A DNA stretch of 48,602 bases. Origin: Lentisphaeria bacterium (GTDB lineage: Bacteria > Verrucomicrobiota > Lentisphaeria > Victivallales > Victivallaceae). The stretch spans positions 1 through 48,602 of the forward strand of contig JAFTUS010000112.1 in NCBI GenBank assembly GCA_017466125.1, given 5' to 3'. This document shows positions 1 through 48,602 of the stretch, one piece after another. The notes beneath the pieces are model-generated. The model saw only the letters and a program-made list of their open reading frames with translations. It was not told where the DNA came from and did no database searches. How positions within the stretch are numbered: position 1 is the first letter of the stretch; each line of letters opens with the position of its first letter. The position numbers and the translations under genes are program-made.

Positions 1-87
1 AGGGGGCGGGGCGCACCCCTCTGGACTCCCCCAAAAGCAGATGTGGCGTGGGCACCTGTCGACAGCGCGGTTGCCCTTGGTGCGGCG

Positions 88-201
88 AGCAGAGGCTCTT
101 GGTATCGGCTTTTGGCGCAGATTACGGCGTTGTCGCCCTCAAACGCAGCCAGCAGAGGCTCTTGGTATCGGCTTTTGGCGCAGATTACGGCGTAGTCGCC
201 C
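88..201. repeat. 51-nt direct repeat, two copies, 63-nt period
   Basis: Bases 88-138 and 151-201 are the same 51-nt sequence with one mismatch (T131 versus A194), separated by 12 nt. The stretch 1-385, downstream of the Xer recombinase gene, is GC-rich. The two overlapping plus-strand ORFs across it carry the same duplicated peptide, which follows from the DNA repeat, and I do not believe they are genes. A 9-bp inverted repeat (281-289 with 339-347) lies further right. I see nothing else in this margin. Confidence 0.85.
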
Positions 202-385
202 CCCGCTGTCGCAGCCAAACGCCCCCAAACAACCCCTCCGCAGTTCGACCACGGCAGATGTATCGCGAGGCAAGGTCGCAGTCAAATTGAGGCGGCTTCA
301 AGGGAGTGGACTTGTGTCCATGACCGCAGAAGACAATGCAATTTGACAAGAGATTGCCCGCGAGACGCTGCCGCACGCCTCTTTC

Positions 386-1360
386 TCAAGAACCGCTCTT
401 ATTCCCCTTTGCGCGAGGGTGGGCAGTATGGTATATTTTTTTCATGCGTTCAACGCTGACGTGGGTGTATATCTGGGTGGTACTTAAATTTTCGTGTCCC
501 AGCATTTCCTGAACGTTGCGCAAATCGACTCCGGCATCCAGCAAATGAGTGGCGAAAGAGTGACGTAATTTGTGAGGTGTGATGTCCGGCGGCAGTCCGG
601 CGGCCGTGAGGTAGTTTTTCAAATTGCGCTGAAAGGACCTTGCCGTGAGACGTTCCCCGAAGCGGTTGAGAAATACCGGCGAATCCGTCTGGCGGGTCCC
701 TCCGACCATGTTCCGCAGTCTGAAATACGCCAGCAATGCGGTTTTTGCTTTCTGTCCCAGTACGCCGTAACGCTCTTTTTTTCCTTTGCCGCGCAGTTTT
801 GCCACGCCGCCGACCAGATCGATGTCGCCCATATCCATACCCACTGCCTCGCTGACACGCATTCCGGCGGAATAGATCGTTTCGATCAACGCCAGATCAC
901 GGGCAGCGGAAAAAGAGGCACTCTCTTCGGTTTTGCTCAAACCGTTGGCGAGAGCCCACTCCCAGTAGCGGGGGACTACGTCGGTCAACTGGTCGATCTG
1001 CGGCACGCTCAAAACCTGCGGGAGAGGTTTGTCCGCCTTGATGCTGTAAAGATGGACAAAGGGATTTTTGAGAATACCGTTGTGGCGCATCATGTAGCGG
1101 AAAAAAGAACTCAACGCTGAACGTTTCCGCTGCATGGAACGTTTGGAGTTGCCCGCTTCACGCAGAATGGAGAGAAAACGGCGCGCCTGATCGGCATCGA
1201 CACTTGCCCAGTCGTTGAACTCTTCTCCGCACTCCCGTACTTTTTCCAGAAATTCCAGAATATCGCTTTTGTAGGCTTCTACGGTATGGTCACTGTAATT
1301 GCGTTCCCGCCGTAAATAGTGCAGAAACTCCGTCAGAAAAGGTCCCATTTCAACAATCAC
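386..1360 (-). CDS. xerC: Tyrosine recombinase, XerC/XerD type
   Basis: Site-specific tyrosine recombinase of 324 residues, the usual XerC/D length, which would resolve chromosome dimers at dif. It has an N-terminal SAM-like core-binding domain (about residues 6-95) and a C-terminal catalytic domain carrying the full set: Arg168 in GMRVSEA, a beta-hairpin Lys near 192-194, His263 and Arg266 in HKLRHSFATHLLDAG, His289 in LGHENLSTTQIYTHV, and the nucleophile Tyr298. The GTG start overlaps the ftsZ stop by 4 nt (GTGA), so it is the last gene of an ftsA-ftsZ-xer unit and probably translationally coupled. An in-frame ATG lies four codons later. XerC versus XerD cannot be decided from this sequence alone. 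Placement beside division genes fits a housekeeping recombinase better than a phage integrase. Confidence 0.9.
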   Translation of the reverse strand: MIVEMGPFLTEFLHYLRRERNYSDHTVEAYKSDILEFLEKVRECGEEFNDWASVDADQARRFLSILREAGNSKRSMQRKRSALSSFFRYMMRHNGILKNPFVHLYSIKADKPLPQVLSVPQIDQLTDVVPRYWEWALANGLSKTEESASFSAARDLALIETIYSAGMRVSEAVGMDMGDIDLVGGVAKLRGKGKKERYGVLGQKAKTALLAYFRLRNMVGGTRQTDSPVFLNRFGERLTARSFQRNLKNYLTAAGLPPDITPHKLRHSFATHLLDAGVDLRNVQEMLGHENLSTTQIYTHVSVERMKKIYHTAHPRAKGNKSGS

Positions 1361-2580
1361 CGATCAGCAGTTTTCCCCGTATCGACGACAATTCCACGCC
1401 GCTGGAATGTGGGGATGTCGAGGTTTTCCCCCTCCCAGATCACAGGAGCGGTCTTTTCCATGATCCCCCTTGTGACGACATCCATGGGCAGAAGCTGCTG
1501 GATGGCATCGTCGTTTTCAGTGACCTCTGCCGCCGTTTTGCGGCTTCTGCGCGGACGGCTTGCGGTCGGGGCGGTATCGGCGGACGTTTTGCTTACGCCG
1601 AGTTCGCCTTCGCGGTCAAATTCGACCGCCAGAGCGCAGAGCAGAAATTCATCCGTGAATGTTCCGGAGGCGGCAACTCCCGTTGCGAGCTGACACTCTC
1701 TGCCGGTATGCTGTTCCGCCAGTTCCAGCAGGGCTTTGGTTTCGCCCAGTGCGAGATCCTGCGGACCGACCAGCGAGAGGATAACGGCATCGGCTTTCTG
1801 CAATTTTTCAGCACCTCCCAGCAGGGGGGAACGCAGGAGTTGACTCATGCACTCCTGTACCCGCGAATTGGAATTGCTTTCGCCGCGTACCAGCGAAACG
1901 CCGAAACTGCAATAACTTTTCCGCCGTTTGAGTATCGTTAAAAATGAACTGAAATCGGTATGGAGCAAATTTCCCTGCGTCAGGACAACAGTAAGGGCGA
2001 GGATTGTCCGTGAAACCTCCTGATCCGCCAGAGCAAAAGCATCGCTCAGTTTCGTCGTGGGCTCCAGAACCGAAAAGAGAAGATCATTGGGCAGACAAAT
2101 CACGGCATCCGCCAGACCGGTCAACTCTTTTTTGAGCGTATCTTCCGCGATTTTCCGGCGGCTGTGCCCTTCCAGAGAGAAAGGCAGTGTCAGGAGGAAC
2201 ATCACCGGAATATTCAATTTGTGAGCGACACTGACTGCCACCTGCGCCCCGCCGGAGCATGTGCCTCCGCCGAGTCCGCCGATCACCAGCAGAAGCGAAC
2301 TGCCGTCGATCGCCTTTTCCAGTTCGGTGCGTTCATGGGCAACGGCCCGCTGACCGTCGAGCGGACTTCCGCCGCACCCGGCACCGTCCCGCCAGCAGAC
2401 GCCTGCCAATATCTGTTTTTCCGGCGGCAGTCCCGAGGCTTCCAACGCTTCGCGGTCCGTATCGACCGCCAGCAAGTTCAGCGGTTCCGCCAGCGGATTT
2501 CCGGCGATCTGCCGCATGATGCGGCAACCGGCTCCGCCCAGAGCCATCACTGAGATTTTTTTATCAACACTTTCACTCAT
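1357..2580 (-). CDS. ftsZ: Divergent FtsZ-like tubulin homologue
   Basis: Tubulin/FtsZ-family protein of 407 residues directly downstream of ftsA (3-nt gap; AGGA ribosome site inside ftsA). Fold landmarks are clear: an N-terminal glycine loop, a T4 signature at about 103-111, the block LTLPFSLEGHSRRKIAE matching the FtsZ T5 region, PNDLLFSVL, and a C-terminal peptide with DIPTFQRR that resembles the FtsA/ZipA-binding tail of FtsZ. Key positions differ from canonical FtsZ. The signature reads GGGTCSGGA instead of GGGTGTGAA, the first loop reads GGAGCR rather than GGGGxN, and the T7 synergy loop (residues 207-212) reads H-T-D-F-S-S in place of N-x-D-F-A-D, so the second catalytic aspartate is absent. 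GTP hydrolysis may be weak or lost. It could be this lineage's main FtsZ or a specialised paralogue. Confidence 0.85.
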   Translation of the reverse strand: MSESVDKKISVMALGGAGCRIMRQIAGNPLAEPLNLLAVDTDREALEASGLPPEKQILAGVCWRDGAGCGGSPLDGQRAVAHERTELEKAIDGSSLLLVIGGLGGGTCSGGAQVAVSVAHKLNIPVMFLLTLPFSLEGHSRRKIAEDTLKKELTGLADAVICLPNDLLFSVLEPTTKLSDAFALADQEVSRTILALTVVLTQGNLLHTDFSSFLTILKRRKSYCSFGVSLVRGESNSNSRVQECMSQLLRSPLLGGAEKLQKADAVILSLVGPQDLALGETKALLELAEQHTGRECQLATGVAASGTFTDEFLLCALAVEFDREGELGVSKTSADTAPTASRPRRSRKTAAEVTENDDAIQQLLPMDVVTRGIMEKTAPVIWEGENLDIPTFQRRGIVVDTGKTADR

Positions 2581-2584
2581 AATA

Positions 2585-3847
2585 TCATATCCTGAAAGAA
2601 TCTTTTAAATTACGGAACCCGCGGCGCGCTTTGTTGAGCAGAGAATCCAATACATCAATGGTGCGGCTGCCGCCCGCATCTGCCATGGCGTTGAAGTAAG
2701 CCGCGATGCGCAGCGCACCCCAGACGGTGCTGTGACGGGGCGTTAAAAGCCCGGTCGATGCTCCGGGGATCTCCAATGGCCGCCCGATCCGGCAGCCCGT
2801 TCCGAAAACCTCTTTGAAGAGGACGGCAGAACGGCAGAAGAGTGCGCCTCCGCCCGTGAGGACTCCGCCTCCGCCCAGTTCGACCATTGCACCGCGCTGG
2901 GTCAGGGTACGGCGGATCACATCATAAATTTCACGGATGCGCATATCGGCAATGGTTTCAAAAGAACCCAGCGGGATCTGCCGTTTGCGGGTTCCTTTGG
3001 CGTTGTATTCGATGTAGGGCTGGTGTTCGGCAAAGGCCCGTTCCAGTACGCCTTCGGTGAAAAGTTTGCGGCAGTAGTCAATGGGCAGATCCAGCCCGAT
3101 GGAGAGGTCGTTGCAGACGTGTTCAAAACCGATCGGGAGCATCCCGGAGGCAACCACGCCGCTGCCGTATTCCACAACGTAATTGGTCGTGCCTGCGCCG
3201 AGGTCGATGAGCAGAACGCCGTTTTCGCGTTCCTCCTCCGACAGGATGCCGAGGTCCGCCGCCAGCGGAGCGAAAGCCACGCAGAGCGGTGTTTCTTCAA
3301 AACCGGCATCACGGATGACGGAGCGGAAGTTTTCCAGCCGGGATGCCTGTGCGTGAACGACATGCACTGCCGCTTCCAGTTTTGTTCCGGAGAGGTTCAG
3401 CGGGTTGCGGACACGGCGGCCGTCGAGCCGGAAATAGGTGTCGGAACTGTTGATGATCTCACGATCAGGCGCAATATGGAAAATGCGGGCGTTATCGTGT
3501 GCCTCCATCTGTTCCGCTTCGGTGACTTTGTGATCCGCATTTTTGATGAATACGGTTCCCAGTCCTTCGTGAAAATCGATGCCGCAGCCGGTAACGCTGA
3601 CAACGATCATGCGGCAGTTGCTCAATTCGCGGTCGGAACTCTCTTCGGCGTCGTTGAATGCCTGCATAAGTTGTTCAAAGGCGAGTTCCATATTGTCGAT
3701 TTCGCCCTTGACCACAGAACCGGCGGCAGGCGCACTGCCCTGACCGATCACATTCAATCTGCCGTCGGCGAACGTTTCGCCCACCAGAACGTTGAATTTG
3801 GATGTCCCCAATTCAACCGCGCAGACAATCTCTCTCGGATGAAACAT
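2585..3847 (-). CDS. ftsA: Cell division protein FtsA
   Basis: Actin-like ATPase that tethers FtsZ filaments to the inner membrane; 420 residues, normal for FtsA. Visible parts are the N-terminal phosphate-1 segment (CAVELGTSKFNVLVGE), an SHS2/1C-type insert near 85-165, the second phosphate loop LLIDLGAGTTNYVV near residue 215, the adenosine motif ELGGGGVLTGGGAL near 325, and a basic amphipathic C-terminal helix (KARRGFRNLKDSFRI) typical of the membrane-targeting sequence. It is first in the ftsA-ftsZ-xer unit. A GGAGG ribosome site lies about 13 nt before the ATG. The upstream neighbour is a divergent lipoprotein gene, so the usual mur/ftsQ part of the dcw cluster is not adjacent here. Confidence 0.93.
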   Translation of the reverse strand: MFHPREIVCAVELGTSKFNVLVGETFADGRLNVIGQGSAPAAGSVVKGEIDNMELAFEQLMQAFNDAEESSDRELSNCRMIVVSVTGCGIDFHEGLGTVFIKNADHKVTEAEQMEAHDNARIFHIAPDREIINSSDTYFRLDGRRVRNPLNLSGTKLEAAVHVVHAQASRLENFRSVIRDAGFEETPLCVAFAPLAADLGILSEEERENGVLLIDLGAGTTNYVVEYGSGVVASGMLPIGFEHVCNDLSIGLDLPIDYCRKLFTEGVLERAFAEHQPYIEYNAKGTRKRQIPLGSFETIADMRIREIYDVIRRTLTQRGAMVELGGGGVLTGGGALFCRSAVLFKEVFGTGCRIGRPLEIPGASTGLLTPRHSTVWGALRIAAYFNAMADAGGSRTIDVLDSLLNKARRGFRNLKDSFRI

Positions 3848-3925
3848 TTTTCTGTAAAAACCTCCACAAAATACCGTCAGAAAAAAGAAAATACAAACTT
3901 CCTGACAGTTTCCTGAAAAAATCCC

Positions 3926-3954
3926 TTGAAATAATAAAGATGTGAATGTACTTT
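3926..3954 (+). promoter_or_regulatory. Possible sigma70-type promoter for the lipoprotein-nrdR genes
   Basis: TTGAAA at 3926-3931, a 17-nt spacer and TACTTT at 3949-3954, about 28 nt before the lipoprotein ATG. The -10 is weak, so this is tentative. Confidence 0.4.
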
Positions 3955-3982
3955 ATTTCAAATGCAAAAGGAGAAATAAATC

Positions 3983-5032
3983 ATGTTTTTTTCAAAATTT
4001 TATCTTTTTGCCCTTTTGGGCGGGGTTTTTCTGCTTTCCGGATGCGCTTCGACAGAACCGGTGCGCTTGCCGCGGCCGGATAAAAAAGAGCAGTTGCGCC
4101 AGGAACAGAAAGCCGCTGCGCTGGCGGAAAAAATCACCGCTTTCGCCATCCGCGGAACTGCGCTTAACCGGAATACACTGCTTCTCCGGGAACCGGAACT
4201 GCTGGTGGAACGTTTGAAACATCTCGGCTTCAACCGTGTGTTTTTCCATCTTTCACCGGAAGAGGAGATCGATGAAACTATTGCCGTATTCAATGCCCGG
4301 TGCCGCCGTGCCGGTGTCGATGTATACGCCTGTTTCCGGCAGAGCGATGCCGTTTACAAGCCAGCCGCCGGGGCTTTCTGGCGCAAATGTACTGCAAAAA
4401 AGGTGACACTTGCCGCAGTCGCGGCGGAGTTTGCGGAAAAGAACCGTGATCTGCCGGAAGAACAGCAGTTCAAAGGAGTGGTTCTTGTCATGACTCCTCA
4501 CTTGTTCACCCCCTCCGTCCCGTTCCGTCCTGCGAACTGTCCCTATGCCTGGGACAGCAAACGCTTCGGAGCAGGGCTGGATAATGAAGCATTGATGAAT
4601 TACAGCATCCGTGAGGTGGGAAACGCCGCCGCCGCAGTTGCTCCGCTGCCGGTCATGGTACAGATCCCGGACTTTTATTACAACTGGGTCAAATCCGGCA
4701 AACTGCCAGCCGGTACGCTGCTGAAGTTTTCGGCTTCCGGCAGCGGCAAAGCGCGGGAACTGGTGCTGCTCAACAGCGGCAACAAGCCCTCTGAACTTTT
4801 CAGCAAGGTCGAGGCGGGGCTGAAAAGCACTCCGGCGGCAGTTCCGGTGCTGGTAGCAGTGAACCTCGCTCCGCATACTGCCGTTACCAAAGGCGAACTG
4901 CGCCGCCGCAACTGGGGTGATCTTGTGCGCAGTATCCGTTATGCAGCAGGGAGATACCGGGGCAGCCGGGACATCTCCGGCGTGATCCTCGGCCCGTACA
5001 GCCGCCTTGAAATTCTGTTGGAGGAGAAATAA
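3983..5032 (+). CDS. Hypothetical lipoprotein, possible TIM-barrel domain
   Basis: Not a family I recognise. The 349-residue product starts with a lipoprotein signal peptide whose lipobox is L18-S19-G20-C21, followed by Ala, so it should be sorted to the outer membrane. A charged Lys/Glu/Gln stretch (residues 33-50) follows, then alternating strand/helix segments (LKHLGFNRVFFHL, AGVDVYACF, FKGVVLVMTPHLF, PLPVMVQIPDFYY) that resemble the periodicity of a glycoside-hydrolase-like barrel, though I see no catalytic motif. AAAAGGAG lies 8-9 nt before the ATG. Its stop is only 2 nt before nrdR, so the two are co-transcribed, which gives no functional clue. Confidence 0.8.
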   Translation: MFFSKFYLFALLGGVFLLSGCASTEPVRLPRPDKKEQLRQEQKAAALAEKITAFAIRGTALNRNTLLLREPELLVERLKHLGFNRVFFHLSPEEEIDETIAVFNARCRRAGVDVYACFRQSDAVYKPAAGAFWRKCTAKKVTLAAVAAEFAEKNRDLPEEQQFKGVVLVMTPHLFTPSVPFRPANCPYAWDSKRFGAGLDNEALMNYSIREVGNAAAAVAPLPVMVQIPDFYYNWVKSGKLPAGTLLKFSASGSGKARELVLLNSGNKPSELFSKVEAGLKSTPAAVPVLVAVNLAPHTAVTKGELRRRNWGDLVRSIRYAAGRYRGSRDISGVILGPYSRLEILLEEK

Positions 5033-5034
5033 TC

Positions 5035-5481
5035 ATGCGTTGTCCGAAATGTGGAAGCAATGATGACAAAGTCATCGACTCCCGTGCCGTCAAAGAGGGC
5101 GCAGGCGTCCGCCGCCGCCGGGAGTGCATCGCCTGTGCCTGCCGTTTCACTACGATCGAAGGGATCATCCCCGAAGAACTCAAAGTCATAAAGAACAACA
5201 GCATCCGGGAGGATTACGACCGGGATAAACTCCGCCGCGGCATCACCAATGCCTGTTACAAACGTCCCGTTTCCAGCGATGACATCGACCGGATCGTGGA
5301 GGAGGTTTCCGCCTCGCTTTTCCGTGATTTTGACAAGGAGGTTTCCAGCCGTGAGATCGGCAACAGGGTCATGGAACAGTTGCGAAAAGTCGATCAGGTC
5401 GCCTATGTCCGTTTTGCTTCCGTCTACCGCAAATTCAAGGATGTGGAAGAGTTCATCGAAGAGATCCGCGCGCTGAAATGA
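5035..5481 (+). CDS. nrdR: Transcriptional repressor NrdR
   Basis: Repressor of ribonucleotide reductase genes that senses ATP/dATP. The 148 residues match the family length. The N-terminal zinc ribbon has Cys3, Cys6, Cys31 and Cys34 in the contexts RCPKC and ECIAC, followed by the DNA-binding basic stretch RRRRE and an ATP-cone domain (about 46-136, VIKNNSIREDYDRDKLRRGI). It starts 2 nt after the lipoprotein stop. NrdR boxes were not sought genome-wide; no nrd gene is in this window. Confidence 0.95.
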   Translation: MRCPKCGSNDDKVIDSRAVKEGAGVRRRRECIACACRFTTIEGIIPEELKVIKNNSIREDYDRDKLRRGITNACYKRPVSSDDIDRIVEEVSASLFRDFDKEVSSREIGNRVMEQLRKVDQVAYVRFASVYRKFKDVEEFIEEIRALK

Positions 5482-5483
5482 AC

Positions 5484-5512
5484 TTGACAAAAACGGAATT
5501 ATGGAGTATATT
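5484..5512 (+). promoter_or_regulatory. Strong sigma70-type promoter before the FabK-like gene
   Basis: TTGACA (5484-5489), a 17-nt spacer and TATATT (5507-5512), beginning 2 nt after the nrdR stop. This makes 5547 the start of a new unit that probably continues through mreC-mreD-PBP2. Confidence 0.75.
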
Positions 5513-5546
5513 ATAGCATGTTTCAACCCCCAGAAAAGGAGTTATC

Positions 5547-6572
5547 ATGAAAGAACTTTCATTACTGAAACCATTTTTGAGCCGCGGGCAGGAGTTCCTC
5601 GGCGTTGAATATCCGATCCTCTGCGGAGCAATGACCTGGGTCTCCGAACCCAAACTGGTTTCCGCCGTCTGCAATGCGGGCGGTTTCGGCTGCCTTGCCG
5701 GTGGAAATGCCCCGACGGATATTCTCAAAAAACAGATACTTGAACTGAAATCCCTGACGGATAAGAATTTCGCCGTCAACCTCATCACCATCGCCCCCGC
5801 CTACAAAGATCATCTGGCAATGTTGGCGGAGGTCAAAGTGCCGTATATCGTCTTTGCGGGAAGTTTCCCCCGTGAAAATGAGATCGCCGCCGCCAAAGCG
5901 ACCGGGGCAAAAGTGATGTGCTTCGCCTCCACGGTCTCCATCGCCGAGCGGATGATCCGTTTCGGAGCCGATGCCCTGATTTTGGAAGGCAGTGAGGCGG
6001 GCGGTCATATCGGACACGTTTCCACCACCGTTCTGCTTCAGCAGGTGTTGTATAAATTTGCCGATCAACTGCCGATCTTCATCGCCGGCGGTATCGCCAC
6101 CGGCAAGATGATGGCGCACCTTCTGCTTATGGGTGCGGCGGGCGTCCAGCTCGGGACCCGTTTTGTAATGACCCATGAATCCACAGTACACCCTGCTTTC
6201 AAAGATGTTTTCAAGCGGGCCAAGGCGCGTGATGCCATCTCCACGCCGCAGTACGACTCCAAACTCCCCGTGGTTGCGGTGCGTGCGCTCCGCAACAAAG
6301 GAACGGATGAATTCGGCAAACTCCAACTGCGTCTGCTCAAGGAGCTGGAAGCCGGAACGATCCACCGTCAGGCAGCACAGGAGGAGGTCGAAAAATTCTG
6401 GGTCGGTGCTTTGCGCCGCGCCGCCGTTGACGGCGATGTGGAAAACGGTTCACTCATGGCGGGCCAGTCCGTCGGTCTGGTCGATGAGATCATGAGTGTC
6501 CGCGACGTCATCGAAGAACTTCTGACCGATGCGGAGGACACCCTCGGCGTAATCAAAGGACGTTTCAACTGA
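5547..6572 (+). CDS. FabK-like enoyl-ACP reductase II / nitronate monooxygenase family flavoprotein
   Basis: FMN-dependent TIM-barrel protein of the 2-nitropropane dioxygenase family, 341 residues. Family marks are the N-terminal YPILCGAMTWVS, the flavin and active-site segment LILEGSEAGGHIGH with its conserved histidine, and the phosphate-binding IAGGIATGKMMAHLLLMGAAGVQLGTRF. Members are either FabK-type enoyl-ACP reductases of fatty-acid synthesis or nitronate monooxygenases; the sequence alone does not settle which, though a FabK role is reasonable in an anaerobe. It has its own promoter and an AAAGGAG ribosome site, and ends 3 nt before mreC. Co-transcription with envelope genes fits a membrane-lipid role only weakly. 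Confidence 0.85.
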   Translation: MKELSLLKPFLSRGQEFLGVEYPILCGAMTWVSEPKLVSAVCNAGGFGCLAGGNAPTDILKKQILELKSLTDKNFAVNLITIAPAYKDHLAMLAEVKVPYIVFAGSFPRENEIAAAKATGAKVMCFASTVSIAERMIRFGADALILEGSEAGGHIGHVSTTVLLQQVLYKFADQLPIFIAGGIATGKMMAHLLLMGAAGVQLGTRFVMTHESTVHPAFKDVFKRAKARDAISTPQYDSKLPVVAVRALRNKGTDEFGKLQLRLLKELEAGTIHRQAAQEEVEKFWVGALRRAAVDGDVENGSLMAGQSVGLVDEIMSVRDVIEELLTDAEDTLGVIKGRFN

Positions 6573-6575
6573 CCT

Positions 6576-7436
6576 ATGGCAGGGCATTTCCGTAACGATC
6601 CCGGCAGAAATTGGACCATCCTGGCGGTGGTCCTGTTTTTGCTTCTGCTGCTTTTGGCGGGGTATCACTCCCTGCGGGAAGCGGCGGGGAGGTTTACCGG
6701 AAATTTCTTTTACCCCTATCTCTCTCTGGCGCGCGCCGCCCACGACAGACTTTCCGATCAGACTTTGCTCTTCTACAACCGTCTGGAACTGGCGGCAAGG
6801 GTGCGGCAGCTTACGGAAACCAACCGTCATCTGGCATTACAGGCATCTGCCGCCGCCGCTTTGCTCGACGAAAATGCCGAATTGCGCAAACTGCTTGATC
6901 TCACCCCTGCCGCCGGATGGAAATATGTTCCGGCGGAGATCATTCTCCGCGACCCGCAGCACTGGGAGGGCGTGCTTGTCATCAATCGCGGGCTTGAGTC
7001 GGGCATCCGTCCCGGAGCCGCCGCCGTTACGGTCACGCCTGACGGCAGACCCATTCTTGCCGGAGTCGTCCGGCAGGTCAACCGGAACTCCGCAGAGATC
7101 ATCACGGTACGCAACCCCGCTCTTCAGTGTTCGGTGCGGCTGATGAACAGCAATGCCACCGGGATACTGCACTCCGGCGGCCGCCGTCCCGGAGTCAACT
7201 CTGTGCCGATCGGATTTCTGCCCATGACTTTGCACCCTGTTCCCCGTGAAGCGGTATTCACCACCGGTTACGAGAACGGCATTCCCGCCGGGATCAAGAT
7301 CGGCGAAATGCTTTCGATAGAGGAAAATAACGGACTTTTCACCAATGATCTTCATTTGAGCGGAATGATGGAGCCTGCCGCCTATCTGGGCAGTATCCGC
7401 TTTCTGATGATAAGCTGCCGTGCCGACGGGAGGTGA
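6576..7436 (+). CDS. mreC: Rod shape-determining protein MreC
   Basis: Membrane-anchored elongasome scaffold, 286 residues. One transmembrane helix (about 13-29, ILAVVLFLLLLLLAGY) is followed by a coiled coil (about 70-105, RVRQLTETNRHLALQ to ENAELRKLLDL) and the periplasmic beta domain with the family patterns VLVINRGLESGIRPGAAVV-like, GVVRQVNRNSAEIITV and VFTTGYENGIPAGIKIGE. It begins 3 nt after the FabK-like gene and is followed 3 nt later by mreD. mreB is not in the window. Confidence 0.93.
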   Translation: MAGHFRNDPGRNWTILAVVLFLLLLLLAGYHSLREAAGRFTGNFFYPYLSLARAAHDRLSDQTLLFYNRLELAARVRQLTETNRHLALQASAAAALLDENAELRKLLDLTPAAGWKYVPAEIILRDPQHWEGVLVINRGLESGIRPGAAAVTVTPDGRPILAGVVRQVNRNSAEIITVRNPALQCSVRLMNSNATGILHSGGRRPGVNSVPIGFLPMTLHPVPREAVFTTGYENGIPAGIKIGEMLSIEENNGLFTNDLHLSGMMEPAAYLGSIRFLMISCRADGR

Positions 7437-7439
7437 GCG

Positions 7440-7994
7440 ATGCAACTTATTTTTGCTCTTTTGCTGGCTTTTCTTTCTCTGTTGGGAGAACTGCTGTGCG
7501 GTGCGCTGGGGGCGACTCCGCCGTTTCTGGCGATAACGGTCTTTTACCTTACCAAAGAAAATTCGCCCGCAGTTGGTATCTTTACTGCGATTTTCTGGGG
7601 ATTGCTTCAGGATCTTGCGCTGGGGCGGGATTTCCTTTTCACGCCCTTCAAACTGCTCATTCTTCTGGCGGTACTGCAACTGCTTTACCGCAAGCCCTGC
7701 CGTCATCTGGCAGAAGCATTTCCAGCGGGGGCGGTCATCGGGGCGGTCACTACGCTTGCCAACGCCCTCTGTGCCGGACTTTACGGGAATTTCCGTCCGG
7801 GCGGGGAGTTGGCGGCGGCTCTGTTTTTCAATTCGGCTGCCGTTGCGCTGTGGATGCCGGTACAACTTTTTTTCTCTGATTATCCGGCAGGGAAAATGAA
7901 ACTGCCGTTATTCTTCCAACCCGAAAAGACACCGGGCGGGAACCGTCAGCGGCGGATCCGTTCGCAGGTCATCCAGCGGGGGGAGAGGCCATGA
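7440..7994 (+). CDS. mreD: Rod shape-determining protein MreD
   Basis: Small polytopic membrane partner of MreC, 184 residues, with about five hydrophobic helices and a basic, glycine-rich C-terminal tail. Assignment rests on topology, the LLQDLALGRDFLFTPFK-type motif (G-x-L-Q-D in the family) and position between mreC and the PBP2 gene. GGGAGG lies just before the ATG, and the stop overlaps the next start by 4 nt (ATGA), indicating translational coupling. Confidence 0.9.
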   Translation: MQLIFALLLAFLSLLGELLCGALGATPPFLAITVFYLTKENSPAVGIFTAIFWGLLQDLALGRDFLFTPFKLLILLAVLQLLYRKPCRHLAEAFPAGAVIGAVTTLANALCAGLYGNFRPGGELAAALFFNSAAVALWMPVQLFFSDYPAGKMKLPLFFQPEKTPGGNRQRRIRSQVIQRGERP

Positions 7995-9829
7995 AAAAAG
8001 AGGAAGCGTTCAATCTGAACCAGTTCCGTCAGAAACGGCGGCTGGTCATTCTCAGTATTTTCTTTTTTGTCGGATTTCTGCTGCTGCTCATCCGTCTTTA
8101 CAATGAACAGATCCGCCACGGCGAACTGCATCGGGAACGGATCTCACGGCAATCCATCCGCCGCATCCGCATCCCGGCGAAACGGGGAAATATCTACTCT
8201 GCGGATCACAAACTGCTGGCGGGGAACTCCGGACAGATGCAGCTGCTTTTCTACCCCGAAGAGATGCGCGTCAGCAGCCGCCGCAGTAAAACGATCGACC
8301 ATATCGTTCAGTCGGCAGCAAGGATCGCCCATGCGGTCGGCCGCCCCTCTCCGCTCACAAGGGAGTCGGTGAGCCGTCATCTCTGGCGGCCGGGATTGCC
8401 GCTGGTCGTCTTCCACGATCTGACACCGGAGGAGGCGGCACGGGCACTGGAAGCATCGCGCAACATACGCGGGGTGGAACTCGATGAGACGGAAGTACGC
8501 ATCTATCCGCAGCAGAGCAGTGCGGCACATCTGATCGGCTACATTCAGCCGGACAGCCCGCAGCAGGCTCCGGACAAGGAGGATTTCTCTTATTACGTTC
8601 CCGACATGGTCGGCAAGGCGGGTCTGGAAAAGGCATTCGACCGTCTGCCGGGGACGGAGGAGCGTTCCGGTTTGCGGGGATTGCCCGGATACTCTCTGGT
8701 TCAGGTGGACAGTCTCGGTTTCATCCGCCAGACGCTCATAGAAAAGATCGAACCGCACCACGGCAACCATCTTGTAAGCACATTGGATCTTTCCGCCCAG
8801 CAGACGGCGGAAAAGGTGCTGGGCAACGAACGCGGTGCATTGGTGCTGGTGGATGCCTCAAACGGCGATATTCTGGCGGCGGCAAGCACTCCGGCATACG
8901 ATTTGAGCATGTTTTCGCCGAAGATCCCCCGCAACTACTACGATCATCTGCTGAAATCTCCGGGCAAACCGCTGATAAACCGGGCGTTGAACGGAACGTA
9001 TCCGCCCGGTTCCATTCTGAAACCATTGATCGCACTGGCGATTTTGAACGATGGACATACGGGGGATGAAAAGGTCGTCTGCGACGGCAAAACGGTTATC
9101 GGTGATGCCCGCATACGCTGTGCATCGTACCGGAGCGGCGGACACGGCGAACTGGATCTTGTCGGCGCATTGGCATACTCCTGCAATGACTATATGATCG
9201 AAAAAGGAGTTGCCGTCGGACACAGGAAACTCGAAGAGGTCCTGCACTCCGCCGGGATCGGCAGAAAGGCGGGAACGGAACTGCCGGAGGCATCCGGCGT
9301 ATTTCCCTCCAATCTGGAAAAGCGCAAACGTTACCGCTACAACTGGAACAGTTATGATACGGGACTTCTGTCGATCGGGCAGGGGATCATTACAGTAACT
9401 CCGCTTCAGGCGGCACTCTGGACGGCGGCGATCGCCAACGGCGGAAAGGTATGGAAACCGCATCTGGCACTGCGCATGGTGGATTCTCTCGGGAACACCA
9501 TTTACGAACGCCGTCCGCAGCTGACGGGAGAGTTGAAAACAACGCCGGAGGCGCTTGAAACCGTCCGCAAAGGGATGTTTGAAGTCGTCCATGACAGCAT
9601 GGGTTCCGGGCGTGAAGCGCGGATCGACGGACTGACGATCTGCGGTAAGACCGGTTCTGCCGAAGTGGGTTCCCGGCAGAACCGTTCACATATCACATGG
9701 TTTATCTGTTATTTTACGCACAAAGAGCGCACATACGCCATGGCGGTCATGGTTGAAGACGGCCGTTCCGGGGGAAAGACCTGTGCGCCCATCGCCAGAC
9801 GTTTTATCCGGCAGTGGTTGTTGAAGTAA
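7991..9829 (+). CDS. mrdA: Penicillin-binding protein 2 (elongasome transpeptidase)
   Basis: Class B penicillin-binding protein that cross-links lateral-wall peptidoglycan; 612 residues. It has one N-terminal membrane helix (about 18-34), the dimerisation/pedestal domain with IPAKRGNIYSAD near residue 61, and a transpeptidase domain with all three motifs: Ser341-x-x-Lys344 (PPGSILKP), Ser397-Cys-Asn399 (YSCND) and Lys553-Thr-Gly (CGKTGSAE). The start overlaps mreD by 4 nt. Order mreC-mreD-PBP2 is the standard elongation cluster; rodA does not follow, since the next gene is convergent. Symbol also used: pbpA. Confidence 0.93.
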   Translation: MKKEEAFNLNQFRQKRRLVILSIFFFVGFLLLLIRLYNEQIRHGELHRERISRQSIRRIRIPAKRGNIYSADHKLLAGNSGQMQLLFYPEEMRVSSRRSKTIDHIVQSAARIAHAVGRPSPLTRESVSRHLWRPGLPLVVFHDLTPEEAARALEASRNIRGVELDETEVRIYPQQSSAAHLIGYIQPDSPQQAPDKEDFSYYVPDMVGKAGLEKAFDRLPGTEERSGLRGLPGYSLVQVDSLGFIRQTLIEKIEPHHGNHLVSTLDLSAQQTAEKVLGNERGALVLVDASNGDILAAASTPAYDLSMFSPKIPRNYYDHLLKSPGKPLINRALNGTYPPGSILKPLIALAILNDGHTGDEKVVCDGKTVIGDARIRCASYRSGGHGELDLVGALAYSCNDYMIEKGVAVGHRKLEEVLHSAGIGRKAGTELPEASGVFPSNLEKRKRYRYNWNSYDTGLLSIGQGIITVTPLQAALWTAAIANGGKVWKPHLALRMVDSLGNTIYERRPQLTGELKTTPEALETVRKGMFEVVHDSMGSGREARIDGLTICGKTGSAEVGSRQNRSHITWFICYFTHKERTYAMAVMVEDGRSGGKTCAPIARRFIRQWLLK

Positions 9830-9832
9830 GGG

Positions 9833-10489
9833 TCATTCCGTCTCCAGCGGGGGCAGACGGACGAGCAGAACTTTGGAGTTGCGTTCCACCTCCGCCATAT
9901 TTCCGGGCAGTTGAAATCCGTCATTCAGCGGAGCATCCAGCAGGAAGAGCAGTTCCGGTTCCTGTGCAAAATCGATGTCGATGCGGGTCAGGCGGCATGG
10001 GATCTGTTTTTGCAGAGTTTCTTCTGCTTCGGCATAATCCCGGACTTCTGAAACACGCAGCGGAGCATCTTTGAAATGAAAGGCGGAGCGTGTCAGATCG
10101 GTTTTGAACCGTCCGAAAAAGATCACGCCGTTGAGCGGGGGCGGGGTGAAATCCTCCGCCAGCAGAAAGAGATCCGAAATACAGCATTCCGAGCCGTATT
10201 TTCCTTTTACGGCGGCGGAATTTTTCTGTAAATTTTTTTTCAGAGCCTGAAAACCTTTGCGTACGGCGGTACGGTTTGCTTCGCGGCAGTATGCGGCGAA
10301 GTCAAAGAAACAGCATCCCTGATCGGGTTCAATGTGCGTGGAGATCAGAGAAAAGGCGTGTGAAGGCAGAGGTAATTTGCTGGACTTCAGATATTTTTCC
10401 AGCAACGTTTCTGCGACTTCAGGGATGACGAGACCGGCATTGTGCAGTGCCAAGTGGTGCCGTTGTGCGGCAGTGAGGATTGATTTCAT
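9833..10489 (-). CDS. Hypothetical protein, 218 aa
   Basis: Not recognised. The predicted product is soluble, with no signal peptide or membrane segment, a helical N-terminal part (1-35), and a Cys-rich patch (DQGCCFFDF, CREAN, ECCISDLF). The C-terminal part contains alternating hydrophobic strands. A clear AGGAG ribosome site sits 7-8 nt before the ATG, and a TTGACA box on the minus strand at 10550-10555 may be its -35, though the matching -10 is poor. It ends 3 nt after the PBP2 stop, convergently, with no visible terminator between them. Confidence 0.75.
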   Translation of the reverse strand: MKSILTAAQRHHLALHNAGLVIPEVAETLLEKYLKSSKLPLPSHAFSLISTHIEPDQGCCFFDFAAYCREANRTAVRKGFQALKKNLQKNSAAVKGKYGSECCISDLFLLAEDFTPPPLNGVIFFGRFKTDLTRSAFHFKDAPLRVSEVRDYAEAEETLQKQIPCRLTRIDIDFAQEPELLFLLDAPLNDGFQLPGNMAEVERNSKVLLVRLPPLETE

Positions 10490-10606
10490 TTTTTATTCTC
10501 CTGTTTTTAATATTATTCGGGATTTCCCCTTATTAAAAATAGGAGAAAGTGTCAACATTTTCCTGTTTTTCAGCACAATAACCCCATATTTTCCTGAAAA
10601 TGGAAT

Positions 10607-10643
10607 AGAAAGACCTGCTCCGCAGTCTCGGGCAGGTCTTTCT
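10607..10643. terminator. 12-bp hairpin downstream of the 64-codon ORF
   Basis: Perfect 12-bp inverted repeat (10607-10618 with 10632-10643, arm AGAAAGACCTGC) with a 13-nt loop. Neither strand has a strong T tract right after it, so termination is possible but not shown. Confidence 0.55.
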
Positions 10644-10660
10644 GAATGTCTTTTCAAAAT

Positions 10661-10696
10661 ACGTTGCAGTACTTCTCTGTGGAAATACTGCAACGT
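10661..10696. repeat. 11-bp inverted repeat beside the 64-codon ORF
   Basis: Perfect 11-bp arms (10661-10671 with 10686-10696, arm ACGTTGCAGTA) around a 14-nt loop, 13 nt past the stop of the 64-codon minus-strand ORF. With the hairpin at 10607-10643 it forms a tandem pair of similar geometry and unrelated arm sequence. Confidence 0.6.
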
Positions 10697-10709
10697 GACA
10701 AATAATCAA

Positions 10710-10904
10710 TTATTTTAATTTACCGGGAAGACCGAACTTTTTTCCGGACTTGGCGGTATTGCTGTTACCAACATTGGCTGAACTTTGCGATTTTGATTTC
10801 TTCTGGTCCTCTATCTCTTTTATGATATCGCTTTCGTATGGGAAGCTGACCTGCCAATCAACACGTACAGTACGTCCATCTTTTACAACATTGATCTTTT
10901 TCAC
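10710..10904 (-). CDS. Small hypothetical ORF, 64 aa, possibly a gene remnant
   Basis: Lysine- and serine-rich small product, not recognised, with a strand-like segment GRTVRVDWQVSFPYE followed by a charged low-complexity tail. The start is GTG and no good ribosome site is visible. The same frame stays open for 11 more codons upstream (with CELCF) until a TAA that falls where a dispersed repeat element begins (10938). It may be the 3' end of a longer gene cut by that element. Translation is uncertain. Confidence 0.4.
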   Translation of the reverse strand: MKKINVVKDGRTVRVDWQVSFPYESDIIKEIEDQKKSKSQSSANVGNSNTAKSGKKFGLPGKLK

Positions 10905-10937
10905 CGTAAAACATAACTCACAAAGATCTTCTTTTGC

Positions 10938-11091
10938 TTAATTCGGAAAATTCTCTCAAGCTCAAACAAAATGGACTCCATGTGCGGAACAATTGTAAAA
11001 TACCCTGAAAAAGATAGCAAATTTGCGATTTTGGCGGAAAAATGAAAAAGCGGAATTTCAGATCGGTTCAAATCGATATCTGAAATTCCGC
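10938..11091. repeat. Dispersed repeat, copy A (ends in a long hairpin)
   Basis: About 150 nt that match, with scattered substitutions, the region 41744-42001. Shared blocks are TTCGGAAAA, CTCTCAA, CTCAAA and AAATGG at the left, CCTGAAAAAGATA and TTGCGA in the middle, and CGGAATTT with CTGAAATTCCG in the hairpin at the right. Copy A lacks about 100 nt present inside copy B. In both copies the hairpin end faces the 3' end of a minus-strand gene about 20 nt away. Confidence 0.75.
11041..11091 (-). terminator. Terminator of the coiled-coil lipoprotein gene
   Basis: A 14-bp perfect stem (11050-11063 with 11078-11091) is followed on the minus strand by CTTTTTCATTTTT, 18 nt beyond the lipoprotein stop. 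It is the right end of dispersed repeat copy A. Confidence 0.75.
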
Positions 11092-11108
11092 ATATTCTTT
11101 AATCTATT

Positions 11109-12551
11109 TTAGAAATTCAGCTTTTGCTGTTGTTTTTGGATTTTTTCTGTTTCAACATTCTTTTTATATTTCAGATAGAATTTATGATATGCTTTCATTT
11201 GCTGCTCATCATAAATTTTTACCGTGAGATCGCCATTTTTACAGTTGTAAAAATACTTTTGGGAAGGAACCCACCCAAGAAAAGAAGTAGATTCCATCTT
11301 GTTTTTTTTGTATTCAGCGTAGAATTCGTCAACAATTTGTTTCTGAAAAGAGTATGATCTGCTTCTGTAATGATCTGTAAATACGGTTTTGTATTCACTT
11401 CTGATGATTTGAACAACCTTGGCTCCTTTTTGGAACTTCACAATGTGTTCAAGAACATATCTGGTTAAAAAATTACGATAGGTGCGTTTTTCTTTTTGTA
11501 TGGTTTTTTGGGTTATGACAGCTCCGGGAAGCTCTTTTTTGTATTTTTCGATGAGAGCTTTCTCTATATTTTCGTCTGAGGGCCTGAACGCTAATCCAAT
11601 CAGCACTCCGGTATTAGCAGGAGTCATAGCTTCGCGGGCATAAACGAAAGTGACTCCTCCAATTTTTTCCTTGTGCCTATATCCTCCTCCGATAACACTT
11701 ATTGAGTCCACCAAAGCAGGAGTACGTGCATCATTTACAAGTTTCATTTTGTGAAGAACCAGACAATTCATGCCGGATTTGAAATCGCGCCAGAGAGGAA
11801 CGGAGGAGCTGCAGATATTTTTCTTCGGATAAAGGAAAGCGGGATTTTTCAAGTTTTTCTCTATCTCTTCTTTCAATTTTTCAGCTTCTTTTTGAGCGCT
11901 GCTCATAATGTCCTTTGCTTGGGTAATTTTGCTCTGCGCATCGCTGATATACTTTTCACCGTCGGCAATGTATTTTTTGCACTCCTGGATTTTCTCATCA
12001 ATTTTGCTTTTGGGGTGAACGTATGGTTTAAACATGTGTTTCCGGTTGGCTGTTGCTTCATCAATAATGACGGCACGGCGCTGCAGTTTTTTGAGTTCTT
12101 CATTATTGAGCTTAATGCTTTTCTGAGCTGTTTTTATTACCACTTCGGCACTTTTTATGCAGTCATTCCACTTTTTGCTTGTGAAACGTTCATTCATCCA
12201 CCTATTATTATCATGATCCAGTGGATCTACAAACCTCTCCGGCAAATTTTGGGCGGCGAGACTTGCTGCCGAGTCCAAATAAGCCATATAAGGCAATGTG
12301 GCATCGTCGGCGACGATCTGTCCGGGATTGTCTTTCTGATATTTTGCCCGCTCGCTCTGATATTTTTTGTATGCCTCTTCATAATTGTCCTGCCGCAAAC
12401 GCTCTCGTAAATGTTGATAAGCCAAACGGCTTTGAGCTTCCTGTGTGGCATTCAGAGCTGTCTTGGTTGCATTTTCCAATTCGGCACATCCGGCTGCAAA
12501 CATTGCAACCGCCAAAGATGCCGCACCGGCGAAAATCAGGGATTTTTTCAT
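11109..12551 (-). CDS. Hypothetical coiled-coil lipoprotein, 480 aa
   Basis: Not a known family to me. The lipoprotein signal peptide ends in F-A-A-G-C22. Long charged helices follow, with strong coiled-coil character at about 125-165 and 195-265 (KLRRAVIID-type and DGEKYISDAQSKITQAKDIM), then a mixed alpha/beta C-terminal half with VDSISVIGGGYRHKEKIGGV and a Lys/Gln-rich end. It is very rich in Lys and AT-rich against its neighbours, suggesting an accessory or fast-evolving surface protein. AAGGAAAG precedes the ATG. The 5' leader is about 195 nt if the promoter at 12754-12781 is used and contains nested inverted repeats; a hairpin terminator follows the gene. Confidence 0.85.
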   Translation of the reverse strand: MKKSLIFAGAASLAVAMFAAGCAELENATKTALNATQEAQSRLAYQHLRERLRQDNYEEAYKKYQSERAKYQKDNPGQIVADDATLPYMAYLDSAASLAAQNLPERFVDPLDHDNNRWMNERFTSKKWNDCIKSAEVVIKTAQKSIKLNNEELKKLQRRAVIIDEATANRKHMFKPYVHPKSKIDEKIQECKKYIADGEKYISDAQSKITQAKDIMSSAQKEAEKLKEEIEKNLKNPAFLYPKKNICSSSVPLWRDFKSGMNCLVLHKMKLVNDARTPALVDSISVIGGGYRHKEKIGGVTFVYAREAMTPANTGVLIGLAFRPSDENIEKALIEKYKKELPGAVITQKTIQKEKRTYRNFLTRYVLEHIVKFQKGAKVVQIIRSEYKTVFTDHYRSRSYSFQKQIVDEFYAEYKKNKMESTSFLGWVPSQKYFYNCKNGDLTVKIYDEQQMKAYHKFYLKYKKNVETEKIQKQQQKLNF

Positions 12552-12597
12552 TTTTCTTTCCTTAATTTTTTTGACTTTTTTCGGGGATACAGAAAAA

Positions 12598-12729
12598 GCG
12601 TATTCCCTTTAGCATAACAAGCCGGCAACGCCAATCGCCGTGATGATCCATGCAACAAGAGAATACGCCCACACGAGAGCGTACCTTGCTCAGACAGCAG
12701 GATCATCAATATAAAGAAAAATTGGCGTT
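12598..12729 (-). ncRNA. Candidate structured leader with nested and crossing inverted repeats
   Basis: Three exact inverted repeats occur in 132 nt. AACGCCAAT (12627-12635) pairs with 12721-12729, enclosing GATGATCC (12642-12649) with 12700-12707. GCGTATTC (12598-12605) pairs with 12661-12668 inside the inner loop, which would make a pseudoknot. It lies between a possible minus-strand promoter and the lipoprotein gene, so it would be that gene's 5' leader. I recognise no known riboswitch class. The rest of the gene-free stretch 12552-13020 is AT-rich and shows nothing else. Confidence 0.4.
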
Positions 12730-12753
12730 TTTGCTTGTACTGTAATCTGCCTG

Positions 12754-12781
12754 ATGATACGAAATTTTTTCAAAAGTTCAA
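12754..12781 (-). promoter_or_regulatory. Possible promoter for the lipoprotein gene
   Basis: Read on the minus strand: TTGAAC (12781-12776), a 16-nt spacer and TATCAT (12759-12754). Transcription would begin near 12747 and run through the inverted-repeat region into the lipoprotein gene. Confidence 0.45.
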
Positions 12782-13053
12782 GATGTTATAATGGTCTTAT
12801 AATTGTATTTCCTTTCTTGGTTGAAGAACATACAATTTAATATAACGCCCCGAATACCATTTGTCAAATGCCGCAGCATGGAATATCCACGGAAAGTGGC
12901 GAAACCGGTCAAACAACCCGAAACAGCAGAATAAATATCCTGTTTTATCTGTCTCTGTTATATTGAACGCCGGGAAAATGTAATTCTTGCAGTAAAAATA
13001 AAAAAATTTTAATATTTTTGGCTGTGTACTAAATATAGACTGATAAAAAAATC

Positions 13054-13262
13054 CGCGCGCAGCGCGTACCCCGCCCCGGGTCGTACCCGGACGTGATCCA
13101 GCGGCGGAACGCTGGTCGCCGCCTTAAAATGGCGGCGAAAGTACAAGCGCAGCGTCAACATTGCCGCATCGCGGCAATACCTCTCGCCGGGAGCGATGCC
13201 CCGAAAAAAGAGCGTAGCGTATTTTATCGGGGCGTTGAGCGGACGAAGCATTCCGAAGCCCC
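13054..13262. other. GC-rich hairpin cluster in an intergenic region
   Basis: About 210 nt of very GC-rich sequence inside AT-rich surroundings, holding consecutive hairpins: 13054-13066 (CGCGC/GCGCG), 13076-13090 (CCGGG/CCCGG), 13098-13115 (CCAGC/GCTGG), 13117-13137 (7 bp), 13160-13178 (8 bp with a 3-nt loop), and either 13198-13233 (7 bp) or 13229-13262 (GGGGC/GCCCC with an inner CGGA/TCCG). It lies just 3' of the kinase gene. It could be a structured RNA, a repeat element or transcription-end structure. The minus-strand ORF through it (13009-13296) is unsupported. Confidence 0.55.
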
Positions 13263-13270
13263 TGTAAAAA

Positions 13271-14596
13271 TCAGTCAACCTTTCGTACGGAGCCATATTT
13301 TTTCAGCAATACCCGTTTGATTTTTTCAAATTCGGAAAATCTTTTCTGAAATTCAGCCCAATCAGCAGAAAAATCAGTGTTTTCTATTCCCGGAATTTGC
13401 GCCAGAGCCGTTATCCGCCGCAACTCTTCATTGAGCCAGTCCAGCGCGGCAAAATATTGGAGAACCGGATCATTCTGATGTTCCCGGTCAAAGGCGGCAA
13501 TGGCATCATCTTTACGCCGGATCCGCAAAAAAGACTCCGGGTCACTGACCCAATCGGGATTTTTTTCTGCTTCGGCCAACTCTTCCTTTGAGATTGCTTT
13601 TTGAAAAGCCGTTGTTCCCGCCTGCATCCGATCGATACTCAAACGCTTCTTCTCCTGACGTAAAACCGGTAAAATTTTCTGCAATTTTTCATCCGGTACA
13701 AGCAATGCACAATACGGTACTGTTTTATCTTTGTAAGCGTGGATATCCACGACCGGTTCCGGAACGGCAGAGCGATCAAGAGACAGGAACCGCCCGACGG
13801 CAATGGTGGAAAAAAATACAGCGATCAATATCACGGAATACCAATATTTTTTCCGGCGTGACGGAGTATTTTCAGAACCTCTGATCCAGCGGTTGTATAA
13901 TGCAATTACTTTTTTGCACTCCGTCAAATCCAAATCCTCCGGGAAAGAGGGATATTTTTCAGGCGGATTTCCCGTCAGAGCGCAATAAACGGTTTTTCCC
14001 AGAGCGTAAAAATCATCTTCCCGGCAGAAACTCCGCAGTCCGGCAGCGGTTTGCGGCGAAACAAAAGCGGCGGTCCCGGCAAGGGATGCACCCTCTTTTT
14101 CAGTGACCAGTCCGATATCCCCCGGCATCGCTCTGCCGTTGACAAAAAGGATATTAGCTGGCTTGATATCTCTGTGAAGCACGCCCCGGCGATGAAGGGT
14201 TTTAATACACTCCTCCAACTGCAATGCAGTTTCCAGAAGTTCAGAGGCCTTTATTCTGCCATACTTTTCCATGCGGTTTTGAAGAGTGTCTGCTTCGTAT
14301 TGACCGGAATCAGCGGAAAGGTTGTCAGCGGCATCCATCGTGTAGTAGAAAACGCCGTCGGCTTCGCCGATATGGTATATCTGCATAAGACTGCTTTGAC
14401 GGCATATCGCCTGATATTGGCGGAGACCGTTTCTTTCCCGTTCCCTGAAATCCGTTTGTTCCGACAGGATTTTCAGCGCACACTCCCTGCCGGAGACGAC
14501 ATCACGGGCAAGAAAGACAGAACCGTATGCACCGGTTCCGCAGTGGAGCAAGAGCCGATAGTTTCCGAGCCGGTCGCCGCTCCTGTGATCAGCCAT
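13271..14596 (-). CDS. Transmembrane Hanks-type Ser/Thr protein kinase
   Basis: Membrane-anchored eukaryote-like kinase, 441 residues from the ATG at 14596, which has AGGAAAG 2 nt upstream (the ATG at 14608 is also possible). The kinase domain covers about 12-215: glycine loop GTGAYGSVF (20-28), Lys42 in CALKIL, catalytic loop HRDIKPANIL (141-150), and GDIG (159-162) in place of DFG, which keeps the metal-binding Asp160. A short activation segment ends in SPQ rather than APE. One membrane helix (about 251-270) leads to a roughly 170-residue extracytoplasmic helical domain of unknown type, perhaps a sensor. The start overlaps the sigma-factor gene by 8 nt, so kinase and sigma factor are made together. 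Substrate unknown. Confidence 0.9.
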   Translation of the reverse strand: MADHRSGDRLGNYRLLLHCGTGAYGSVFLARDVVSGRECALKILSEQTDFRERERNGLRQYQAICRQSSLMQIYHIGEADGVFYYTMDAADNLSADSGQYEADTLQNRMEKYGRIKASELLETALQLEECIKTLHRRGVLHRDIKPANILFVNGRAMPGDIGLVTEKEGASLAGTAAFVSPQTAAGLRSFCREDDFYALGKTVYCALTGNPPEKYPSFPEDLDLTECKKVIALYNRWIRGSENTPSRRKKYWYSVILIAVFFSTIAVGRFLSLDRSAVPEPVVDIHAYKDKTVPYCALLVPDEKLQKILPVLRQEKKRLSIDRMQAGTTAFQKAISKEELAEAEKNPDWVSDPESFLRIRRKDDAIAAFDREHQNDPVLQYFAALDWLNEELRRITALAQIPGIENTDFSADWAEFQKRFSEFEKIKRVLLKKYGSVRKVD

Positions 14597-15170
14597 GACT
14601 TTCCTCATCTGATTTTTTCATCCGCTCAACGATCTCTTTCAGGAGTTTCTGACAGCGGCTTTTGGCGACATAGAGTTGTTCTTTACTCAATTCCAGCACT
14701 TCTGCGACCTCATCGGCGTTGCGGTTCTGCAAACCGTAAAGTTCAAAAGCCTGAAAGGTATGCGGATCGACCCGCATGCGCAGTTCATCCAGAGCCTCTT
14801 CCAGAATGCGTTTTTCCCACTCTTTCTGAAAGAGGTCCTCAAAGGGAATTGCCTGTACATCTGTTTCGCAGTATTCAAGGGTCTGTTTCCGGTTTCGGCG
14901 GATATGATCGACCGCCTGACTGCGGATGATGGTGTAAAAGTAGGTTCTGAATTTGACTTCGCCTTCACGATAGGTGAATTTTTTGGCGTGATTGAAAAAT
15001 TTCAGCATCACATTCTGAACCAGATCATCACACTCTTCGGGGGTAAAGCGGTAAAGAGAGCCGATATATCTGATAATGGGGGAGTAACGGCGATAGAACT
15101 CTTCCCAGAAGATTTCATTGCCGTCCTTTATTTTTTCCAGCAGAGACTTATGTGTTGAGGGGAAGTTCAT
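14589..15170 (-). CDS. ECF-type RNA polymerase sigma factor
   Basis: Sigma-70 family factor of the extracytoplasmic-function class, 193 residues. Region 2 spans about 20-95 (FYRRYSPIIRYIGSLYRFTPEECDDLVQNVMLKFF and IIRSQAVDHIRRNRK, contacting core and the -10) and region 4 spans about 120-185 (ADEVAEVLELSKEQLYVAKSR, a helix-turn-helix). No anti-sigma gene is adjacent; a transmembrane kinase gene overlaps its 3' end instead, an arrangement familiar from planctomycetal and related ECF groups in which a kinase is thought to control the factor. It starts 10 nt after the MFS gene, so all three may form one operon. Target promoters are not evident here. Confidence 0.88.
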   Translation of the reverse strand: MNFPSTHKSLLEKIKDGNEIFWEEFYRRYSPIIRYIGSLYRFTPEECDDLVQNVMLKFFNHAKKFTYREGEVKFRTYFYTIIRSQAVDHIRRNRKQTLEYCETDVQAIPFEDLFQKEWEKRILEEALDELRMRVDPHTFQAFELYGLQNRNADEVAEVLELSKEQLYVAKSRCQKLLKEIVERMKKSDEESHG

Positions 15171-15180
15171 AGAGTTACCG

Positions 15181-16386
15181 TTATTTTTCCATTGCCGGTT
15201 TGGGGATGGTCATAGCAAAAAGAGTGTTTCCAAGTGCCATGAGTGCCGAAAAAGCGAAGAGACAGCCGATGCCGTATTTCACCCAGACCCAGCCGCCGAC
15301 GGGGGCGGAAATAATGGCGATCAGATGATTGATGGAAATTCCCGTTGACAGCGTGGAAGTCAGTTCATCCTGCGAGTCCGCCAGAGAACGCACATAAATA
15401 TTGGTCGCCAGCGAAGTGGTACTCAAAACGGCATCCAGTACGAAGTTCAGAGAGACGAGCCAGAATGCGATCTCATATTCAAAGATGTCCCCGGCATATC
15501 CGTAGAGCAGGCAGACGAAAAAGAGGATCACCGTATCCCAGATCATCGTATTGCGGTACCCCCATTTGTCGGTCAGTCTGCCGATGGCAGGAGCGGCAAA
15601 GATGTTGAGAAAAGCACAAACGCCCAGCAGAAACGCCATGTTCGCCGTGGAAAGATGATATTCACGGATCAGCACATAGGGCGCAAAAGTGAGAAAAATC
15701 TGTTTCCTTGCACCGTAAAAGAGTTCCAGTGCATAGAACTTGGAAAATTTCCGGTTGAAATAGAGCCGCGGACGCTTGGAGGGCAGCATCGGAGCATCTT
15801 TGGTAAAGGTGCTGACCGTACTTGCCAGCATCAGAACGATGATCACACCCCACAGAACATTGAAGAGGAATGCTTCGGACTTGTTGAACCAGACTGTTCC
15901 GGCGTAGAAAATCGCCGCCACGAGCAGACTGCCCGCTACGGAGCCGAAATTCATCACTCCGGTCAGAAATCCGAGCGACTGCCCGGCATATCCGGGTTTG
16001 GCGACCTGCATGGCGATCCCCTGCCGTATGGGCATGACCAGGTGTTCGCCGAGGCTCCAGATCATGATAAAGGCGACCACGGCGATTTTGTCTGCGGGGA
16101 TCAGCAGCAGAGCCGCCCCTGCCATGGAGATCATCGTGCCGAGGCGCATGATTTTCCAGTCGCTTACCTTATGGAGCAGAGCCAGCAGAAAGACCAGAGA
16201 AAGCCCCGGCAGTTCGCGGAAAAATTCCAGCCATCCGCGTTCGATGCTGTCCATGTGGTAGACACCGGAAAGAAAGTTGTTCATTGCCGCCGCAAAGCAG
16301 CCGATACCGATCCCCCACAGGAGGATACTGAAAAAGAAAGCCCCCGCACCGGAGCGGGGCTGAAAAATATTTTTAACACTTACCAT
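15181..16386 (-). CDS. Major facilitator superfamily transporter
   Basis: Polytopic inner-membrane carrier of 401 residues with about twelve hydrophobic helices and a central cytoplasmic loop (about 200-215, KDAPMLPSKRPRLYFNRK). The loop-8/9 motif GRLTDKWGYRN and the paired six-helix layout mark the MFS. Substrate cannot be told from sequence. It is first in the apparent operon MFS - ECF sigma - kinase, which is unusual; it could be incidental or the signal-linked transport partner. Confidence 0.85.
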   Translation of the reverse strand: MVSVKNIFQPRSGAGAFFFSILLWGIGIGCFAAAMNNFLSGVYHMDSIERGWLEFFRELPGLSLVFLLALLHKVSDWKIMRLGTMISMAGAALLLIPADKIAVVAFIMIWSLGEHLVMPIRQGIAMQVAKPGYAGQSLGFLTGVMNFGSVAGSLLVAAIFYAGTVWFNKSEAFLFNVLWGVIIVLMLASTVSTFTKDAPMLPSKRPRLYFNRKFSKFYALELFYGARKQIFLTFAPYVLIREYHLSTANMAFLLGVCAFLNIFAAPAIGRLTDKWGYRNTMIWDTVILFFVCLLYGYAGDIFEYEIAFWLVSLNFVLDAVLSTTSLATNIYVRSLADSQDELTSTLSTGISINHLIAIISAPVGGWVWVKYGIGCLFAFSALMALGNTLFAMTIPKPAMEK

Positions 16387-16452
16387 AAAAAGAAAACCTC
16401 GCTTTTGTCCGGTTATAATAGATCACCAAAAATAAAAAGAGTTTGTTTTTGC

Positions 16453-17484
16453 TCAGTTCTGAATTTCCAGAAGATACAACGCTCCGGGAATATCCATAAA
16501 GATACCGTTGGGCGTGCATTTCCCCTTACCGTCGTAATCGAAGAAGCAGAGTTTTCCCGACTCGTTGGCGGTTCCCATGACCGTATCATTGGCGAGCAGT
16601 TGAATGTCGCGGGGACTGCCGCCGCCGGAGAGTACGAAATCATGCAGAGCCATGCCGCCTTTGCCGTCCAGAGCAAATACGGCAAAAGAATCGAAGCCGC
16701 GATTGGAGGCAAAGAGGAACTTTTCATCTTTGCTCAAGCGGATCGCAGAGGCTTTGCTGAAACCACGGAAAGCGGCGGGCATCGTGGAGCGTTCTTCCGT
16801 AAATGTGAATGTGCCGTCATCGTATTTCAGGGAAACAACGGTATTTTCCAGTTCATTGACCAGATACGCCATTTTGCCGTCAGCGGTAAAGACCAGATGA
16901 CGGGGACCGCGTCCCGGCGTGCCGCAATAGACGGCGTGCGGTTCTGCGGAAACTCCTTTTGCCGGATCGTAAGCGTAGGTGCGGACTTCATCGATGCCGA
17001 GATCGACCACGGCGAGATATTTTTTATCGGGCGTGAATTCGATATAATGGACGTGCGCCTTGTCCTGACGGGGCAGAGCAGGGCCGCTGCCCTCGTGCTG
17101 AACAAGAGCCGTCATTTCTTTGATAATGCCGTTTTCGAGCGCAAAAACGGTAAAATTGCCCGCCAGATAATTGGCGCAGTAGAGGAATTTTTCGTCGGCA
17201 TCCACTGTCAGAAAGCAGGGCGCATCTCCGCCAGCGGGGAGCGTGGAGAGCAGTTCCAATTCACCGTTTTCCAGAATGTGGAAAGAGGCGACAGAGGGAA
17301 CGTTATTTACCGCACAGGTGGCGTAAAGATGTGTTTTGTCCTTTCCGTAGACCAGAAAGTTGACTTTTGCCATGGGGAAATGAAAACGTTTGATGATGTT
17401 TTCTTCTCCAATTACTTCAGGGATCTCACAGAGAAAGATCCCGCCTTCGGTATCCGGGGTGTTGCCCGCTGCATAAAAACGCAT
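16453..17484 (-). CDS. Beta-propeller lactonase, 6-phosphogluconolactonase-like
   Basis: Seven-bladed-propeller protein of the YbhE/Pgl lactonase family, 343 residues. Repeated blade patterns include PCFLTVDADEKFLYCANYLAGNFTVFAL, VHYIEFTPDKKYLAVVDLGIDEVRTY and PRHLVFTADGKMAYLVNELENTV. The family includes 6-phosphogluconolactonase of the oxidative pentose phosphate route and other sugar lactonases. The start is the ATG at 17484, which has AAGGAG 6 nt upstream; the longer frame to 17526 runs into the tsf terminator hairpin. It is probably a separate unit from tsf. Catalytic residues were not confirmed. Confidence 0.8.
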   Translation of the reverse strand: MRFYAAGNTPDTEGGIFLCEIPEVIGEENIIKRFHFPMAKVNFLVYGKDKTHLYATCAVNNVPSVASFHILENGELELLSTLPAGGDAPCFLTVDADEKFLYCANYLAGNFTVFALENGIIKEMTALVQHEGSGPALPRQDKAHVHYIEFTPDKKYLAVVDLGIDEVRTYAYDPAKGVSAEPHAVYCGTPGRGPRHLVFTADGKMAYLVNELENTVVSLKYDDGTFTFTEERSTMPAAFRGFSKASAIRLSKDEKFLFASNRGFDSFAVFALDGKGGMALHDFVLSGGGSPRDIQLLANDTVMGTANESGKLCFFDYDGKGKCTPNGIFMDIPGALYLLEIQN

Positions 17485-17524
17485 CTTCGTCTCCTTGTTC
17501 TGAATATTTGCGCAACAGATAAAC

Positions 17525-17569
17525 AAAAGGCTGTTGCTCTTCCTTTGTTAAGGTTTTGCAACAGCCTTT
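17525..17569 (-). terminator. rpsB-tsf terminator
   Basis: A 12-bp stem (17526-17537 with 17558-17569, AAAGGCTGTTGC arm) lies 17 nt past the tsf stop and is followed on the minus strand by CCTTTTGTTT. Read in the transcribed direction, its 5' arm and loop begin GGCTGTTGCAAAACCT, the same as the hydA terminator at 41619-41663. Confidence 0.85.
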
Positions 17570-17585
17570 GGTTCAGAAACTTGTA

Positions 17586-18398
17586 TTAAAGTTCTTCACC
17601 GACTTCCCAGCGGACGAAACGTTTGACAACGAGGTTGGGACGGAATTTCGCCAACGTGGTCTTGTCGTCGCGGACCCAGGGCTGGTTCATCAGGCAGACT
17701 TCGCTGTAAAAGCGGTTGATCTTGCCGGCGAGGATTTTGTCCAGCATTTCGGCGGGTTTGTTTGCCAGTTTGGGATCGGCAGCAGCGGCGATCTCTTTTT
17801 CTTTGGCAACAACTTCAGCCGGAACAGCGGCGGGGTCGATGTAAGTGGGACGGAAAGCAGCGATGTGCAGACAGATGTCGTTGAGGACAGCGGCATCGGT
17901 TTCGCCTTCGACTTCAACGAGAACGCTGACGCGGCCGCCGTCGTGATGATAGGCGGCGAAGACACCGTTGTCGGTGGTCCACTTGGTGACGCGGCGGATC
18001 TGCATATTTTCGCCGATAACGCCGATGTGGTCGGTCAGGTTGGCTTTTTCGGCTTCCTGAGCGGCGGCGGTGACATCACCTTCGCCGTCACGGGCGATGG
18101 CGTTTTTGGCGATGCCGGTGACGAGGTTGATGAATTTGTCGGTTTTTGCGGCAAAGTCAGTTTCGCAGAGGACTTCGGCAACAGCGGCGGCTTTGCCTTC
18201 GATCGCGGTCAGGACTTTACCCTGATTGGTGGCGCGGCCGGATTTCTTTTCGGCTTTGGCGGCACCGGATTTGCGGAGGTTATCGATTGCGACGTCCATA
18301 TCGCCGTCGGCGGCGACGAGGGCTTTTTTGCAATCCATCATACCGGCTCCGGTTTTTTCACGGAGTTCGGAAACCATTTTTGCAGTAATAGCGGCCAT
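17586..18398 (-). CDS. tsf: Translation elongation factor Ts
   Basis: Guanine-nucleotide exchange factor for EF-Tu; 270 residues. N-terminal UBA-like domain with VSELREKTGAGMMDCKKAL and the core signature CETDFAAKTDKF (TDFVA-type contact with EF-Tu), followed by the dimerisation region with HIAAFRPTYID. It follows rpsB by 23 nt in the conserved rpsB-tsf operon and is closed by the hairpin at 17525-17569. Alanine-rich composition is as in its partner gene. Confidence 0.96.
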   Translation of the reverse strand: MAAITAKMVSELREKTGAGMMDCKKALVAADGDMDVAIDNLRKSGAAKAEKKSGRATNQGKVLTAIEGKAAAVAEVLCETDFAAKTDKFINLVTGIAKNAIARDGEGDVTAAAQEAEKANLTDHIGVIGENMQIRRVTKWTTDNGVFAAYHHDGGRVSVLVEVEGETDAAVLNDICLHIAAFRPTYIDPAAVPAEVVAKEKEIAAAADPKLANKPAEMLDKILAGKINRFYSEVCLMNQPWVRDDKTTLAKFRPNLVVKRFVRWEVGEEL

Positions 18399-18421
18399 TT
18401 TTATATCTCCTCGATCAAAAA

Positions 18422-19261
18422 TTATTCAGCTTTGGGGGCTTCAGCCTCAGCCTTGGGGGCGCGTTTGCGGGGAGCGCGGCGGGGCTTGGCTTCTTTTTTC
18501 TCTTCCGCAACGGCGTTGTCGTCTGCGCTCTTCTTGGCGGCAGCGGCGGCATCGCGTTCTTCGGTAACTTTCTTCTGATAGATCTCTTTGGCGACCTTGA
18601 TGGCTTCGGCAAAGAGGCCGGTGATGATTTCAACGGACTTCACAGCGTCGTCGTTGGCGGCGACGGGGTATTCGACCAGAGAGGGGTCGCCGTTGGTATC
18701 AACGATAGCGACGACGGGGATGCCGAGTTTGTTGGCTTCGCGGACGGCATTGATTTCGTTGCAGACGTCAACGATGACAATGGCGGCGGGAAGTTTCTTC
18801 ATATCGGCGATACCGTCGAGGTTGCGATGAAGTTTCTCTGCATCGCGGGCGATGATGGAGAGTTCTTTTTTCTTCATGGTTTTGGCTTCATCAGAGGAGA
18901 GAAGTTTGTCGATCTCTGCCATCTTGGTGATGCTCTTGCGGATGGTGACGTTGTTGGTCAGAGTACCGCCCAGCCAGCGTTCGGAAACGTGATACATGCC
19001 GGTGGTTTCGGCAAGATTTTTGATGGTTTCGCGGATCTGGGGTTTGGTGCCGACGAAAAGCACATCACCGCCGTTTGCCACAGTGCGCTGCAGAAAGTTG
19101 CAGGCAGCGGCGATCTGGTACATGGTTTTGGTCAGGTCGATGATGGAGATGCCGTTCTTCGCAGCGTAGACATATTCCTTCATCTTGGGGTTCCACAAGC
19201 GGGTCAAGTGACCATAATGACAACCGGCTTCCAACAAATCGTTAATCGTAACTTTTGCCAT
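18422..19261 (-). CDS. rpsB: 30S ribosomal protein uS2
   Basis: Small-subunit protein S2, 279 residues starting MAKVTINDLLEAGCHYGHLTRLWNPKM. The ATG at 19261 is chosen because AAAGGA lies about 10 nt upstream and the family begins here; an upstream in-frame start at 19291 lacks support. Conserved blocks are GTKPQIRETI, WLGGTLTNN and PAAIVIVDV with GIPVVAIVDTNGDPS. The last 45 residues form a Lys/Ala/Glu/Pro-rich extension beyond the usual end, plausibly disordered and RNA-contacting. First gene of rpsB-tsf. Confidence 0.96.
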   Translation of the reverse strand: MAKVTINDLLEAGCHYGHLTRLWNPKMKEYVYAAKNGISIIDLTKTMYQIAAACNFLQRTVANGGDVLFVGTKPQIRETIKNLAETTGMYHVSERWLGGTLTNNVTIRKSITKMAEIDKLLSSDEAKTMKKKELSIIARDAEKLHRNLDGIADMKKLPAAIVIVDVCNEINAVREANKLGIPVVAIVDTNGDPSLVEYPVAANDDAVKSVEIITGLFAEAIKVAKEIYQKKVTEERDAAAAAKKSADDNAVAEEKKEAKPRRAPRKRAPKAEAEAPKAE

Positions 19262-19383
19262 TTTAACGGCATCCTTTCTTTTTTGCGGCACTTTTAATCA
19301 AGCTGCCAACGTTTGGTTATTCCCTTGAGTTTGACGATCAAACAAACTCCCGGCTCCGGGCACAATCCGTGCGCGGTCTGATT

Positions 19384-19411
19384 AATATACACCATTACCG
19401 TGAAATTTCAA
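19384..19411 (-). promoter_or_regulatory. rpsB promoter and leader
   Basis: Minus strand: TTGAAA (19411-19406), a 16-nt spacer and TATATT (19389-19384). It predicts a leader of about 115 nt, which contains a hairpin with 7-bp arms GAGTTTG/CAAACTC. The leader may hold autoregulatory structure, but I see no match to a known rpsB motif. Confidence 0.65.
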
Positions 19412-19440
19412 GGAAATCTTTTTAAAAAATCCATTTCCTC

Positions 19441-19468
19441 TTGATTTTTCCGTTTTCCGCCTTATATT
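19441..19468 (+). promoter_or_regulatory. Promoter of the sugar isomerase-like gene
   Basis: TTGATT (19441-19446), a 16-nt spacer and TATATT (19463-19468), about 40 nt before the ATG, divergent from the rpsB promoter. Confidence 0.65.
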
Positions 19469-19507
19469 TTAAGGAACAACTCAATCAATAACCAGGAGAG
19501 GTTTGTT

Positions 19508-20392
19508 ATGTCAAAAGTACCTGTCACTTATCTTTGTTATCTGCCGGAGGACGAAAAATTCCGCCGTCACATTCTGAACGATTTGTCTGCCGCCGGAGTT
19601 TCCAACATCGTTCTTGCTGAAAAACTCCTTGAACAGATCGTGAAAGACTTCGGTTTTGCCGATGTTTTGAAGAAGGAACTTTCCGATGCCGGACTGCGTT
19701 TCCTCGATGCTCATGCTCCTTTCGGATACCATTGGGATATGGATTGTCCCTATCCGGGGCTTCGCCGCTCCATGATCGCCTATCAGAAAATGGTGCTGGA
19801 ACTCTGCGCCTACATGAATGTTGATACCATCACCATCCATCTGGGCAACAATCACTTTGACCCCGCGTACAACTATTCGGATGAACAGCTCATCGAATGG
19901 ATGAAAGAGACGTTGAGCGAACTTCTGCCCGTGGCGGAAAAACTCGGCATTACCATTTGCATCGAAAACATCTGGTTTTCGGTGAATACACCGGAAGTTC
20001 TCAACAGCATCAAGGCGTGTTTCCCGACCGATACGCTGGGCTTCTGCTACGACTCCGGTCACGCCAACTTGATGGATAAGGGCCGTTATTCTGCCGACAG
20101 CAACCCCAATGTCCACTGGGCGGACGGCAAGCGCGGCGAACCCAAATGGGACGATCACATCCTTGAAAAGATGCTTCCCAACGTGGTCAACTGCCATTTG
20201 CACGACAATATGGGCGTCTACGACGAACACAACCTTGCGGGCGAGGGCAATACCGATTGGAACCACATCATGCCGCTGCTGCTTTCTGCGCCCCGGCTCA
20301 AAGTCATTCAGAGTGAATTCTGCCCGTTCAAGAACGGCGTTTCGCTCGCCAAAATGGTCGCGCGCTTCGATGAACTTCTGAAACTGAAATAA
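19508..20392 (+). CDS. Sugar phosphate isomerase/epimerase-like TIM-barrel protein
   Basis: Xylose-isomerase-like / AP-endonuclease-2 fold protein, 294 residues. The metal-site segments of the family are present: DAHAPFGYH, TITIHLGNNHFD, ITICIENIW, LGFCYDSGHAN with Asp and His ligands, NCHLHDNMG, and a final Glu in VIQSEFCPF. It would isomerise or epimerise a sugar or sugar phosphate in the cytoplasm; the substrate is unknown. AGGAGAGG precedes the ATG. It stands alone with its own promoter and terminator. It resembles the product of 24973-25890 in layout (CYDTGHAH and CHIHDN there), so the two are probably distant paralogues. Confidence 0.85.
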   Translation: MSKVPVTYLCYLPEDEKFRRHILNDLSAAGVSNIVLAEKLLEQIVKDFGFADVLKKELSDAGLRFLDAHAPFGYHWDMDCPYPGLRRSMIAYQKMVLELCAYMNVDTITIHLGNNHFDPAYNYSDEQLIEWMKETLSELLPVAEKLGITICIENIWFSVNTPEVLNSIKACFPTDTLGFCYDSGHANLMDKGRYSADSNPNVHWADGKRGEPKWDDHILEKMLPNVVNCHLHDNMGVYDEHNLAGEGNTDWNHIMPLLLSAPRLKVIQSEFCPFKNGVSLAKMVARFDELLKLK

Positions 20393-20422
20393 ACCGGCAC
20401 AACTGGCCGCTTCAAAGGGGAA

Positions 20423-20460
20423 GGCGGGGGACTTGAAACGAAGTTCCCCGCCCTTATTTT
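20423..20460 (+). terminator. Rho-independent terminator
   Basis: A 12-bp GC-rich stem with one G-T pair (20423-20434 with 20441-20452, GGCGGGG/CCCCGCC core) and 6-nt loop, followed by CTTATTTT, 31 nt after the isomerase-like stop. Confidence 0.85.
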
Positions 20461-20481
20461 GGGGTAAAAAGCCCCTTCCCG

Positions 20482-22689
20482 TTATTTTGCCGGAAGCGGG
20501 ATCTGCTGAACGATATTATTTGCAAACGGGGTCTCACTGCCGTCAGGCCGGATGAGTTTGCCCGGAATTCCGTCGGGGATCACCGCAGAAACAGTGACGG
20601 TATCGCCGCTTCTCTGCCAGTTGACGCTGATACGGCCGTGAATGGTGTCATACCACGCATTCACATTGTCAAGCCCTGCCGCAAAACAGGGCTTCAACAC
20701 CACTTCATTGAAGCCGGGGCGGTCAAAGGAAGGCACGATACCGGCGGCATATTGCATGAACCACGCAGAAATGTCGCCGTACATGATGTGGTTGTGAGAC
20801 TCCTTTGCGGGGAAATCTTCGAGCAGCGTGGTTTCGCCGTCCAGCACCCATTTCGCCCAGCCGGGAAAATTCTCCTGACGGAAAATACGAAATGCCGTGT
20901 CTGCGTAACCGTGTTCCGCCAGAACACGGGGAACGAACTTTGCCCCCACAATACCGAAATCGGCAAGGCAGTCGTCATTGAGCATGACGGCATTGAGTTT
21001 ATCCACCGTCTGACGGACCTCGTTTTCCGGGCAGAGGCCGAAACCGACCGCCGATGCCAGTGCCGATTTCTCATCGTTGGCAAAGGAACCGTTGCCGTTG
21101 CCGTACTCTTTGAGGAACGAACTGCGGACCTCTTCCGCCTTTTCGCAACTCCATTTTACATCATCACTGTTGCCGAAAAGGGCGGCGGCATCGCCGAAGA
21201 TCTTCAGATTGCGGTAGTACCAGCCGGTCGTGATGAACGCCGGGTCAACGACACTCCTTAAAACCGGGAAATGATGCCAGTCGCCCAGCCCGAAACGGAC
21301 GATGTTTCCCTGCGCGATGGATGCGCAGAACTCCAGATCTTTCCGTGCCGCTTCGTAGTTTTCACGCATCAGCGTATCATCGCCGCGGAAGATGTAGACA
21401 TCGCGGGGGATCCCCATCAGTGCCGCCCCGAAAAGCGGGCCGCTGCCCCAGTTGTAACCCCAGCCGGAAGTCGGAGCCATGCCGGGAATATGTCCGTTGG
21501 GACGCTGACAGTCACGGATCGTGCCGAGCCATTCCCGATAGAGTTCTTTGCTGTCATAGTTGAAAAGTCCGGTCGCCGCCGCCAGCTGGTGATCGTTGAT
21601 CCAGCCGTTCTTTTCGCGGTGCGGGCAGTCCGTCGGGATGCCGACCATATTGTTTTTGTAAGACCATTTGGTGCAATCTTCCAGCTTATTGATGATCTCG
21701 TCGGAACAGGAGAAACCGCCCACTTCGGCAATGTCGCTGTGGATCAGCTGCGCCGTCATTGAAACCACTTCCGCATTGCCGGAAATTTCCACAGAAACGT
21801 AACGGAACCCGTGATAAGTGAAACGGGAGTGCCATACTTCTAAGCCTTCGCCTTTGAGCGTATAATGTTCCGTCTGGAACTCTCCCTGCTGGATCATCAT
21901 GCCGATATGCTTCTGATCCGGTTTGCCGTCATCATCCAGTACATCGCTGTATTTGAGGATGATTTCAGCACCGGCTTCGCCCCGGACGGTGATTTCGGCG
22001 CGTCCGGCGATATTCTGGGCGCAGTCGTAAACGCCGGGGGAGATCTCTTTCATCGGGAAGAGCCCTTTGACCCGGCAGAGCGGAGATGTCTGTTCAAAAA
22101 GCACTCCGCCGGGACCGGGAACGACGACTGCATTCTGCCAGTTGCTGTCGTCAAATCCGTTTTCTGCCCAGCCGGGCATCTCTTTGCGGGCATCGTAAAC
22201 TTCGCCGTTGCGCAGTCCGTCAAAAGTGATGGGACCGTCGTACGTATATTTCCAGGTGTTGTCCGAACGGAGGAGGGTTTTGCCGCCGCAAGTCAGTTCG
22301 AGAATGGCCTGCGGATAATTCCGCCAGGTCGCCTTGTCAAAGTGCCAGACTTCGGGGGTATGGCAGTTGAAAAGACCGTTGCCGAGAACGATACCGATGG
22401 TATTTTTTCCTTTTTGCAGATAAGCGGAGACGTCGAAGACAAGATAGCCCGCATGACGGTCGAAGTTGGTCGGGGTCGGCATCAATTCGCCGTCGCTGAC
22501 CCGTTTGCCGTTGATCAGGACTTCATGATAACCGAGACCGCAGACGCAGAGTTGAATATTTTCCGTCTCTTCCGCAACAAACTCTTTCCGGAAAAACGGT
22601 GCAGGTAAAACGGGTTGCCGCCAATCGATCATAACTCTGTCAGTACCGATCCAGAAGGCGTTCCATTTTCGGGTATTTTCAAAAGCCAT
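20482..22689 (-). CDS. Alpha-L-rhamnosidase, GH78 family
   Basis: Inverting glycoside hydrolase that releases terminal alpha-L-rhamnose from plant or bacterial glycans; 735 residues from the ATG at 22689 (AAAGGA 9 nt upstream). Layout is typical: N-terminal beta domains (FRKEFVAEE, LCVCGLGYHEVLINGKRVSDG), the middle segment DCAQNIAGRAEITVRGEAGAEI, then the (alpha/alpha)6 catalytic barrel with IPTDCPHREKNGWINDHQ, matching the family CPQRDERLGWTGD block, and WYDTIHGRISVNWQR at the C-terminal beta domain. No signal peptide is seen, so it should act in the cytoplasm on imported rhamnosides. It is divergent from an AraC regulator, the likely local activator. Confidence 0.92.
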   Translation of the reverse strand: MAFENTRKWNAFWIGTDRVMIDWRQPVLPAPFFRKEFVAEETENIQLCVCGLGYHEVLINGKRVSDGELMPTPTNFDRHAGYLVFDVSAYLQKGKNTIGIVLGNGLFNCHTPEVWHFDKATWRNYPQAILELTCGGKTLLRSDNTWKYTYDGPITFDGLRNGEVYDARKEMPGWAENGFDDSNWQNAVVVPGPGGVLFEQTSPLCRVKGLFPMKEISPGVYDCAQNIAGRAEITVRGEAGAEIILKYSDVLDDDGKPDQKHIGMMIQQGEFQTEHYTLKGEGLEVWHSRFTYHGFRYVSVEISGNAEVVSMTAQLIHSDIAEVGGFSCSDEIINKLEDCTKWSYKNNMVGIPTDCPHREKNGWINDHQLAAATGLFNYDSKELYREWLGTIRDCQRPNGHIPGMAPTSGWGYNWGSGPLFGAALMGIPRDVYIFRGDDTLMRENYEAARKDLEFCASIAQGNIVRFGLGDWHHFPVLRSVVDPAFITTGWYYRNLKIFGDAAALFGNSDDVKWSCEKAEEVRSSFLKEYGNGNGSFANDEKSALASAVGFGLCPENEVRQTVDKLNAVMLNDDCLADFGIVGAKFVPRVLAEHGYADTAFRIFRQENFPGWAKWVLDGETTLLEDFPAKESHNHIMYGDISAWFMQYAAGIVPSFDRPGFNEVVLKPCFAAGLDNVNAWYDTIHGRISVNWQRSGDTVTVSAVIPDGIPGKLIRPDGSETPFANNIVQQIPLPAK

Positions 22690-22716
22690 ACAAAAAAATC
22701 CTTTCTTTTTTATTAA

Positions 22717-22744
22717 AATATACTTGACAAATTGCGAAATACAA
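22717..22744 (-). promoter_or_regulatory. Possible rhamnosidase promoter
   Basis: Minus strand: TTGTAT (22744-22739), a 16-nt spacer and TATATT (22722-22717). The poor -35 fits an activator-dependent promoter. It overlaps the opposing promoter of the AraC gene. Confidence 0.45.
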
Positions 22745-22752
22745 TGGATATT
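22724..22752 (+). promoter_or_regulatory. Promoter of the AraC-type regulator
   Basis: TTGACA at 22724-22729, then GATATT at 22747-22752 with 17-nt spacing (TATTAT at 22749-22754 is an alternative). It overlaps the divergent rhamnosidase promoter, so a single bound regulator could affect both. Confidence 0.6.
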
Positions 22753-22792
22753 ATAAGGAAAGTTGTATCTTTTTGCGACAAAAGGAGGAAAT

Positions 22793-23596
22793 ATGTCGTA
22801 TGCGGAAGAACGTCCGATCATTCATTTGACCGATCATCAGAAGAAAATTTACCCGTGGGTGCAGAAAAATCTCCAAACCCCTTTCTGGCGTTGTTATTGG
22901 AATGTCACTGCGGGTGGTTTCTTAAAAATCGGTGAAGAGGAAATGATGCTGCGTACCGATCTGATTTATATTGTTCCGGGGTATTTGCATTTTTCGACTT
23001 TTGCGGAAAAACCGTTTGAACAATATTATATCCATTTCACTCCGCCGGAAAAATATTTCATCCCCGGGGGCGGTATCCTGACCGCTCCGATCACGGAGCA
23101 GTGGAAACGGCACTGGCGGGAGTGGGAAATGCTGGGGAAAAGCCTGCAAAAAGATTTCTTCCGCCGGGAACTGCTCGCAGAGACCATTCTCGCAGAAGCA
23201 CTGCTGGCAATGCCGAAAGAGATCATGCAGACCCGCCTTGAACTTTCTGCGGTCATAAAACAGGCGATAAGTATGATCGTAAAAGATTTTTCCTCACCGC
23301 CCAAAAATGAAATTCTGGCAAGAGAGTGCAAAATGGAACTGCGGACGTTTCTGCGGAGATTCAGGACGGAAACCGGCGAAACTCCGCAGCAGTACAGCCG
23401 CCGTCTGCGCACGGAAAAGGCATGCGAATATCTGAGTTATACCGATATGAGCATCGAAGAGATCGCAGAAAAGACAGGATTTCCGGACCGTTATTACTTC
23501 TCCCGTGTCTTTTATCAGTTGCAGAATATCCCGCCCGCCACTTTCCGCCGGATACAAAAAGAACAAATCTACAAACAGCCGCATCTAACGGAGTGA
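22793..23596 (+). CDS. AraC-family transcriptional regulator
   Basis: Two-domain regulator of 267 residues from the ATG at 22793 (AAAGGAGG 5 nt upstream). The N-terminal part looks like an AraC cupin ligand domain (WNVTAGGFLKIGEEEMMLRTDLIYIVPGYLHFSTF). The C-terminal part has two helix-turn-helix motifs (ILARECKMELRTFLRRFRTETGETPQQYSRRLR and MSIEEIAEKTGFPDRYYFSRVFYQLQNIPPATFR). It is divergent from the GH78 gene across a 103-nt gap, so it most likely senses rhamnose or a derivative and activates that gene; the ligand is inferred from position only. Confidence 0.9.
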   Translation: MSYAEERPIIHLTDHQKKIYPWVQKNLQTPFWRCYWNVTAGGFLKIGEEEMMLRTDLIYIVPGYLHFSTFAEKPFEQYYIHFTPPEKYFIPGGGILTAPITEQWKRHWREWEMLGKSLQKDFFRRELLAETILAEALLAMPKEIMQTRLELSAVIKQAISMIVKDFSSPPKNEILARECKMELRTFLRRFRTETGETPQQYSRRLRTEKACEYLSYTDMSIEEIAEKTGFPDRYYFSRVFYQLQNIPPATFRRIQKEQIYKQPHLTE

Positions 23597-23615
23597 GAAA
23601 AAAGACTCCGGACGG

Positions 23616-24956
23616 TCAGAAATAACGGCCGGTCAAACGGCGGATCTTGTAATAGTAGACGAACCCGAGCAGAACAAAACTGCCCGCCCACGCCAGCGGC
23701 GAAACGGTACACACCCCGGTATAACCCCAGATGTCGCAGAAGGGACGGGAAAACACTCCGCGCAGAAACAGTTCCACCACGCCGCCCATGAAGGGGATAA
23801 ATGCAAAACCCATTCCCTGCAAAGCGTAACGGTAGATCAGAAGCATCGTAAGAAACACCGTGCAGACCCCCTGTATCCAGAGGAGCGTGCGCACTTGCGG
23901 CAGCAGCACCGCAGCCTGTTCCGCCGAAACGAAGAACTCCGTAAGCGGACGGCTGAAAGCGATGGCAAGAAATGCGATGAGATAGGCAAAAAGTGTCGAT
24001 GTAACAGCGCAAACCGTCGTTCCGCGGCAGATACGCATATACTTTTTCGCGCCGAAGTTCTGCGCCGTATACGCCCCCAGTGCAATGGCAAAAGAGAAGG
24101 CGGGCTGGATCATCACGCTGTCGATCCGGCTGGCGGCGGTATAGGCGGCGACCGCCTGAACTCCCAGACTGTTCAGTACCGTCTGGAAAATCACGATGCC
24201 CACTGCGCAAACGGAAAACTGAAATGCCGACGGCAGTCCCAGACGGAGATGTTCCCAGACGGAGCGGCTGTCCCACTTCCAGTCGCTCCGGTGCAGTTGA
24301 AGCAGCGGAAAACGCTTCTTTGCGTAGAGATAACACCACCACCCTGCGGCGGCCTGAGAGATGACCGTTGCCACTGCCGCTCCCGCAATGCCCCAGTTGA
24401 AACTGAGAATGAAAACGAAGTCCAGCACAATGTTCAGGATGCAGGAGATCACCAGAAAAATCAGCGGGGTACGGCTGTCGCCCAATGCCCGGAGGATGCT
24501 GTTGAGCAAATTGTAAGAGACCAGAGCCGCCATGCCGCAGAACATGATCCGCAAATATTTCAGCGACATGTCGAAAATATCCGCCGGCGTATTGCTCCAT
24601 TTCAGAAACTGCCCCGCCATGGCGGTACAGAGAATGGTCATCAACAGCGTAATGGTTCCGCAGATGATGATCGAAGTTGCAACGGAACGCCGCGTGCCGT
24701 TCAAATCGCCCGCCCCGAACCGCTGACCGGTAACGACCGTAACGCCGCCGGTCAGACCGAAGAAGAAGCCGAAAATAAAAAACGTCAACGCCCCGGTCGC
24801 CCCGACCGCCGCCAGTGCGGACATGCCGATCGTTTTGCCGACGATAACGGTATCTGCCATGCTGTAAAACTGCTGAAATATGTTGCCGATCAGCAATGGA
24901 ATGGAAAATTTGATGATTAAATTCAACGGTTTTCCGCTGGTCATATTCTGTGTCAT
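23616..24956 (-). CDS. MATE-family efflux transporter
   Basis: Multidrug and toxin extrusion-type antiporter with about twelve membrane helices, 446 residues. The N-terminal block FSIPLLIGNIFQQFYSMADTVIVGKTIG and the repeat-half equivalent LRLGLPSAFQFSVCAVGIVIFQTVLNSLG are typical. It exports small molecules using a Na+ or H+ gradient; the substrate is unknown. AAGGAACA precedes the ATG. It starts 16 nt after the isomerase-like gene stop, so the two form an operon. The 3' end is convergent with the AraC gene, 19 nt apart. Confidence 0.9.
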   Translation of the reverse strand: MTQNMTSGKPLNLIIKFSIPLLIGNIFQQFYSMADTVIVGKTIGMSALAAVGATGALTFFIFGFFFGLTGGVTVVTGQRFGAGDLNGTRRSVATSIIICGTITLLMTILCTAMAGQFLKWSNTPADIFDMSLKYLRIMFCGMAALVSYNLLNSILRALGDSRTPLIFLVISCILNIVLDFVFILSFNWGIAGAAVATVISQAAAGWWCYLYAKKRFPLLQLHRSDWKWDSRSVWEHLRLGLPSAFQFSVCAVGIVIFQTVLNSLGVQAVAAYTAASRIDSVMIQPAFSFAIALGAYTAQNFGAKKYMRICRGTTVCAVTSTLFAYLIAFLAIAFSRPLTEFFVSAEQAAVLLPQVRTLLWIQGVCTVFLTMLLIYRYALQGMGFAFIPFMGGVVELFLRGVFSRPFCDIWGYTGVCTVSPLAWAGSFVLLGFVYYYKIRRLTGRYF

Positions 24957-24972
24957 AAAAATTGTTCCTTCA

Positions 24973-25890
24973 TTAAAACCCGAGGCGGCGGAAGGTGTCC
25001 GTCAGACGGCGGACGGAGTAACCTCCGGGGGGAGCGAGAAGTTTTCCCGCCCAGTTCGTGCCATCTGCGAAACAGACTTCGGTCTGCATATCGATCATTT
25101 TGGGGCAGGAGAAAAGTTCCGGCATCAACTCCTGCCAGTTGATCGTACCGTCAAACGGCATCCCGTGATAATCGCCGTAACCGGTATTGTCGTGGATATG
25201 GCATGTCACGACATGATCTTTGAGCAGTTCCAGAGCGTTATCCTCCCAGATCACACCGTTCTCCCACCAGCATTGCGGGAAATATGGTTCGTACAGTTCC
25301 TTATCCTTGCCGGGGGCGGATGCCATACAGTGAGCGTGACCGGTATCGTAACAGACGCCGACTGCGGGATGTCCGTTGAAGTGTTTTACCAGACCGAGGA
25401 CCTCTTTTGCGGAATTGGGCATCTCAAAACTGTTCTCCACGGCGATGACCATGCCGAGTTTTTCGGCGGTCGGCAGGAGTTTTTCCAACGCCTCCAACGC
25501 CAGCGGCCGGAGTGTTTTCAGAGGCACTTTCCGGTAGCAGTAGTAACTTGCGCCGACATGGATGGTAAACGTCCGGCAGTTGAATTCAGCGGCCGTTTCC
25601 ATGGCGCGGATGTGTTCCCGGATCATCTCCGGGCGGCGTTCAGGGGCATTGATATTCAAATCATGCTCTTCCCCGTAGAAGGCGTGTACTGTGGAGAATT
25701 GCACGTTCATATCGTTGCAGAGGTGATGCAGAAACGCTTTCCGCTCCGGATCGTCCAGCAGTTGCCGCAGCAGCGGGGCGGTAAGTACAAAACGCTCTGC
25801 CCCGTTATCCAGAAATTCCCGAACCACGGAGCGGATGCCCCGGTTGTCAAGGTCTCCCCAGGGGTAGTTGAAGTGCAGGCGGCTGTCCAT
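24973..25890 (-). CDS. Sugar phosphate isomerase/epimerase-like TIM-barrel protein
   Basis: Xylose-isomerase-like barrel, 305 residues. Recognisable segments are TVHAFYGEEHD, TFTIHVGASYY, MVIAVENSFEMPNS, VGVCYDTGHAHCMAS, VTCHIHDNTGYGDYHGMPFDGTINW and a late Glu in DMQTEVCF, giving the usual Glu/Asp/His metal site. It acts on an unknown sugar or sugar derivative in the cytoplasm. It leads an operon with the MATE exporter and has its own promoter. Related in layout to the product of 19508-20392, though the two share only the family motifs by eye. Confidence 0.85.
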   Translation of the reverse strand: MDSRLHFNYPWGDLDNRGIRSVVREFLDNGAERFVLTAPLLRQLLDDPERKAFLHHLCNDMNVQFSTVHAFYGEEHDLNINAPERRPEMIREHIRAMETAAEFNCRTFTIHVGASYYCYRKVPLKTLRPLALEALEKLLPTAEKLGMVIAVENSFEMPNSAKEVLGLVKHFNGHPAVGVCYDTGHAHCMASAPGKDKELYEPYFPQCWWENGVIWEDNALELLKDHVVTCHIHDNTGYGDYHGMPFDGTINWQELMPELFSCPKMIDMQTEVCFADGTNWAGKLLAPPGGYSVRRLTDTFRRLGF

Positions 25891-25918
25891 TTTATTCCTT
25901 CCGGTTGAATGTTGATAT

Positions 25919-25946
25919 AATATAATTCAAAACAGTACCATTTCAA
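25919..25946 (-). promoter_or_regulatory. Promoter of the isomerase-MATE operon
   Basis: Minus strand: TTGAAA (25946-25941), a 16-nt spacer and TATATT (25924-25919), about 28 nt before the ATG at 25890. Confidence 0.65.
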
Positions 25947-25979
25947 GCATTATTTCATCAACTTTTGAAAATCCTGCGT

Positions 25980-27047
25980 TTATTGCTTTTTTTCAAACCG
26001 TGAAGGTTCGGGGAAGCGCGTCTCAAGCAATGCAAGTGCGCCCGCTTTTGCCCCGGTATCGCTGTAACCTGCGAACAATTTTCCGTTCAGGGCATCCGGC
26101 GGAACATTTTCGCTTTCAAACGTGGCTTTATACCGGTTCATCGGTCCATCCGGAGTAAAACCGTAATAGTTGAAGTACAATGAGATGTAGCACAAGCCGA
26201 CTCCGCTGTAAAAGTCGAATACCCTTTCCAGAGCCAGATATTTATCCCGATTGAAATGTACGGGAGTGTGCGCTTCAAAATTGACCGTTTTTCTCCCTTG
26301 CGCGGCGAGCTGAAGACCGGTCTCTTTCAGCGAACGGTGCCAGATTTTGGCATCGGGGGCATCGCTGTATGTGAGAAGATCATCTCTGCGCCCCGCCAGC
26401 GGCAGATCCTTTACGTGACAGGGGGAGAGCAGAACATTGTCATCCGCCCAGAAAATGACCTCCTCTGCAATACCCGGCGTTTTCAGCATGGTGCGGAGCG
26501 CATGGTGGATATTCATCTGTTTGCGGGGAAACACATCTCCGACGGGAATGAATTCCACCCCCGTCAGCCACGGCGGAAGTTTTTTTGCGGCAACAAAAAC
26601 GTTACGGAAGCCCCGCAGATATTTTTCAATGGAGCGGAGAGCAAGCCGCAGTTCCCGGTCTCCGAAGGGAGAGCCGTTTGTCCGCAGCGGAATGATGATG
26701 TCCGTCTCTGCGGCACTGCATCGGCAATGTTTCCCCCGGTAGAAGCCGTTCTGTATCCGGGCATCGATCCATCGGGCGATCTCCCGCATGTAGTTCAGCC
26801 GTTCCGGAGTGATATCCGCGGTCAGGCCTTCCGGCAGCATGGCCTTGCGCAGTTGACGCAAGGCGTTTGCTATTACCGGGTCGATCCCCGAAAGCTGTTC
26901 TTCGGCTTCGTTGAGATTTCCCAGCAGATAGAACGCATATTCCGGTGTGTTGTAACCGTTGAGGATCTCTCCGGCAAGGACGGCGGCAGAGGCGAGGTGC
27001 TTCAAACTGCAATCGGCGCAAAAGTGTTGATTATACGGGGTCTGCAC
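25980..27047 (-). CDS. Stealth-like sugar-phosphotransferase-type protein with an N-terminal Cys/His module
   Basis: A 355-residue protein. The N-terminal 70 residues carry C-A-D-C followed by KHLASAAVLAGEILNGY, a small possibly metal-binding helical module. Residues about 115-215 resemble the CR2 part of Stealth proteins (hexose-1-phosphate transferases): ELRLALRSIEKYLRGFRNVFVA, LPPWL, a D-V-F-P element, and EEVIFWADDNVLLSP, which matches the family's yfNDD pattern. Stealth enzymes make phosphate-linked capsule glycans. The start overlaps the ESSSGG-repeat gene by 17 nt, so the two are coupled and may act on the same surface structure. Family assignment is by eye and moderate. Confidence 0.6.
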   Translation of the reverse strand: MQTPYNQHFCADCSLKHLASAAVLAGEILNGYNTPEYAFYLLGNLNEAEEQLSGIDPVIANALRQLRKAMLPEGLTADITPERLNYMREIARWIDARIQNGFYRGKHCRCSAAETDIIIPLRTNGSPFGDRELRLALRSIEKYLRGFRNVFVAAKKLPPWLTGVEFIPVGDVFPRKQMNIHHALRTMLKTPGIAEEVIFWADDNVLLSPCHVKDLPLAGRRDDLLTYSDAPDAKIWHRSLKETGLQLAAQGRKTVNFEAHTPVHFNRDKYLALERVFDFYSGVGLCYISLYFNYYGFTPDGPMNRYKATFESENVPPDALNGKLFAGYSDTGAKAGALALLETRFPEPSRFEKKQ

Positions 27048-28065
27048 GATGTTTCTCTGCCTCCTGATAGGTGGGGTAAGGTCCGAGGAGCGTTATTGTA
27101 TGCAGAGAAAAGATAAACTCTCCGCTGTCGTAAATATCCTCACATTCGGGATACGGATATTCCATGATCGCCCGGGTGATGGCACTGCCTTCATTGTCTC
27201 CGGTACACGCCGGTTCGGAGTAGATGAATTGATCGATGATGTAGAAACCGGATTTATCCGTATCGTCTCCGCCGCCGGGGGTGTCGGTTCCGCCGCCGGA
27301 AGAACTCTCCCCGCCGGAGGAACTTTCCCCGCCGGAAGAACTCTCCCCGCCGGAGGAACTCTCCCCGCCGGAGGAACTCTCCCCGCCGGAGGAACTCTCG
27401 CCGCCGGAAGAACTCTCCCCGCCGGAGGAACTCTCCCCGCCGGACGAACTGCTTTCGGTAGAGGACGATTCCTGCGGCGGCGGAAGCTGCAGAGGCGGAC
27501 TTTTGACCACAAGCCCCGAAAGAATTCCGTGAACCAGTTGAGCCAGCATTTTCTCCCCGTTTTCGATGCCGTACCGCGCAACGGGAAAATAGAATACCAT
27601 ATCTTCATTTTGCGGCAGAGCCGAAAACCAGCCGTAAGTGACGACCGGATGATAACTGCCGTAAAAAGGGTGGTTGAAACCATTGCTCCCGCTGCCGGAG
27701 GCAATGGCGATTTTGATGCAGAGCAGAGCGGCTGTTGACGGTATACTCAATTTGTTGTACGGTAAAGGGAATTTGTACCGTTCCATTTTCAGTTCCGCAG
27801 TTTCATCATCTGTACGCCAGAGAAAGTCCAATAGAAACATGCCCGCCGGAGAACTGCTCCGCACCCCGGCGGGCAGCGAATTATCTGTAACGGCAATGGT
27901 TGTTTCCTCTGTGTCTGCAAAACCGGCGGCAAGAAAGCCGCAGTAACCGCTGTTTTCACCGGCGGACGCATCTTTTGCGTTTTGTTCCAGTGCGTGGATA
28001 CGCACATATCCGGCATTATGTTCAAGGGCAATGCCCTGACCTGCCCGCAATTCGTAATATCCCAT
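27031..28065 (-). CDS. Hypothetical protein with an ESSSGG hexapeptide repeat
   Basis: A 344-residue protein with an excellent ribosome site (AGGAGG 5 nt before ATG) and no signal peptide. Residues about 1-195 form a globular beta-rich part (GYYELRAGQGIALEHNAGYVRIHAL at the start) that looks like phage tail-fibre or appendage sequence, but I cannot name it. Residues about 200-260 are a flexible linker of Glu-Ser-Ser-Ser-Gly-Gly units, then about 80 residues with a SPOR-like end (LLGPYPTYQEAEKHRAD). Serine-rich repeats of this kind are possible glycosylation targets, which fits the adjoining Stealth-like gene; this is inference. Confidence 0.7.
   Translation of the reverse strand: MGYYELRAGQGIALEHNAGYVRIHALEQNAKDASAGENSGYCGFLAAGFADTEETTIAVTDNSLPAGVRSSSPAGMFLLDFLWRTDDETAELKMERYKFPLPYNKLSIPSTAALLCIKIAIASGSGSNGFNHPFYGSYHPVVTYGWFSALPQNEDMVFYFPVARYGIENGEKMLAQLVHGILSGLVVKSPPLQLPPPQESSSTESSSSGGESSSGGESSSGGESSSGGESSSGGESSSGGESSSGGESSSGGESSSGGGTDTPGGGDDTDKSGFYIIDQFIYSEPACTGDNEGSAITRAIMEYPYPECEDIYDSGEFIFSLHTITLLGPYPTYQEAEKHRADPV
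27294..27453. repeat. 18-nt coding tandem repeat, 8 full copies plus a partial
   Basis: Plus-strand unit CGCCGGAGGAACTCTCCC, copies starting at 27294, 27312, 27330, 27348, 27366, 27384, 27402 and 27420, with a partial copy at 27438. Copies differ at one or two positions (GAAGAA for GAGGAA, one CTTTCC), mostly silent. It encodes the ESSSGG array and is likely to vary in copy number by slippage. Confidence 0.95.
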
Positions 28066-28168
28066 AAAAACCTCCTTTTTTCGAGAGGGGTTCTGTCAAT
28101 ATTTCAGGCAAAACAGTTAAATGGCGAAGTAAAATTTACCCAAACCATGTTTTTGCTCCCTGAAAAAG

Positions 28169-28196
28169 TTGAAAAATACAGTAATTGTGCTATCTT
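28169..28196 (+). promoter_or_regulatory. Promoter of the serine hydrolase-glycosyltransferase pair
   Basis: TTGAAA (28169-28174), a 16-nt spacer and TATCTT (28191-28196). Transcription would begin near 28203, which rules out the upstream start at 28169 for the hydrolase. Confidence 0.6.
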
Positions 28197-28231
28197 TAAT
28201 AAAACAAAGAAGAAAAACGGGAGAAATAGAA

Positions 28232-29647
28232 ATGGAAAACTTCACCTTTCAAACCGCCGTTCCTGAAACCCAGGGTGTTTCCTCTGCGGCGATTTGCGAT
28301 TTTGTCCGCCGTTTGTCGGTGTTGGATTACATCCACAGTTTCATGCTTTTGCGCCACGATAAACTGATCGCTCAAACCTGGTGGGAGCCTTTCAAGCCGG
28401 AATACAAACATGAACTTTTTTCCGCCAGCAAAAGTTTCACCTCCGCCGCCATCGGCATCGCGCAGGGGGAGGGACTTCTCAAATTGAGCGACAGACTGGT
28501 GAGTTTCTTCCCGGAGAAACTCAATGAGAACGTTTCGGAAAAAATGCGGCAAGTCACTCTGCGCAATCTGCTTACCATGGCATCCGGACACGAAAGCTGC
28601 CCGTTGATGAAACTTCATACCATGCAGGACTGGGTACAGGGCTTTCTGGAATCGGAACTGAAATTCGACCCCGGCACCAAGTTCGTCTACAATTCTGCGG
28701 CGACCTATATGCTGGCAGCGGTCATCCGCAAAGTCACCGGGCAGAACGTCATCGACTATTTGCAGGAACGGCTCTTCCGCCCGCTCGGGATCAAGGCGGA
28801 AAAATGGGACTCCTGTCCGCAGGGAACCAACATCGGCGGCTGGGGCTTCTGGCTCAAAACAGAAGATCTGCTCCGCTTCGGCAGACTGCTGCTCAACAAC
28901 GGCAGTTGGGAAGGCAGACAACTGATCCCCGCAGAGTATCTGAAAGAGGCGACCTCATTCCAGATCGACAACTCCACCAACGACCAGCCCGATTGGAAAC
29001 TCGGTTACGGTTATCAGTTTTGGCGGACAAGTTTCAACAGTTTCCGCGGGGACGGTGCCTGCGGCCAGTACATTCTGGTCATGCCGGAAAAAGATCTGGT
29101 GCTGGCGGTGACATCGGGTGTTTCCAATATGCAGAATATTCTGACTGCTTTCTGGGAGACGGTCTACGCCTCCTTGCAGGATGCACCCGCAGCCGAAGAC
29201 CGCACCGCCGCAACAGAACTGGAAATGCTGCTCGCCAGCCGGAAACACGCTCCCGCCGCCTCCGCATTGGTACAGCACCCATCCGACCGCATTTACAAAA
29301 TGCAGGAAAATTCCATCGGGCTGGATACGCTCGAAATCACCTTCACAGATGAAGATTGTTCGCTGATCTTCAACTGGCAGGACGGCACTGCTGAAAAACT
29401 CTCCGCCCGCTACGGAGAGCATACGCTTAACGAATTGCAGTTGAAAGAAAATGAAGTGCGTATTTTAGCGGCAAGTGCGGCGTGGCAGAGCAAAGAACAA
29501 CTCGAACTGGTGGTCTTCGCTGTGGAAACTCCGTTCCGTGATGTTTACGACATTTGTTTCAGCGGCAATACGGTGCGTCTGGAACGGACGGCGAAACTGG
29601 AATTTCTCCATGACCGCTGGCCGGTCCTTGAGGGTGAACAACTTTGA
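28232..29647 (+). CDS. Serine hydrolase of the beta-lactamase class C / DD-peptidase fold
   Basis: A 471-residue protein from the ATG at 28232 (GGGAG upstream). The catalytic SxxK motif is Ser64-A-S-Lys67 in ELFSASKSFTS, the second motif is Tyr153-N-Ser155 (YxS, as in several esterase-like members rather than the YxN of true beta-lactamases), and the third region reads RGDGACGQYILVMPEKDLV. About 100 residues follow as an extra C-terminal beta domain. No signal peptide, so a cytoplasmic esterase or amidase-type role is more likely than penicillin resistance. It is followed by a membrane glycosyltransferase with a 1-nt overlap. Substrate unknown. Confidence 0.85.
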   Translation: MENFTFQTAVPETQGVSSAAICDFVRRLSVLDYIHSFMLLRHDKLIAQTWWEPFKPEYKHELFSASKSFTSAAIGIAQGEGLLKLSDRLVSFFPEKLNENVSEKMRQVTLRNLLTMASGHESCPLMKLHTMQDWVQGFLESELKFDPGTKFVYNSAATYMLAAVIRKVTGQNVIDYLQERLFRPLGIKAEKWDSCPQGTNIGGWGFWLKTEDLLRFGRLLLNNGSWEGRQLIPAEYLKEATSFQIDNSTNDQPDWKLGYGYQFWRTSFNSFRGDGACGQYILVMPEKDLVLAVTSGVSNMQNILTAFWETVYASLQDAPAAEDRTAATELEMLLASRKHAPAASALVQHPSDRIYKMQENSIGLDTLEITFTDEDCSLIFNWQDGTAEKLSARYGEHTLNELQLKENEVRILAASAAWQSKEQLELVVFAVETPFRDVYDICFSGNTVRLERTAKLEFLHDRWPVLEGEQL

Positions 29648-31053
29648 TGGAAATGGAAAACGACAATGCCGCCTGCGGCTTGAAAACGGTACGGAAACAC
29701 TCCGTTCTCCGTCCCTGGTTGTGGGCTTTTGCGATCGGTCTGCTGCTGCGGCTCGGAGTCGCATTGCCGGGATTGTGCAGCGGCGACTGGGAGCGTTTCT
29801 GCCGTCCTGACAGTTACGGTTATCTCGTTCCTGCGCACGGGCTTATCAACTTCGGGACATTCTCTGCCGACGGCGTGCCGACAGCGGTGCGTGCGCCCGG
29901 ATTTTCCTGGCTCGCCGCCGCCGTTCTGAAACTTTCCGGCGGAGAATGGAAAGAGTTTGCCGACCTCGGCTCCGCCGCTCCCGGCGGATTATGTCTGCTG
30001 CTGGTGCTTTTCAACGCCCTGATGATCCCGCTCTGCGGTCTGGCGGCAAAGGAACTTTTCGGAGACAGAGCCGGAATTATTGCGGCATGGCTTGCGGCGT
30101 TGAACCCGACGGCTCTGGTTCAGGCACCGATGATGCTTTCCGACACGCTTTTCGGACTGTTTGCGGCGGTGCAGTTTTATCTGGTCGTTCTGGGGTGGAA
30201 ACGGCGGAGTATGCCGTTTTTTCTTGCCGGAATATGTGTTGCGGCAGCGGGGGCGTTGATCCGTCCGATCAATTCAGTCTGGCTGGCACCGGGGCTGGTA
30301 CTGCTGGCTTTTCTGCCGGAGAGTGATTGGAAAAAGAAGTTCCGCACAGGAGTTCTTGCGGTCATTTGCTGGGCAGTGATCCTCTGCCCGTGGATGCTCC
30401 GCAACAGCATGATCGGCTCCGGCTTCTGCATCGACACCAATACCGGGAGCATGTATCATCAAAACGGAGCCGTTCTGCTCGCCGCAGTCAACGGAACCGA
30501 TTACGAAAGCGAAAAACAAAAGCTCCTCCGGGAACTGGAAACGGAGTTTCAGGACAAAACCAAATATCCGACCGTCGCCCACCAGTGCCGTTACCGCAAA
30601 GAGGCGTACCGGAAACTGATCATGGCGCATCCGCTGCGCTGGTTCGTCCAGCAGTTCCAGTGGAAAGTCTGTCTGCCGGATCTGCCGACGGGATTTGAAC
30701 TCCTGGGCTTGACCAAATCGGATCGCGGCACATTCAATGTCTTGAAAACCAAAGGGTTGTATGCTGCGGTGAACCACTACTTTGACGGCAAACTCCATCT
30801 GCTGTTTCCGGCTCTGCCGCTGTTGGCGGCGCATGGTGTTTTGCTGATCGGTGCGGCATATATGCTTGTGATGCTGCTGCGGGACTTCCGCAAGAACCTC
30901 TTTCTTTTGCTGTTGTTTCTGGCGATGGCGGAGTATTACATTTTTCTGCCCGGCTCGATGACGGTTCCCCGCTATCTGCTTCCGGCCCTGCCGCTGCTGG
31001 CGGCATTCGCCGGAGGTGCGATTGGTCGATGCAAAAACGTCACATCCTGTTGA
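29647..31053 (+). CDS. Membrane glycosyltransferase, ArnT/PMT-like (GT-C fold)
   Basis: Integral membrane protein of 468 residues with about ten or more hydrophobic helices and the GT-C first-loop pattern: an acidic RPDSYGYLVPAHGLINFG after helix one, then RAPGFSWLAAAVL. Such enzymes move a sugar from a polyprenyl-phosphate donor to lipid, protein or glycan on the outer face of the inner membrane. The ATG at 29647 overlaps the hydrolase stop (TGATG), so the two are translationally coupled. Acceptor and donor are unknown. The last 25 residues (CKNVTSC) lie after a hydrophobic segment. Confidence 0.82.
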   Translation: MEMENDNAACGLKTVRKHSVLRPWLWAFAIGLLLRLGVALPGLCSGDWERFCRPDSYGYLVPAHGLINFGTFSADGVPTAVRAPGFSWLAAAVLKLSGGEWKEFADLGSAAPGGLCLLLVLFNALMIPLCGLAAKELFGDRAGIIAAWLAALNPTALVQAPMMLSDTLFGLFAAVQFYLVVLGWKRRSMPFFLAGICVAAAGALIRPINSVWLAPGLVLLAFLPESDWKKKFRTGVLAVICWAVILCPWMLRNSMIGSGFCIDTNTGSMYHQNGAVLLAAVNGTDYESEKQKLLRELETEFQDKTKYPTVAHQCRYRKEAYRKLIMAHPLRWFVQQFQWKVCLPDLPTGFELLGLTKSDRGTFNVLKTKGLYAAVNHYFDGKLHLLFPALPLLAAHGVLLIGAAYMLVMLLRDFRKNLFLLLLFLAMAEYYIFLPGSMTVPRYLLPALPLLAAFAGGAIGRCKNVTSC

Positions 31054-31081
31054 TTTTCTTATAATAACATTTGTTATGCCC

Positions 31082-31110
31082 TTGTATTTTTATGTTATAT
31101 GAAGTATATT
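31082..31110 (+). promoter_or_regulatory. Promoter of the LRR_5 protein gene
   Basis: TTGTAT (31082-31087), a 17-nt spacer and TATATT (31105-31110). It lies across the upstream ORF start at 31099, supporting the ATG at 31147 as the real start. Confidence 0.55.
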
Positions 31111-31146
31111 ATCCATATTACTCTATTGTTTTTTTACGGAATAAAT

Positions 31147-33504
31147 ATGAGATTTGCAAAAATAATTTTGGGCATATTCTGCTGTATCGCCTTTTGCTCC
31201 AACGGCGAAGAGTTGTGGTTGAAATATTTTAACCATATCGATCAGGCCGAAAAACTGTTCTGGAGTGCCGTCTGCGGAGCGAAGAAAGAACAGGCGGTCG
31301 GCAACGCTGAATTATTCCGCCAGGTACACAATCACCTGTACGCCGCCAGAGAAACCGCTGTCGAAATCGAACGGAAAATTCCTGCGAAAACCAAAATGAG
31401 ACAGCATATAAAAGTCTCCGGCGTGACGCAGGATTTGAGAGTTTTTTTTGAAGGTTTGCAAAAACATCCGGTCACGAAATGGAACAGCGTAGAAGTACCG
31501 AAAACAAATTTCAAAGAATTCGGGATCGTTCCCTATCTGGATGAAGCCGGTAATACCCGATACAGAAAAATGTTCAGCAGTCCGCATCTTGCCAAAGTCG
31601 ATTTGAACGAATACCGCGAATGGCTGGTGCTGGTATTGAGATTTCATAAGCGGACGTATGAAATGACCCTGCCGTGTTACGAAAAGATCATAGCCTTGAA
31701 ATGGATCGCCGGGGGCGGTAAAGCAACCAATTCCAACCGGAAATTGAGTTACAGTGAAAAAATGTCAAAATCAAAGGCGCGCAGGATCGTTTCTGTTCAT
31801 AACAGATGCGTCAAAGCTGTGGAAGATTATCTGGAAATCATGGTCAAACTCCGCATCGTTTCAGCCATGCAGTATCAGCAGAACATGCGTTCTGTACGCC
31901 TCAATGAAGAACAGTTGTGGGATAAGTATTTCAACAACATAAACCAGGCGGAAAAAATGTTCTGGGATGCCATCTGCTGTGCCGACAGAGATGAGCGTGT
32001 CGGCGAACCATTTCTGTTCCAGCTGATAGACAACCATCTGTATATTGCCAAAGAAACTGCCGTCGAAATCGAAAGACGTTTTCCCGCAAAATACAAAAAT
32101 AAAAAATTTGCTCATCTTTCACAGGATTTGAGGTTCTTTTTTGAGATCCTGCAAAAGAAAACCGTCACCAAATGGAACAGTGTCACCATCCGTGATACAG
32201 AGATCGAAGACGCTGTGCGGGTTCCGCAAAACAGCAGAGGCGGACTCGAGCAGTACAAAACGTCCATCGTTGATTTTTACAAGTTGAATTACACGGTTCT
32301 TCCCTGCCGATGTATGGTGCGTGTCCCTCTGATGAATAATTGCGTCCCCTGTCCCCGGACGGTTTACAAAGAACATGATAAAGTCCGCCGGAAAACCATT
32401 GAGGCTGTCGGCGACTTTTTGAAATTGATGATAAAACTGCGTATCGTATCTGCTGAAATATACCAGTTGCGCCAGAAGATGCAAGCCGATGCCCCGCCGC
32501 CTCCGCCAAAGAAAATGGCGGAAAAAGTTTTTGCTCCGGTGAAGGAACGGAAGTTATTCAGCAACGTTGCGGACCGGAAAAAAGATCCGCCGTCTCCCCC
32601 GGTAATACAGGTCGTTCCCGATGCTCCGGAGGATGACGATGCGGAGGAGAAAGACGAAGTTGAAGAAATTCCGTATACCCCTGTTCCTCTTGATTTGAAT
32701 AAGATCACGGCTGATGAAAAACGGGGCGTGGTTTTCAGCGAAGACAAAAAGACCTTATTGAAAGTTCCGCAGGAGTTGTCGGGCGTTTATACCGTTCCCG
32801 ACGGCATTACCGCAGTTGCGGCGTGCGCATTTGAAAACTGCATGGAACTGCGGCGGATCGTACTTCCGGAGAGTGTGACCATTCTCGGTGTCGGCTCATT
32901 CAGCGGTTGTACCAATTTGCAGAACGTAACGCTCTCCGGGCGCATCAAAAATATAAGTGCCGCCGCATTTATGGATTGCATCCGGTTGCAGAAGGTGGAG
33001 ATCCCTCATGGGGTCAGGGTCATCGGCATAAATGCTTTCAGCGGCTGTGCAAGTTTGCAGAACGTGAAATTCCCCAAGAGCATTACGGCCGTCAAGCGGG
33101 GTGCTTTCGCCAACTGTGTGAACTTACAGGAGGCTGAATTGCCCGATAAGGTCAGGTTCATTGGCAAAAGGGCGTTTGCCGGATGCGGCAGTTTGAAAGA
33201 ACTCCACATTTCAAAGCAGATAAAAACGTTGGGCGAAAACGCTTTTCACGGAGTTCGCAGAGTCACTTCCGACAGCAAACTGTTCGTCATCGACCGGCGG
33301 GGCGTGCTGATCGATACCGCAAGGGAAAAAATACTGTATGCCCCCACAGATATTTCGGGGCATTACATCGTTCCCGGAAATATCAGATCCATTGATGTTG
33401 GTGTTTTTACCGCCTGTGAAGAGTTGCAGAGCGTCGGACTGCCGCACAGCGTGACAGTCCCCGACAAGACATTCTTTCACAGGACACTGGTTATCAAAAT
33501 CTGA
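31147..33504 (+). CDS. Secreted BspA-type leucine-rich repeat protein with duplicated N-terminal module
   Basis: A 785-residue protein with a Sec signal peptide (about 1-19, MRFAKIILGIFCCIAF). Residues about 21-250 and 254-445 are a tandem duplication: E-LW-KYFN-I-QAEK-FW-A, NHLY-A-ETAVEIER, LSQDLR-FFE and VTKWNSV recur in both. A proline-rich then acidic linker follows (about 450-520, PPPPPKK to EDDDAEEKDEVEE), and then LRR_5-type repeats (about 530-780; F-GC--L--V-LP--V--I-- pattern, as in FSGCTNLQNVTL and FSGCASLQNVKF). Such repeats mediate binding at the cell surface in BspA-like proteins. The duplicated module is unknown to me. No anchor motif is visible at the C-terminus. Confidence 0.85.
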   Translation: MRFAKIILGIFCCIAFCSNGEELWLKYFNHIDQAEKLFWSAVCGAKKEQAVGNAELFRQVHNHLYAARETAVEIERKIPAKTKMRQHIKVSGVTQDLRVFFEGLQKHPVTKWNSVEVPKTNFKEFGIVPYLDEAGNTRYRKMFSSPHLAKVDLNEYREWLVLVLRFHKRTYEMTLPCYEKIIALKWIAGGGKATNSNRKLSYSEKMSKSKARRIVSVHNRCVKAVEDYLEIMVKLRIVSAMQYQQNMRSVRLNEEQLWDKYFNNINQAEKMFWDAICCADRDERVGEPFLFQLIDNHLYIAKETAVEIERRFPAKYKNKKFAHLSQDLRFFFEILQKKTVTKWNSVTIRDTEIEDAVRVPQNSRGGLEQYKTSIVDFYKLNYTVLPCRCMVRVPLMNNCVPCPRTVYKEHDKVRRKTIEAVGDFLKLMIKLRIVSAEIYQLRQKMQADAPPPPPKKMAEKVFAPVKERKLFSNVADRKKDPPSPPVIQVVPDAPEDDDAEEKDEVEEIPYTPVPLDLNKITADEKRGVVFSEDKKTLLKVPQELSGVYTVPDGITAVAACAFENCMELRRIVLPESVTILGVGSFSGCTNLQNVTLSGRIKNISAAAFMDCIRLQKVEIPHGVRVIGINAFSGCASLQNVKFPKSITAVKRGAFANCVNLQEAELPDKVRFIGKRAFAGCGSLKELHISKQIKTLGENAFHGVRRVTSDSKLFVIDRRGVLIDTAREKILYAPTDISGHYIVPGNIRSIDVGVFTACEELQSVGLPHSVTVPDKTFFHRTLVIKI

Positions 33505-33510
33505 ACCGCA

Positions 33511-34707
33511 TCATTTCCGGCGTTTTTCCGTACGCTTTCCGCCGCACCGGATCACGGCAAGAAGTTCGATATTCATACTGCCGGGGAAGAAGTCGAACGG
33601 CAGAAGTTTTTCCACTTTGCAGTTGTTGGCTTCGTACACTTTCAATGCGGGAACGATCTCATCCGCTCCGCAGAAGAGGTGCAGTATGCGGCCCGGTTTC
33701 CGCGAGATCAGATATTCCGTCACTCCCGGCGCACAGCCCTTGCGGGGCGGATCGAGAAGGATGCGCTCCTTTTCACCTCCCGGCGGCGGCAGTTTCCCCC
33801 GCAGCAGTTCCCCGTCGATAAAACCGCAGTCAAATGAGATATTCTTTGACGGGTAATGGAACGTTGCATTGCTCCGTGCCGATTTGATCGACTCTGCGGC
33901 AAGTTCCAGCCCGTAGATTTTCTGAAAATGTTCCGCCAATGCCAGAGACCACAACCCGTATCCGCAGTAGAGGTCGAGCAGACTTTCCGCTCCCTCCGAT
34001 GCGATTTCCTGCCGCAGGATGTTCAGAAAATCCGGCAGAATGGACTCATTGATTTGAGAAAACGAAGTGGGCGAATAGAGGTATTTCTGTCCGTCAAGCT
34101 GAAGAGCCAGATGTTCCGGCCCATACAGTTTTTTGAATGCGACCGCCTTTACGGGACGCTCCGCTTCAAGATAGTAATCCGACCCCTTTTCATCCAGATA
34201 GAGAAAGACACTTTTGACCACAGGATTGCTTCTGACGACCCCGTCGGCAATGAATTTCAGACAGCGCACGATCTCTCCGGACAGACGTTTCACGTTGAAG
34301 ATCACGGCATGTTCCGTGTAAGAACCGCGGATGATACAGTAATTCATCACTTCAGCCGCCGCCCGGTTCCGTGGTTCGGAGAGGAGTTTATACAAATCGA
34401 GGTAGATTTTTCCGTGGCTCTCCGGTTCCAGTTCCGACAGGGCAACATTTTCTTTTCCCGGCGTGCGTCCGAAGTGCAGAAAGAGTTGTCTGCCGCGCAC
34501 GGTCAATCGCCGTTTTCCCGTTGTCCGGTAGTGCCGGGGCAGCGGGGAGGGACAGATTTTCTCCGCTTTCAGCGTAATGCTGCCCTCTTTCAACAGCAGG
34601 GACAAGGCACGTTCTTTGAGTTCAAGTTCATTCGGATAATCCGTTGCAGCAAGCGGTTCCGCCGAAAGGCGGTCGAACCGTTTTGGAAAAAAATCAGCAA
34701 ATCCCAT
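33511..34707 (-). CDS. RNA (uracil-C5)-methyltransferase, TrmA/RlmD family
   Basis: SAM-dependent RNA m5U methyltransferase of the TrmA/RumA group, 398 residues. Visible motifs are YSPTSFSQIN (substrate region), the SAM site LLDLYCGYGLWSLALAEHF, the DPPRKGC motif IV, the catalytic-nucleophile segment HLFCGAD (usually YVSCNP, so the Cys is kept in an altered context), and the late NIELLAVI with the catalytic-base Glu. There is no N-terminal TRAM domain or 4Cys cluster as in RlmD, so the RNA target is unsettled. It starts 1 nt after the murJ stop and is probably co-transcribed with it; convergent with the LRR gene 6 nt away. Confidence 0.85.
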   Translation of the reverse strand: MGFADFFPKRFDRLSAEPLAATDYPNELELKERALSLLLKEGSITLKAEKICPSPLPRHYRTTGKRRLTVRGRQLFLHFGRTPGKENVALSELEPESHGKIYLDLYKLLSEPRNRAAAEVMNYCIIRGSYTEHAVIFNVKRLSGEIVRCLKFIADGVVRSNPVVKSVFLYLDEKGSDYYLEAERPVKAVAFKKLYGPEHLALQLDGQKYLYSPTSFSQINESILPDFLNILRQEIASEGAESLLDLYCGYGLWSLALAEHFQKIYGLELAAESIKSARSNATFHYPSKNISFDCGFIDGELLRGKLPPPGGEKERILLDPPRKGCAPGVTEYLISRKPGRILHLFCGADEIVPALKVYEANNCKVEKLLPFDFFPGSMNIELLAVIRCGGKRTEKRRK

Positions 34708-34708
34708 T

Positions 34709-36289
34709 TTATTTTCCTTTGCGGCGCAGCAGAGTGCGCAATTCGTTTATTTCAGGAGCGCGGCAGAGTCCGTTCCCAATCAGATAAACCCCGGCAAAGA
34801 GCAGGCACAAAACCGCAAAAGCCGGAAATTCACCCACATAACGGAACGAGAGAGACTCCCGCAGTACCGGATAGAGAAGAAACAAGCCCCAGCCCGCCGT
34901 CAGTGCGATGCCTCCGCTGCGCAGCAAAAGTGCGGCAAGCACTTTCCAGTTCAAGGCAATTCCCTGACGGCCGAGAAAGTAGAGCAATATTGCGTTGTTG
35001 AGCAGAGAACTCAACAACGTTGCCAGAGCGATTCCCCCCTGTTTCAGCGGGATCATCAAAAGGAGATTGAGAACGATGTTCACCGCGATCGCCGCCAGAG
35101 AACTGTAAAGCGGCAGTTTCATCTGTTTGCGGGCGTAATACGCGGGCAGAATGACTTTCAGCGTGCAGAAGAGCGGTATTCCCGAACCGTAGAACATCGC
35201 CACTTGTTTTGTCGCTTCAAGATCATCTGCGGTATAGTTTCCGCCGAGGCAGAGTATCGTCAGTGCCGGACGCCAGAAAAACAGCATCCCCGCTGCAATC
35301 GGAATACTGATGAAAAGGACGTGCCGCAAACAGAAAAGCAGACTTTCGCCGATCTCCTGCGTATCTCCGTTGGCGGCGGAACGGGAGACGCCCGCCATAA
35401 GCACACTGCCCAGCGAAATCGCAAAAATGCCGATCGGCAGATCCACGATACGGTCAACGTTGGTCAGTGCCGGGACTGCCTGCGGCCCCAGACTGATTGC
35501 CAGAAAACGGTCCACCATAAAACTGATTTGGAGTGCAATGCCGCCGATCAGCCCCGGTGCGACCAGTTTCCCCAACTCTTTCAGGACTTTCGTGTTGCGG
35601 AACATATCTCTGCTGAATATCGGCAGACGGTCATATTTCCGGAGCAGCAGCAGCATCAGCAGAAGTTGGACTGCTCCGGAAATCAGCACCAGCCAGACCA
35701 GTACCGGCAGAAAGGAGCGTACATCCTGCAAGTGATGCCAATACCCCCACGCCAGGCCGCCGATGAGAAAGATGTTCAGCAGCAAAGCCCCCAGTGCGGG
35801 CAGAACGAACTGTTTGCAGGTATTCAGAACTGCTCCGATCACACCGACCAGACAGATGAAAAAAGCGTAAGGCATCAGAAAAACAAGCAGACCCAGCATG
35901 AGTTGGATGCGTTCCGTATGAAGGAGGGCTATACTGCTTGAAGGGGCGACTTTCAGCAGCAGAGCCGCTCCGCCGGAGAACACAAGTGTAATAAGAGCCA
36001 GCAGACACCCCAGCACGCTGAAAACAACACCGAGATCGCGCCGCATCTGTTCCGTGCCGGACTTGACCTCCGTTTCGGTGATGACGGGAATGAGGGCTGT
36101 TCCCAAAGCCCCTTCGCCCAGCAGACGGCGGAAAAGGTTCGGTATGGCGAATGCAAGAAACCATGCCCCCGCCACGCTGCCGCCGCCAAGCACCCGTGCT
36201 TCCAGCATGACCCGCACCAGACCGAGAATACGGCTGGCAAGCGTTGCAAAGGCAACTCCGAAAGAACTGCGTAATATTCCGATAGACAT
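34709..36289 (-). CDS. murJ: Lipid II flippase MurJ
   Basis: Polytopic membrane protein of the MOP superfamily (MviN) that flips lipid II for peptidoglycan synthesis; about 526 residues and 13-14 helices. Family marks include the N-terminal SIGILRSSFGVAFATLASRILGLVRV, AFAIPNLFRRLLGEGALGTALIPV with the functional arginines, and a PLKQGGIALAT segment. The ATG at 36289 is preferred over the TTG at 36319, because the latter lies at the -10 of a strong promoter. Start context is GAGG at about 13 nt. Followed directly by the RNA methyltransferase gene. Confidence 0.95.
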   Translation of the reverse strand: MSIGILRSSFGVAFATLASRILGLVRVMLEARVLGGGSVAGAWFLAFAIPNLFRRLLGEGALGTALIPVITETEVKSGTEQMRRDLGVVFSVLGCLLALITLVFSGGAALLLKVAPSSSIALLHTERIQLMLGLLVFLMPYAFFICLVGVIGAVLNTCKQFVLPALGALLLNIFLIGGLAWGYWHHLQDVRSFLPVLVWLVLISGAVQLLLMLLLLRKYDRLPIFSRDMFRNTKVLKELGKLVAPGLIGGIALQISFMVDRFLAISLGPQAVPALTNVDRIVDLPIGIFAISLGSVLMAGVSRSAANGDTQEIGESLLFCLRHVLFISIPIAAGMLFFWRPALTILCLGGNYTADDLEATKQVAMFYGSGIPLFCTLKVILPAYYARKQMKLPLYSSLAAIAVNIVLNLLLMIPLKQGGIALATLLSSLLNNAILLYFLGRQGIALNWKVLAALLLRSGGIALTAGWGLFLLYPVLRESLSFRYVGEFPAFAVLCLLFAGVYLIGNGLCRAPEINELRTLLRRKGK

Positions 36290-36319
36290 TTTTATAAAAA
36301 CCTCAATGATATTCTGCAA

Positions 36320-36348
36320 AATATATCCCGTTTCCGCAAATTTGTCAA
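36320..36348 (-). promoter_or_regulatory. Strong murJ promoter
   Basis: Minus strand: TTGACA (36348-36343), a 17-nt spacer and TATATT (36325-36320), placing the transcript start about 24 nt before the murJ ATG. Confidence 0.75.
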
Positions 36349-36387
36349 CCGGAAGAGAACTTTTTTTGAATTTTTACGAAAAAATAC

Positions 36388-36415
36388 TTGCCTTATCATT
36401 TTTTTGCATTATAGT
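36388..36415 (+). promoter_or_regulatory. Promoter of the CAT-anticodon tRNA
   Basis: TTGCCT (36388-36393), a 16-nt spacer and TATAGT (36410-36415), about 20 nt before the tRNA 5' end. Confidence 0.65.
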
Positions 36416-36434
36416 ATAGAAATCACATCTCATT

Positions 36435-36511
36435 GGATCCGTAGCTCAGTCGGTTAGAGCAGGTGACTCATAATCTCCGGGTCCTCGGTTCAAGTCCGGG
36501 CGGATCCACCA
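36435..36511 (+). tRNA. tRNA with CAT anticodon (elongator Met or Ile2)
   Basis: A 77-nt cloverleaf including an encoded CCA: acceptor GGATCCG/CGGATCC, D arm GCTC-AGTCGGTTA-GAGC, anticodon loop CTCATAA, T arm CTCGG-TTCAAGT-CCGGG. The anticodon stem has one T-T mismatch. The CAGG-GACTCATAATC context resembles tRNA-Ile2 (where C34 becomes lysidine) as much as elongator Met, so the amino acid is left open. A run of seven Ts follows directly and probably terminates it. Confidence 0.95.
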
Positions 36512-36590
36512 TTTTTTTGCACTCCCCCCCGAATTCTGCATCACTTGTCTTGAAAATTCCGGGAAATTGATATTTTTTTCTCTATTTCGT

Positions 36591-36619
36591 TTGCAATTAC
36601 CGGTTTGATGTTGTATATT
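36591..36619 (+). promoter_or_regulatory. rex promoter with overlapping palindromes
   Basis: TTGCAA (36591-36596), a 17-nt spacer and TATATT (36614-36619). A perfect 15-nt palindrome ATTAAC-AGA-GTTAAT (36617-36631) overlaps the -10, and TGTTGCAACA (36631-36640) abuts it. These are candidate Rex autoregulatory sites, although neither matches the common Rex consensus exactly. Confidence 0.55.
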
Positions 36620-36660
36620 AACAGAGTTAATGTTGCAACAATTTTGGAGACGATAAAGCG

Positions 36661-37320
36661 ATGAAAGTATTGAATTCGCCCACGATCAGGCGTATGCCTA
36701 CCTATCTGCATAAACTGCAGAGAATGCGCCTTGAGGGAAAAAGCCATGTCTCCTCCACCGAACTCGCCGACTATATGAATATCGAACCGATCGTGGTTCG
36801 CAAAGATATCGCCCTTACCGGGATCTCCGGTCAGAGACGGGTCGGCTACGAAGTCAATGAGTTGATCCGTTATATCAAGCAGTACCTCGGCTGGGAGCAG
36901 GTCATTTCTGCCACGCTTATCGGTGCCGGTGCGCTCGGGACGGCTCTGCTCGGCTATGATGATTTTACCTCATACGGGCTGAATATCGAGTCCGTTTTCG
37001 ACCGCGACCCCATGAAAGTCGGTCACGAGATCCGGGGCCGCGAAGTATATGATATCAGTACATTGGAAAGCCGTCTGCAGTTGGCTCCGCCGCAGATCGC
37101 CATTATCTGCGTGGGGAACTCCGCCGCACAGCAGGTCGCAGACCGGCTTATCAATGTCGGGGTGAAATATATCTGGAATTTTGCCAATGTTTCGCTGAAA
37201 ACTCCGCCGGGGGTCATCGTCCAGAGAGAGGTCATTGCCGGCGGTTTTGCTTTGTTGTCGGTGAAACTGAAAATGTCCCGGTCGGGCGAGGCCGGAATAG
37301 AGCGTGTTCAGGAAGAGTGA
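36661..37320 (+). CDS. rex: Redox-sensing transcriptional repressor Rex
   Basis: NADH/NAD+-sensing repressor of fermentation and hydrogenase genes; 219 residues, the family size. An N-terminal winged helix (about 1-80, with TELADYMNIEPIVVRKDIALTG and GYEV) is followed by a Rossmann domain with GAGALGTALLGY, the FDRDP segment at the end of the second strand, and a C-terminal swapped helix. It lies 75 nt upstream of the hydrogenase genes on the same strand, so it most likely controls them and itself. Confidence 0.95.
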   Translation: MKVLNSPTIRRMPTYLHKLQRMRLEGKSHVSSTELADYMNIEPIVVRKDIALTGISGQRRVGYEVNELIRYIKQYLGWEQVISATLIGAGALGTALLGYDDFTSYGLNIESVFDRDPMKVGHEIRGREVYDISTLESRLQLAPPQIAIICVGNSAAQQVADRLINVGVKYIWNFANVSLKTPPGVIVQREVIAGGFALLSVKLKMSRSGEAGIERVQEE

Positions 37321-37395
37321 ACCGGAATGAACCGGTTTTGTGATAAATAAAAACCAAATTCAACCAAACCAAACAAACATAAGGGGTACAAAAGT

Positions 37396-37911
37396 ATGTG
37401 CTGCAACAAATTGTCGGAAGACGCGGCAAAGAAATTTGCCGAACTCGACGCCTTCATCGACGGTCTTGCAATCGACCGCAACGATGAACGCAGACGTGGC
37501 GTGTTGATCCAGGTGCTTCACCGTTCTCAGCAGATTTTCGGATATCTGCCCTGTGAAGTCATCAGTCATGTGGCAAAACGCCTTTATCTGCCGGAAGCCG
37601 CTGTTTCCGGTGTGGTCAGTTTCTACAACTACTTCTCCACGGAACCCAAGGGCAAATACTGCATCAGCATCTGCCTCGGAACCGCCTGCTACGTGAAGGG
37701 TGCCGAAGGCGTCCTCAACGAAGTGGAACGCGTCCTCGGCATCAAAGCGGATACCGCTCCGACTGCTGACGGCCTCTTTTCCGTTTCCGCCCTCCGCTGC
37801 GTCGGTGCATGCGGTCTGGCTCCGGTGATGATGGTCAACGGCAAAGTCTACGGCAAAGTCACCCCCGCCAAAGCAGTGGAAATCATCAACGAATACAAGA
37901 AACTGGGATGA
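37396..37911 (+). CDS. hydC: FeFe hydrogenase gamma subunit (NuoE-like)
   Basis: Thioredoxin-like [2Fe-2S] subunit of the multimeric NAD(H)-linked FeFe hydrogenase, homologous to NuoE; 171 residues. An N-terminal helical bundle (LIQVLHRSQQIFGYLP, VVSFYNYFSTEPKGKY) precedes the cluster-binding Cys pairs in CLGTACYVKGA and RCVGACGLAP. It is first of three hydrogenase genes, with an AAGGGG ribosome site and a 6-nt gap to the next. It passes electrons between the flavin subunit and the catalytic subunit. Confidence 0.92.
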   Translation: MCCNKLSEDAAKKFAELDAFIDGLAIDRNDERRRGVLIQVLHRSQQIFGYLPCEVISHVAKRLYLPEAAVSGVVSFYNYFSTEPKGKYCISICLGTACYVKGAEGVLNEVERVLGIKADTAPTADGLFSVSALRCVGACGLAPVMMVNGKVYGKVTPAKAVEIINEYKKLG

Positions 37912-37917
37912 GGAAAT

Positions 37918-39849
37918 ATGAATAAGATCACTTCTCAAGATGCCCTGTTCGCCGCATACAATGCCAGTAAGGACAGTGTTGTTCTCCGCAGTGTTGCCGA
38001 ACACGATATCAAATCTGTCAAAAAAGAGATCCTCTGCTGCGGCGGTACCGGATGCCATGCCTCCAACTCCGTCGAACTGATGGATAATCTCCGCGCCGAA
38101 ATCAAAAAGAACGGTCTCGAAAATGATGTCAAAGTCGTCCAGACCGGCTGCTTCGGTTTCTGCGCCCAGGGCCCCATCGTCAAAGTGATGCCCGACAACG
38201 TGTTCTACGTTCAGGTCACTCCCGATGATGCCGCCGAAATCGTCGAAAAACACATCGTCGGCAAAGAACTCGTTCAGCGTCTTCTTTTTGTTGAACCCCT
38301 TCTTCAGGAACGTGTTGCTGACTATGCCAAGATGTCCTTCTACGCCAAACAGATGCGTATTGCTCTGCGCAACTGCGGTCTCATCGACCCCGAACGCATC
38401 GAAGAGTACATCGCTCTCGAAGGCTATCAGGCTCTTGCCAAATGTCTCTTCAAGATGACGCCCGAAGCCGTTGTTCAGGAAGTCCTCAACTCCGGTCTCT
38501 GCGGACGCGGCGGTGCCGGTTTCCCGACCGGTATGAAATGGAAGATCGCCGCCGGTGTCAAGGCTGATGAAAAATATATCGTCTGCAACGCCGACGAAGG
38601 CGACCCCGGTGCCTTTATGGACCGCTCCATCATGGAAGGCGACCCCAACAGCATCATCGAAGCCATGGCGATCGGTGCATACGCCATCGGTGCTTCCAAA
38701 GGTCTGGTCTACATCCGTGCGGAATACCCGCTCGCCGTCAACCGTCTCCAGACTGCCATCAATCAGGCGCGTGAATGTGGTCTGCTCGGCAAAAACATCA
38801 TGGGCAGCGACTTCAGTTTTGATATGGAAATCAAACTCGGCGCAGGTGCATTCGTCTGCGGTGAGGAAACGGCTCTGATCCACTCCATGGAAGGTCAGCG
38901 CGGCGAACCCACCACCAAACCGCCGTTCCCCGCCAACATCGGCGGCGGCTACTGGGGATGCTCCACCAACGTGAACAACGTTGAAACCTATGCCTCCATT
39001 CCCGAAATCATCCGCAAGGGTGCTGCCTGGTACAGCAAGATCGGCAACTGGCAGCCCGAATATGATGAAAACGGCAACTTCAAGCGCACCATCTCCGGCA
39101 ACTCCGGTACCAAGGTGTTCGCTCTTGCCGGTCAGATCAACAACGTCGGTCTGGTCGAAGTTCCCATGGGAACCACCCTGCGTGAAATCATCTACGAAAT
39201 CGGCGGCGGTATCTCCGGCGGTTACGAATTCAAGGCTGTGCAGACCGGCGGTCCCTCCGGCGGCTGTATCACCAAAGAAAACCTCGACACCCCCATCGAT
39301 TACGCCAACCTCGGCCGTATCGGTTCCATGATGGGTTCCGGCGGTATGATCGTGCTTTCCGACAAGGACTGCATGCCCGCCATGGCGAAATTCTACCTCG
39401 AATTCACCAAAGACGAATCCTGCGGCAAATGCACTCCCTGCCGTATCGGTACCCGCCGTATGCTGGAAATGCTTGAGAAGATCTGTGACGGCGAAGGCAC
39501 GGAAGAGATGCTCGATGAACTGGAAAATCTGGCAAAGACCATCACCGATACCGCTCTGTGCGGACTCGGTCAGACGGCTCCCAACCCGATCCTTTCCACG
39601 CTGCGTTACTTCCGCGATGAATACATCGCCCACGTCCGCGACAAAAAATGCCCCGCCGGAACCTGTACCAAACTGTTCCGCCTGACCATTACGGATGACT
39701 GCATCGGCTGTACCAAGTGCCGCCGCAACTGCCCGGTTGACGCCATCGAAGGTGCCGTCCGTCAGAAACACGTCATCAATCAGGATAAGTGCATCAAGTG
39801 CGGTGCCTGTATCGCCGGTTGCCCCAAGAAAGCCATCGTCAAGGAATAA
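37918..39849 (+). CDS. hydB: FeFe hydrogenase beta subunit (NuoF-like, FMN and NAD(H) binding)
   Basis: Flavoprotein subunit, 643 residues. Domains in order: N-terminal [2Fe-2S] thioredoxin-like domain (CCGGTGCHAS and CFGFCAQGP, about 40-85), NuoF core with NAD/FMN glycine loops GRGGAGFPTGMKW and NADEGDPGAFMDR, an SLBB segment, the [4Fe-4S] site SCGKCTPCRIGT near 503, and a C-terminal 2x[4Fe-4S] ferredoxin (CIGCTKCRRNCPVDAI and CIKCGACIAGCPKKAI). The fused ferredoxin is characteristic of electron-bifurcating HydABC enzymes, which couple NADH and ferredoxin oxidation to H2 formation. It lies between hydC and hydA with 6- and 7-nt gaps. Confidence 0.95.
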   Translation: MNKITSQDALFAAYNASKDSVVLRSVAEHDIKSVKKEILCCGGTGCHASNSVELMDNLRAEIKKNGLENDVKVVQTGCFGFCAQGPIVKVMPDNVFYVQVTPDDAAEIVEKHIVGKELVQRLLFVEPLLQERVADYAKMSFYAKQMRIALRNCGLIDPERIEEYIALEGYQALAKCLFKMTPEAVVQEVLNSGLCGRGGAGFPTGMKWKIAAGVKADEKYIVCNADEGDPGAFMDRSIMEGDPNSIIEAMAIGAYAIGASKGLVYIRAEYPLAVNRLQTAINQARECGLLGKNIMGSDFSFDMEIKLGAGAFVCGEETALIHSMEGQRGEPTTKPPFPANIGGGYWGCSTNVNNVETYASIPEIIRKGAAWYSKIGNWQPEYDENGNFKRTISGNSGTKVFALAGQINNVGLVEVPMGTTLREIIYEIGGGISGGYEFKAVQTGGPSGGCITKENLDTPIDYANLGRIGSMMGSGGMIVLSDKDCMPAMAKFYLEFTKDESCGKCTPCRIGTRRMLEMLEKICDGEGTEEMLDELENLAKTITDTALCGLGQTAPNPILSTLRYFRDEYIAHVRDKKCPAGTCTKLFRLTITDDCIGCTKCRRNCPVDAIEGAVRQKHVINQDKCIKCGACIAGCPKKAIVKE

Positions 39850-39856
39850 GTGAATC

Positions 39857-41599
39857 ATGAATAATGTCAATCTTACGATCAATGGTCAGCAAGTGACCGT
39901 TCCCGCCGGCTCCACTATTCTTGAGGCGGCAAAGAAACTCAATATCAAGATCCCGACCCTCTGCTACTGCAAGAGCCTCGGCTGCGGCGTCAGCAATAAA
40001 CCTGCCTCCTGCCGTATCTGTGTGGTCGAAGTCGAAAAACGCCGCAATCTGGCTCCCGCCTGTGCCACTCCTGTTATGGAAGGCATGGTCGTGCATACCA
40101 ACACGCTGCGCGCCCTCCGTGCCCGCCGCACCGTGCTGGAACTCATGCTCAGCGATCATCCCCAGGACTGCCTGACCTGCGCCAAAAACCAGAACTGCGA
40201 ACTGCAGCGTCTCGCCTCTGAATTCGGTATCAGCGATATCGAATTCAAGGGTGAAGTCAACAAGTTTGACGTGGATTCCTCCAGCGGCGCGATCATGCGC
40301 GATCTTTCCAAGTGCATCATGTGCCGCCGCTGCGAAACCGTCTGCAACAGCGTTCAGACGGTCGGGGCCCTGACCGGTTACGGCCGCGGCTTCAATGCCA
40401 AAGTCGGTACTGCCGGACTGGTTCCGCTGGCTGATACCAACTGCACCTTCTGCGGTCAGTGCGTCAACGCCTGTCCTGTCGGTGCCATCACGGGTATCTC
40501 CTACGTCAAGAAAGTCTGGGCTGCCATCAACGATCCTTCCAAGACAGTCATCGTTCAGACGGCTCCTGCCGTCCGCGTTGCCGTCGGTCAGGAATTCGGT
40601 CTCGAAGCCGGAAAACCCGTCACCGGAAAACTGGTTGCCGGTCTCCGCGCTCTCGGATTTGACAAGGTTTTCGACACCAACTTCTCTGCTGACCTCACCA
40701 TTCTGGAAGAGGCCACTGAAATCGTTGAACGTGTCAAATCCGGCAAAAATCTGCCGATCCTCACGAGCTGCTGCCCGGGCTGGATCAACTTCATCGAACA
40801 CAACTTCCCCGATCTGCTGAACATCCCCTCCAGCTGCAAATCTCCGCAGCAGATGTTCGGTGCGGTCGCCAAGAGTTACTATGCTGAAAAAATCGGTATT
40901 GCTCCCAAGGATCTGATCGTGGTTTCCGTCATGCCCTGTCAGGCGAAGAAATACGAAGCCGGACGTCCTGAATTCTCCAAGGACGGTGTCCGTGATGTCG
41001 ATTACGTTGTGACCACCCGTGAACTTTGCCGCATGTTCAAAGAAGCCGGTGTCAACCTCGCCAATATGGAAGACGAAGCGTTTGACAATCCGCTCGGTAT
41101 TTCCACCGGTGCCGCCGACATTTTCGGTGTGACCGGCGGTGTGCTTGAAGCGGCTCTCCGTACCGCCTATTTCATGATCAACGGCAAGGACCTCGAAGGT
41201 GATGCTGTCAACTTCCGCGCAGTCCGCGGTCTTGACGGTGTCAAAGAGGCCAGCATTCCGGTTGCTCCCGGTCTGACCCTCAACGTCGCCGCCTGCTCCG
41301 GTTTGGGCAATGCCCGTAAACTGCTGGAAATGGTGCAGAAAGACCCCAACCGCTTCCAGGCGATCGAAATCATGGCATGTCCCGGCGGCTGTATCAACGG
41401 CGGCGGCCAGCCCTATCTCCACGGTGACAGTGATCTGCTCGAAAAGCGCATGAAAGGTCTCTATACTGAGGACGAAAGCAAAACCATGCGTATGTCCCAC
41501 GAAAACCCGGCGATCAAGGCTCTCTACAAAGAGTACCTCGGTGAACCCGGCAGTGAGAAAGCGCATCACTTGCTGCACACTCACTACCACAGCAAATAA
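39857..41599 (+). CDS. hydA: FeFe hydrogenase catalytic subunit
   Basis: Group A FeFe hydrogenase of 580 residues. N-terminal NuoG-like [2Fe-2S] domain (Cys36-Cys55 region), the His-ligated cluster motif DHPQDCLTCAKNQNC (100-114), two [4Fe-4S] sites (CIMCRRCETVC and CTFCGQCVNACPVGA, 153-209), then the H-cluster domain with L1 TSCCPGW (303-309; Cys305 proton-transfer, Cys306 ligand), L2 MPCQAKK (359-365) and L3 CPGGCINGGGQP (508-519). All ligands are present, so the enzyme should be active once matured by HydEFG, which are not in this window. Ends 20 nt before a strong terminator. Confidence 0.97.
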   Translation: MNNVNLTINGQQVTVPAGSTILEAAKKLNIKIPTLCYCKSLGCGVSNKPASCRICVVEVEKRRNLAPACATPVMEGMVVHTNTLRALRARRTVLELMLSDHPQDCLTCAKNQNCELQRLASEFGISDIEFKGEVNKFDVDSSSGAIMRDLSKCIMCRRCETVCNSVQTVGALTGYGRGFNAKVGTAGLVPLADTNCTFCGQCVNACPVGAITGISYVKKVWAAINDPSKTVIVQTAPAVRVAVGQEFGLEAGKPVTGKLVAGLRALGFDKVFDTNFSADLTILEEATEIVERVKSGKNLPILTSCCPGWINFIEHNFPDLLNIPSSCKSPQQMFGAVAKSYYAEKIGIAPKDLIVVSVMPCQAKKYEAGRPEFSKDGVRDVDYVVTTRELCRMFKEAGVNLANMEDEAFDNPLGISTGAADIFGVTGGVLEAALRTAYFMINGKDLEGDAVNFRAVRGLDGVKEASIPVAPGLTLNVAACSGLGNARKLLEMVQKDPNRFQAIEIMACPGGCINGGGQPYLHGDSDLLEKRMKGLYTEDESKTMRMSHENPAIKALYKEYLGEPGSEKAHHLLHTHYHSK

Positions 41600-41618
41600 C
41601 TTTTTGAAAGTTATCAAA

Positions 41619-41663
41619 GGGGCTGTTGCAAAACCTGAAAAAGGCAAGCAACGCCCCTTTTTT
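41619..41663 (+). terminator. hydrogenase operon terminator
   Basis: Stem GGGGC(T)GTTGC (41619-41629) with GCAACGCCCC (41648-41657), one bulged T, followed by TTTTTT. Its sequence parallels the tsf terminator. Confidence 0.9.
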
Positions 41664-41743
41664 ATTGCTTCCGTATTAAACGCAGACACATCTGCAAAAA
41701 ATGTAATTACCCGAAAGTTTTCACAGATATCCTCGGGGTTGTT

Positions 41744-42001
41744 TTAATTGTTCGGAAAACATCTCTCAACCTCAAAATGGTTGCGAGTCAGTGAAAAAAG
41801 GTTATCGCTTCGCTAACTCGCGAAAATATCTCTGTTTTCAGCATTTTTGAAAACAGAGAAAAATTTTCAGCTCAACCGAAAGGACTTTTTCTCCGAAACA
41901 ACTGCAAATTGCCCCTGAAAAAGATATCAACTTGCGACTTTGCCGAAGAAATAAAAAAACGGAATTTTAGATAGCCGCAAAGGCTGTATCTGAAATTCCG
42001 T
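41744..42001. repeat. Dispersed repeat, copy B
   Basis: Second copy of the element at 10938-11091, carrying about 100 extra nt (roughly 41780-41880) that contain further hairpins, including a 12-bp stem TCTCTGTTTTCA (41829-41840) with 41848-41859. The whole gene-free stretch 41600-42023 is the hydA terminator plus this element. Confidence 0.7.
41951..42001 (-). terminator. Terminator of the small paralogue gene cluster
   Basis: Stem 41959-41973 with 41987-42001 (15 positions, one imperfect pair) with an extra inner GCC/GGC, followed on the minus strand by TTTTTTTAT. It is the right end of repeat copy B and lies 22 nt after the last paralogue. Confidence 0.75.
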
Positions 42002-42023
42002 ATACACTGCCCCCCCTGCAATG

Positions 42024-42312
42024 TCAGCCCATTCTCAATGCCTCCGGCGGCAAATCAGAAAGAATTTCTCTGATCGATTTGTCTCGAGTCTGATTTACTT
42101 TTGAATTAAGGATCGCTTCAGCAAGTTCTTTCTCATTTTCATCAAATCCGTATTCTTGTTCATCTTCGCAATCTTCTTCTCTTTCTGTTAAAATATACCC
42201 ACCTGAACTTAATTGATACCTCAACCCGTTATAATAAAAAACAAATCATCCTTCTCCGGATTATCAAAACACTCATAAAATTTATCCACGCAGTTTTTAC
42301 TTCCATTCCCAT
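42024..42312 (-). pseudogene. Third immunity-like paralogue, broken by two 1-nt deletions
   Basis: Closely related to 42619-42909. Reading from the ATG at 42312 gives MGMEVKTA, then a missing base in the sense codon TTG (near 42288) shifts the frame. A second missing base near 42232, within the sense FFDY codons, shifts it again. With both restored the product would read on through the intact 3' frame (YQLSSGGYILTEREEDCEDEQEYGFDE and NSKVNQTRDKSIREILSDLPPEALRMG). An ATG at 42224 could still yield a 66-residue C-terminal piece. Same spacing and ribosome-site context as its siblings. Confidence 0.8.
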
Positions 42313-42325
42313 ATTAAATCCTTAA

Positions 42326-42607
42326 TTATACCAGTAATTTTTCCGGAGGAAGTTCCAACAGCATTTCCCGGATTGATTTATCACGAGTCTGATTTACTTT
42401 GGAATCTAAAACTGCTTCAACAAATTCTCTGTTGTCGCCAGCAATACAATATTCCATTTCATCCCCGGTTACAAGATCTTCTGTGATAATATATCTTCCC
42501 CAATAGCTGATCATATAATTCAAGCCGTCATAATCAAACATCAAATTATCTGTATCGTTTTTTTCTATATTTGCATAAAATTTATCAAGAGCAGTTACCA
42601 TTTCCAT
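42326..42607 (-). CDS. Immunity-like small acidic protein, paralogue 2
   Basis: A 93-residue acidic protein starting MEMVTALDKFYANIEKND; the ATG at 42607 has AAAGGAT 6 nt upstream and is preferred over the GTG at 42622. It shares with paralogue 1 the pattern TALDKFY, the F-DY-GL-Y core, E-----VNQ-RDKSIRE and ELPPE, at perhaps half identity, so it has diverged much more than copies 1 and 3. Small acidic proteins in tandem behind a toxin-like gene are typical of immunity-gene arrays. No named family was recognised. Confidence 0.75.
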   Translation of the reverse strand: MEMVTALDKFYANIEKNDTDNLMFDYDGLNYMISYWGRYIITEDLVTGDEMEYCIAGDNREFVEAVLDSKVNQTRDKSIREMLLELPPEKLLV

Positions 42608-42618
42608 ATTAAATCCTT

Positions 42619-42909
42619 TCACCCCAGCCAGATTGCTTCCGGCGGCAATTCAGCAAGGATTTCTCGGATGCTTTTATCACGAGCTTGATTTACTTTTGAA
42701 TTAAGGATCGCTTCAGCAAGTTCTTTTCCAGTTTCATCAAAACCATATTCTTGTTCATCTTCACCATCTTCAGTTCTCCATGTAAAAATATAGCAGCAAG
42801 AACTCAACTGATAACTTAATCCTTCATAGTCAAAAAACAAATCATCCTTTTTAGGATTTTCAAAACACTCATAAAATTTATCCAACGCAGTTTTTACTTC
42901 CATTCCCAT
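42619..42909 (-). CDS. Immunity-like small acidic protein, paralogue 1
   Basis: A 96-residue acidic protein beginning MGMEVKTALDKFYECFENPKK, with the core LFFDYEGLSYQLSS and a C-terminal NSKVNQARDKSIREILAELPPE. Its start lies 16 nt inside the 3' end of the upstream MGGRGAS gene, with AAAGGATTTTAT before the ATG, so the two are tightly coupled as expected for a toxin and its immunity gene. The core resembles small immunity proteins seen behind phage-linked polymorphic toxins, by memory only. Function inferred from context. Confidence 0.75.
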   Translation of the reverse strand: MGMEVKTALDKFYECFENPKKDDLFFDYEGLSYQLSSCCYIFTWRTEDGEDEQEYGFDETGKELAEAILNSKVNQARDKSIREILAELPPEAIWLG

Positions 42910-43295
42910 ATAAAATCCTTTCTGCCTGTAGCTTTTTCTATTGCATTTTTGTACTTTACTATATCTGACTTGCTTAAAGGCGAATGTGCTTTTTCACGTT
43001 CGCCATTTTGCCATTTGTGACAATGAACAGCTTCTTTGGGATGTTTATCAAAAGGATGCCCCCAGTCAATATCTTTTTTTACATTGCCATTTTTATCATA
43101 TACTCTTAATTGCTTTACTGTTCCATATTGAGTTTTTCCCAAATATTGCGAATTCGGTTTTGCTGTTGTCGGCAGTATTTTGCCTTTGGGATCTGAACTT
43201 TTTATAATCGGTATGCCATGAGCTTTCCCCACTGTTCTGTATCCTCTCGGCGCACGTCCGCTTCTTCCGCCGTAACTTGCTCCTCTTCCTCCCAT
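42894..43295 (-). CDS. Small MGGRGAS-type protein, candidate polymorphic toxin
   Basis: A basic 133-residue protein. The N-terminus MGGRGASYGGRSGRAPRG is a Gly/Arg-rich leader of a kind I associate with phage-linked proteins. The C-terminal 80 residues hold a compact domain with YGTVKQLRVYDKNGNVKKDIDWGHPFDKHP, then VHCHKW and REKAHSPLS, that is, a D-x-D-x-x-H and H-x-H-x-W pattern that could be a nuclease-type active site. AAGGAG precedes the ATG, which lies 1 nt after the DUF4417 stop. Followed by three immunity-like paralogues. A toxin role is inference; a phage accessory protein is the alternative. Confidence 0.65.
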   Translation of the reverse strand: MGGRGASYGGRSGRAPRGYRTVGKAHGIPIIKSSDPKGKILPTTAKPNSQYLGKTQYGTVKQLRVYDKNGNVKKDIDWGHPFDKHPKEAVHCHKWQNGEREKAHSPLSKSDIVKYKNAIEKATGRKDFIWEWK

Positions 43296-43296
43296 A

Positions 43297-43850
43297 TTAT
43301 TGTTTCTCCTTATAACTTACACCGCGATGGCCGTATTTCCAAGTCATTGAAGTGTTTGAAAACGAAATAATTTCGTAATTTCCTGATTTTAATTCATCCG
43401 GAACTTTTCCGTAAAGGATGATTTTGTCAGGATTCAATTTTTCGATCATTGCTTCAAATCCACGCAAAAATATCTTGCGGCACTCTTTGGAGTACATTGT
43501 CCCAACAGAGGAAACAGCAACAACAGAACCGGGAGTTATGCCATCAAAACAATAATCAAAACTGTCAATGTCTGCCCACGAAACTGTTGGAATGACACGG
43601 CATCCGGATCGCTGCATCATTTGTCCGAGAAGTCTGGAACGGTAAACATTCCAGATTTTCATTGCTTGCGGCATATCCGTATACAATGAAAAATCCGGAA
43701 AAAGCACAACATCAAAATTTCTTAAATGCGGTATATAACGCCAAGGTAAACGCCACACTCTTTCAAAACGGAAATCATCCAGAAAGAAATGAATTCCACA
43801 AGAAAATTGTGTACTTCGCAAAGAATGACAAAAATTAATCAGCGTATAAA
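43297..43850 (-). pseudogene. DUF4417 protein gene, 5' end missing
   Basis: The conserved part of a DUF4417 domain is clear: LINFCHSL, CGIHFFLDDFRFERVWRLPWRYIPHL, FDVVLFPDFSLYTDMPQAMKIWNVYRSRLLG, VIPTVSWADIDSFDYCFDGITPGSVVAVSSVG and DKIILYGKVP. The family is found on phages and mobile elements of gut bacteria and its function is unknown. Upstream of about 43850 the frame runs into sequence antisense to an IS3 transposase, so the natural N-terminus (tens of residues) is lost. A downstream start could still express a shortened protein. Linked to the MGGRGAS gene by a 1-nt gap. Confidence 0.75.
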
Positions 43851-43884
43851 TGTAAAAGATTATACCGCGTGTCAAATTGCAGCC

Positions 43885-44253
43885 ATGAAACGCAGGATGG
43901 CGATCTTGGAAGAAGAAAATCAAATTTTTCGCCGGAGTGGATGCGGTACATCAGCCTCAATTGATGAAAAGGTTGCTGCTGTAAAACAACTTCAAGATAA
44001 TTTTTCAATTCACGCAATTTGTCGTACTCTCAATTTGACAAAAGGTACATACTATAACCGCTTGTACCGAACTCCTGCAGAAACTGTTTTTGAGCAGCGC
44101 AATGATGAATTGTCATCGATCATAAAAGAAATATTCGAAGTAAGCAATGGACGGTTCGGTGCAAATATGATCCATGTTAAAATGCGAGAGCAGGGAATTG
44201 TCGTATCAAGAAAGCATGTGAAAACCTTGATGAATAGAATGCAATTGGTCAGT
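43885..44253 (+). mobile_element. IS3-family transposase internal fragment
   Basis: About 123 codons of IS3-type transposase: the end of an OrfA-like leucine-zipper region (MKRRMAILEEENQIFRR) fused in frame to the N-terminal HTH_21 part of OrfB (FSIHAICRTLNLTKGTYYNRL, then ELSSIIKEIFEVSNGRFGANMIHVKMREQGIVVSRKHVKTLMNRM). The DDE catalytic domain, the OrfA helix-turn-helix and both terminal inverted repeats are absent, so this is a dead scrap left by deletion. It separates the DUF4417 gene from the 5' gene fragment at 44254-44528. Confidence 0.8.
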
Positions 44254-44528
44254 CGGCAGATGCCTCCGGTTCTTTTCAATACCCGCAGCAGAAGAGCTGC
44301 GAGACAACCGCTCTTTTTCTCTGCCGGAGTTTCTATCGCACAAACTTCCGCCCAATACGCTTCCCGTTCCGGAGTATCTCGCCATGGCGGCAATTGCGGC
44401 GGCTTTGGTAATAGTGGGTATTTTGACCAGTCTGCGCTCATGTTTATTGTATTTACTTGATATTTTGTTTCGTTGTATTGACAGATGCAATCAAAGTTAT
44501 CCTGATTTCCCGACAAAGATTTTTCCAT
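44254..44528 (-). pseudogene. 5' fragment of an unidentified gene, cut by IS3 remnant
   Basis: A frame with a very good start: promoter TTGCAA-N17-TATATT and AAAGGA 8 nt before the ATG at 44528. About 92 residues (MEKSLSGNQDNFDCICQY start; then SADWSKYPLLPKPPQLPPWR, DTPEREAYWAEV and KKSGCLAALLLRVLK) precede the IS3 junction, after which the frame is antisense to the transposase. It was probably the first gene of the operon that continued into DUF4417 and the toxin/immunity-like genes. No family recognised. The opposite strand also has an open frame with a membrane-helix-like segment, but without start signals. Confidence 0.55.
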
Positions 44529-44550
44529 GAGAGTTTTCCTTTCAACAGTT

Positions 44551-44579
44551 AATATAACAGAGCAAGGTACTTATTGCAA
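44551..44579 (-). promoter_or_regulatory. Promoter of the broken accessory operon
   Basis: Minus strand: TTGCAA (44579-44574), a 17-nt spacer and TATATT (44556-44551). The predicted leader is short, with the ribosome site right after the start of transcription. Confidence 0.7.
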
Positions 44580-44610
44580 GCGGAAACTCTCATTTCCCAT
44601 TTTCTTACAT

Positions 44611-44791
44611 CATACGGAGCGTGAGCGGAGTGCTTCATATCGGAATGAAATGAAGATGCTTCATATTGTGGAGTGAAACGAAACAATGCTTCATCGTCAG
44701 GCTTTTATGAAGCACGGCTTCGCCGTATGAAGCGGCACGTTGTGCCATGAAGCGCACCTGCGGTGCATGAAGCGAAGCCTGACGGCTTCAT
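44611..44791. repeat. Tandem hairpin-unit array beside tRNA-Pro
   Basis: Four ATGAAGC boxes at 44707, 44727, 44747 and 44767 are spaced exactly 20 nt apart. Each of the first three is followed by a 13-nt hairpin with a 5-bp stem and 3-nt loop: ACGGC/GCCGT, GGCAC/GTGCC and GCACC/GGTGC. Outside them CGTCAGGCTT (44695-44704) pairs with AAGCCTGACG (44775-44784), closing a multi-branched structure. Inverse boxes GCTTCAT occur at 44632, 44658, 44688 and 44785, and the left edge begins with CGGAGCGTGAGCGGAG. It holds no gene. Confidence 0.85.
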
Positions 44792-44792
44792 T

Positions 44793-44820
44793 TTTTTTTG
44801 CCCAAATTTGGGCAAAAAAA
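44793..44820. repeat. 28-nt perfect palindrome abutting the tRNA-Pro 3' end
   Basis: TTTTTTTGCCCAAA (44793-44806) and its exact complement (44807-44820), touching the CCA end of tRNA-Pro. Read from the tRNA, seven Ts come first, then a GCCCAAATTTGGGC hairpin. The T run could end tRNA transcription; the palindrome may also be part of an integration junction. Confidence 0.8.
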
Positions 44821-44900
44821 TGGTCGGAGTGACAAGATTCGAACTTGCGACCTCTTGGTCCCGAACCAAGCGCTCTAATACCAGGCTGAGCTACACTCCG
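44821..44900 (-). tRNA. tRNA-Pro (CGG anticodon)
   Basis: An 80-nt cloverleaf with encoded CCA: acceptor CGGAGTG/CACTCCG (C1-G72, as usual for bacterial tRNA-Pro), D arm GCTC/GAGC, anticodon stem CTTGG/CCAAG with loop TTCGGGA, T arm GCAAG-TTCGAAT-CTTGT. The D loop, AGCCTGGTATTA, has 12 nt, three more than a common tRNA-Pro. The mobile-looking island starts at its 3' end, fitting use of this tRNA as an insertion site. Confidence 0.95.
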
Positions 44901-44915
44901 ACTTAATAGAAAGAT

Positions 44916-44943
44916 AATATATCCCGGTTTTTATAAAAGTCAA
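44916..44943 (-). promoter_or_regulatory. tRNA-Pro promoter
   Basis: Minus strand: TTGACT (44943-44938), a 16-nt spacer and TATATT (44921-44916), 15 nt before the tRNA 5' end. Confidence 0.7.
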
Positions 44944-45009
44944 GCCGAAATTCAAAAAAAGATCATTTTTTCCAATAATGTTGATGAAAATTACCGATCC
45001 GGAAAAAGC

Positions 45010-45291
45010 TCAATTCATTTTCAGAAGAGCTTCCGCGCCGGACATGCCGACGGTCACACCCATTTCTGCTGCCTTTTCCGAACAGGCTTTCACTTCTGCC
45101 GACATCATATCATGGAAACTGTTGACACCTGTCACAATTGCAAGCGCGTGTCCGAATTTATTGGCAGCTTCCAGACTGAAATATCCGCATCCGAGAGCAC
45201 CTGTTTCTCCGGAAATAAAGAGCAGATTGCACCCGGCAAAGGGGATCCGGTAAGAGGTAAACTGTTTGCCGCCGACTGTAATGATTTCCAT
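45010..45291 (-). CDS. DUF1805 (YunC-like) protein
   Basis: Small conserved protein of 93 residues matching DUF1805: LLFISGETGALGCGYFSLEAANKFGHALAIVTGVNSFHDMMSAEV, with the invariant GCGY element. Function is unknown. The start is the ATG at 45291, with AAAGGG 7 nt upstream; a TTG two codons earlier is less likely. It lies 137 nt downstream of the dGTPase gene on the same strand and may share its transcript. The gap 45292-45428 shows no clear signal. Confidence 0.85.
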   Translation of the reverse strand: MEIITVGGKQFTSYRIPFAGCNLLFISGETGALGCGYFSLEAANKFGHALAIVTGVNSFHDMMSAEVKACSEKAAEMGVTVGMSGAEALLKMN

Positions 45292-45428
45292 GTTCAAACC
45301 CTTTCTTTTTTATTGTTGAGGTGATTTCACCCGTCTCCAAAAATGTCAGAAAATTCTTGTTGCGATCTGCCAATGGAGCGTTTTCTGCGGTTACCTTCAA
45401 ACTACCATTTCCAGCTCATCAACAATTG

Positions 45429-46577
45429 TTATATCAGCAACCCGCAGATCCGGGTAAACTCTTTCTGTGCAAAGACATCTGTCATTCCTGCAATGTAATC
45501 TGCCGCAGCACGGTAAAGCCCATCCGTTTCGATCCGTTTGACCGCAGAACTGCCCATCTCTTCCGGGTTGCGGGTGTACGCTTCAAAGAGAGCCGACATC
45601 CGGGAAAGAGACATGCCGTTCAAGCGTTCCAGTTTCGGATGGAAATACAGATTTTTATAGAGAAAATCCCGCAGTTCCAAGGTCTCTTTTTCGTATTCCG
45701 GACTGAATGAGATCAGTTTTCTGTCAAGCCCGCGGACCGCTGAAGAATTTGCCGGGGCAAATTCCGTCAGAAGTTTGTCGGAATAACAGATCGCATCGCG
45801 AACCATATTGTCGATCAGACAGCGGATCGCATAAGATTCAAACCGTTCCGCCCCCTCATCTGCGAGTCCTGTCTCTCTGACCCGTTCTACAGCCCGTTCC
45901 CAGACTGCCATCCCTTTCAGCATTTCGGAATGGATCAACCCGGAATCAAAACCGTCGTCAAGGTCATGACCGTAATAGGTCAAATCATCTGCCAGGTCTG
46001 CGATTTGAGCTTCCAGGGATTGAAACAGCGGAAGGATTTTTCCATCCAGCATCGTTTCCCCGGCTTCCCGGTGTTTGACCAGTCCGGCGCGGACTTCCCA
46101 GGTAAGGTTGATCCCATCATAAGAGGGATATTTTATTTCAAGATGATCCACGATCCGCAATGCCTGCAGGTTGTGGTCAAAACCGCCGTGAGAAGCCATG
46201 ATTTTGTTCAAAGCCCGTTCCCCTGCATGCCCGAAAGGGGTATGCCCCAAGTCATGGGCAAGGGAGATCGTCTCCGCGAGATCCTCGTTCAAATAAAGGG
46301 AACGCGCCATGGTGCGGGAGATGGCTGCGACTTCGATCGTATGAGTCAGCCGGGTGCGCATATGGTCTCCGGATCCGCTCAGGAACACCTGTGTTTTGTG
46401 TTCCAGTCTGCGAAATGCTTTGGAGTGCAGGATCCGGTCACGGTCACGCTGAAAATCTGTCCGGAAGGGATGCTGCGCCTCCGGATAAACCCTGCCTTGA
46501 GATTCACTGTTTTTCACTGCATAAGGTGCAAGGGAGGTATTTTCATCCTGACATTGAACTCGTAAATCGCGGATCAT
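45429..46577 (-). CDS. dgt: Deoxyguanosinetriphosphate triphosphohydrolase-like protein
   Basis: HD-domain dNTP triphosphohydrolase (dGTPase, type 2 length), 382 residues, cleaving dNTPs to deoxynucleoside and triphosphate. Metal-binding motifs are in SGDHMRTRLTHTIEVA (H of the HD set), AHDLGHTPFGHAGE (HD core) and, further on, DLADDLTYYGHDLDDG. N-terminal PFRTDFQRDRDRILHSKAFRRLEHKTQVF is the family start block. The ATG overlaps the stop of the upstream citrate-synthase-like gene by 4 nt (ATGA). Confidence 0.93.
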   Translation of the reverse strand: MIRDLRVQCQDENTSLAPYAVKNSESQGRVYPEAQHPFRTDFQRDRDRILHSKAFRRLEHKTQVFLSGSGDHMRTRLTHTIEVAAISRTMARSLYLNEDLAETISLAHDLGHTPFGHAGERALNKIMASHGGFDHNLQALRIVDHLEIKYPSYDGINLTWEVRAGLVKHREAGETMLDGKILPLFQSLEAQIADLADDLTYYGHDLDDGFDSGLIHSEMLKGMAVWERAVERVRETGLADEGAERFESYAIRCLIDNMVRDAICYSDKLLTEFAPANSSAVRGLDRKLISFSPEYEKETLELRDFLYKNLYFHPKLERLNGMSLSRMSALFEAYTRNPEEMGSSAVKRIETDGLYRAAADYIAGMTDVFAQKEFTRICGLLI

Positions 46578-47905
46578 TTATCAGTCTCCGCAAAAAGTTC
46601 CGGTAAATATTTTCTGGTAAGCGCAAACATTTCATCATCGCTGATGGTTGTTGTCCTGCCGGAGGCATACTCATCGTCGATCCAGTTTTTGATTTCAATG
46701 ATCCCGGGTGAATCTTTTCTCATGCCGATGGCTGACGGGTATTTTGACTGTACCCAGTACGCGATTCCTGCCAGCCCGGAGGTGTTGGAAACCGCCACTT
46801 TACAGGGGCGTTTCAGAAGAGTTTCCGTATCAAAAATATTATAAATCTCTTCGTTTTTGTTCAACCCGTCTGCATGGACCCCCGCGCGGGTCGTGTTAAA
46901 GTCTTCCCCGACGAAGGGATAATTTGCCGGGATATGGCTGTTCATTTTCCGGTAGAAGTCAGCCATATCAGTAATTGCAGTAGTATCGGGGCCATCCTCG
47001 CGGTGTCCGGCAAGACTGAGCCATTGGATCACCATGCCTTCCAGCGGCGGGTTTCCGGTGCGTTCGCCATATCCGAGGAAGGTGGAGTTCACCGAAGCAC
47101 AGCCGTAGAGCCATGCACAGACCCCGTTTGCTGAGACATGATGGAAATCATTATGTCCATGCCATTCCAGCTGGCTGCTTGCCACATCGGTCTCATGCCG
47201 GATCATGGTGAGCATGGAGGGGATTCCGCGGGGAACAGGTACTTTTTCATACGGAAGCCCGTAGCCCATGGTATCGCAAAGGCGGAATTTTACGTTGATC
47301 CCGGCGGATTTACCGAGTTCATCCAGCTCGTTGATCATAGGGATCACGAACCCTTCAATGTCTGCCCGGGTGACGTCTTCAAGATGGCAGCGCGGCACGA
47401 TTCCCTGTTCCAGCGCAGCGGAAACAACATCCTTATAACCATCCAGAGCCTGTCTTCTGTTTTTCCGCAATTTCAGGAAAATATGATAATCGGAGCAGGA
47501 AGTAAGGATCCCGGTTTCTTTCAGCTGCATCGCTTTGACGAGTTCAAAATCTTTTCTGACGGCTCTGATCCAGGCGGTGATTTCCGGAAATTGAAAACCG
47601 AGTTCCTGACATGCTTCAACAGCTTTCCGGTCATTTTCGCTGTAAAGGAAAAATTCACTCTGCCGGATCAAACCGCATTTTCCGCCGAGACGGTTCATGA
47701 GTTTGTAAAGCTCAACGATCTCTTCTTTTGTATAGGGAACCCGGGACTGCTGACCATCCCGGAAGGTCGTATCGGTGATCCAGAAATCTTCCGGGAGAGC
47801 CTGTTCAGCAGGCGGTGCATCCAGGCGGAACGCCGGGACATGACGGTAAGAGAAAGTATCACGGATCAAATTAGGTTCTGAAACATTTTTCAACGTTTTC
47901 TTCAT
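46574..47905 (-). CDS. Probable Re-type citrate synthase (isopropylmalate/homocitrate synthase family)
   Basis: Acyl-CoA-dependent aldol enzyme of the HMGL-like TIM-barrel family, 443 residues. The N-terminal ITDTTFRDGQQS gives the metal-binding DTTFRDGxQ signature. Further blocks, GLIRQSEFFLYSENDRKAV, PRCHLEDVTRADIEGFV, LCDTMGYGLPYE, EWHGHNDFHH with its metal-ligand histidines, GYGERTGNPPLEG and RAGVHADGLNKNEEIYNIFDT, are those I associate with the anaerobic Re-citrate synthase group rather than LeuA. It would make citrate from acetyl-CoA and oxaloacetate for glutamate synthesis in an anaerobe. AAAGAGG precedes the ATG; coupled to dgt. LeuA/CimA-type activity remains possible. Confidence 0.75.
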   Translation of the reverse strand: MKKTLKNVSEPNLIRDTFSYRHVPAFRLDAPPAEQALPEDFWITDTTFRDGQQSRVPYTKEEIVELYKLMNRLGGKCGLIRQSEFFLYSENDRKAVEACQELGFQFPEITAWIRAVRKDFELVKAMQLKETGILTSCSDYHIFLKLRKNRRQALDGYKDVVSAALEQGIVPRCHLEDVTRADIEGFVIPMINELDELGKSAGINVKFRLCDTMGYGLPYEKVPVPRGIPSMLTMIRHETDVASSQLEWHGHNDFHHVSANGVCAWLYGCASVNSTFLGYGERTGNPPLEGMVIQWLSLAGHREDGPDTTAITDMADFYRKMNSHIPANYPFVGEDFNTTRAGVHADGLNKNEEIYNIFDTETLLKRPCKVAVSNTSGLAGIAYWVQSKYPSAIGMRKDSPGIIEIKNWIDDEYASGRTTTISDDEMFALTRKYLPELFAETDK

Positions 47906-47950
47906 AGTTCTAACCTCTTTTTCTAACTCCGGAATGACCGGAGGACAGAT

Positions 47951-48602
47951 TTATTTTGCCGCACGCGGACGGAACCGGGCTCTTCTCAGAATATCGGTTC
48001 TCCGCGCTGCAGTCCCCTGAGGGATGATCTGATATTTTTCCAATAAGTTCAAGGCGGATGCTGTATCTTCAATATGCTGTCTGAGCGGTCGTTTTTCAGC
48101 GATGGAATAAATTGCTTCTGCAGCTTTTGCCGCCCAAAGTCTGCTGGCAGGCGTGCTGAATGCTGCCGGCAGATAAAGTGCTTTTTTGTAATAGGATAGC
48201 GCAAGATCATCTTTCCCGGACTGTTCAGCAGATCTTCCGGCTTTGTAAAGTGTCATCGCATGAAGTCCTGCATCAAGATTCGTTTGCTTCAGAATGTGAT
48301 CATACGCCTGCAGCGCAGCTGTATAAGCCGCTGGATCCTGTTTTTTTCCGGCAATGATGAAACTGCAATCTCCGACAGATCCGTACGCCGCATTGCTCAG
48401 ATAGGGATCCGGATTTGATTCCAGTGCTTTTTTGTAAAATTCGATTGCCCGGTTGTAGTTCCCTGCCGCATGGAAAATATGACCTCTGAAGTAGGCTGCT
48501 TTTGCTTTGAACTGATGAGCCGGGTAATTCTGATCCATCCGGTTCAGAAATGTTTCCGCTTCTGCATATCTCTGATGATAAACGGCAAGCGATGCTAATC
48601 CG
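47951..48602 (-). CDS. TPR-repeat protein, 5' end beyond the window
   Basis: The frame is open to the window edge (reading GLASLAVYHQRYAEAETFL before the first ATG at 48538), so the true start lies outside. About 217 residues are visible, with tetratricopeptide units such as AKAAYFRGHIFHAAGNYNRAIEFYKKALESNP and LYKAGRSAEQSGKDDLALSYYKKALYLP, ending in a basic tail (ARRTDILRRARFRPRAAK). TPRs scaffold protein contacts; this may be the end of a larger periplasmic or cytoplasmic protein. A 6-bp hairpin (47927-47943) follows its stop, before the citrate-synthase-like gene. Confidence 0.8.
   Translation of the reverse strand, partial: GLASLAVYHQRYAEAETFLNRMDQNYPAHQFKAKAAYFRGHIFHAAGNYNRAIEFYKKALESNPDPYLSNAAYGSVGDCSFIIAGKKQDPAAYTAALQAYDHILKQTNLDAGLHAMTLYKAGRSAEQSGKDDLALSYYKKALYLPAAFSTPASRLWAAKAAEAIYSIAEKRPLRQHIEDTASALNLLEKYQIIPQGTAARRTDILRRARFRPRAAK

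Follow-up and report, generated by a model that had tools for sequence, protein, structure and literature searches.

A dispersed 210-nt element of Lentisphaeria as the probable distal tail of small islands at tRNA-Pro and tRNA-Val genes

Overview

A dispersed element found in Lentisphaeria is probably the conserved tail, on the distal or attachment side, of small islands whose insertion sites are the 3' ends of tRNA-Pro and tRNA-Val genes. Two of its copies, c1 and c2, lie in the window, which is the whole stretch of 48,602 nucleotides that was analysed. The order of the parts, their orientation, the tRNA specificity, the sharp ends and the head-to-tail junctions are all observed and, in a subset of the islands, so is a repeat of the tRNA 3' end. 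The proposed unit would begin with the tRNA 3' end and continue with a short proximal signature, one to a few accessory genes on the strand of the tRNA, often a hairpin, the core of about 210 nt and a second tRNA 3' end. Such units may follow one another head to tail.

Distribution and subtypes of the element

A search across 137 genomes of the order with the Pro-type core and its hairpin gave matches in 33, all of them from two families, and a group-1 copy used as query found relatives in 27 of the 78 genomes of the family. A pattern made from one end of the element matched 26 times, in 13 of these 78 genomes, and the hairpin pattern matched in 11 of them; the reversed controls of the former and the control patterns of the latter gave no match. 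Most of the genomes examined are fragmented assemblies. The named relatives are Lentisphaeria assemblies, several of whose titles give the gut of sheep and roe deer. There are two main subtypes of the core, group 1 and group 2/L, and the profile of each finds the other. Flanks are exchanged exactly at the core ends: the loci L151 and L157 have only the right side in common, L164 and L165 only the left. Two loci from assemblies of two different genera, L088 and L104, share a 1.9-kb stretch with a truncated element in it at 98.6% identity, which is due either to recent transfer or to a binning error.

Anchoring at tRNA-Pro and tRNA-Val genes

ARAGORN, run on the fetched loci, identified genes for tRNA-Pro and tRNA-Val next to the elements. 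The relation was tabulated for 54 copies, taken from the group-1 and Pro-type search lists together with c1, c2 and G085:C106, a copy from another genus; the weakest matches were excluded, as were copies that lie at a contig end and have hardly any sequence upstream, and a few short-flanked copies were kept. In 23 of the 54 copies a tRNA gene (17 tRNA-Pro and 6 tRNA-Val) is found no further than 7.5 kb upstream, on the cargo side. All 23 are on the cargo strand with the 3' end facing the element, and within 7.5 kb the nearest upstream tRNA is never of another kind or orientation. On the other side of the element tRNAs occur at six copies and are mixed in both respects. Of the 41 copies whose upstream flank extends over 3.2 kb or more, 20 have a facing tRNA-Pro or tRNA-Val within 3.2 kb (c2 is one of them, c1 is not). 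On the mirror side the figure is 2 of 33, and random points drawn from the same loci give 7.8%; P is 4e-12 by the binomial and 7e-5 by the Fisher test. This test is conservative, because the random-point background is raised by the choice of loci. The subtype of the core, assigned by profile score, agrees with the tRNA in all 23 cases, the 6 tRNA-Val copies belonging to group 1 and the 17 tRNA-Pro copies to group 2. The islands so delimited are 0.27-3.1 kb long in the 20 well-flanked cases.

The same data bear on an alternative that we regard as unlikely, namely that the element is a free-standing, MITE-like repeat, which some transposase inserts downstream of genes, and that its proximity to tRNAs reflects general insertion hot spots. 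A mobile repeat of this kind would account for the low copy number, the core length of 208-214 nt and the sharp ends on both sides, where many matches begin and stop on the identical query base. The weak inverted similarity of the core ends, which pair weakly in the consensus fold, is also in its favour, as is the fact that of the 41 well-flanked copies 21, including c1, have no tRNA within 3.2 kb. Such a repeat does not, however, predict that only Pro and Val tRNAs are found, on one strand only, or that the core subtype foretells which of the two it will be. Target-site duplications, which the sequence-only reading had proposed to define, are not visible at the element's own two ends, and inspection by eye of the flanks of 35 unique group-1 matches revealed none. 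Nor were there any copies in 38 loci (102 kb) around Y1 transposase and integrase genes. A repeat dependent on a Y1 transposase was discarded as a candidate, since Y1 matches occur in 29 of the 78 genomes and none of the 38 Y1/integrase loci scanned carries an element copy.

Island ends and head-to-tail units

The reading of the element as the tail of tRNA-anchored islands draws further on the two ends of the islands. After the CCA of the tRNA, Pro islands often begin with TTTTTTTGCC..GGCAAAAAAACATGAAGCC and most Val islands with TTTTTGCCTGCGGCAAAAATGGTGAATGAAGCC. At the far end of several Pro-type cores the sequence ..GCGAAAATGGTCGACCATTT.. repeats the end of tRNA-Pro, and the far end of the copy G023:C68 reads CGCCCACCATTTT, the end of tRNA-Val. 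Of the 54 copies, 13 have the tRNA end CGACCAT within their distal 70 nt (background 0.55%), and 5 have CCACCAT in the distal window (background 0.46%). A stretch of at least 9 nt is common to the tRNA end and the distal end in 9 of the 23 islands, compared with 4.1% of controls; 14 of the 23 share fewer than 9 nt, and at the distal end of c2 the tRNA sequence is degenerate, with only 5 nt shared.

Thirteen tRNA-adjacent sequences were used to build a profile of island starts, which gave 24 matches in the fetched loci (617 kb). Fifteen lie after a tRNA (mostly the training set), seven immediately behind an element's distal end and two elsewhere, one of these two following what by eye is a tRNA-Val-like 3' piece. 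Since seven island starts come directly after distal ends, the units stand head to tail. An orthologous empty tRNA site was sought at the thiamine locus beside the full-length relative L118, in the genus of G078, and none was found, the relatives with the thiamine genes having no tRNA there. Congeners gave no clean empty site for c1 or c2 either; the gene next to c1 is absent from them, and the hydrogenase adjoining c2 is at most 66% identical.

The two copies in the window

The similarity between c1 (10938-11091) and c2 (41736-42001), from which the sequence-only reading had started, is real. With the hairpins excluded the local alignment score is 60, whereas the scores of 1000 dinucleotide-shuffled pairs average 20.4 and do not exceed 31. 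When c1 was used as a blastn query against its own genome, c2 was recovered at 41860-42004 (75% over about 145 nt, E=1.9e-18). The same genome holds more element copies at contigs C212 and C123 and, at C47, a 28-nt fragment of the element end, so that the two are not a mere pair. Both conditions that the sequence-only reading had named as refuting it, no further genomic copies and an alignment no better than shuffled sequence, therefore fail.

The core of c2 (41736-41944, minus strand) is of the Pro type and forms the distal tail of its island; a terminator-like hairpin (41948-42010, minus strand) stands between the core and the last cargo gene. By sequence comparison the core of c1 (10927-11040, minus strand) is a full-length Pro-type core minus 99 nt. 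Its terminator-like hairpin module, with a T-run on the minus strand, occupies 11041-11100, and the adjoining 480-aa accessory gene (11109-12551, minus strand), which has a lipoprotein-like N-terminus and no family, lies in a low-GC patch. The position of the hairpins, about 20 nt past a minus-strand accessory gene according to the earlier reading, was measured, and the distance from the stop codons at 11109 and 42024 is 8-23 nt. That reading had also noted about 100 extra structured nucleotides in c2 only. They are present, and the extra stretch is the ancestral state, because full-length relatives carry it. The alignment of c1 to L118 leaves a gap of about 99 nt, at the ends of which L118 has two copies of GCTCAAAC, 99 nt apart. 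On this comparison c1 fits the full-length type from which 99 nt were deleted between the two GCTCAAAC repeats.

The nearest tRNA-Pro on the same strand is 33.7 kb away from c1, which is read as an orphan, decayed copy without its former island context. GC content is 0.37-0.44 in the window patches 10501-13500, around c1, and 42001-45000, and mostly 0.47-0.58 elsewhere. No special meaning was found in the overlap of the far end of c1 with a 64-codon open reading frame, to which attention had been drawn. As for the suggestion of a small non-autonomous element, the element is indeed dispersed, bounded, untranslated and non-autonomous, and it travels with accessory genes; it probably does not stand alone, however, but forms one end of a larger unit, with a tRNA gene at the opposite end.

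The c2 island and the cargo of other islands

The c2 island extends from tRNA-Pro to the core (41736-44820), with a GC content of 0.39 against 0.51 for the window, and its order is tRNA-Pro, toxin/immunity-like genes, hairpin and tail. The anchor, tRNA-Pro (cgg), occupies 44821-44900 on the minus strand with its 3' end facing the island. The proximal start signature, px, follows 28 nt after it (44705-44793, minus strand). The cargo, all on the minus strand, comprises a DUF4417 protein (43297-43923), a 133-aa protein that resembles a toxin C-terminus by its position (42894-43295) and three tandem immunity-like paralogs: paralog 3 (42619-42909, 96 aa, with 87% amino-acid identity in G085), paralog 2 (42326-42622, 98 aa) and paralog 1 (42024-42224, 66 aa, with a shortened frame). 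Pfam had no match for the 133-aa protein or the paralogs, and the toxin-like and immunity-like labels are suggested by gene position. The stretch 42024-43295 has the look of an orphan toxin with stacked immunity genes. In G085:C106 the core, hairpin, paralogs and tRNA-Pro are colinear with the c2 island at 77-86% identity, one short piece reaching 95%. A frame with an HTH_21 domain lies inside the c2 island on the opposite strand (43789-44460) and is probably the remnant of an insertion sequence.

Among the cargo seen across the islands are an AccI-like restriction enzyme and the accompanying methylase, a Fic protein, an AriA/AbiL-like ATPase and genes of the toxin/immunity-like kind. The restriction enzyme and methylase form the cargo at L269 (13156-15799), where the methylase frame ends inside the element tail. 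At L263 (10119-11866), in a tRNA-Val island, the AriA/AbiL-like ATPase is followed by a 167-aa gene without a family, and the two are a candidate defence pair. One and the same tyrosine-phosphatase-like gene (Y_phosphatase2; L130 at 7736-8683, L120 and L126) precedes two unrelated genes in different genomes, and both of these are then followed by the element.

Anatomy of the core and the hairpin

In both subtypes the core contains two 16-nt direct repeats (TTCGGAAAACATCTCT and variants), 67 nt apart. Both repeat places pass the cut in 18 of the 28 collected sequences, both subtypes included. In the c2 core the first copy of this arm-like repeat, TTCGGAAAACATCTCT, lies at 41751-41766 and the second, diverged copy, TCGCGAAAATATCTCT, 67 nt further on at 41818-41833.

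The hairpin is terminator-like and is a module separable from the core. Among 17 oriented hairpins a gene end lies within about 52 nt in 11 and the core on the other side in 7; at L093 the hairpin comes directly after tRNA-Pro.

Two further readings of the element were considered. The first, a conserved regulatory RNA or 3' UTR cassette, is very improbable. The folding of hairpin-less c2, which is better than that of shuffles (z of about -4.2 to -4.5), is what a structured RNA would show, but group 1 shows no unusual folding (z -0.2 to -0.9) and c1 without its hairpin likewise does no better than shuffles. The Rfam scan yielded no family above the gathering score, with matches far below threshold only, and a regulatory RNA would leave the tRNA specificity unpredicted; a structured RNA was thus rejected for group 1 on the fold scores and the Rfam result. 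To the second reading, in which group 1 is a conserved small gene of 64 codons on the cargo strand, we give scarcely any credence. The frame is open in 14 of 16 group-1 copies, but variation is flat over the codon positions (0.096, 0.105 and 0.090), dN/dS is about 0.86, and the copies in the window have no intact frame. The flat variation led to the rejection of a small gene.

Proposed mode of integration

Site-specific integration fits the tRNA-anchored island, because its arrangement is tRNA 3' end, island, tail and tRNA 3' end again. A site-specific recombinase would join the tRNA 3' end to the tail; it would probably be a tyrosine recombinase supplied from elsewhere. The two direct repeats in the core may be its arm sites, a reading suggested by their fixed spacing and by the match between tail subtype and tRNA. 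In the circular junction of an excised island the end of the tail would be joined to the island start (...AAAATGGTCGACCATTTTTTTGCC...); no circular form was seen. Tentatively, and as a possibility that we hold somewhat short of even, the islands may be short cassettes of gene plus tail, without a recombinase gene, that are added head to tail at tRNA-Pro and tRNA-Val by a recombinase acting in trans, the subtype of the tail picking the tRNA and the stock consisting of toxin-immunity, restriction and other defence genes.

No intact integrase or active recombinase was found among the scanned cargo proteins of the 23 islands. The sole trace of an integrase is a DUF6538 fragment of 120 aa that lies adjacent to tRNA-Pro in G016:C11 and has three weak viral relatives; DUF6538 is presumably an integrase N-terminus. 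A phage or plasmid origin of the element was dismissed, as c2 had no match in phage and plasmid collections and the exact end pattern had none in viral contigs.

Cassettes that gather in arrays recall integrons, and an attC-like site, in which a gene and its 3' site would make up the unit, has in its favour both the head-to-tail units and the position of the core relative to genes. A same-strand frame of at least 80 aa stops within 0-50 nt of the core in 12 of the 26 group-1 copies that are right-complete, the genes being otherwise unrelated in general; a random point has such a stop in a 14-nt window in 1.8% of draws, and the independent number behind the 12 is smaller, because several of the genes are relatives of one another. 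An integron-like site is nevertheless extremely improbable. An integron integrase above the cut-off is present in only 1 of the 78 genomes, G021, which itself has no element match; no GTTRRRY core is seen by eye at the ends; and group 1 lacks unusual folding. The classical integron site is refuted by the lack of an integron integrase in the element-bearing genomes among the 78. The precise gene boundaries had also given rise to an early reading as a self-contained gene-plus-element cassette, which the tRNA result superseded.

Comparison with known systems

The tail core, the start signature and the tRNA end together provide a signature with which to search the accessory gene pool of this gut lineage, known here mostly from metagenome assemblies. 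If confirmed, the tRNA-anchored islands would show by what means islands so small, lacking a recombinase gene, can hold to a fixed target, and the idea of one enzyme with two tail specificities serving all of them would become testable. No integrase-bearing parent of the Lentisphaeria islands came to light. A literature search that covered few subscription journals returned no paper that describes islands of this kind from Lentisphaerae or Victivallales, which does not imply their absence in print.

Integron cassettes and CALINs, in the account of the latter given in PMC11389934, consist of a gene and a 3' site, form arrays and are moved in trans; the present islands differ from what is described there in that they lack both an integron integrase and the attC core motif and are anchored at tRNA ends. 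Tycheposons, as presented in PMC10872708, are cargo islands of 4-200 kb that start at a tRNA gene and use a tyrosine recombinase. The islands described here likewise carry cargo from a tRNA gene onward, but they measure 0.27-3.1 kb and no intact recombinase was seen in them. The ssrA islands of Dehalococcoides are reported in PMC3146451 to lie in tandem on the downstream side of a small RNA gene, with a 20-bp repeat of the end of that gene as their boundary, and 15 of them are without an integration module; by that report the target is tmRNA and the recombinase a CcrB-like serine recombinase, whereas the targets here are tRNA-Pro and tRNA-Val. The cis-mobilizable elements (CIMEs) outlined in PMC5704250 are islands bounded by attL and attR that lack integration or transfer genes and stand in tandem at one target gene. 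Like the CIMEs of that outline, the tRNA-anchored islands stack in tandem, and no intact integrase was seen among the scanned cargo; unlike the CIMEs, they are units of 0.27-3.1 kb with one to a few genes, in which unrelated cargo is joined to a common tail of about 210 nt.

Follow-up and report, generated by a model that had tools for sequence, protein, structure and literature searches.

Why would a bacterial chromosome carry, next to a tRNA gene, a train of short hairpins separated by one and the same heptamer? The question was raised by positions 44611 to 44791 of a 48,602-nt contig of a Lentisphaeria bacterium (JAFTUS010000112.1), which, over its full length, is called the window here. 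An initial annotation had described 20-nt units composed of an ATGAAGC box and a 13-nt hairpin with a perfect 5-bp stem, enclosed by a 10-bp outer stem, and all of these parts were located in the sequence of the window (Table 1). It had missed the first half-array, the inversion between the halves, the tRNA-Pro gene, and, on the opposite side, what remains of a protein gene. The full plan of the element is that of two inverted half-arrays, each built of 7-nt boxes and hairpins. Hairpins of the first half are longer, with purine-rich GGA..GRA loops; read in the GCTTCAT orientation, those of both halves have purine loops, mostly of the GNA or GNRA type. The tRNA-Pro gene lies about 30 nt beyond the array, with its 3′ end facing it. 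A search of the window against Rfam returned two tRNAs only, and the array matched no RNA family at gathering score.

Table 1. Features of the hairpin array and its surroundings in the window
Feature	Position	Strand	Remarks
Four-helix-bundle gene remnant	44453-44528	-	Internally deleted; start MEKS.., C-terminal LCREIRITLIASVNTTKQNIK; assigned by homology
Sigma-70-like promoter of the four-helix-bundle gene	44551-44579	-	TTGCAA-N17-TATATT; read by eye
Header ATACGGAGCGTGAGCGGAGT	44612-44631	+	GGA-GC-GNRA-GC-GGA motif; common to the 29 true arrays of the genome scan
First half-array	44632-44694	+	GCTTCAT boxes at 44632, 44658, 44688; two hairpins between the boxes, at 44639-44657 and 44665-44687
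Outer stem, 5′ arm CGTCAGGCTT	44695-44704	+	10-bp stem with AAGCCTGACG; outer stems covary across arrays
Second half-array	44707-44773	+	Four ATGAAGC boxes at 44707, 44727, 44747, 44767 (20-nt period) and three 13-nt hairpins; GCTTCAT orientation on the - strand
Hairpin ACGGC-TTC-GCCGT	44714-44726		Perfect 5-bp stem
Hairpin GGCAC-GTT-GTGCC	44734-44746		Perfect 5-bp stem
Hairpin GCACC-TGC-GGTGC	44754-44766		Perfect 5-bp stem
Alternative hairpin GAAGCCTGACGGCTTC, then AT and T-run	44774-44789	+	Overlaps the 3′ arm of the outer stem
Outer stem, 3′ arm AAGCCTGACG	44775-44784	+	
Last GCTTCAT box	44785-44791	+	
Junction palindrome TTTTTTTGCCCAAATTTGGGCAAAAAAA	44793-44820	.	Interval between array and tRNA; repeats in inverted form the T-run that follows the tRNA
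tRNA-Pro (CGG) gene	44824-44900	-	Rfam bounds; 3′ CCA at 44821-44823

Conservation and distribution of the arrays

In the genome to which the window belongs, the pattern ATGAAGC-N13-ATGAAGC has 26 matches and its reversed control 0, far more than chance would give. Its presence in the order is patchy: 48 of 137 genomes have it, a count that includes a few single matches without a hairpin, and the reversed control was 0 in every genome. The fold that had been noted in a single array is kept in these further copies. Over 32 distinct units, stem positions were paired in 95.6% of the cells, compared with 60.1% after shuffling, and covariation reached 0.929 versus 0.240 ± 0.038, a level attained in 0 of 500 shuffles; sliding the partner columns by 1 to 3 positions lowered it to 0.02 to 0.13. 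Perfect stems were present in 34 of 52 distinct units, with 12 different sequences (shuffled mean, 5.2; maximum, 15), and GNA loops in 33 of the 52 on the GCTTCAT strand versus 1 on the opposite strand. The outer stem covaries as well, with a mean of 8.9 for 18 distinct arm pairs versus 6.3 after shuffling (maximum of 500 shuffles, 7.7), although array copies share descent, and all of these counts are not independent and overstate independence. The initial annotation had argued from compensatory change within the one array to selection on folding. Conservation of the pairing is strongly supported, but by the numerous copies in different genomes rather than by the within-array comparison on which that argument was built. 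Pairing by itself does not prove selection, because copying can also yield perfect palindromes.

The header alone was scanned for in 84,980 species genomes, using a pattern wide enough for GGAGCG-(0-3)-AGCGGAGT-NN-TTCAT. The scan returned 37 loci, 29 of them confirmed arrays, all in Lentisphaeria MAGs and mostly from the ruminant gut. Lentisphaeria arrays and chance coding matches were all that it found, and the occurrence in gut Firmicutes that the initial annotation had proposed is not supported by this pattern. Literature searches for box/hairpin arrays of this kind gave nothing relevant. The arrays are widespread in gut Lentisphaeria and probably represent a family of mobile DNA repeats that apparently has not been described before. 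In one genome (G120, loci L268 to L297), 103 pattern matches correspond to about 50 array inserts, mostly inside pilin-like genes, and this copy number is a recent burst. The window comes from the assembly of a fragmented MAG whose contamination is estimated at 6%, and arrays were absent from eight other species of its assigned genus; the contig's place in that genus is therefore tentative.

Viral contigs gave 0 matches to the header pattern and 21 to box arrays, only two of which have real hairpins, neither belonging to the Lentisphaeria family. Hairpin arrays of a similar style, with ATGAAAT and ATGATG boxes and without the header, were seen in viral contigs L066 and L073. A wider superfamily that includes the viral ATGAAAT-box arrays is possible.

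Targets at tRNA ends and in pilin-like genes

Twenty-three of the header-only finds are complete arrays with the array end in view. For 18 of them, the distance from the array end to the 3′ end of a tRNA or tmRNA gene, which is on the opposite strand, is 23 to 64 nt, and another 3 adjoin a partial tRNA 3′ end. The genes targeted by GCTTCAT-box arrays, all loci considered, include those of tRNAs for Pro, Val, His, Ala, Arg, Phe, Gln, and Leu as well as tmRNA, and the targets of a relative with CTTCAC boxes include tRNA genes for Ser, Pro, His, Phe, Arg, and Val. The palindrome between tRNA and array is elsewhere an inverted copy of the tRNA tail, often extending into bases specific to that tRNA (GACCA/TGGTC for Pro, CACCA/TGGTG for Val, TCCGCCA/TGGCGGA for Ser).

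At five loci (tRNA-Leu, -Arg, -Pro, -Pro, and -Asn), exact repeats of the tRNA's own 3′ end, of 22, 20, 22, 22, and 19 nt, respectively, start in or beside the T-loop and flank hairpin-rich inserts of 121 to 212 nt; the second copy adjoins a GCTTCAT array at three of the five. Such repeats are the signature of site-specific insertion with target duplication. The window copy has no tRNA-end direct repeat of at least 13 nt around its array, and for most of the cassettes linked to a tRNA, a second tRNA end was absent from the sequence examined. Empty sites are provided by seven other genomes in which the syntenic tRNA-Val gene has neither array nor palindrome.

The tRNA-Val site is used by different elements, with an array in G039 and a tyrosine-recombinase-like (integrase-like) gene in three of the seven genomes without one (L217, L219, and L223). 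The remnant of an integrase N terminus lies behind CTTCAC arrays at tRNA-Pro, and no integrase or recombinase gene was seen among the window ORFs near the array.

The second target is a protein gene. In the window's genome and its relatives, arrays interrupt pilin-like genes without shifting the frame, with a copy of FTLIELLV on either side. All 10 distinct inserts are in frame and stop-free, with a copy-to-copy distance of 189, 192, or 231 bp, and the array-only inserts of about 190 bp contain no integrase. Pilins whose complete ORF was read have their native leader before the first FTLIELLV, and the second copy starts the normal mature protein. In array-free pilins of the same genome, the leader runs straight into FTLIE, and the inverted copy CGATCAGCG is absent. 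An uninterrupted orthologue of an interrupted pilin gene was looked for and not found. Prepilin peptidase cuts the prepilin leader before F. The association with integration sites that the initial annotation had suspected is thus supported by the arrays at tRNA ends and by the duplications of FTLIELLV and of tRNA 3′ ends around the inserts.

Further observations concern the pilin-like genes themselves. One of them (L277) carries two inserts in a row, both in frame and apparently from different box families. In other pilin-like genes (L230, L233, L246, L253, and L256), another inverted-repeat element (GGGAGAAAGGGAGAACC...) stops exactly before FTLIE, which makes the site a hotspot for repeats of more than one family. 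The window's own genome (G000, 3.8 Mb) has 135 pilin-like N termini, none of which was found on the window contig.

The linked IVP/S23 gene

On the far side of many arrays lie a promoter and a gene for a 119-residue PF05635 protein, the 23S rRNA-intervening sequence protein (IVP). Intact homologues in the equivalent place match PF05635 (E = 3.4e-25) and TIGR02436, and the nearest solved structure is 2rld. What is left of the gene in the window covers query residues 97 to 119, the C-terminal 23, at 91% identity (positions 44456 to 44524); the equivalent promoter and the start of the gene are conserved in other copies. The order tRNA-array-PF05635 recurs in three box families (GCTTCAT, CTTCAC, and ACATCRT) with three protein clades. 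In a set of 41 genomes, all 5 that have true arrays also have the close IVP clade; of the other 36, a single one has it, in the form of a remnant. Many arrays lack the IVP gene, which may therefore be cargo. No IVP protein was found in viral contigs, which gives no link to phages.

Inverted short repeats or heptamers around distant IVP genes exceeded shuffles in some loci and were not clear in the close clade. Short tandem repeats lie upstream of distant IVP genes of the same order (L172, L180, L187, L192, and L196), and in some cases inverted copies of them follow the gene, a hint that box arrays may generally accompany the IVP family.

The IVP/S23 four-helix-bundle family has been described as having no known function, and the Coxiella intervening sequence (IVS) that encodes such a protein carries tandem heptamers (GACAGAT) upstream of the gene (PMC4990558). 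Array elements and 23S rRNA IVSs share a protein-coding gene of one family and a location at a structured RNA gene whose product is trimmed. In contrast to the IVSs, the arrays are located at tRNA and tmRNA 3′ ends and in pilin genes rather than within 23S rRNA, their heptamers alternate with hairpins in two inverted half-arrays, and array-only forms exist.

A candidate mobile element and its alternatives

On balance, we favor the view that a small site-specific mobile element, with targets where the gene product is later trimmed, ends on its tRNA side in the array. Such an element would insert behind the CCA of tRNA or tmRNA genes and, in frame, at the boundary between leader and mature protein in prepilin-like genes, and because a 19- to 24-nt direct repeat of the target would be left behind, the product should be restored. 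The two inverted half-arrays, with their 7-nt boxes and GNA-loop hairpins, would most likely serve the recombination machinery as a folded single-strand recognition site. The IVP/S23 protein of the larger copies would probably bind nucleic acid as a partner belonging to the element, and cutting and joining would fall to an enzyme acting in trans, perhaps of the tyrosine type, like those encoded behind the same tRNAs. The window copy, too, may have moved in this way.

Parts of this scheme recall known systems. Like tRNA-targeting integrative elements with tyrosine recombinases, the arrays are found at tRNA 3′ ends, and five tRNA loci have direct repeats of about 20 nt; unlike them, they are inserts of about 120 to 230 bp of hairpins, in which no recombinase was seen, and have a second, protein-coding target. 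Integron attC sites and other folded attachment sites are foldable as single strands and have boxes of roughly 7 nt. The arrays share these traits with attC but sit at chromosomal tRNA and prepilin targets. Rickettsia palindromic elements are short palindromic inserts found at RNA genes and, with the reading frame kept, within protein genes. The stop-free, in-frame pilin inserts (10 of 10) resemble them, whereas the box/hairpin units, the 19- to 24-nt target duplication, the linked IVP gene, and the different phylum set the arrays apart.

It is unlikely that the array instead functions as a structured RNA, either as the 3′ trailer of the tRNA or as a small RNA from the other strand ending at 44791 to 44800, in which the boxes of the inverted halves would pair and act in tRNA processing or termination. 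The tRNA does adjoin the array with no classical terminator between them on its strand, the array ends on the + strand in a hairpin and T-run, and the loops are GNA/GNRA-like. Moreover, both strands fold better as RNA than shuffles (mean z, -3.7 and -5.0), with the tRNA strand folding relatively better in 17 of 19 copies. A function in RNA is difficult to reconcile, however, with the same units inside pilin-like ORFs, with syntenic tRNAs that lack arrays, with the patchy presence between genomes, and with the lack of an Rfam match. In addition, wobble pairs show no strand bias (6 versus 7 between the strands of 52 distinct units), a result that points neither to RNA nor to one particular DNA strand.

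The arrays might also be passive decoration, no more than the regulatory region or the attachment arms of ordinary tyrosine-recombinase islands, in which copying errors rather than selection gave rise to the hairpins. We consider this improbable: copies agree in stem pairing, loop type, outer stem, and two-half plan, and the other box families follow the hairpin rule as well. The integrase-like genes behind the same tRNA-Val in relatives and the integrase remnant behind CTTCAC arrays would fit such islands, the 7-nt repeats could serve as arm-type sites, and the junction palindromes look copied from the target, but the array-only inserts in pilin genes would not be expected.

Spread as REP/BIME-like repeats by a Y1 (RAYT) transposase is disfavored and very improbable: the short unit of box and hairpin, its two orientations, and the high copy number are similar, but Y1_Tnp (PF01797) was not found in four array-bearing draft genomes (G010, G016, G025, and G036; 82 to 98% complete), Y1 matches in other genomes are not tied to arrays, a 7-nt box with mostly perfect stems differs from a 4-nt GTAG-type box beside an imperfect hairpin, and the tRNA-end and prepilin targets have no counterpart, long target duplications and tRNA specificity being, to our knowledge, no features of REPs.

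If the array is indeed the end of a site-specific mobile element, a broader and more tentative proposal can be made, namely, that IVP proteins and their cognate box/hairpin arrays might constitute a new class of mobile element, a recombination system acting on folded single strands, with insertion confined to sites where the product is later trimmed. Insertion would then be silent at the level of the product, falling in the 3′ trailer of a tRNA or the leader of a prepilin, and one target logic, removal of the insert by maturation, would join an RNA target and a protein target. The IVP/S23 family would gain a function. The box sequence changes with the IVP clade, which makes the pairing of protein and nucleic acid site testable, and natural bursts, such as that of about 50 copies in one genome, offer material for studies of mobility.

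Two other regions of the window were looked at. At 42024 to 43295 (- strand), a small glycine-rich ORF, possibly the end of a toxin, is followed by three paralogous acidic ORFs that resemble immunity or repeat genes; the two ORFs tested from this region had no Pfam match. At 43789 to 44460 (+ strand), an ORF with an HTH_21 domain corresponds to the start of an IS3-type transposase and is apparently broken off just left of the array.
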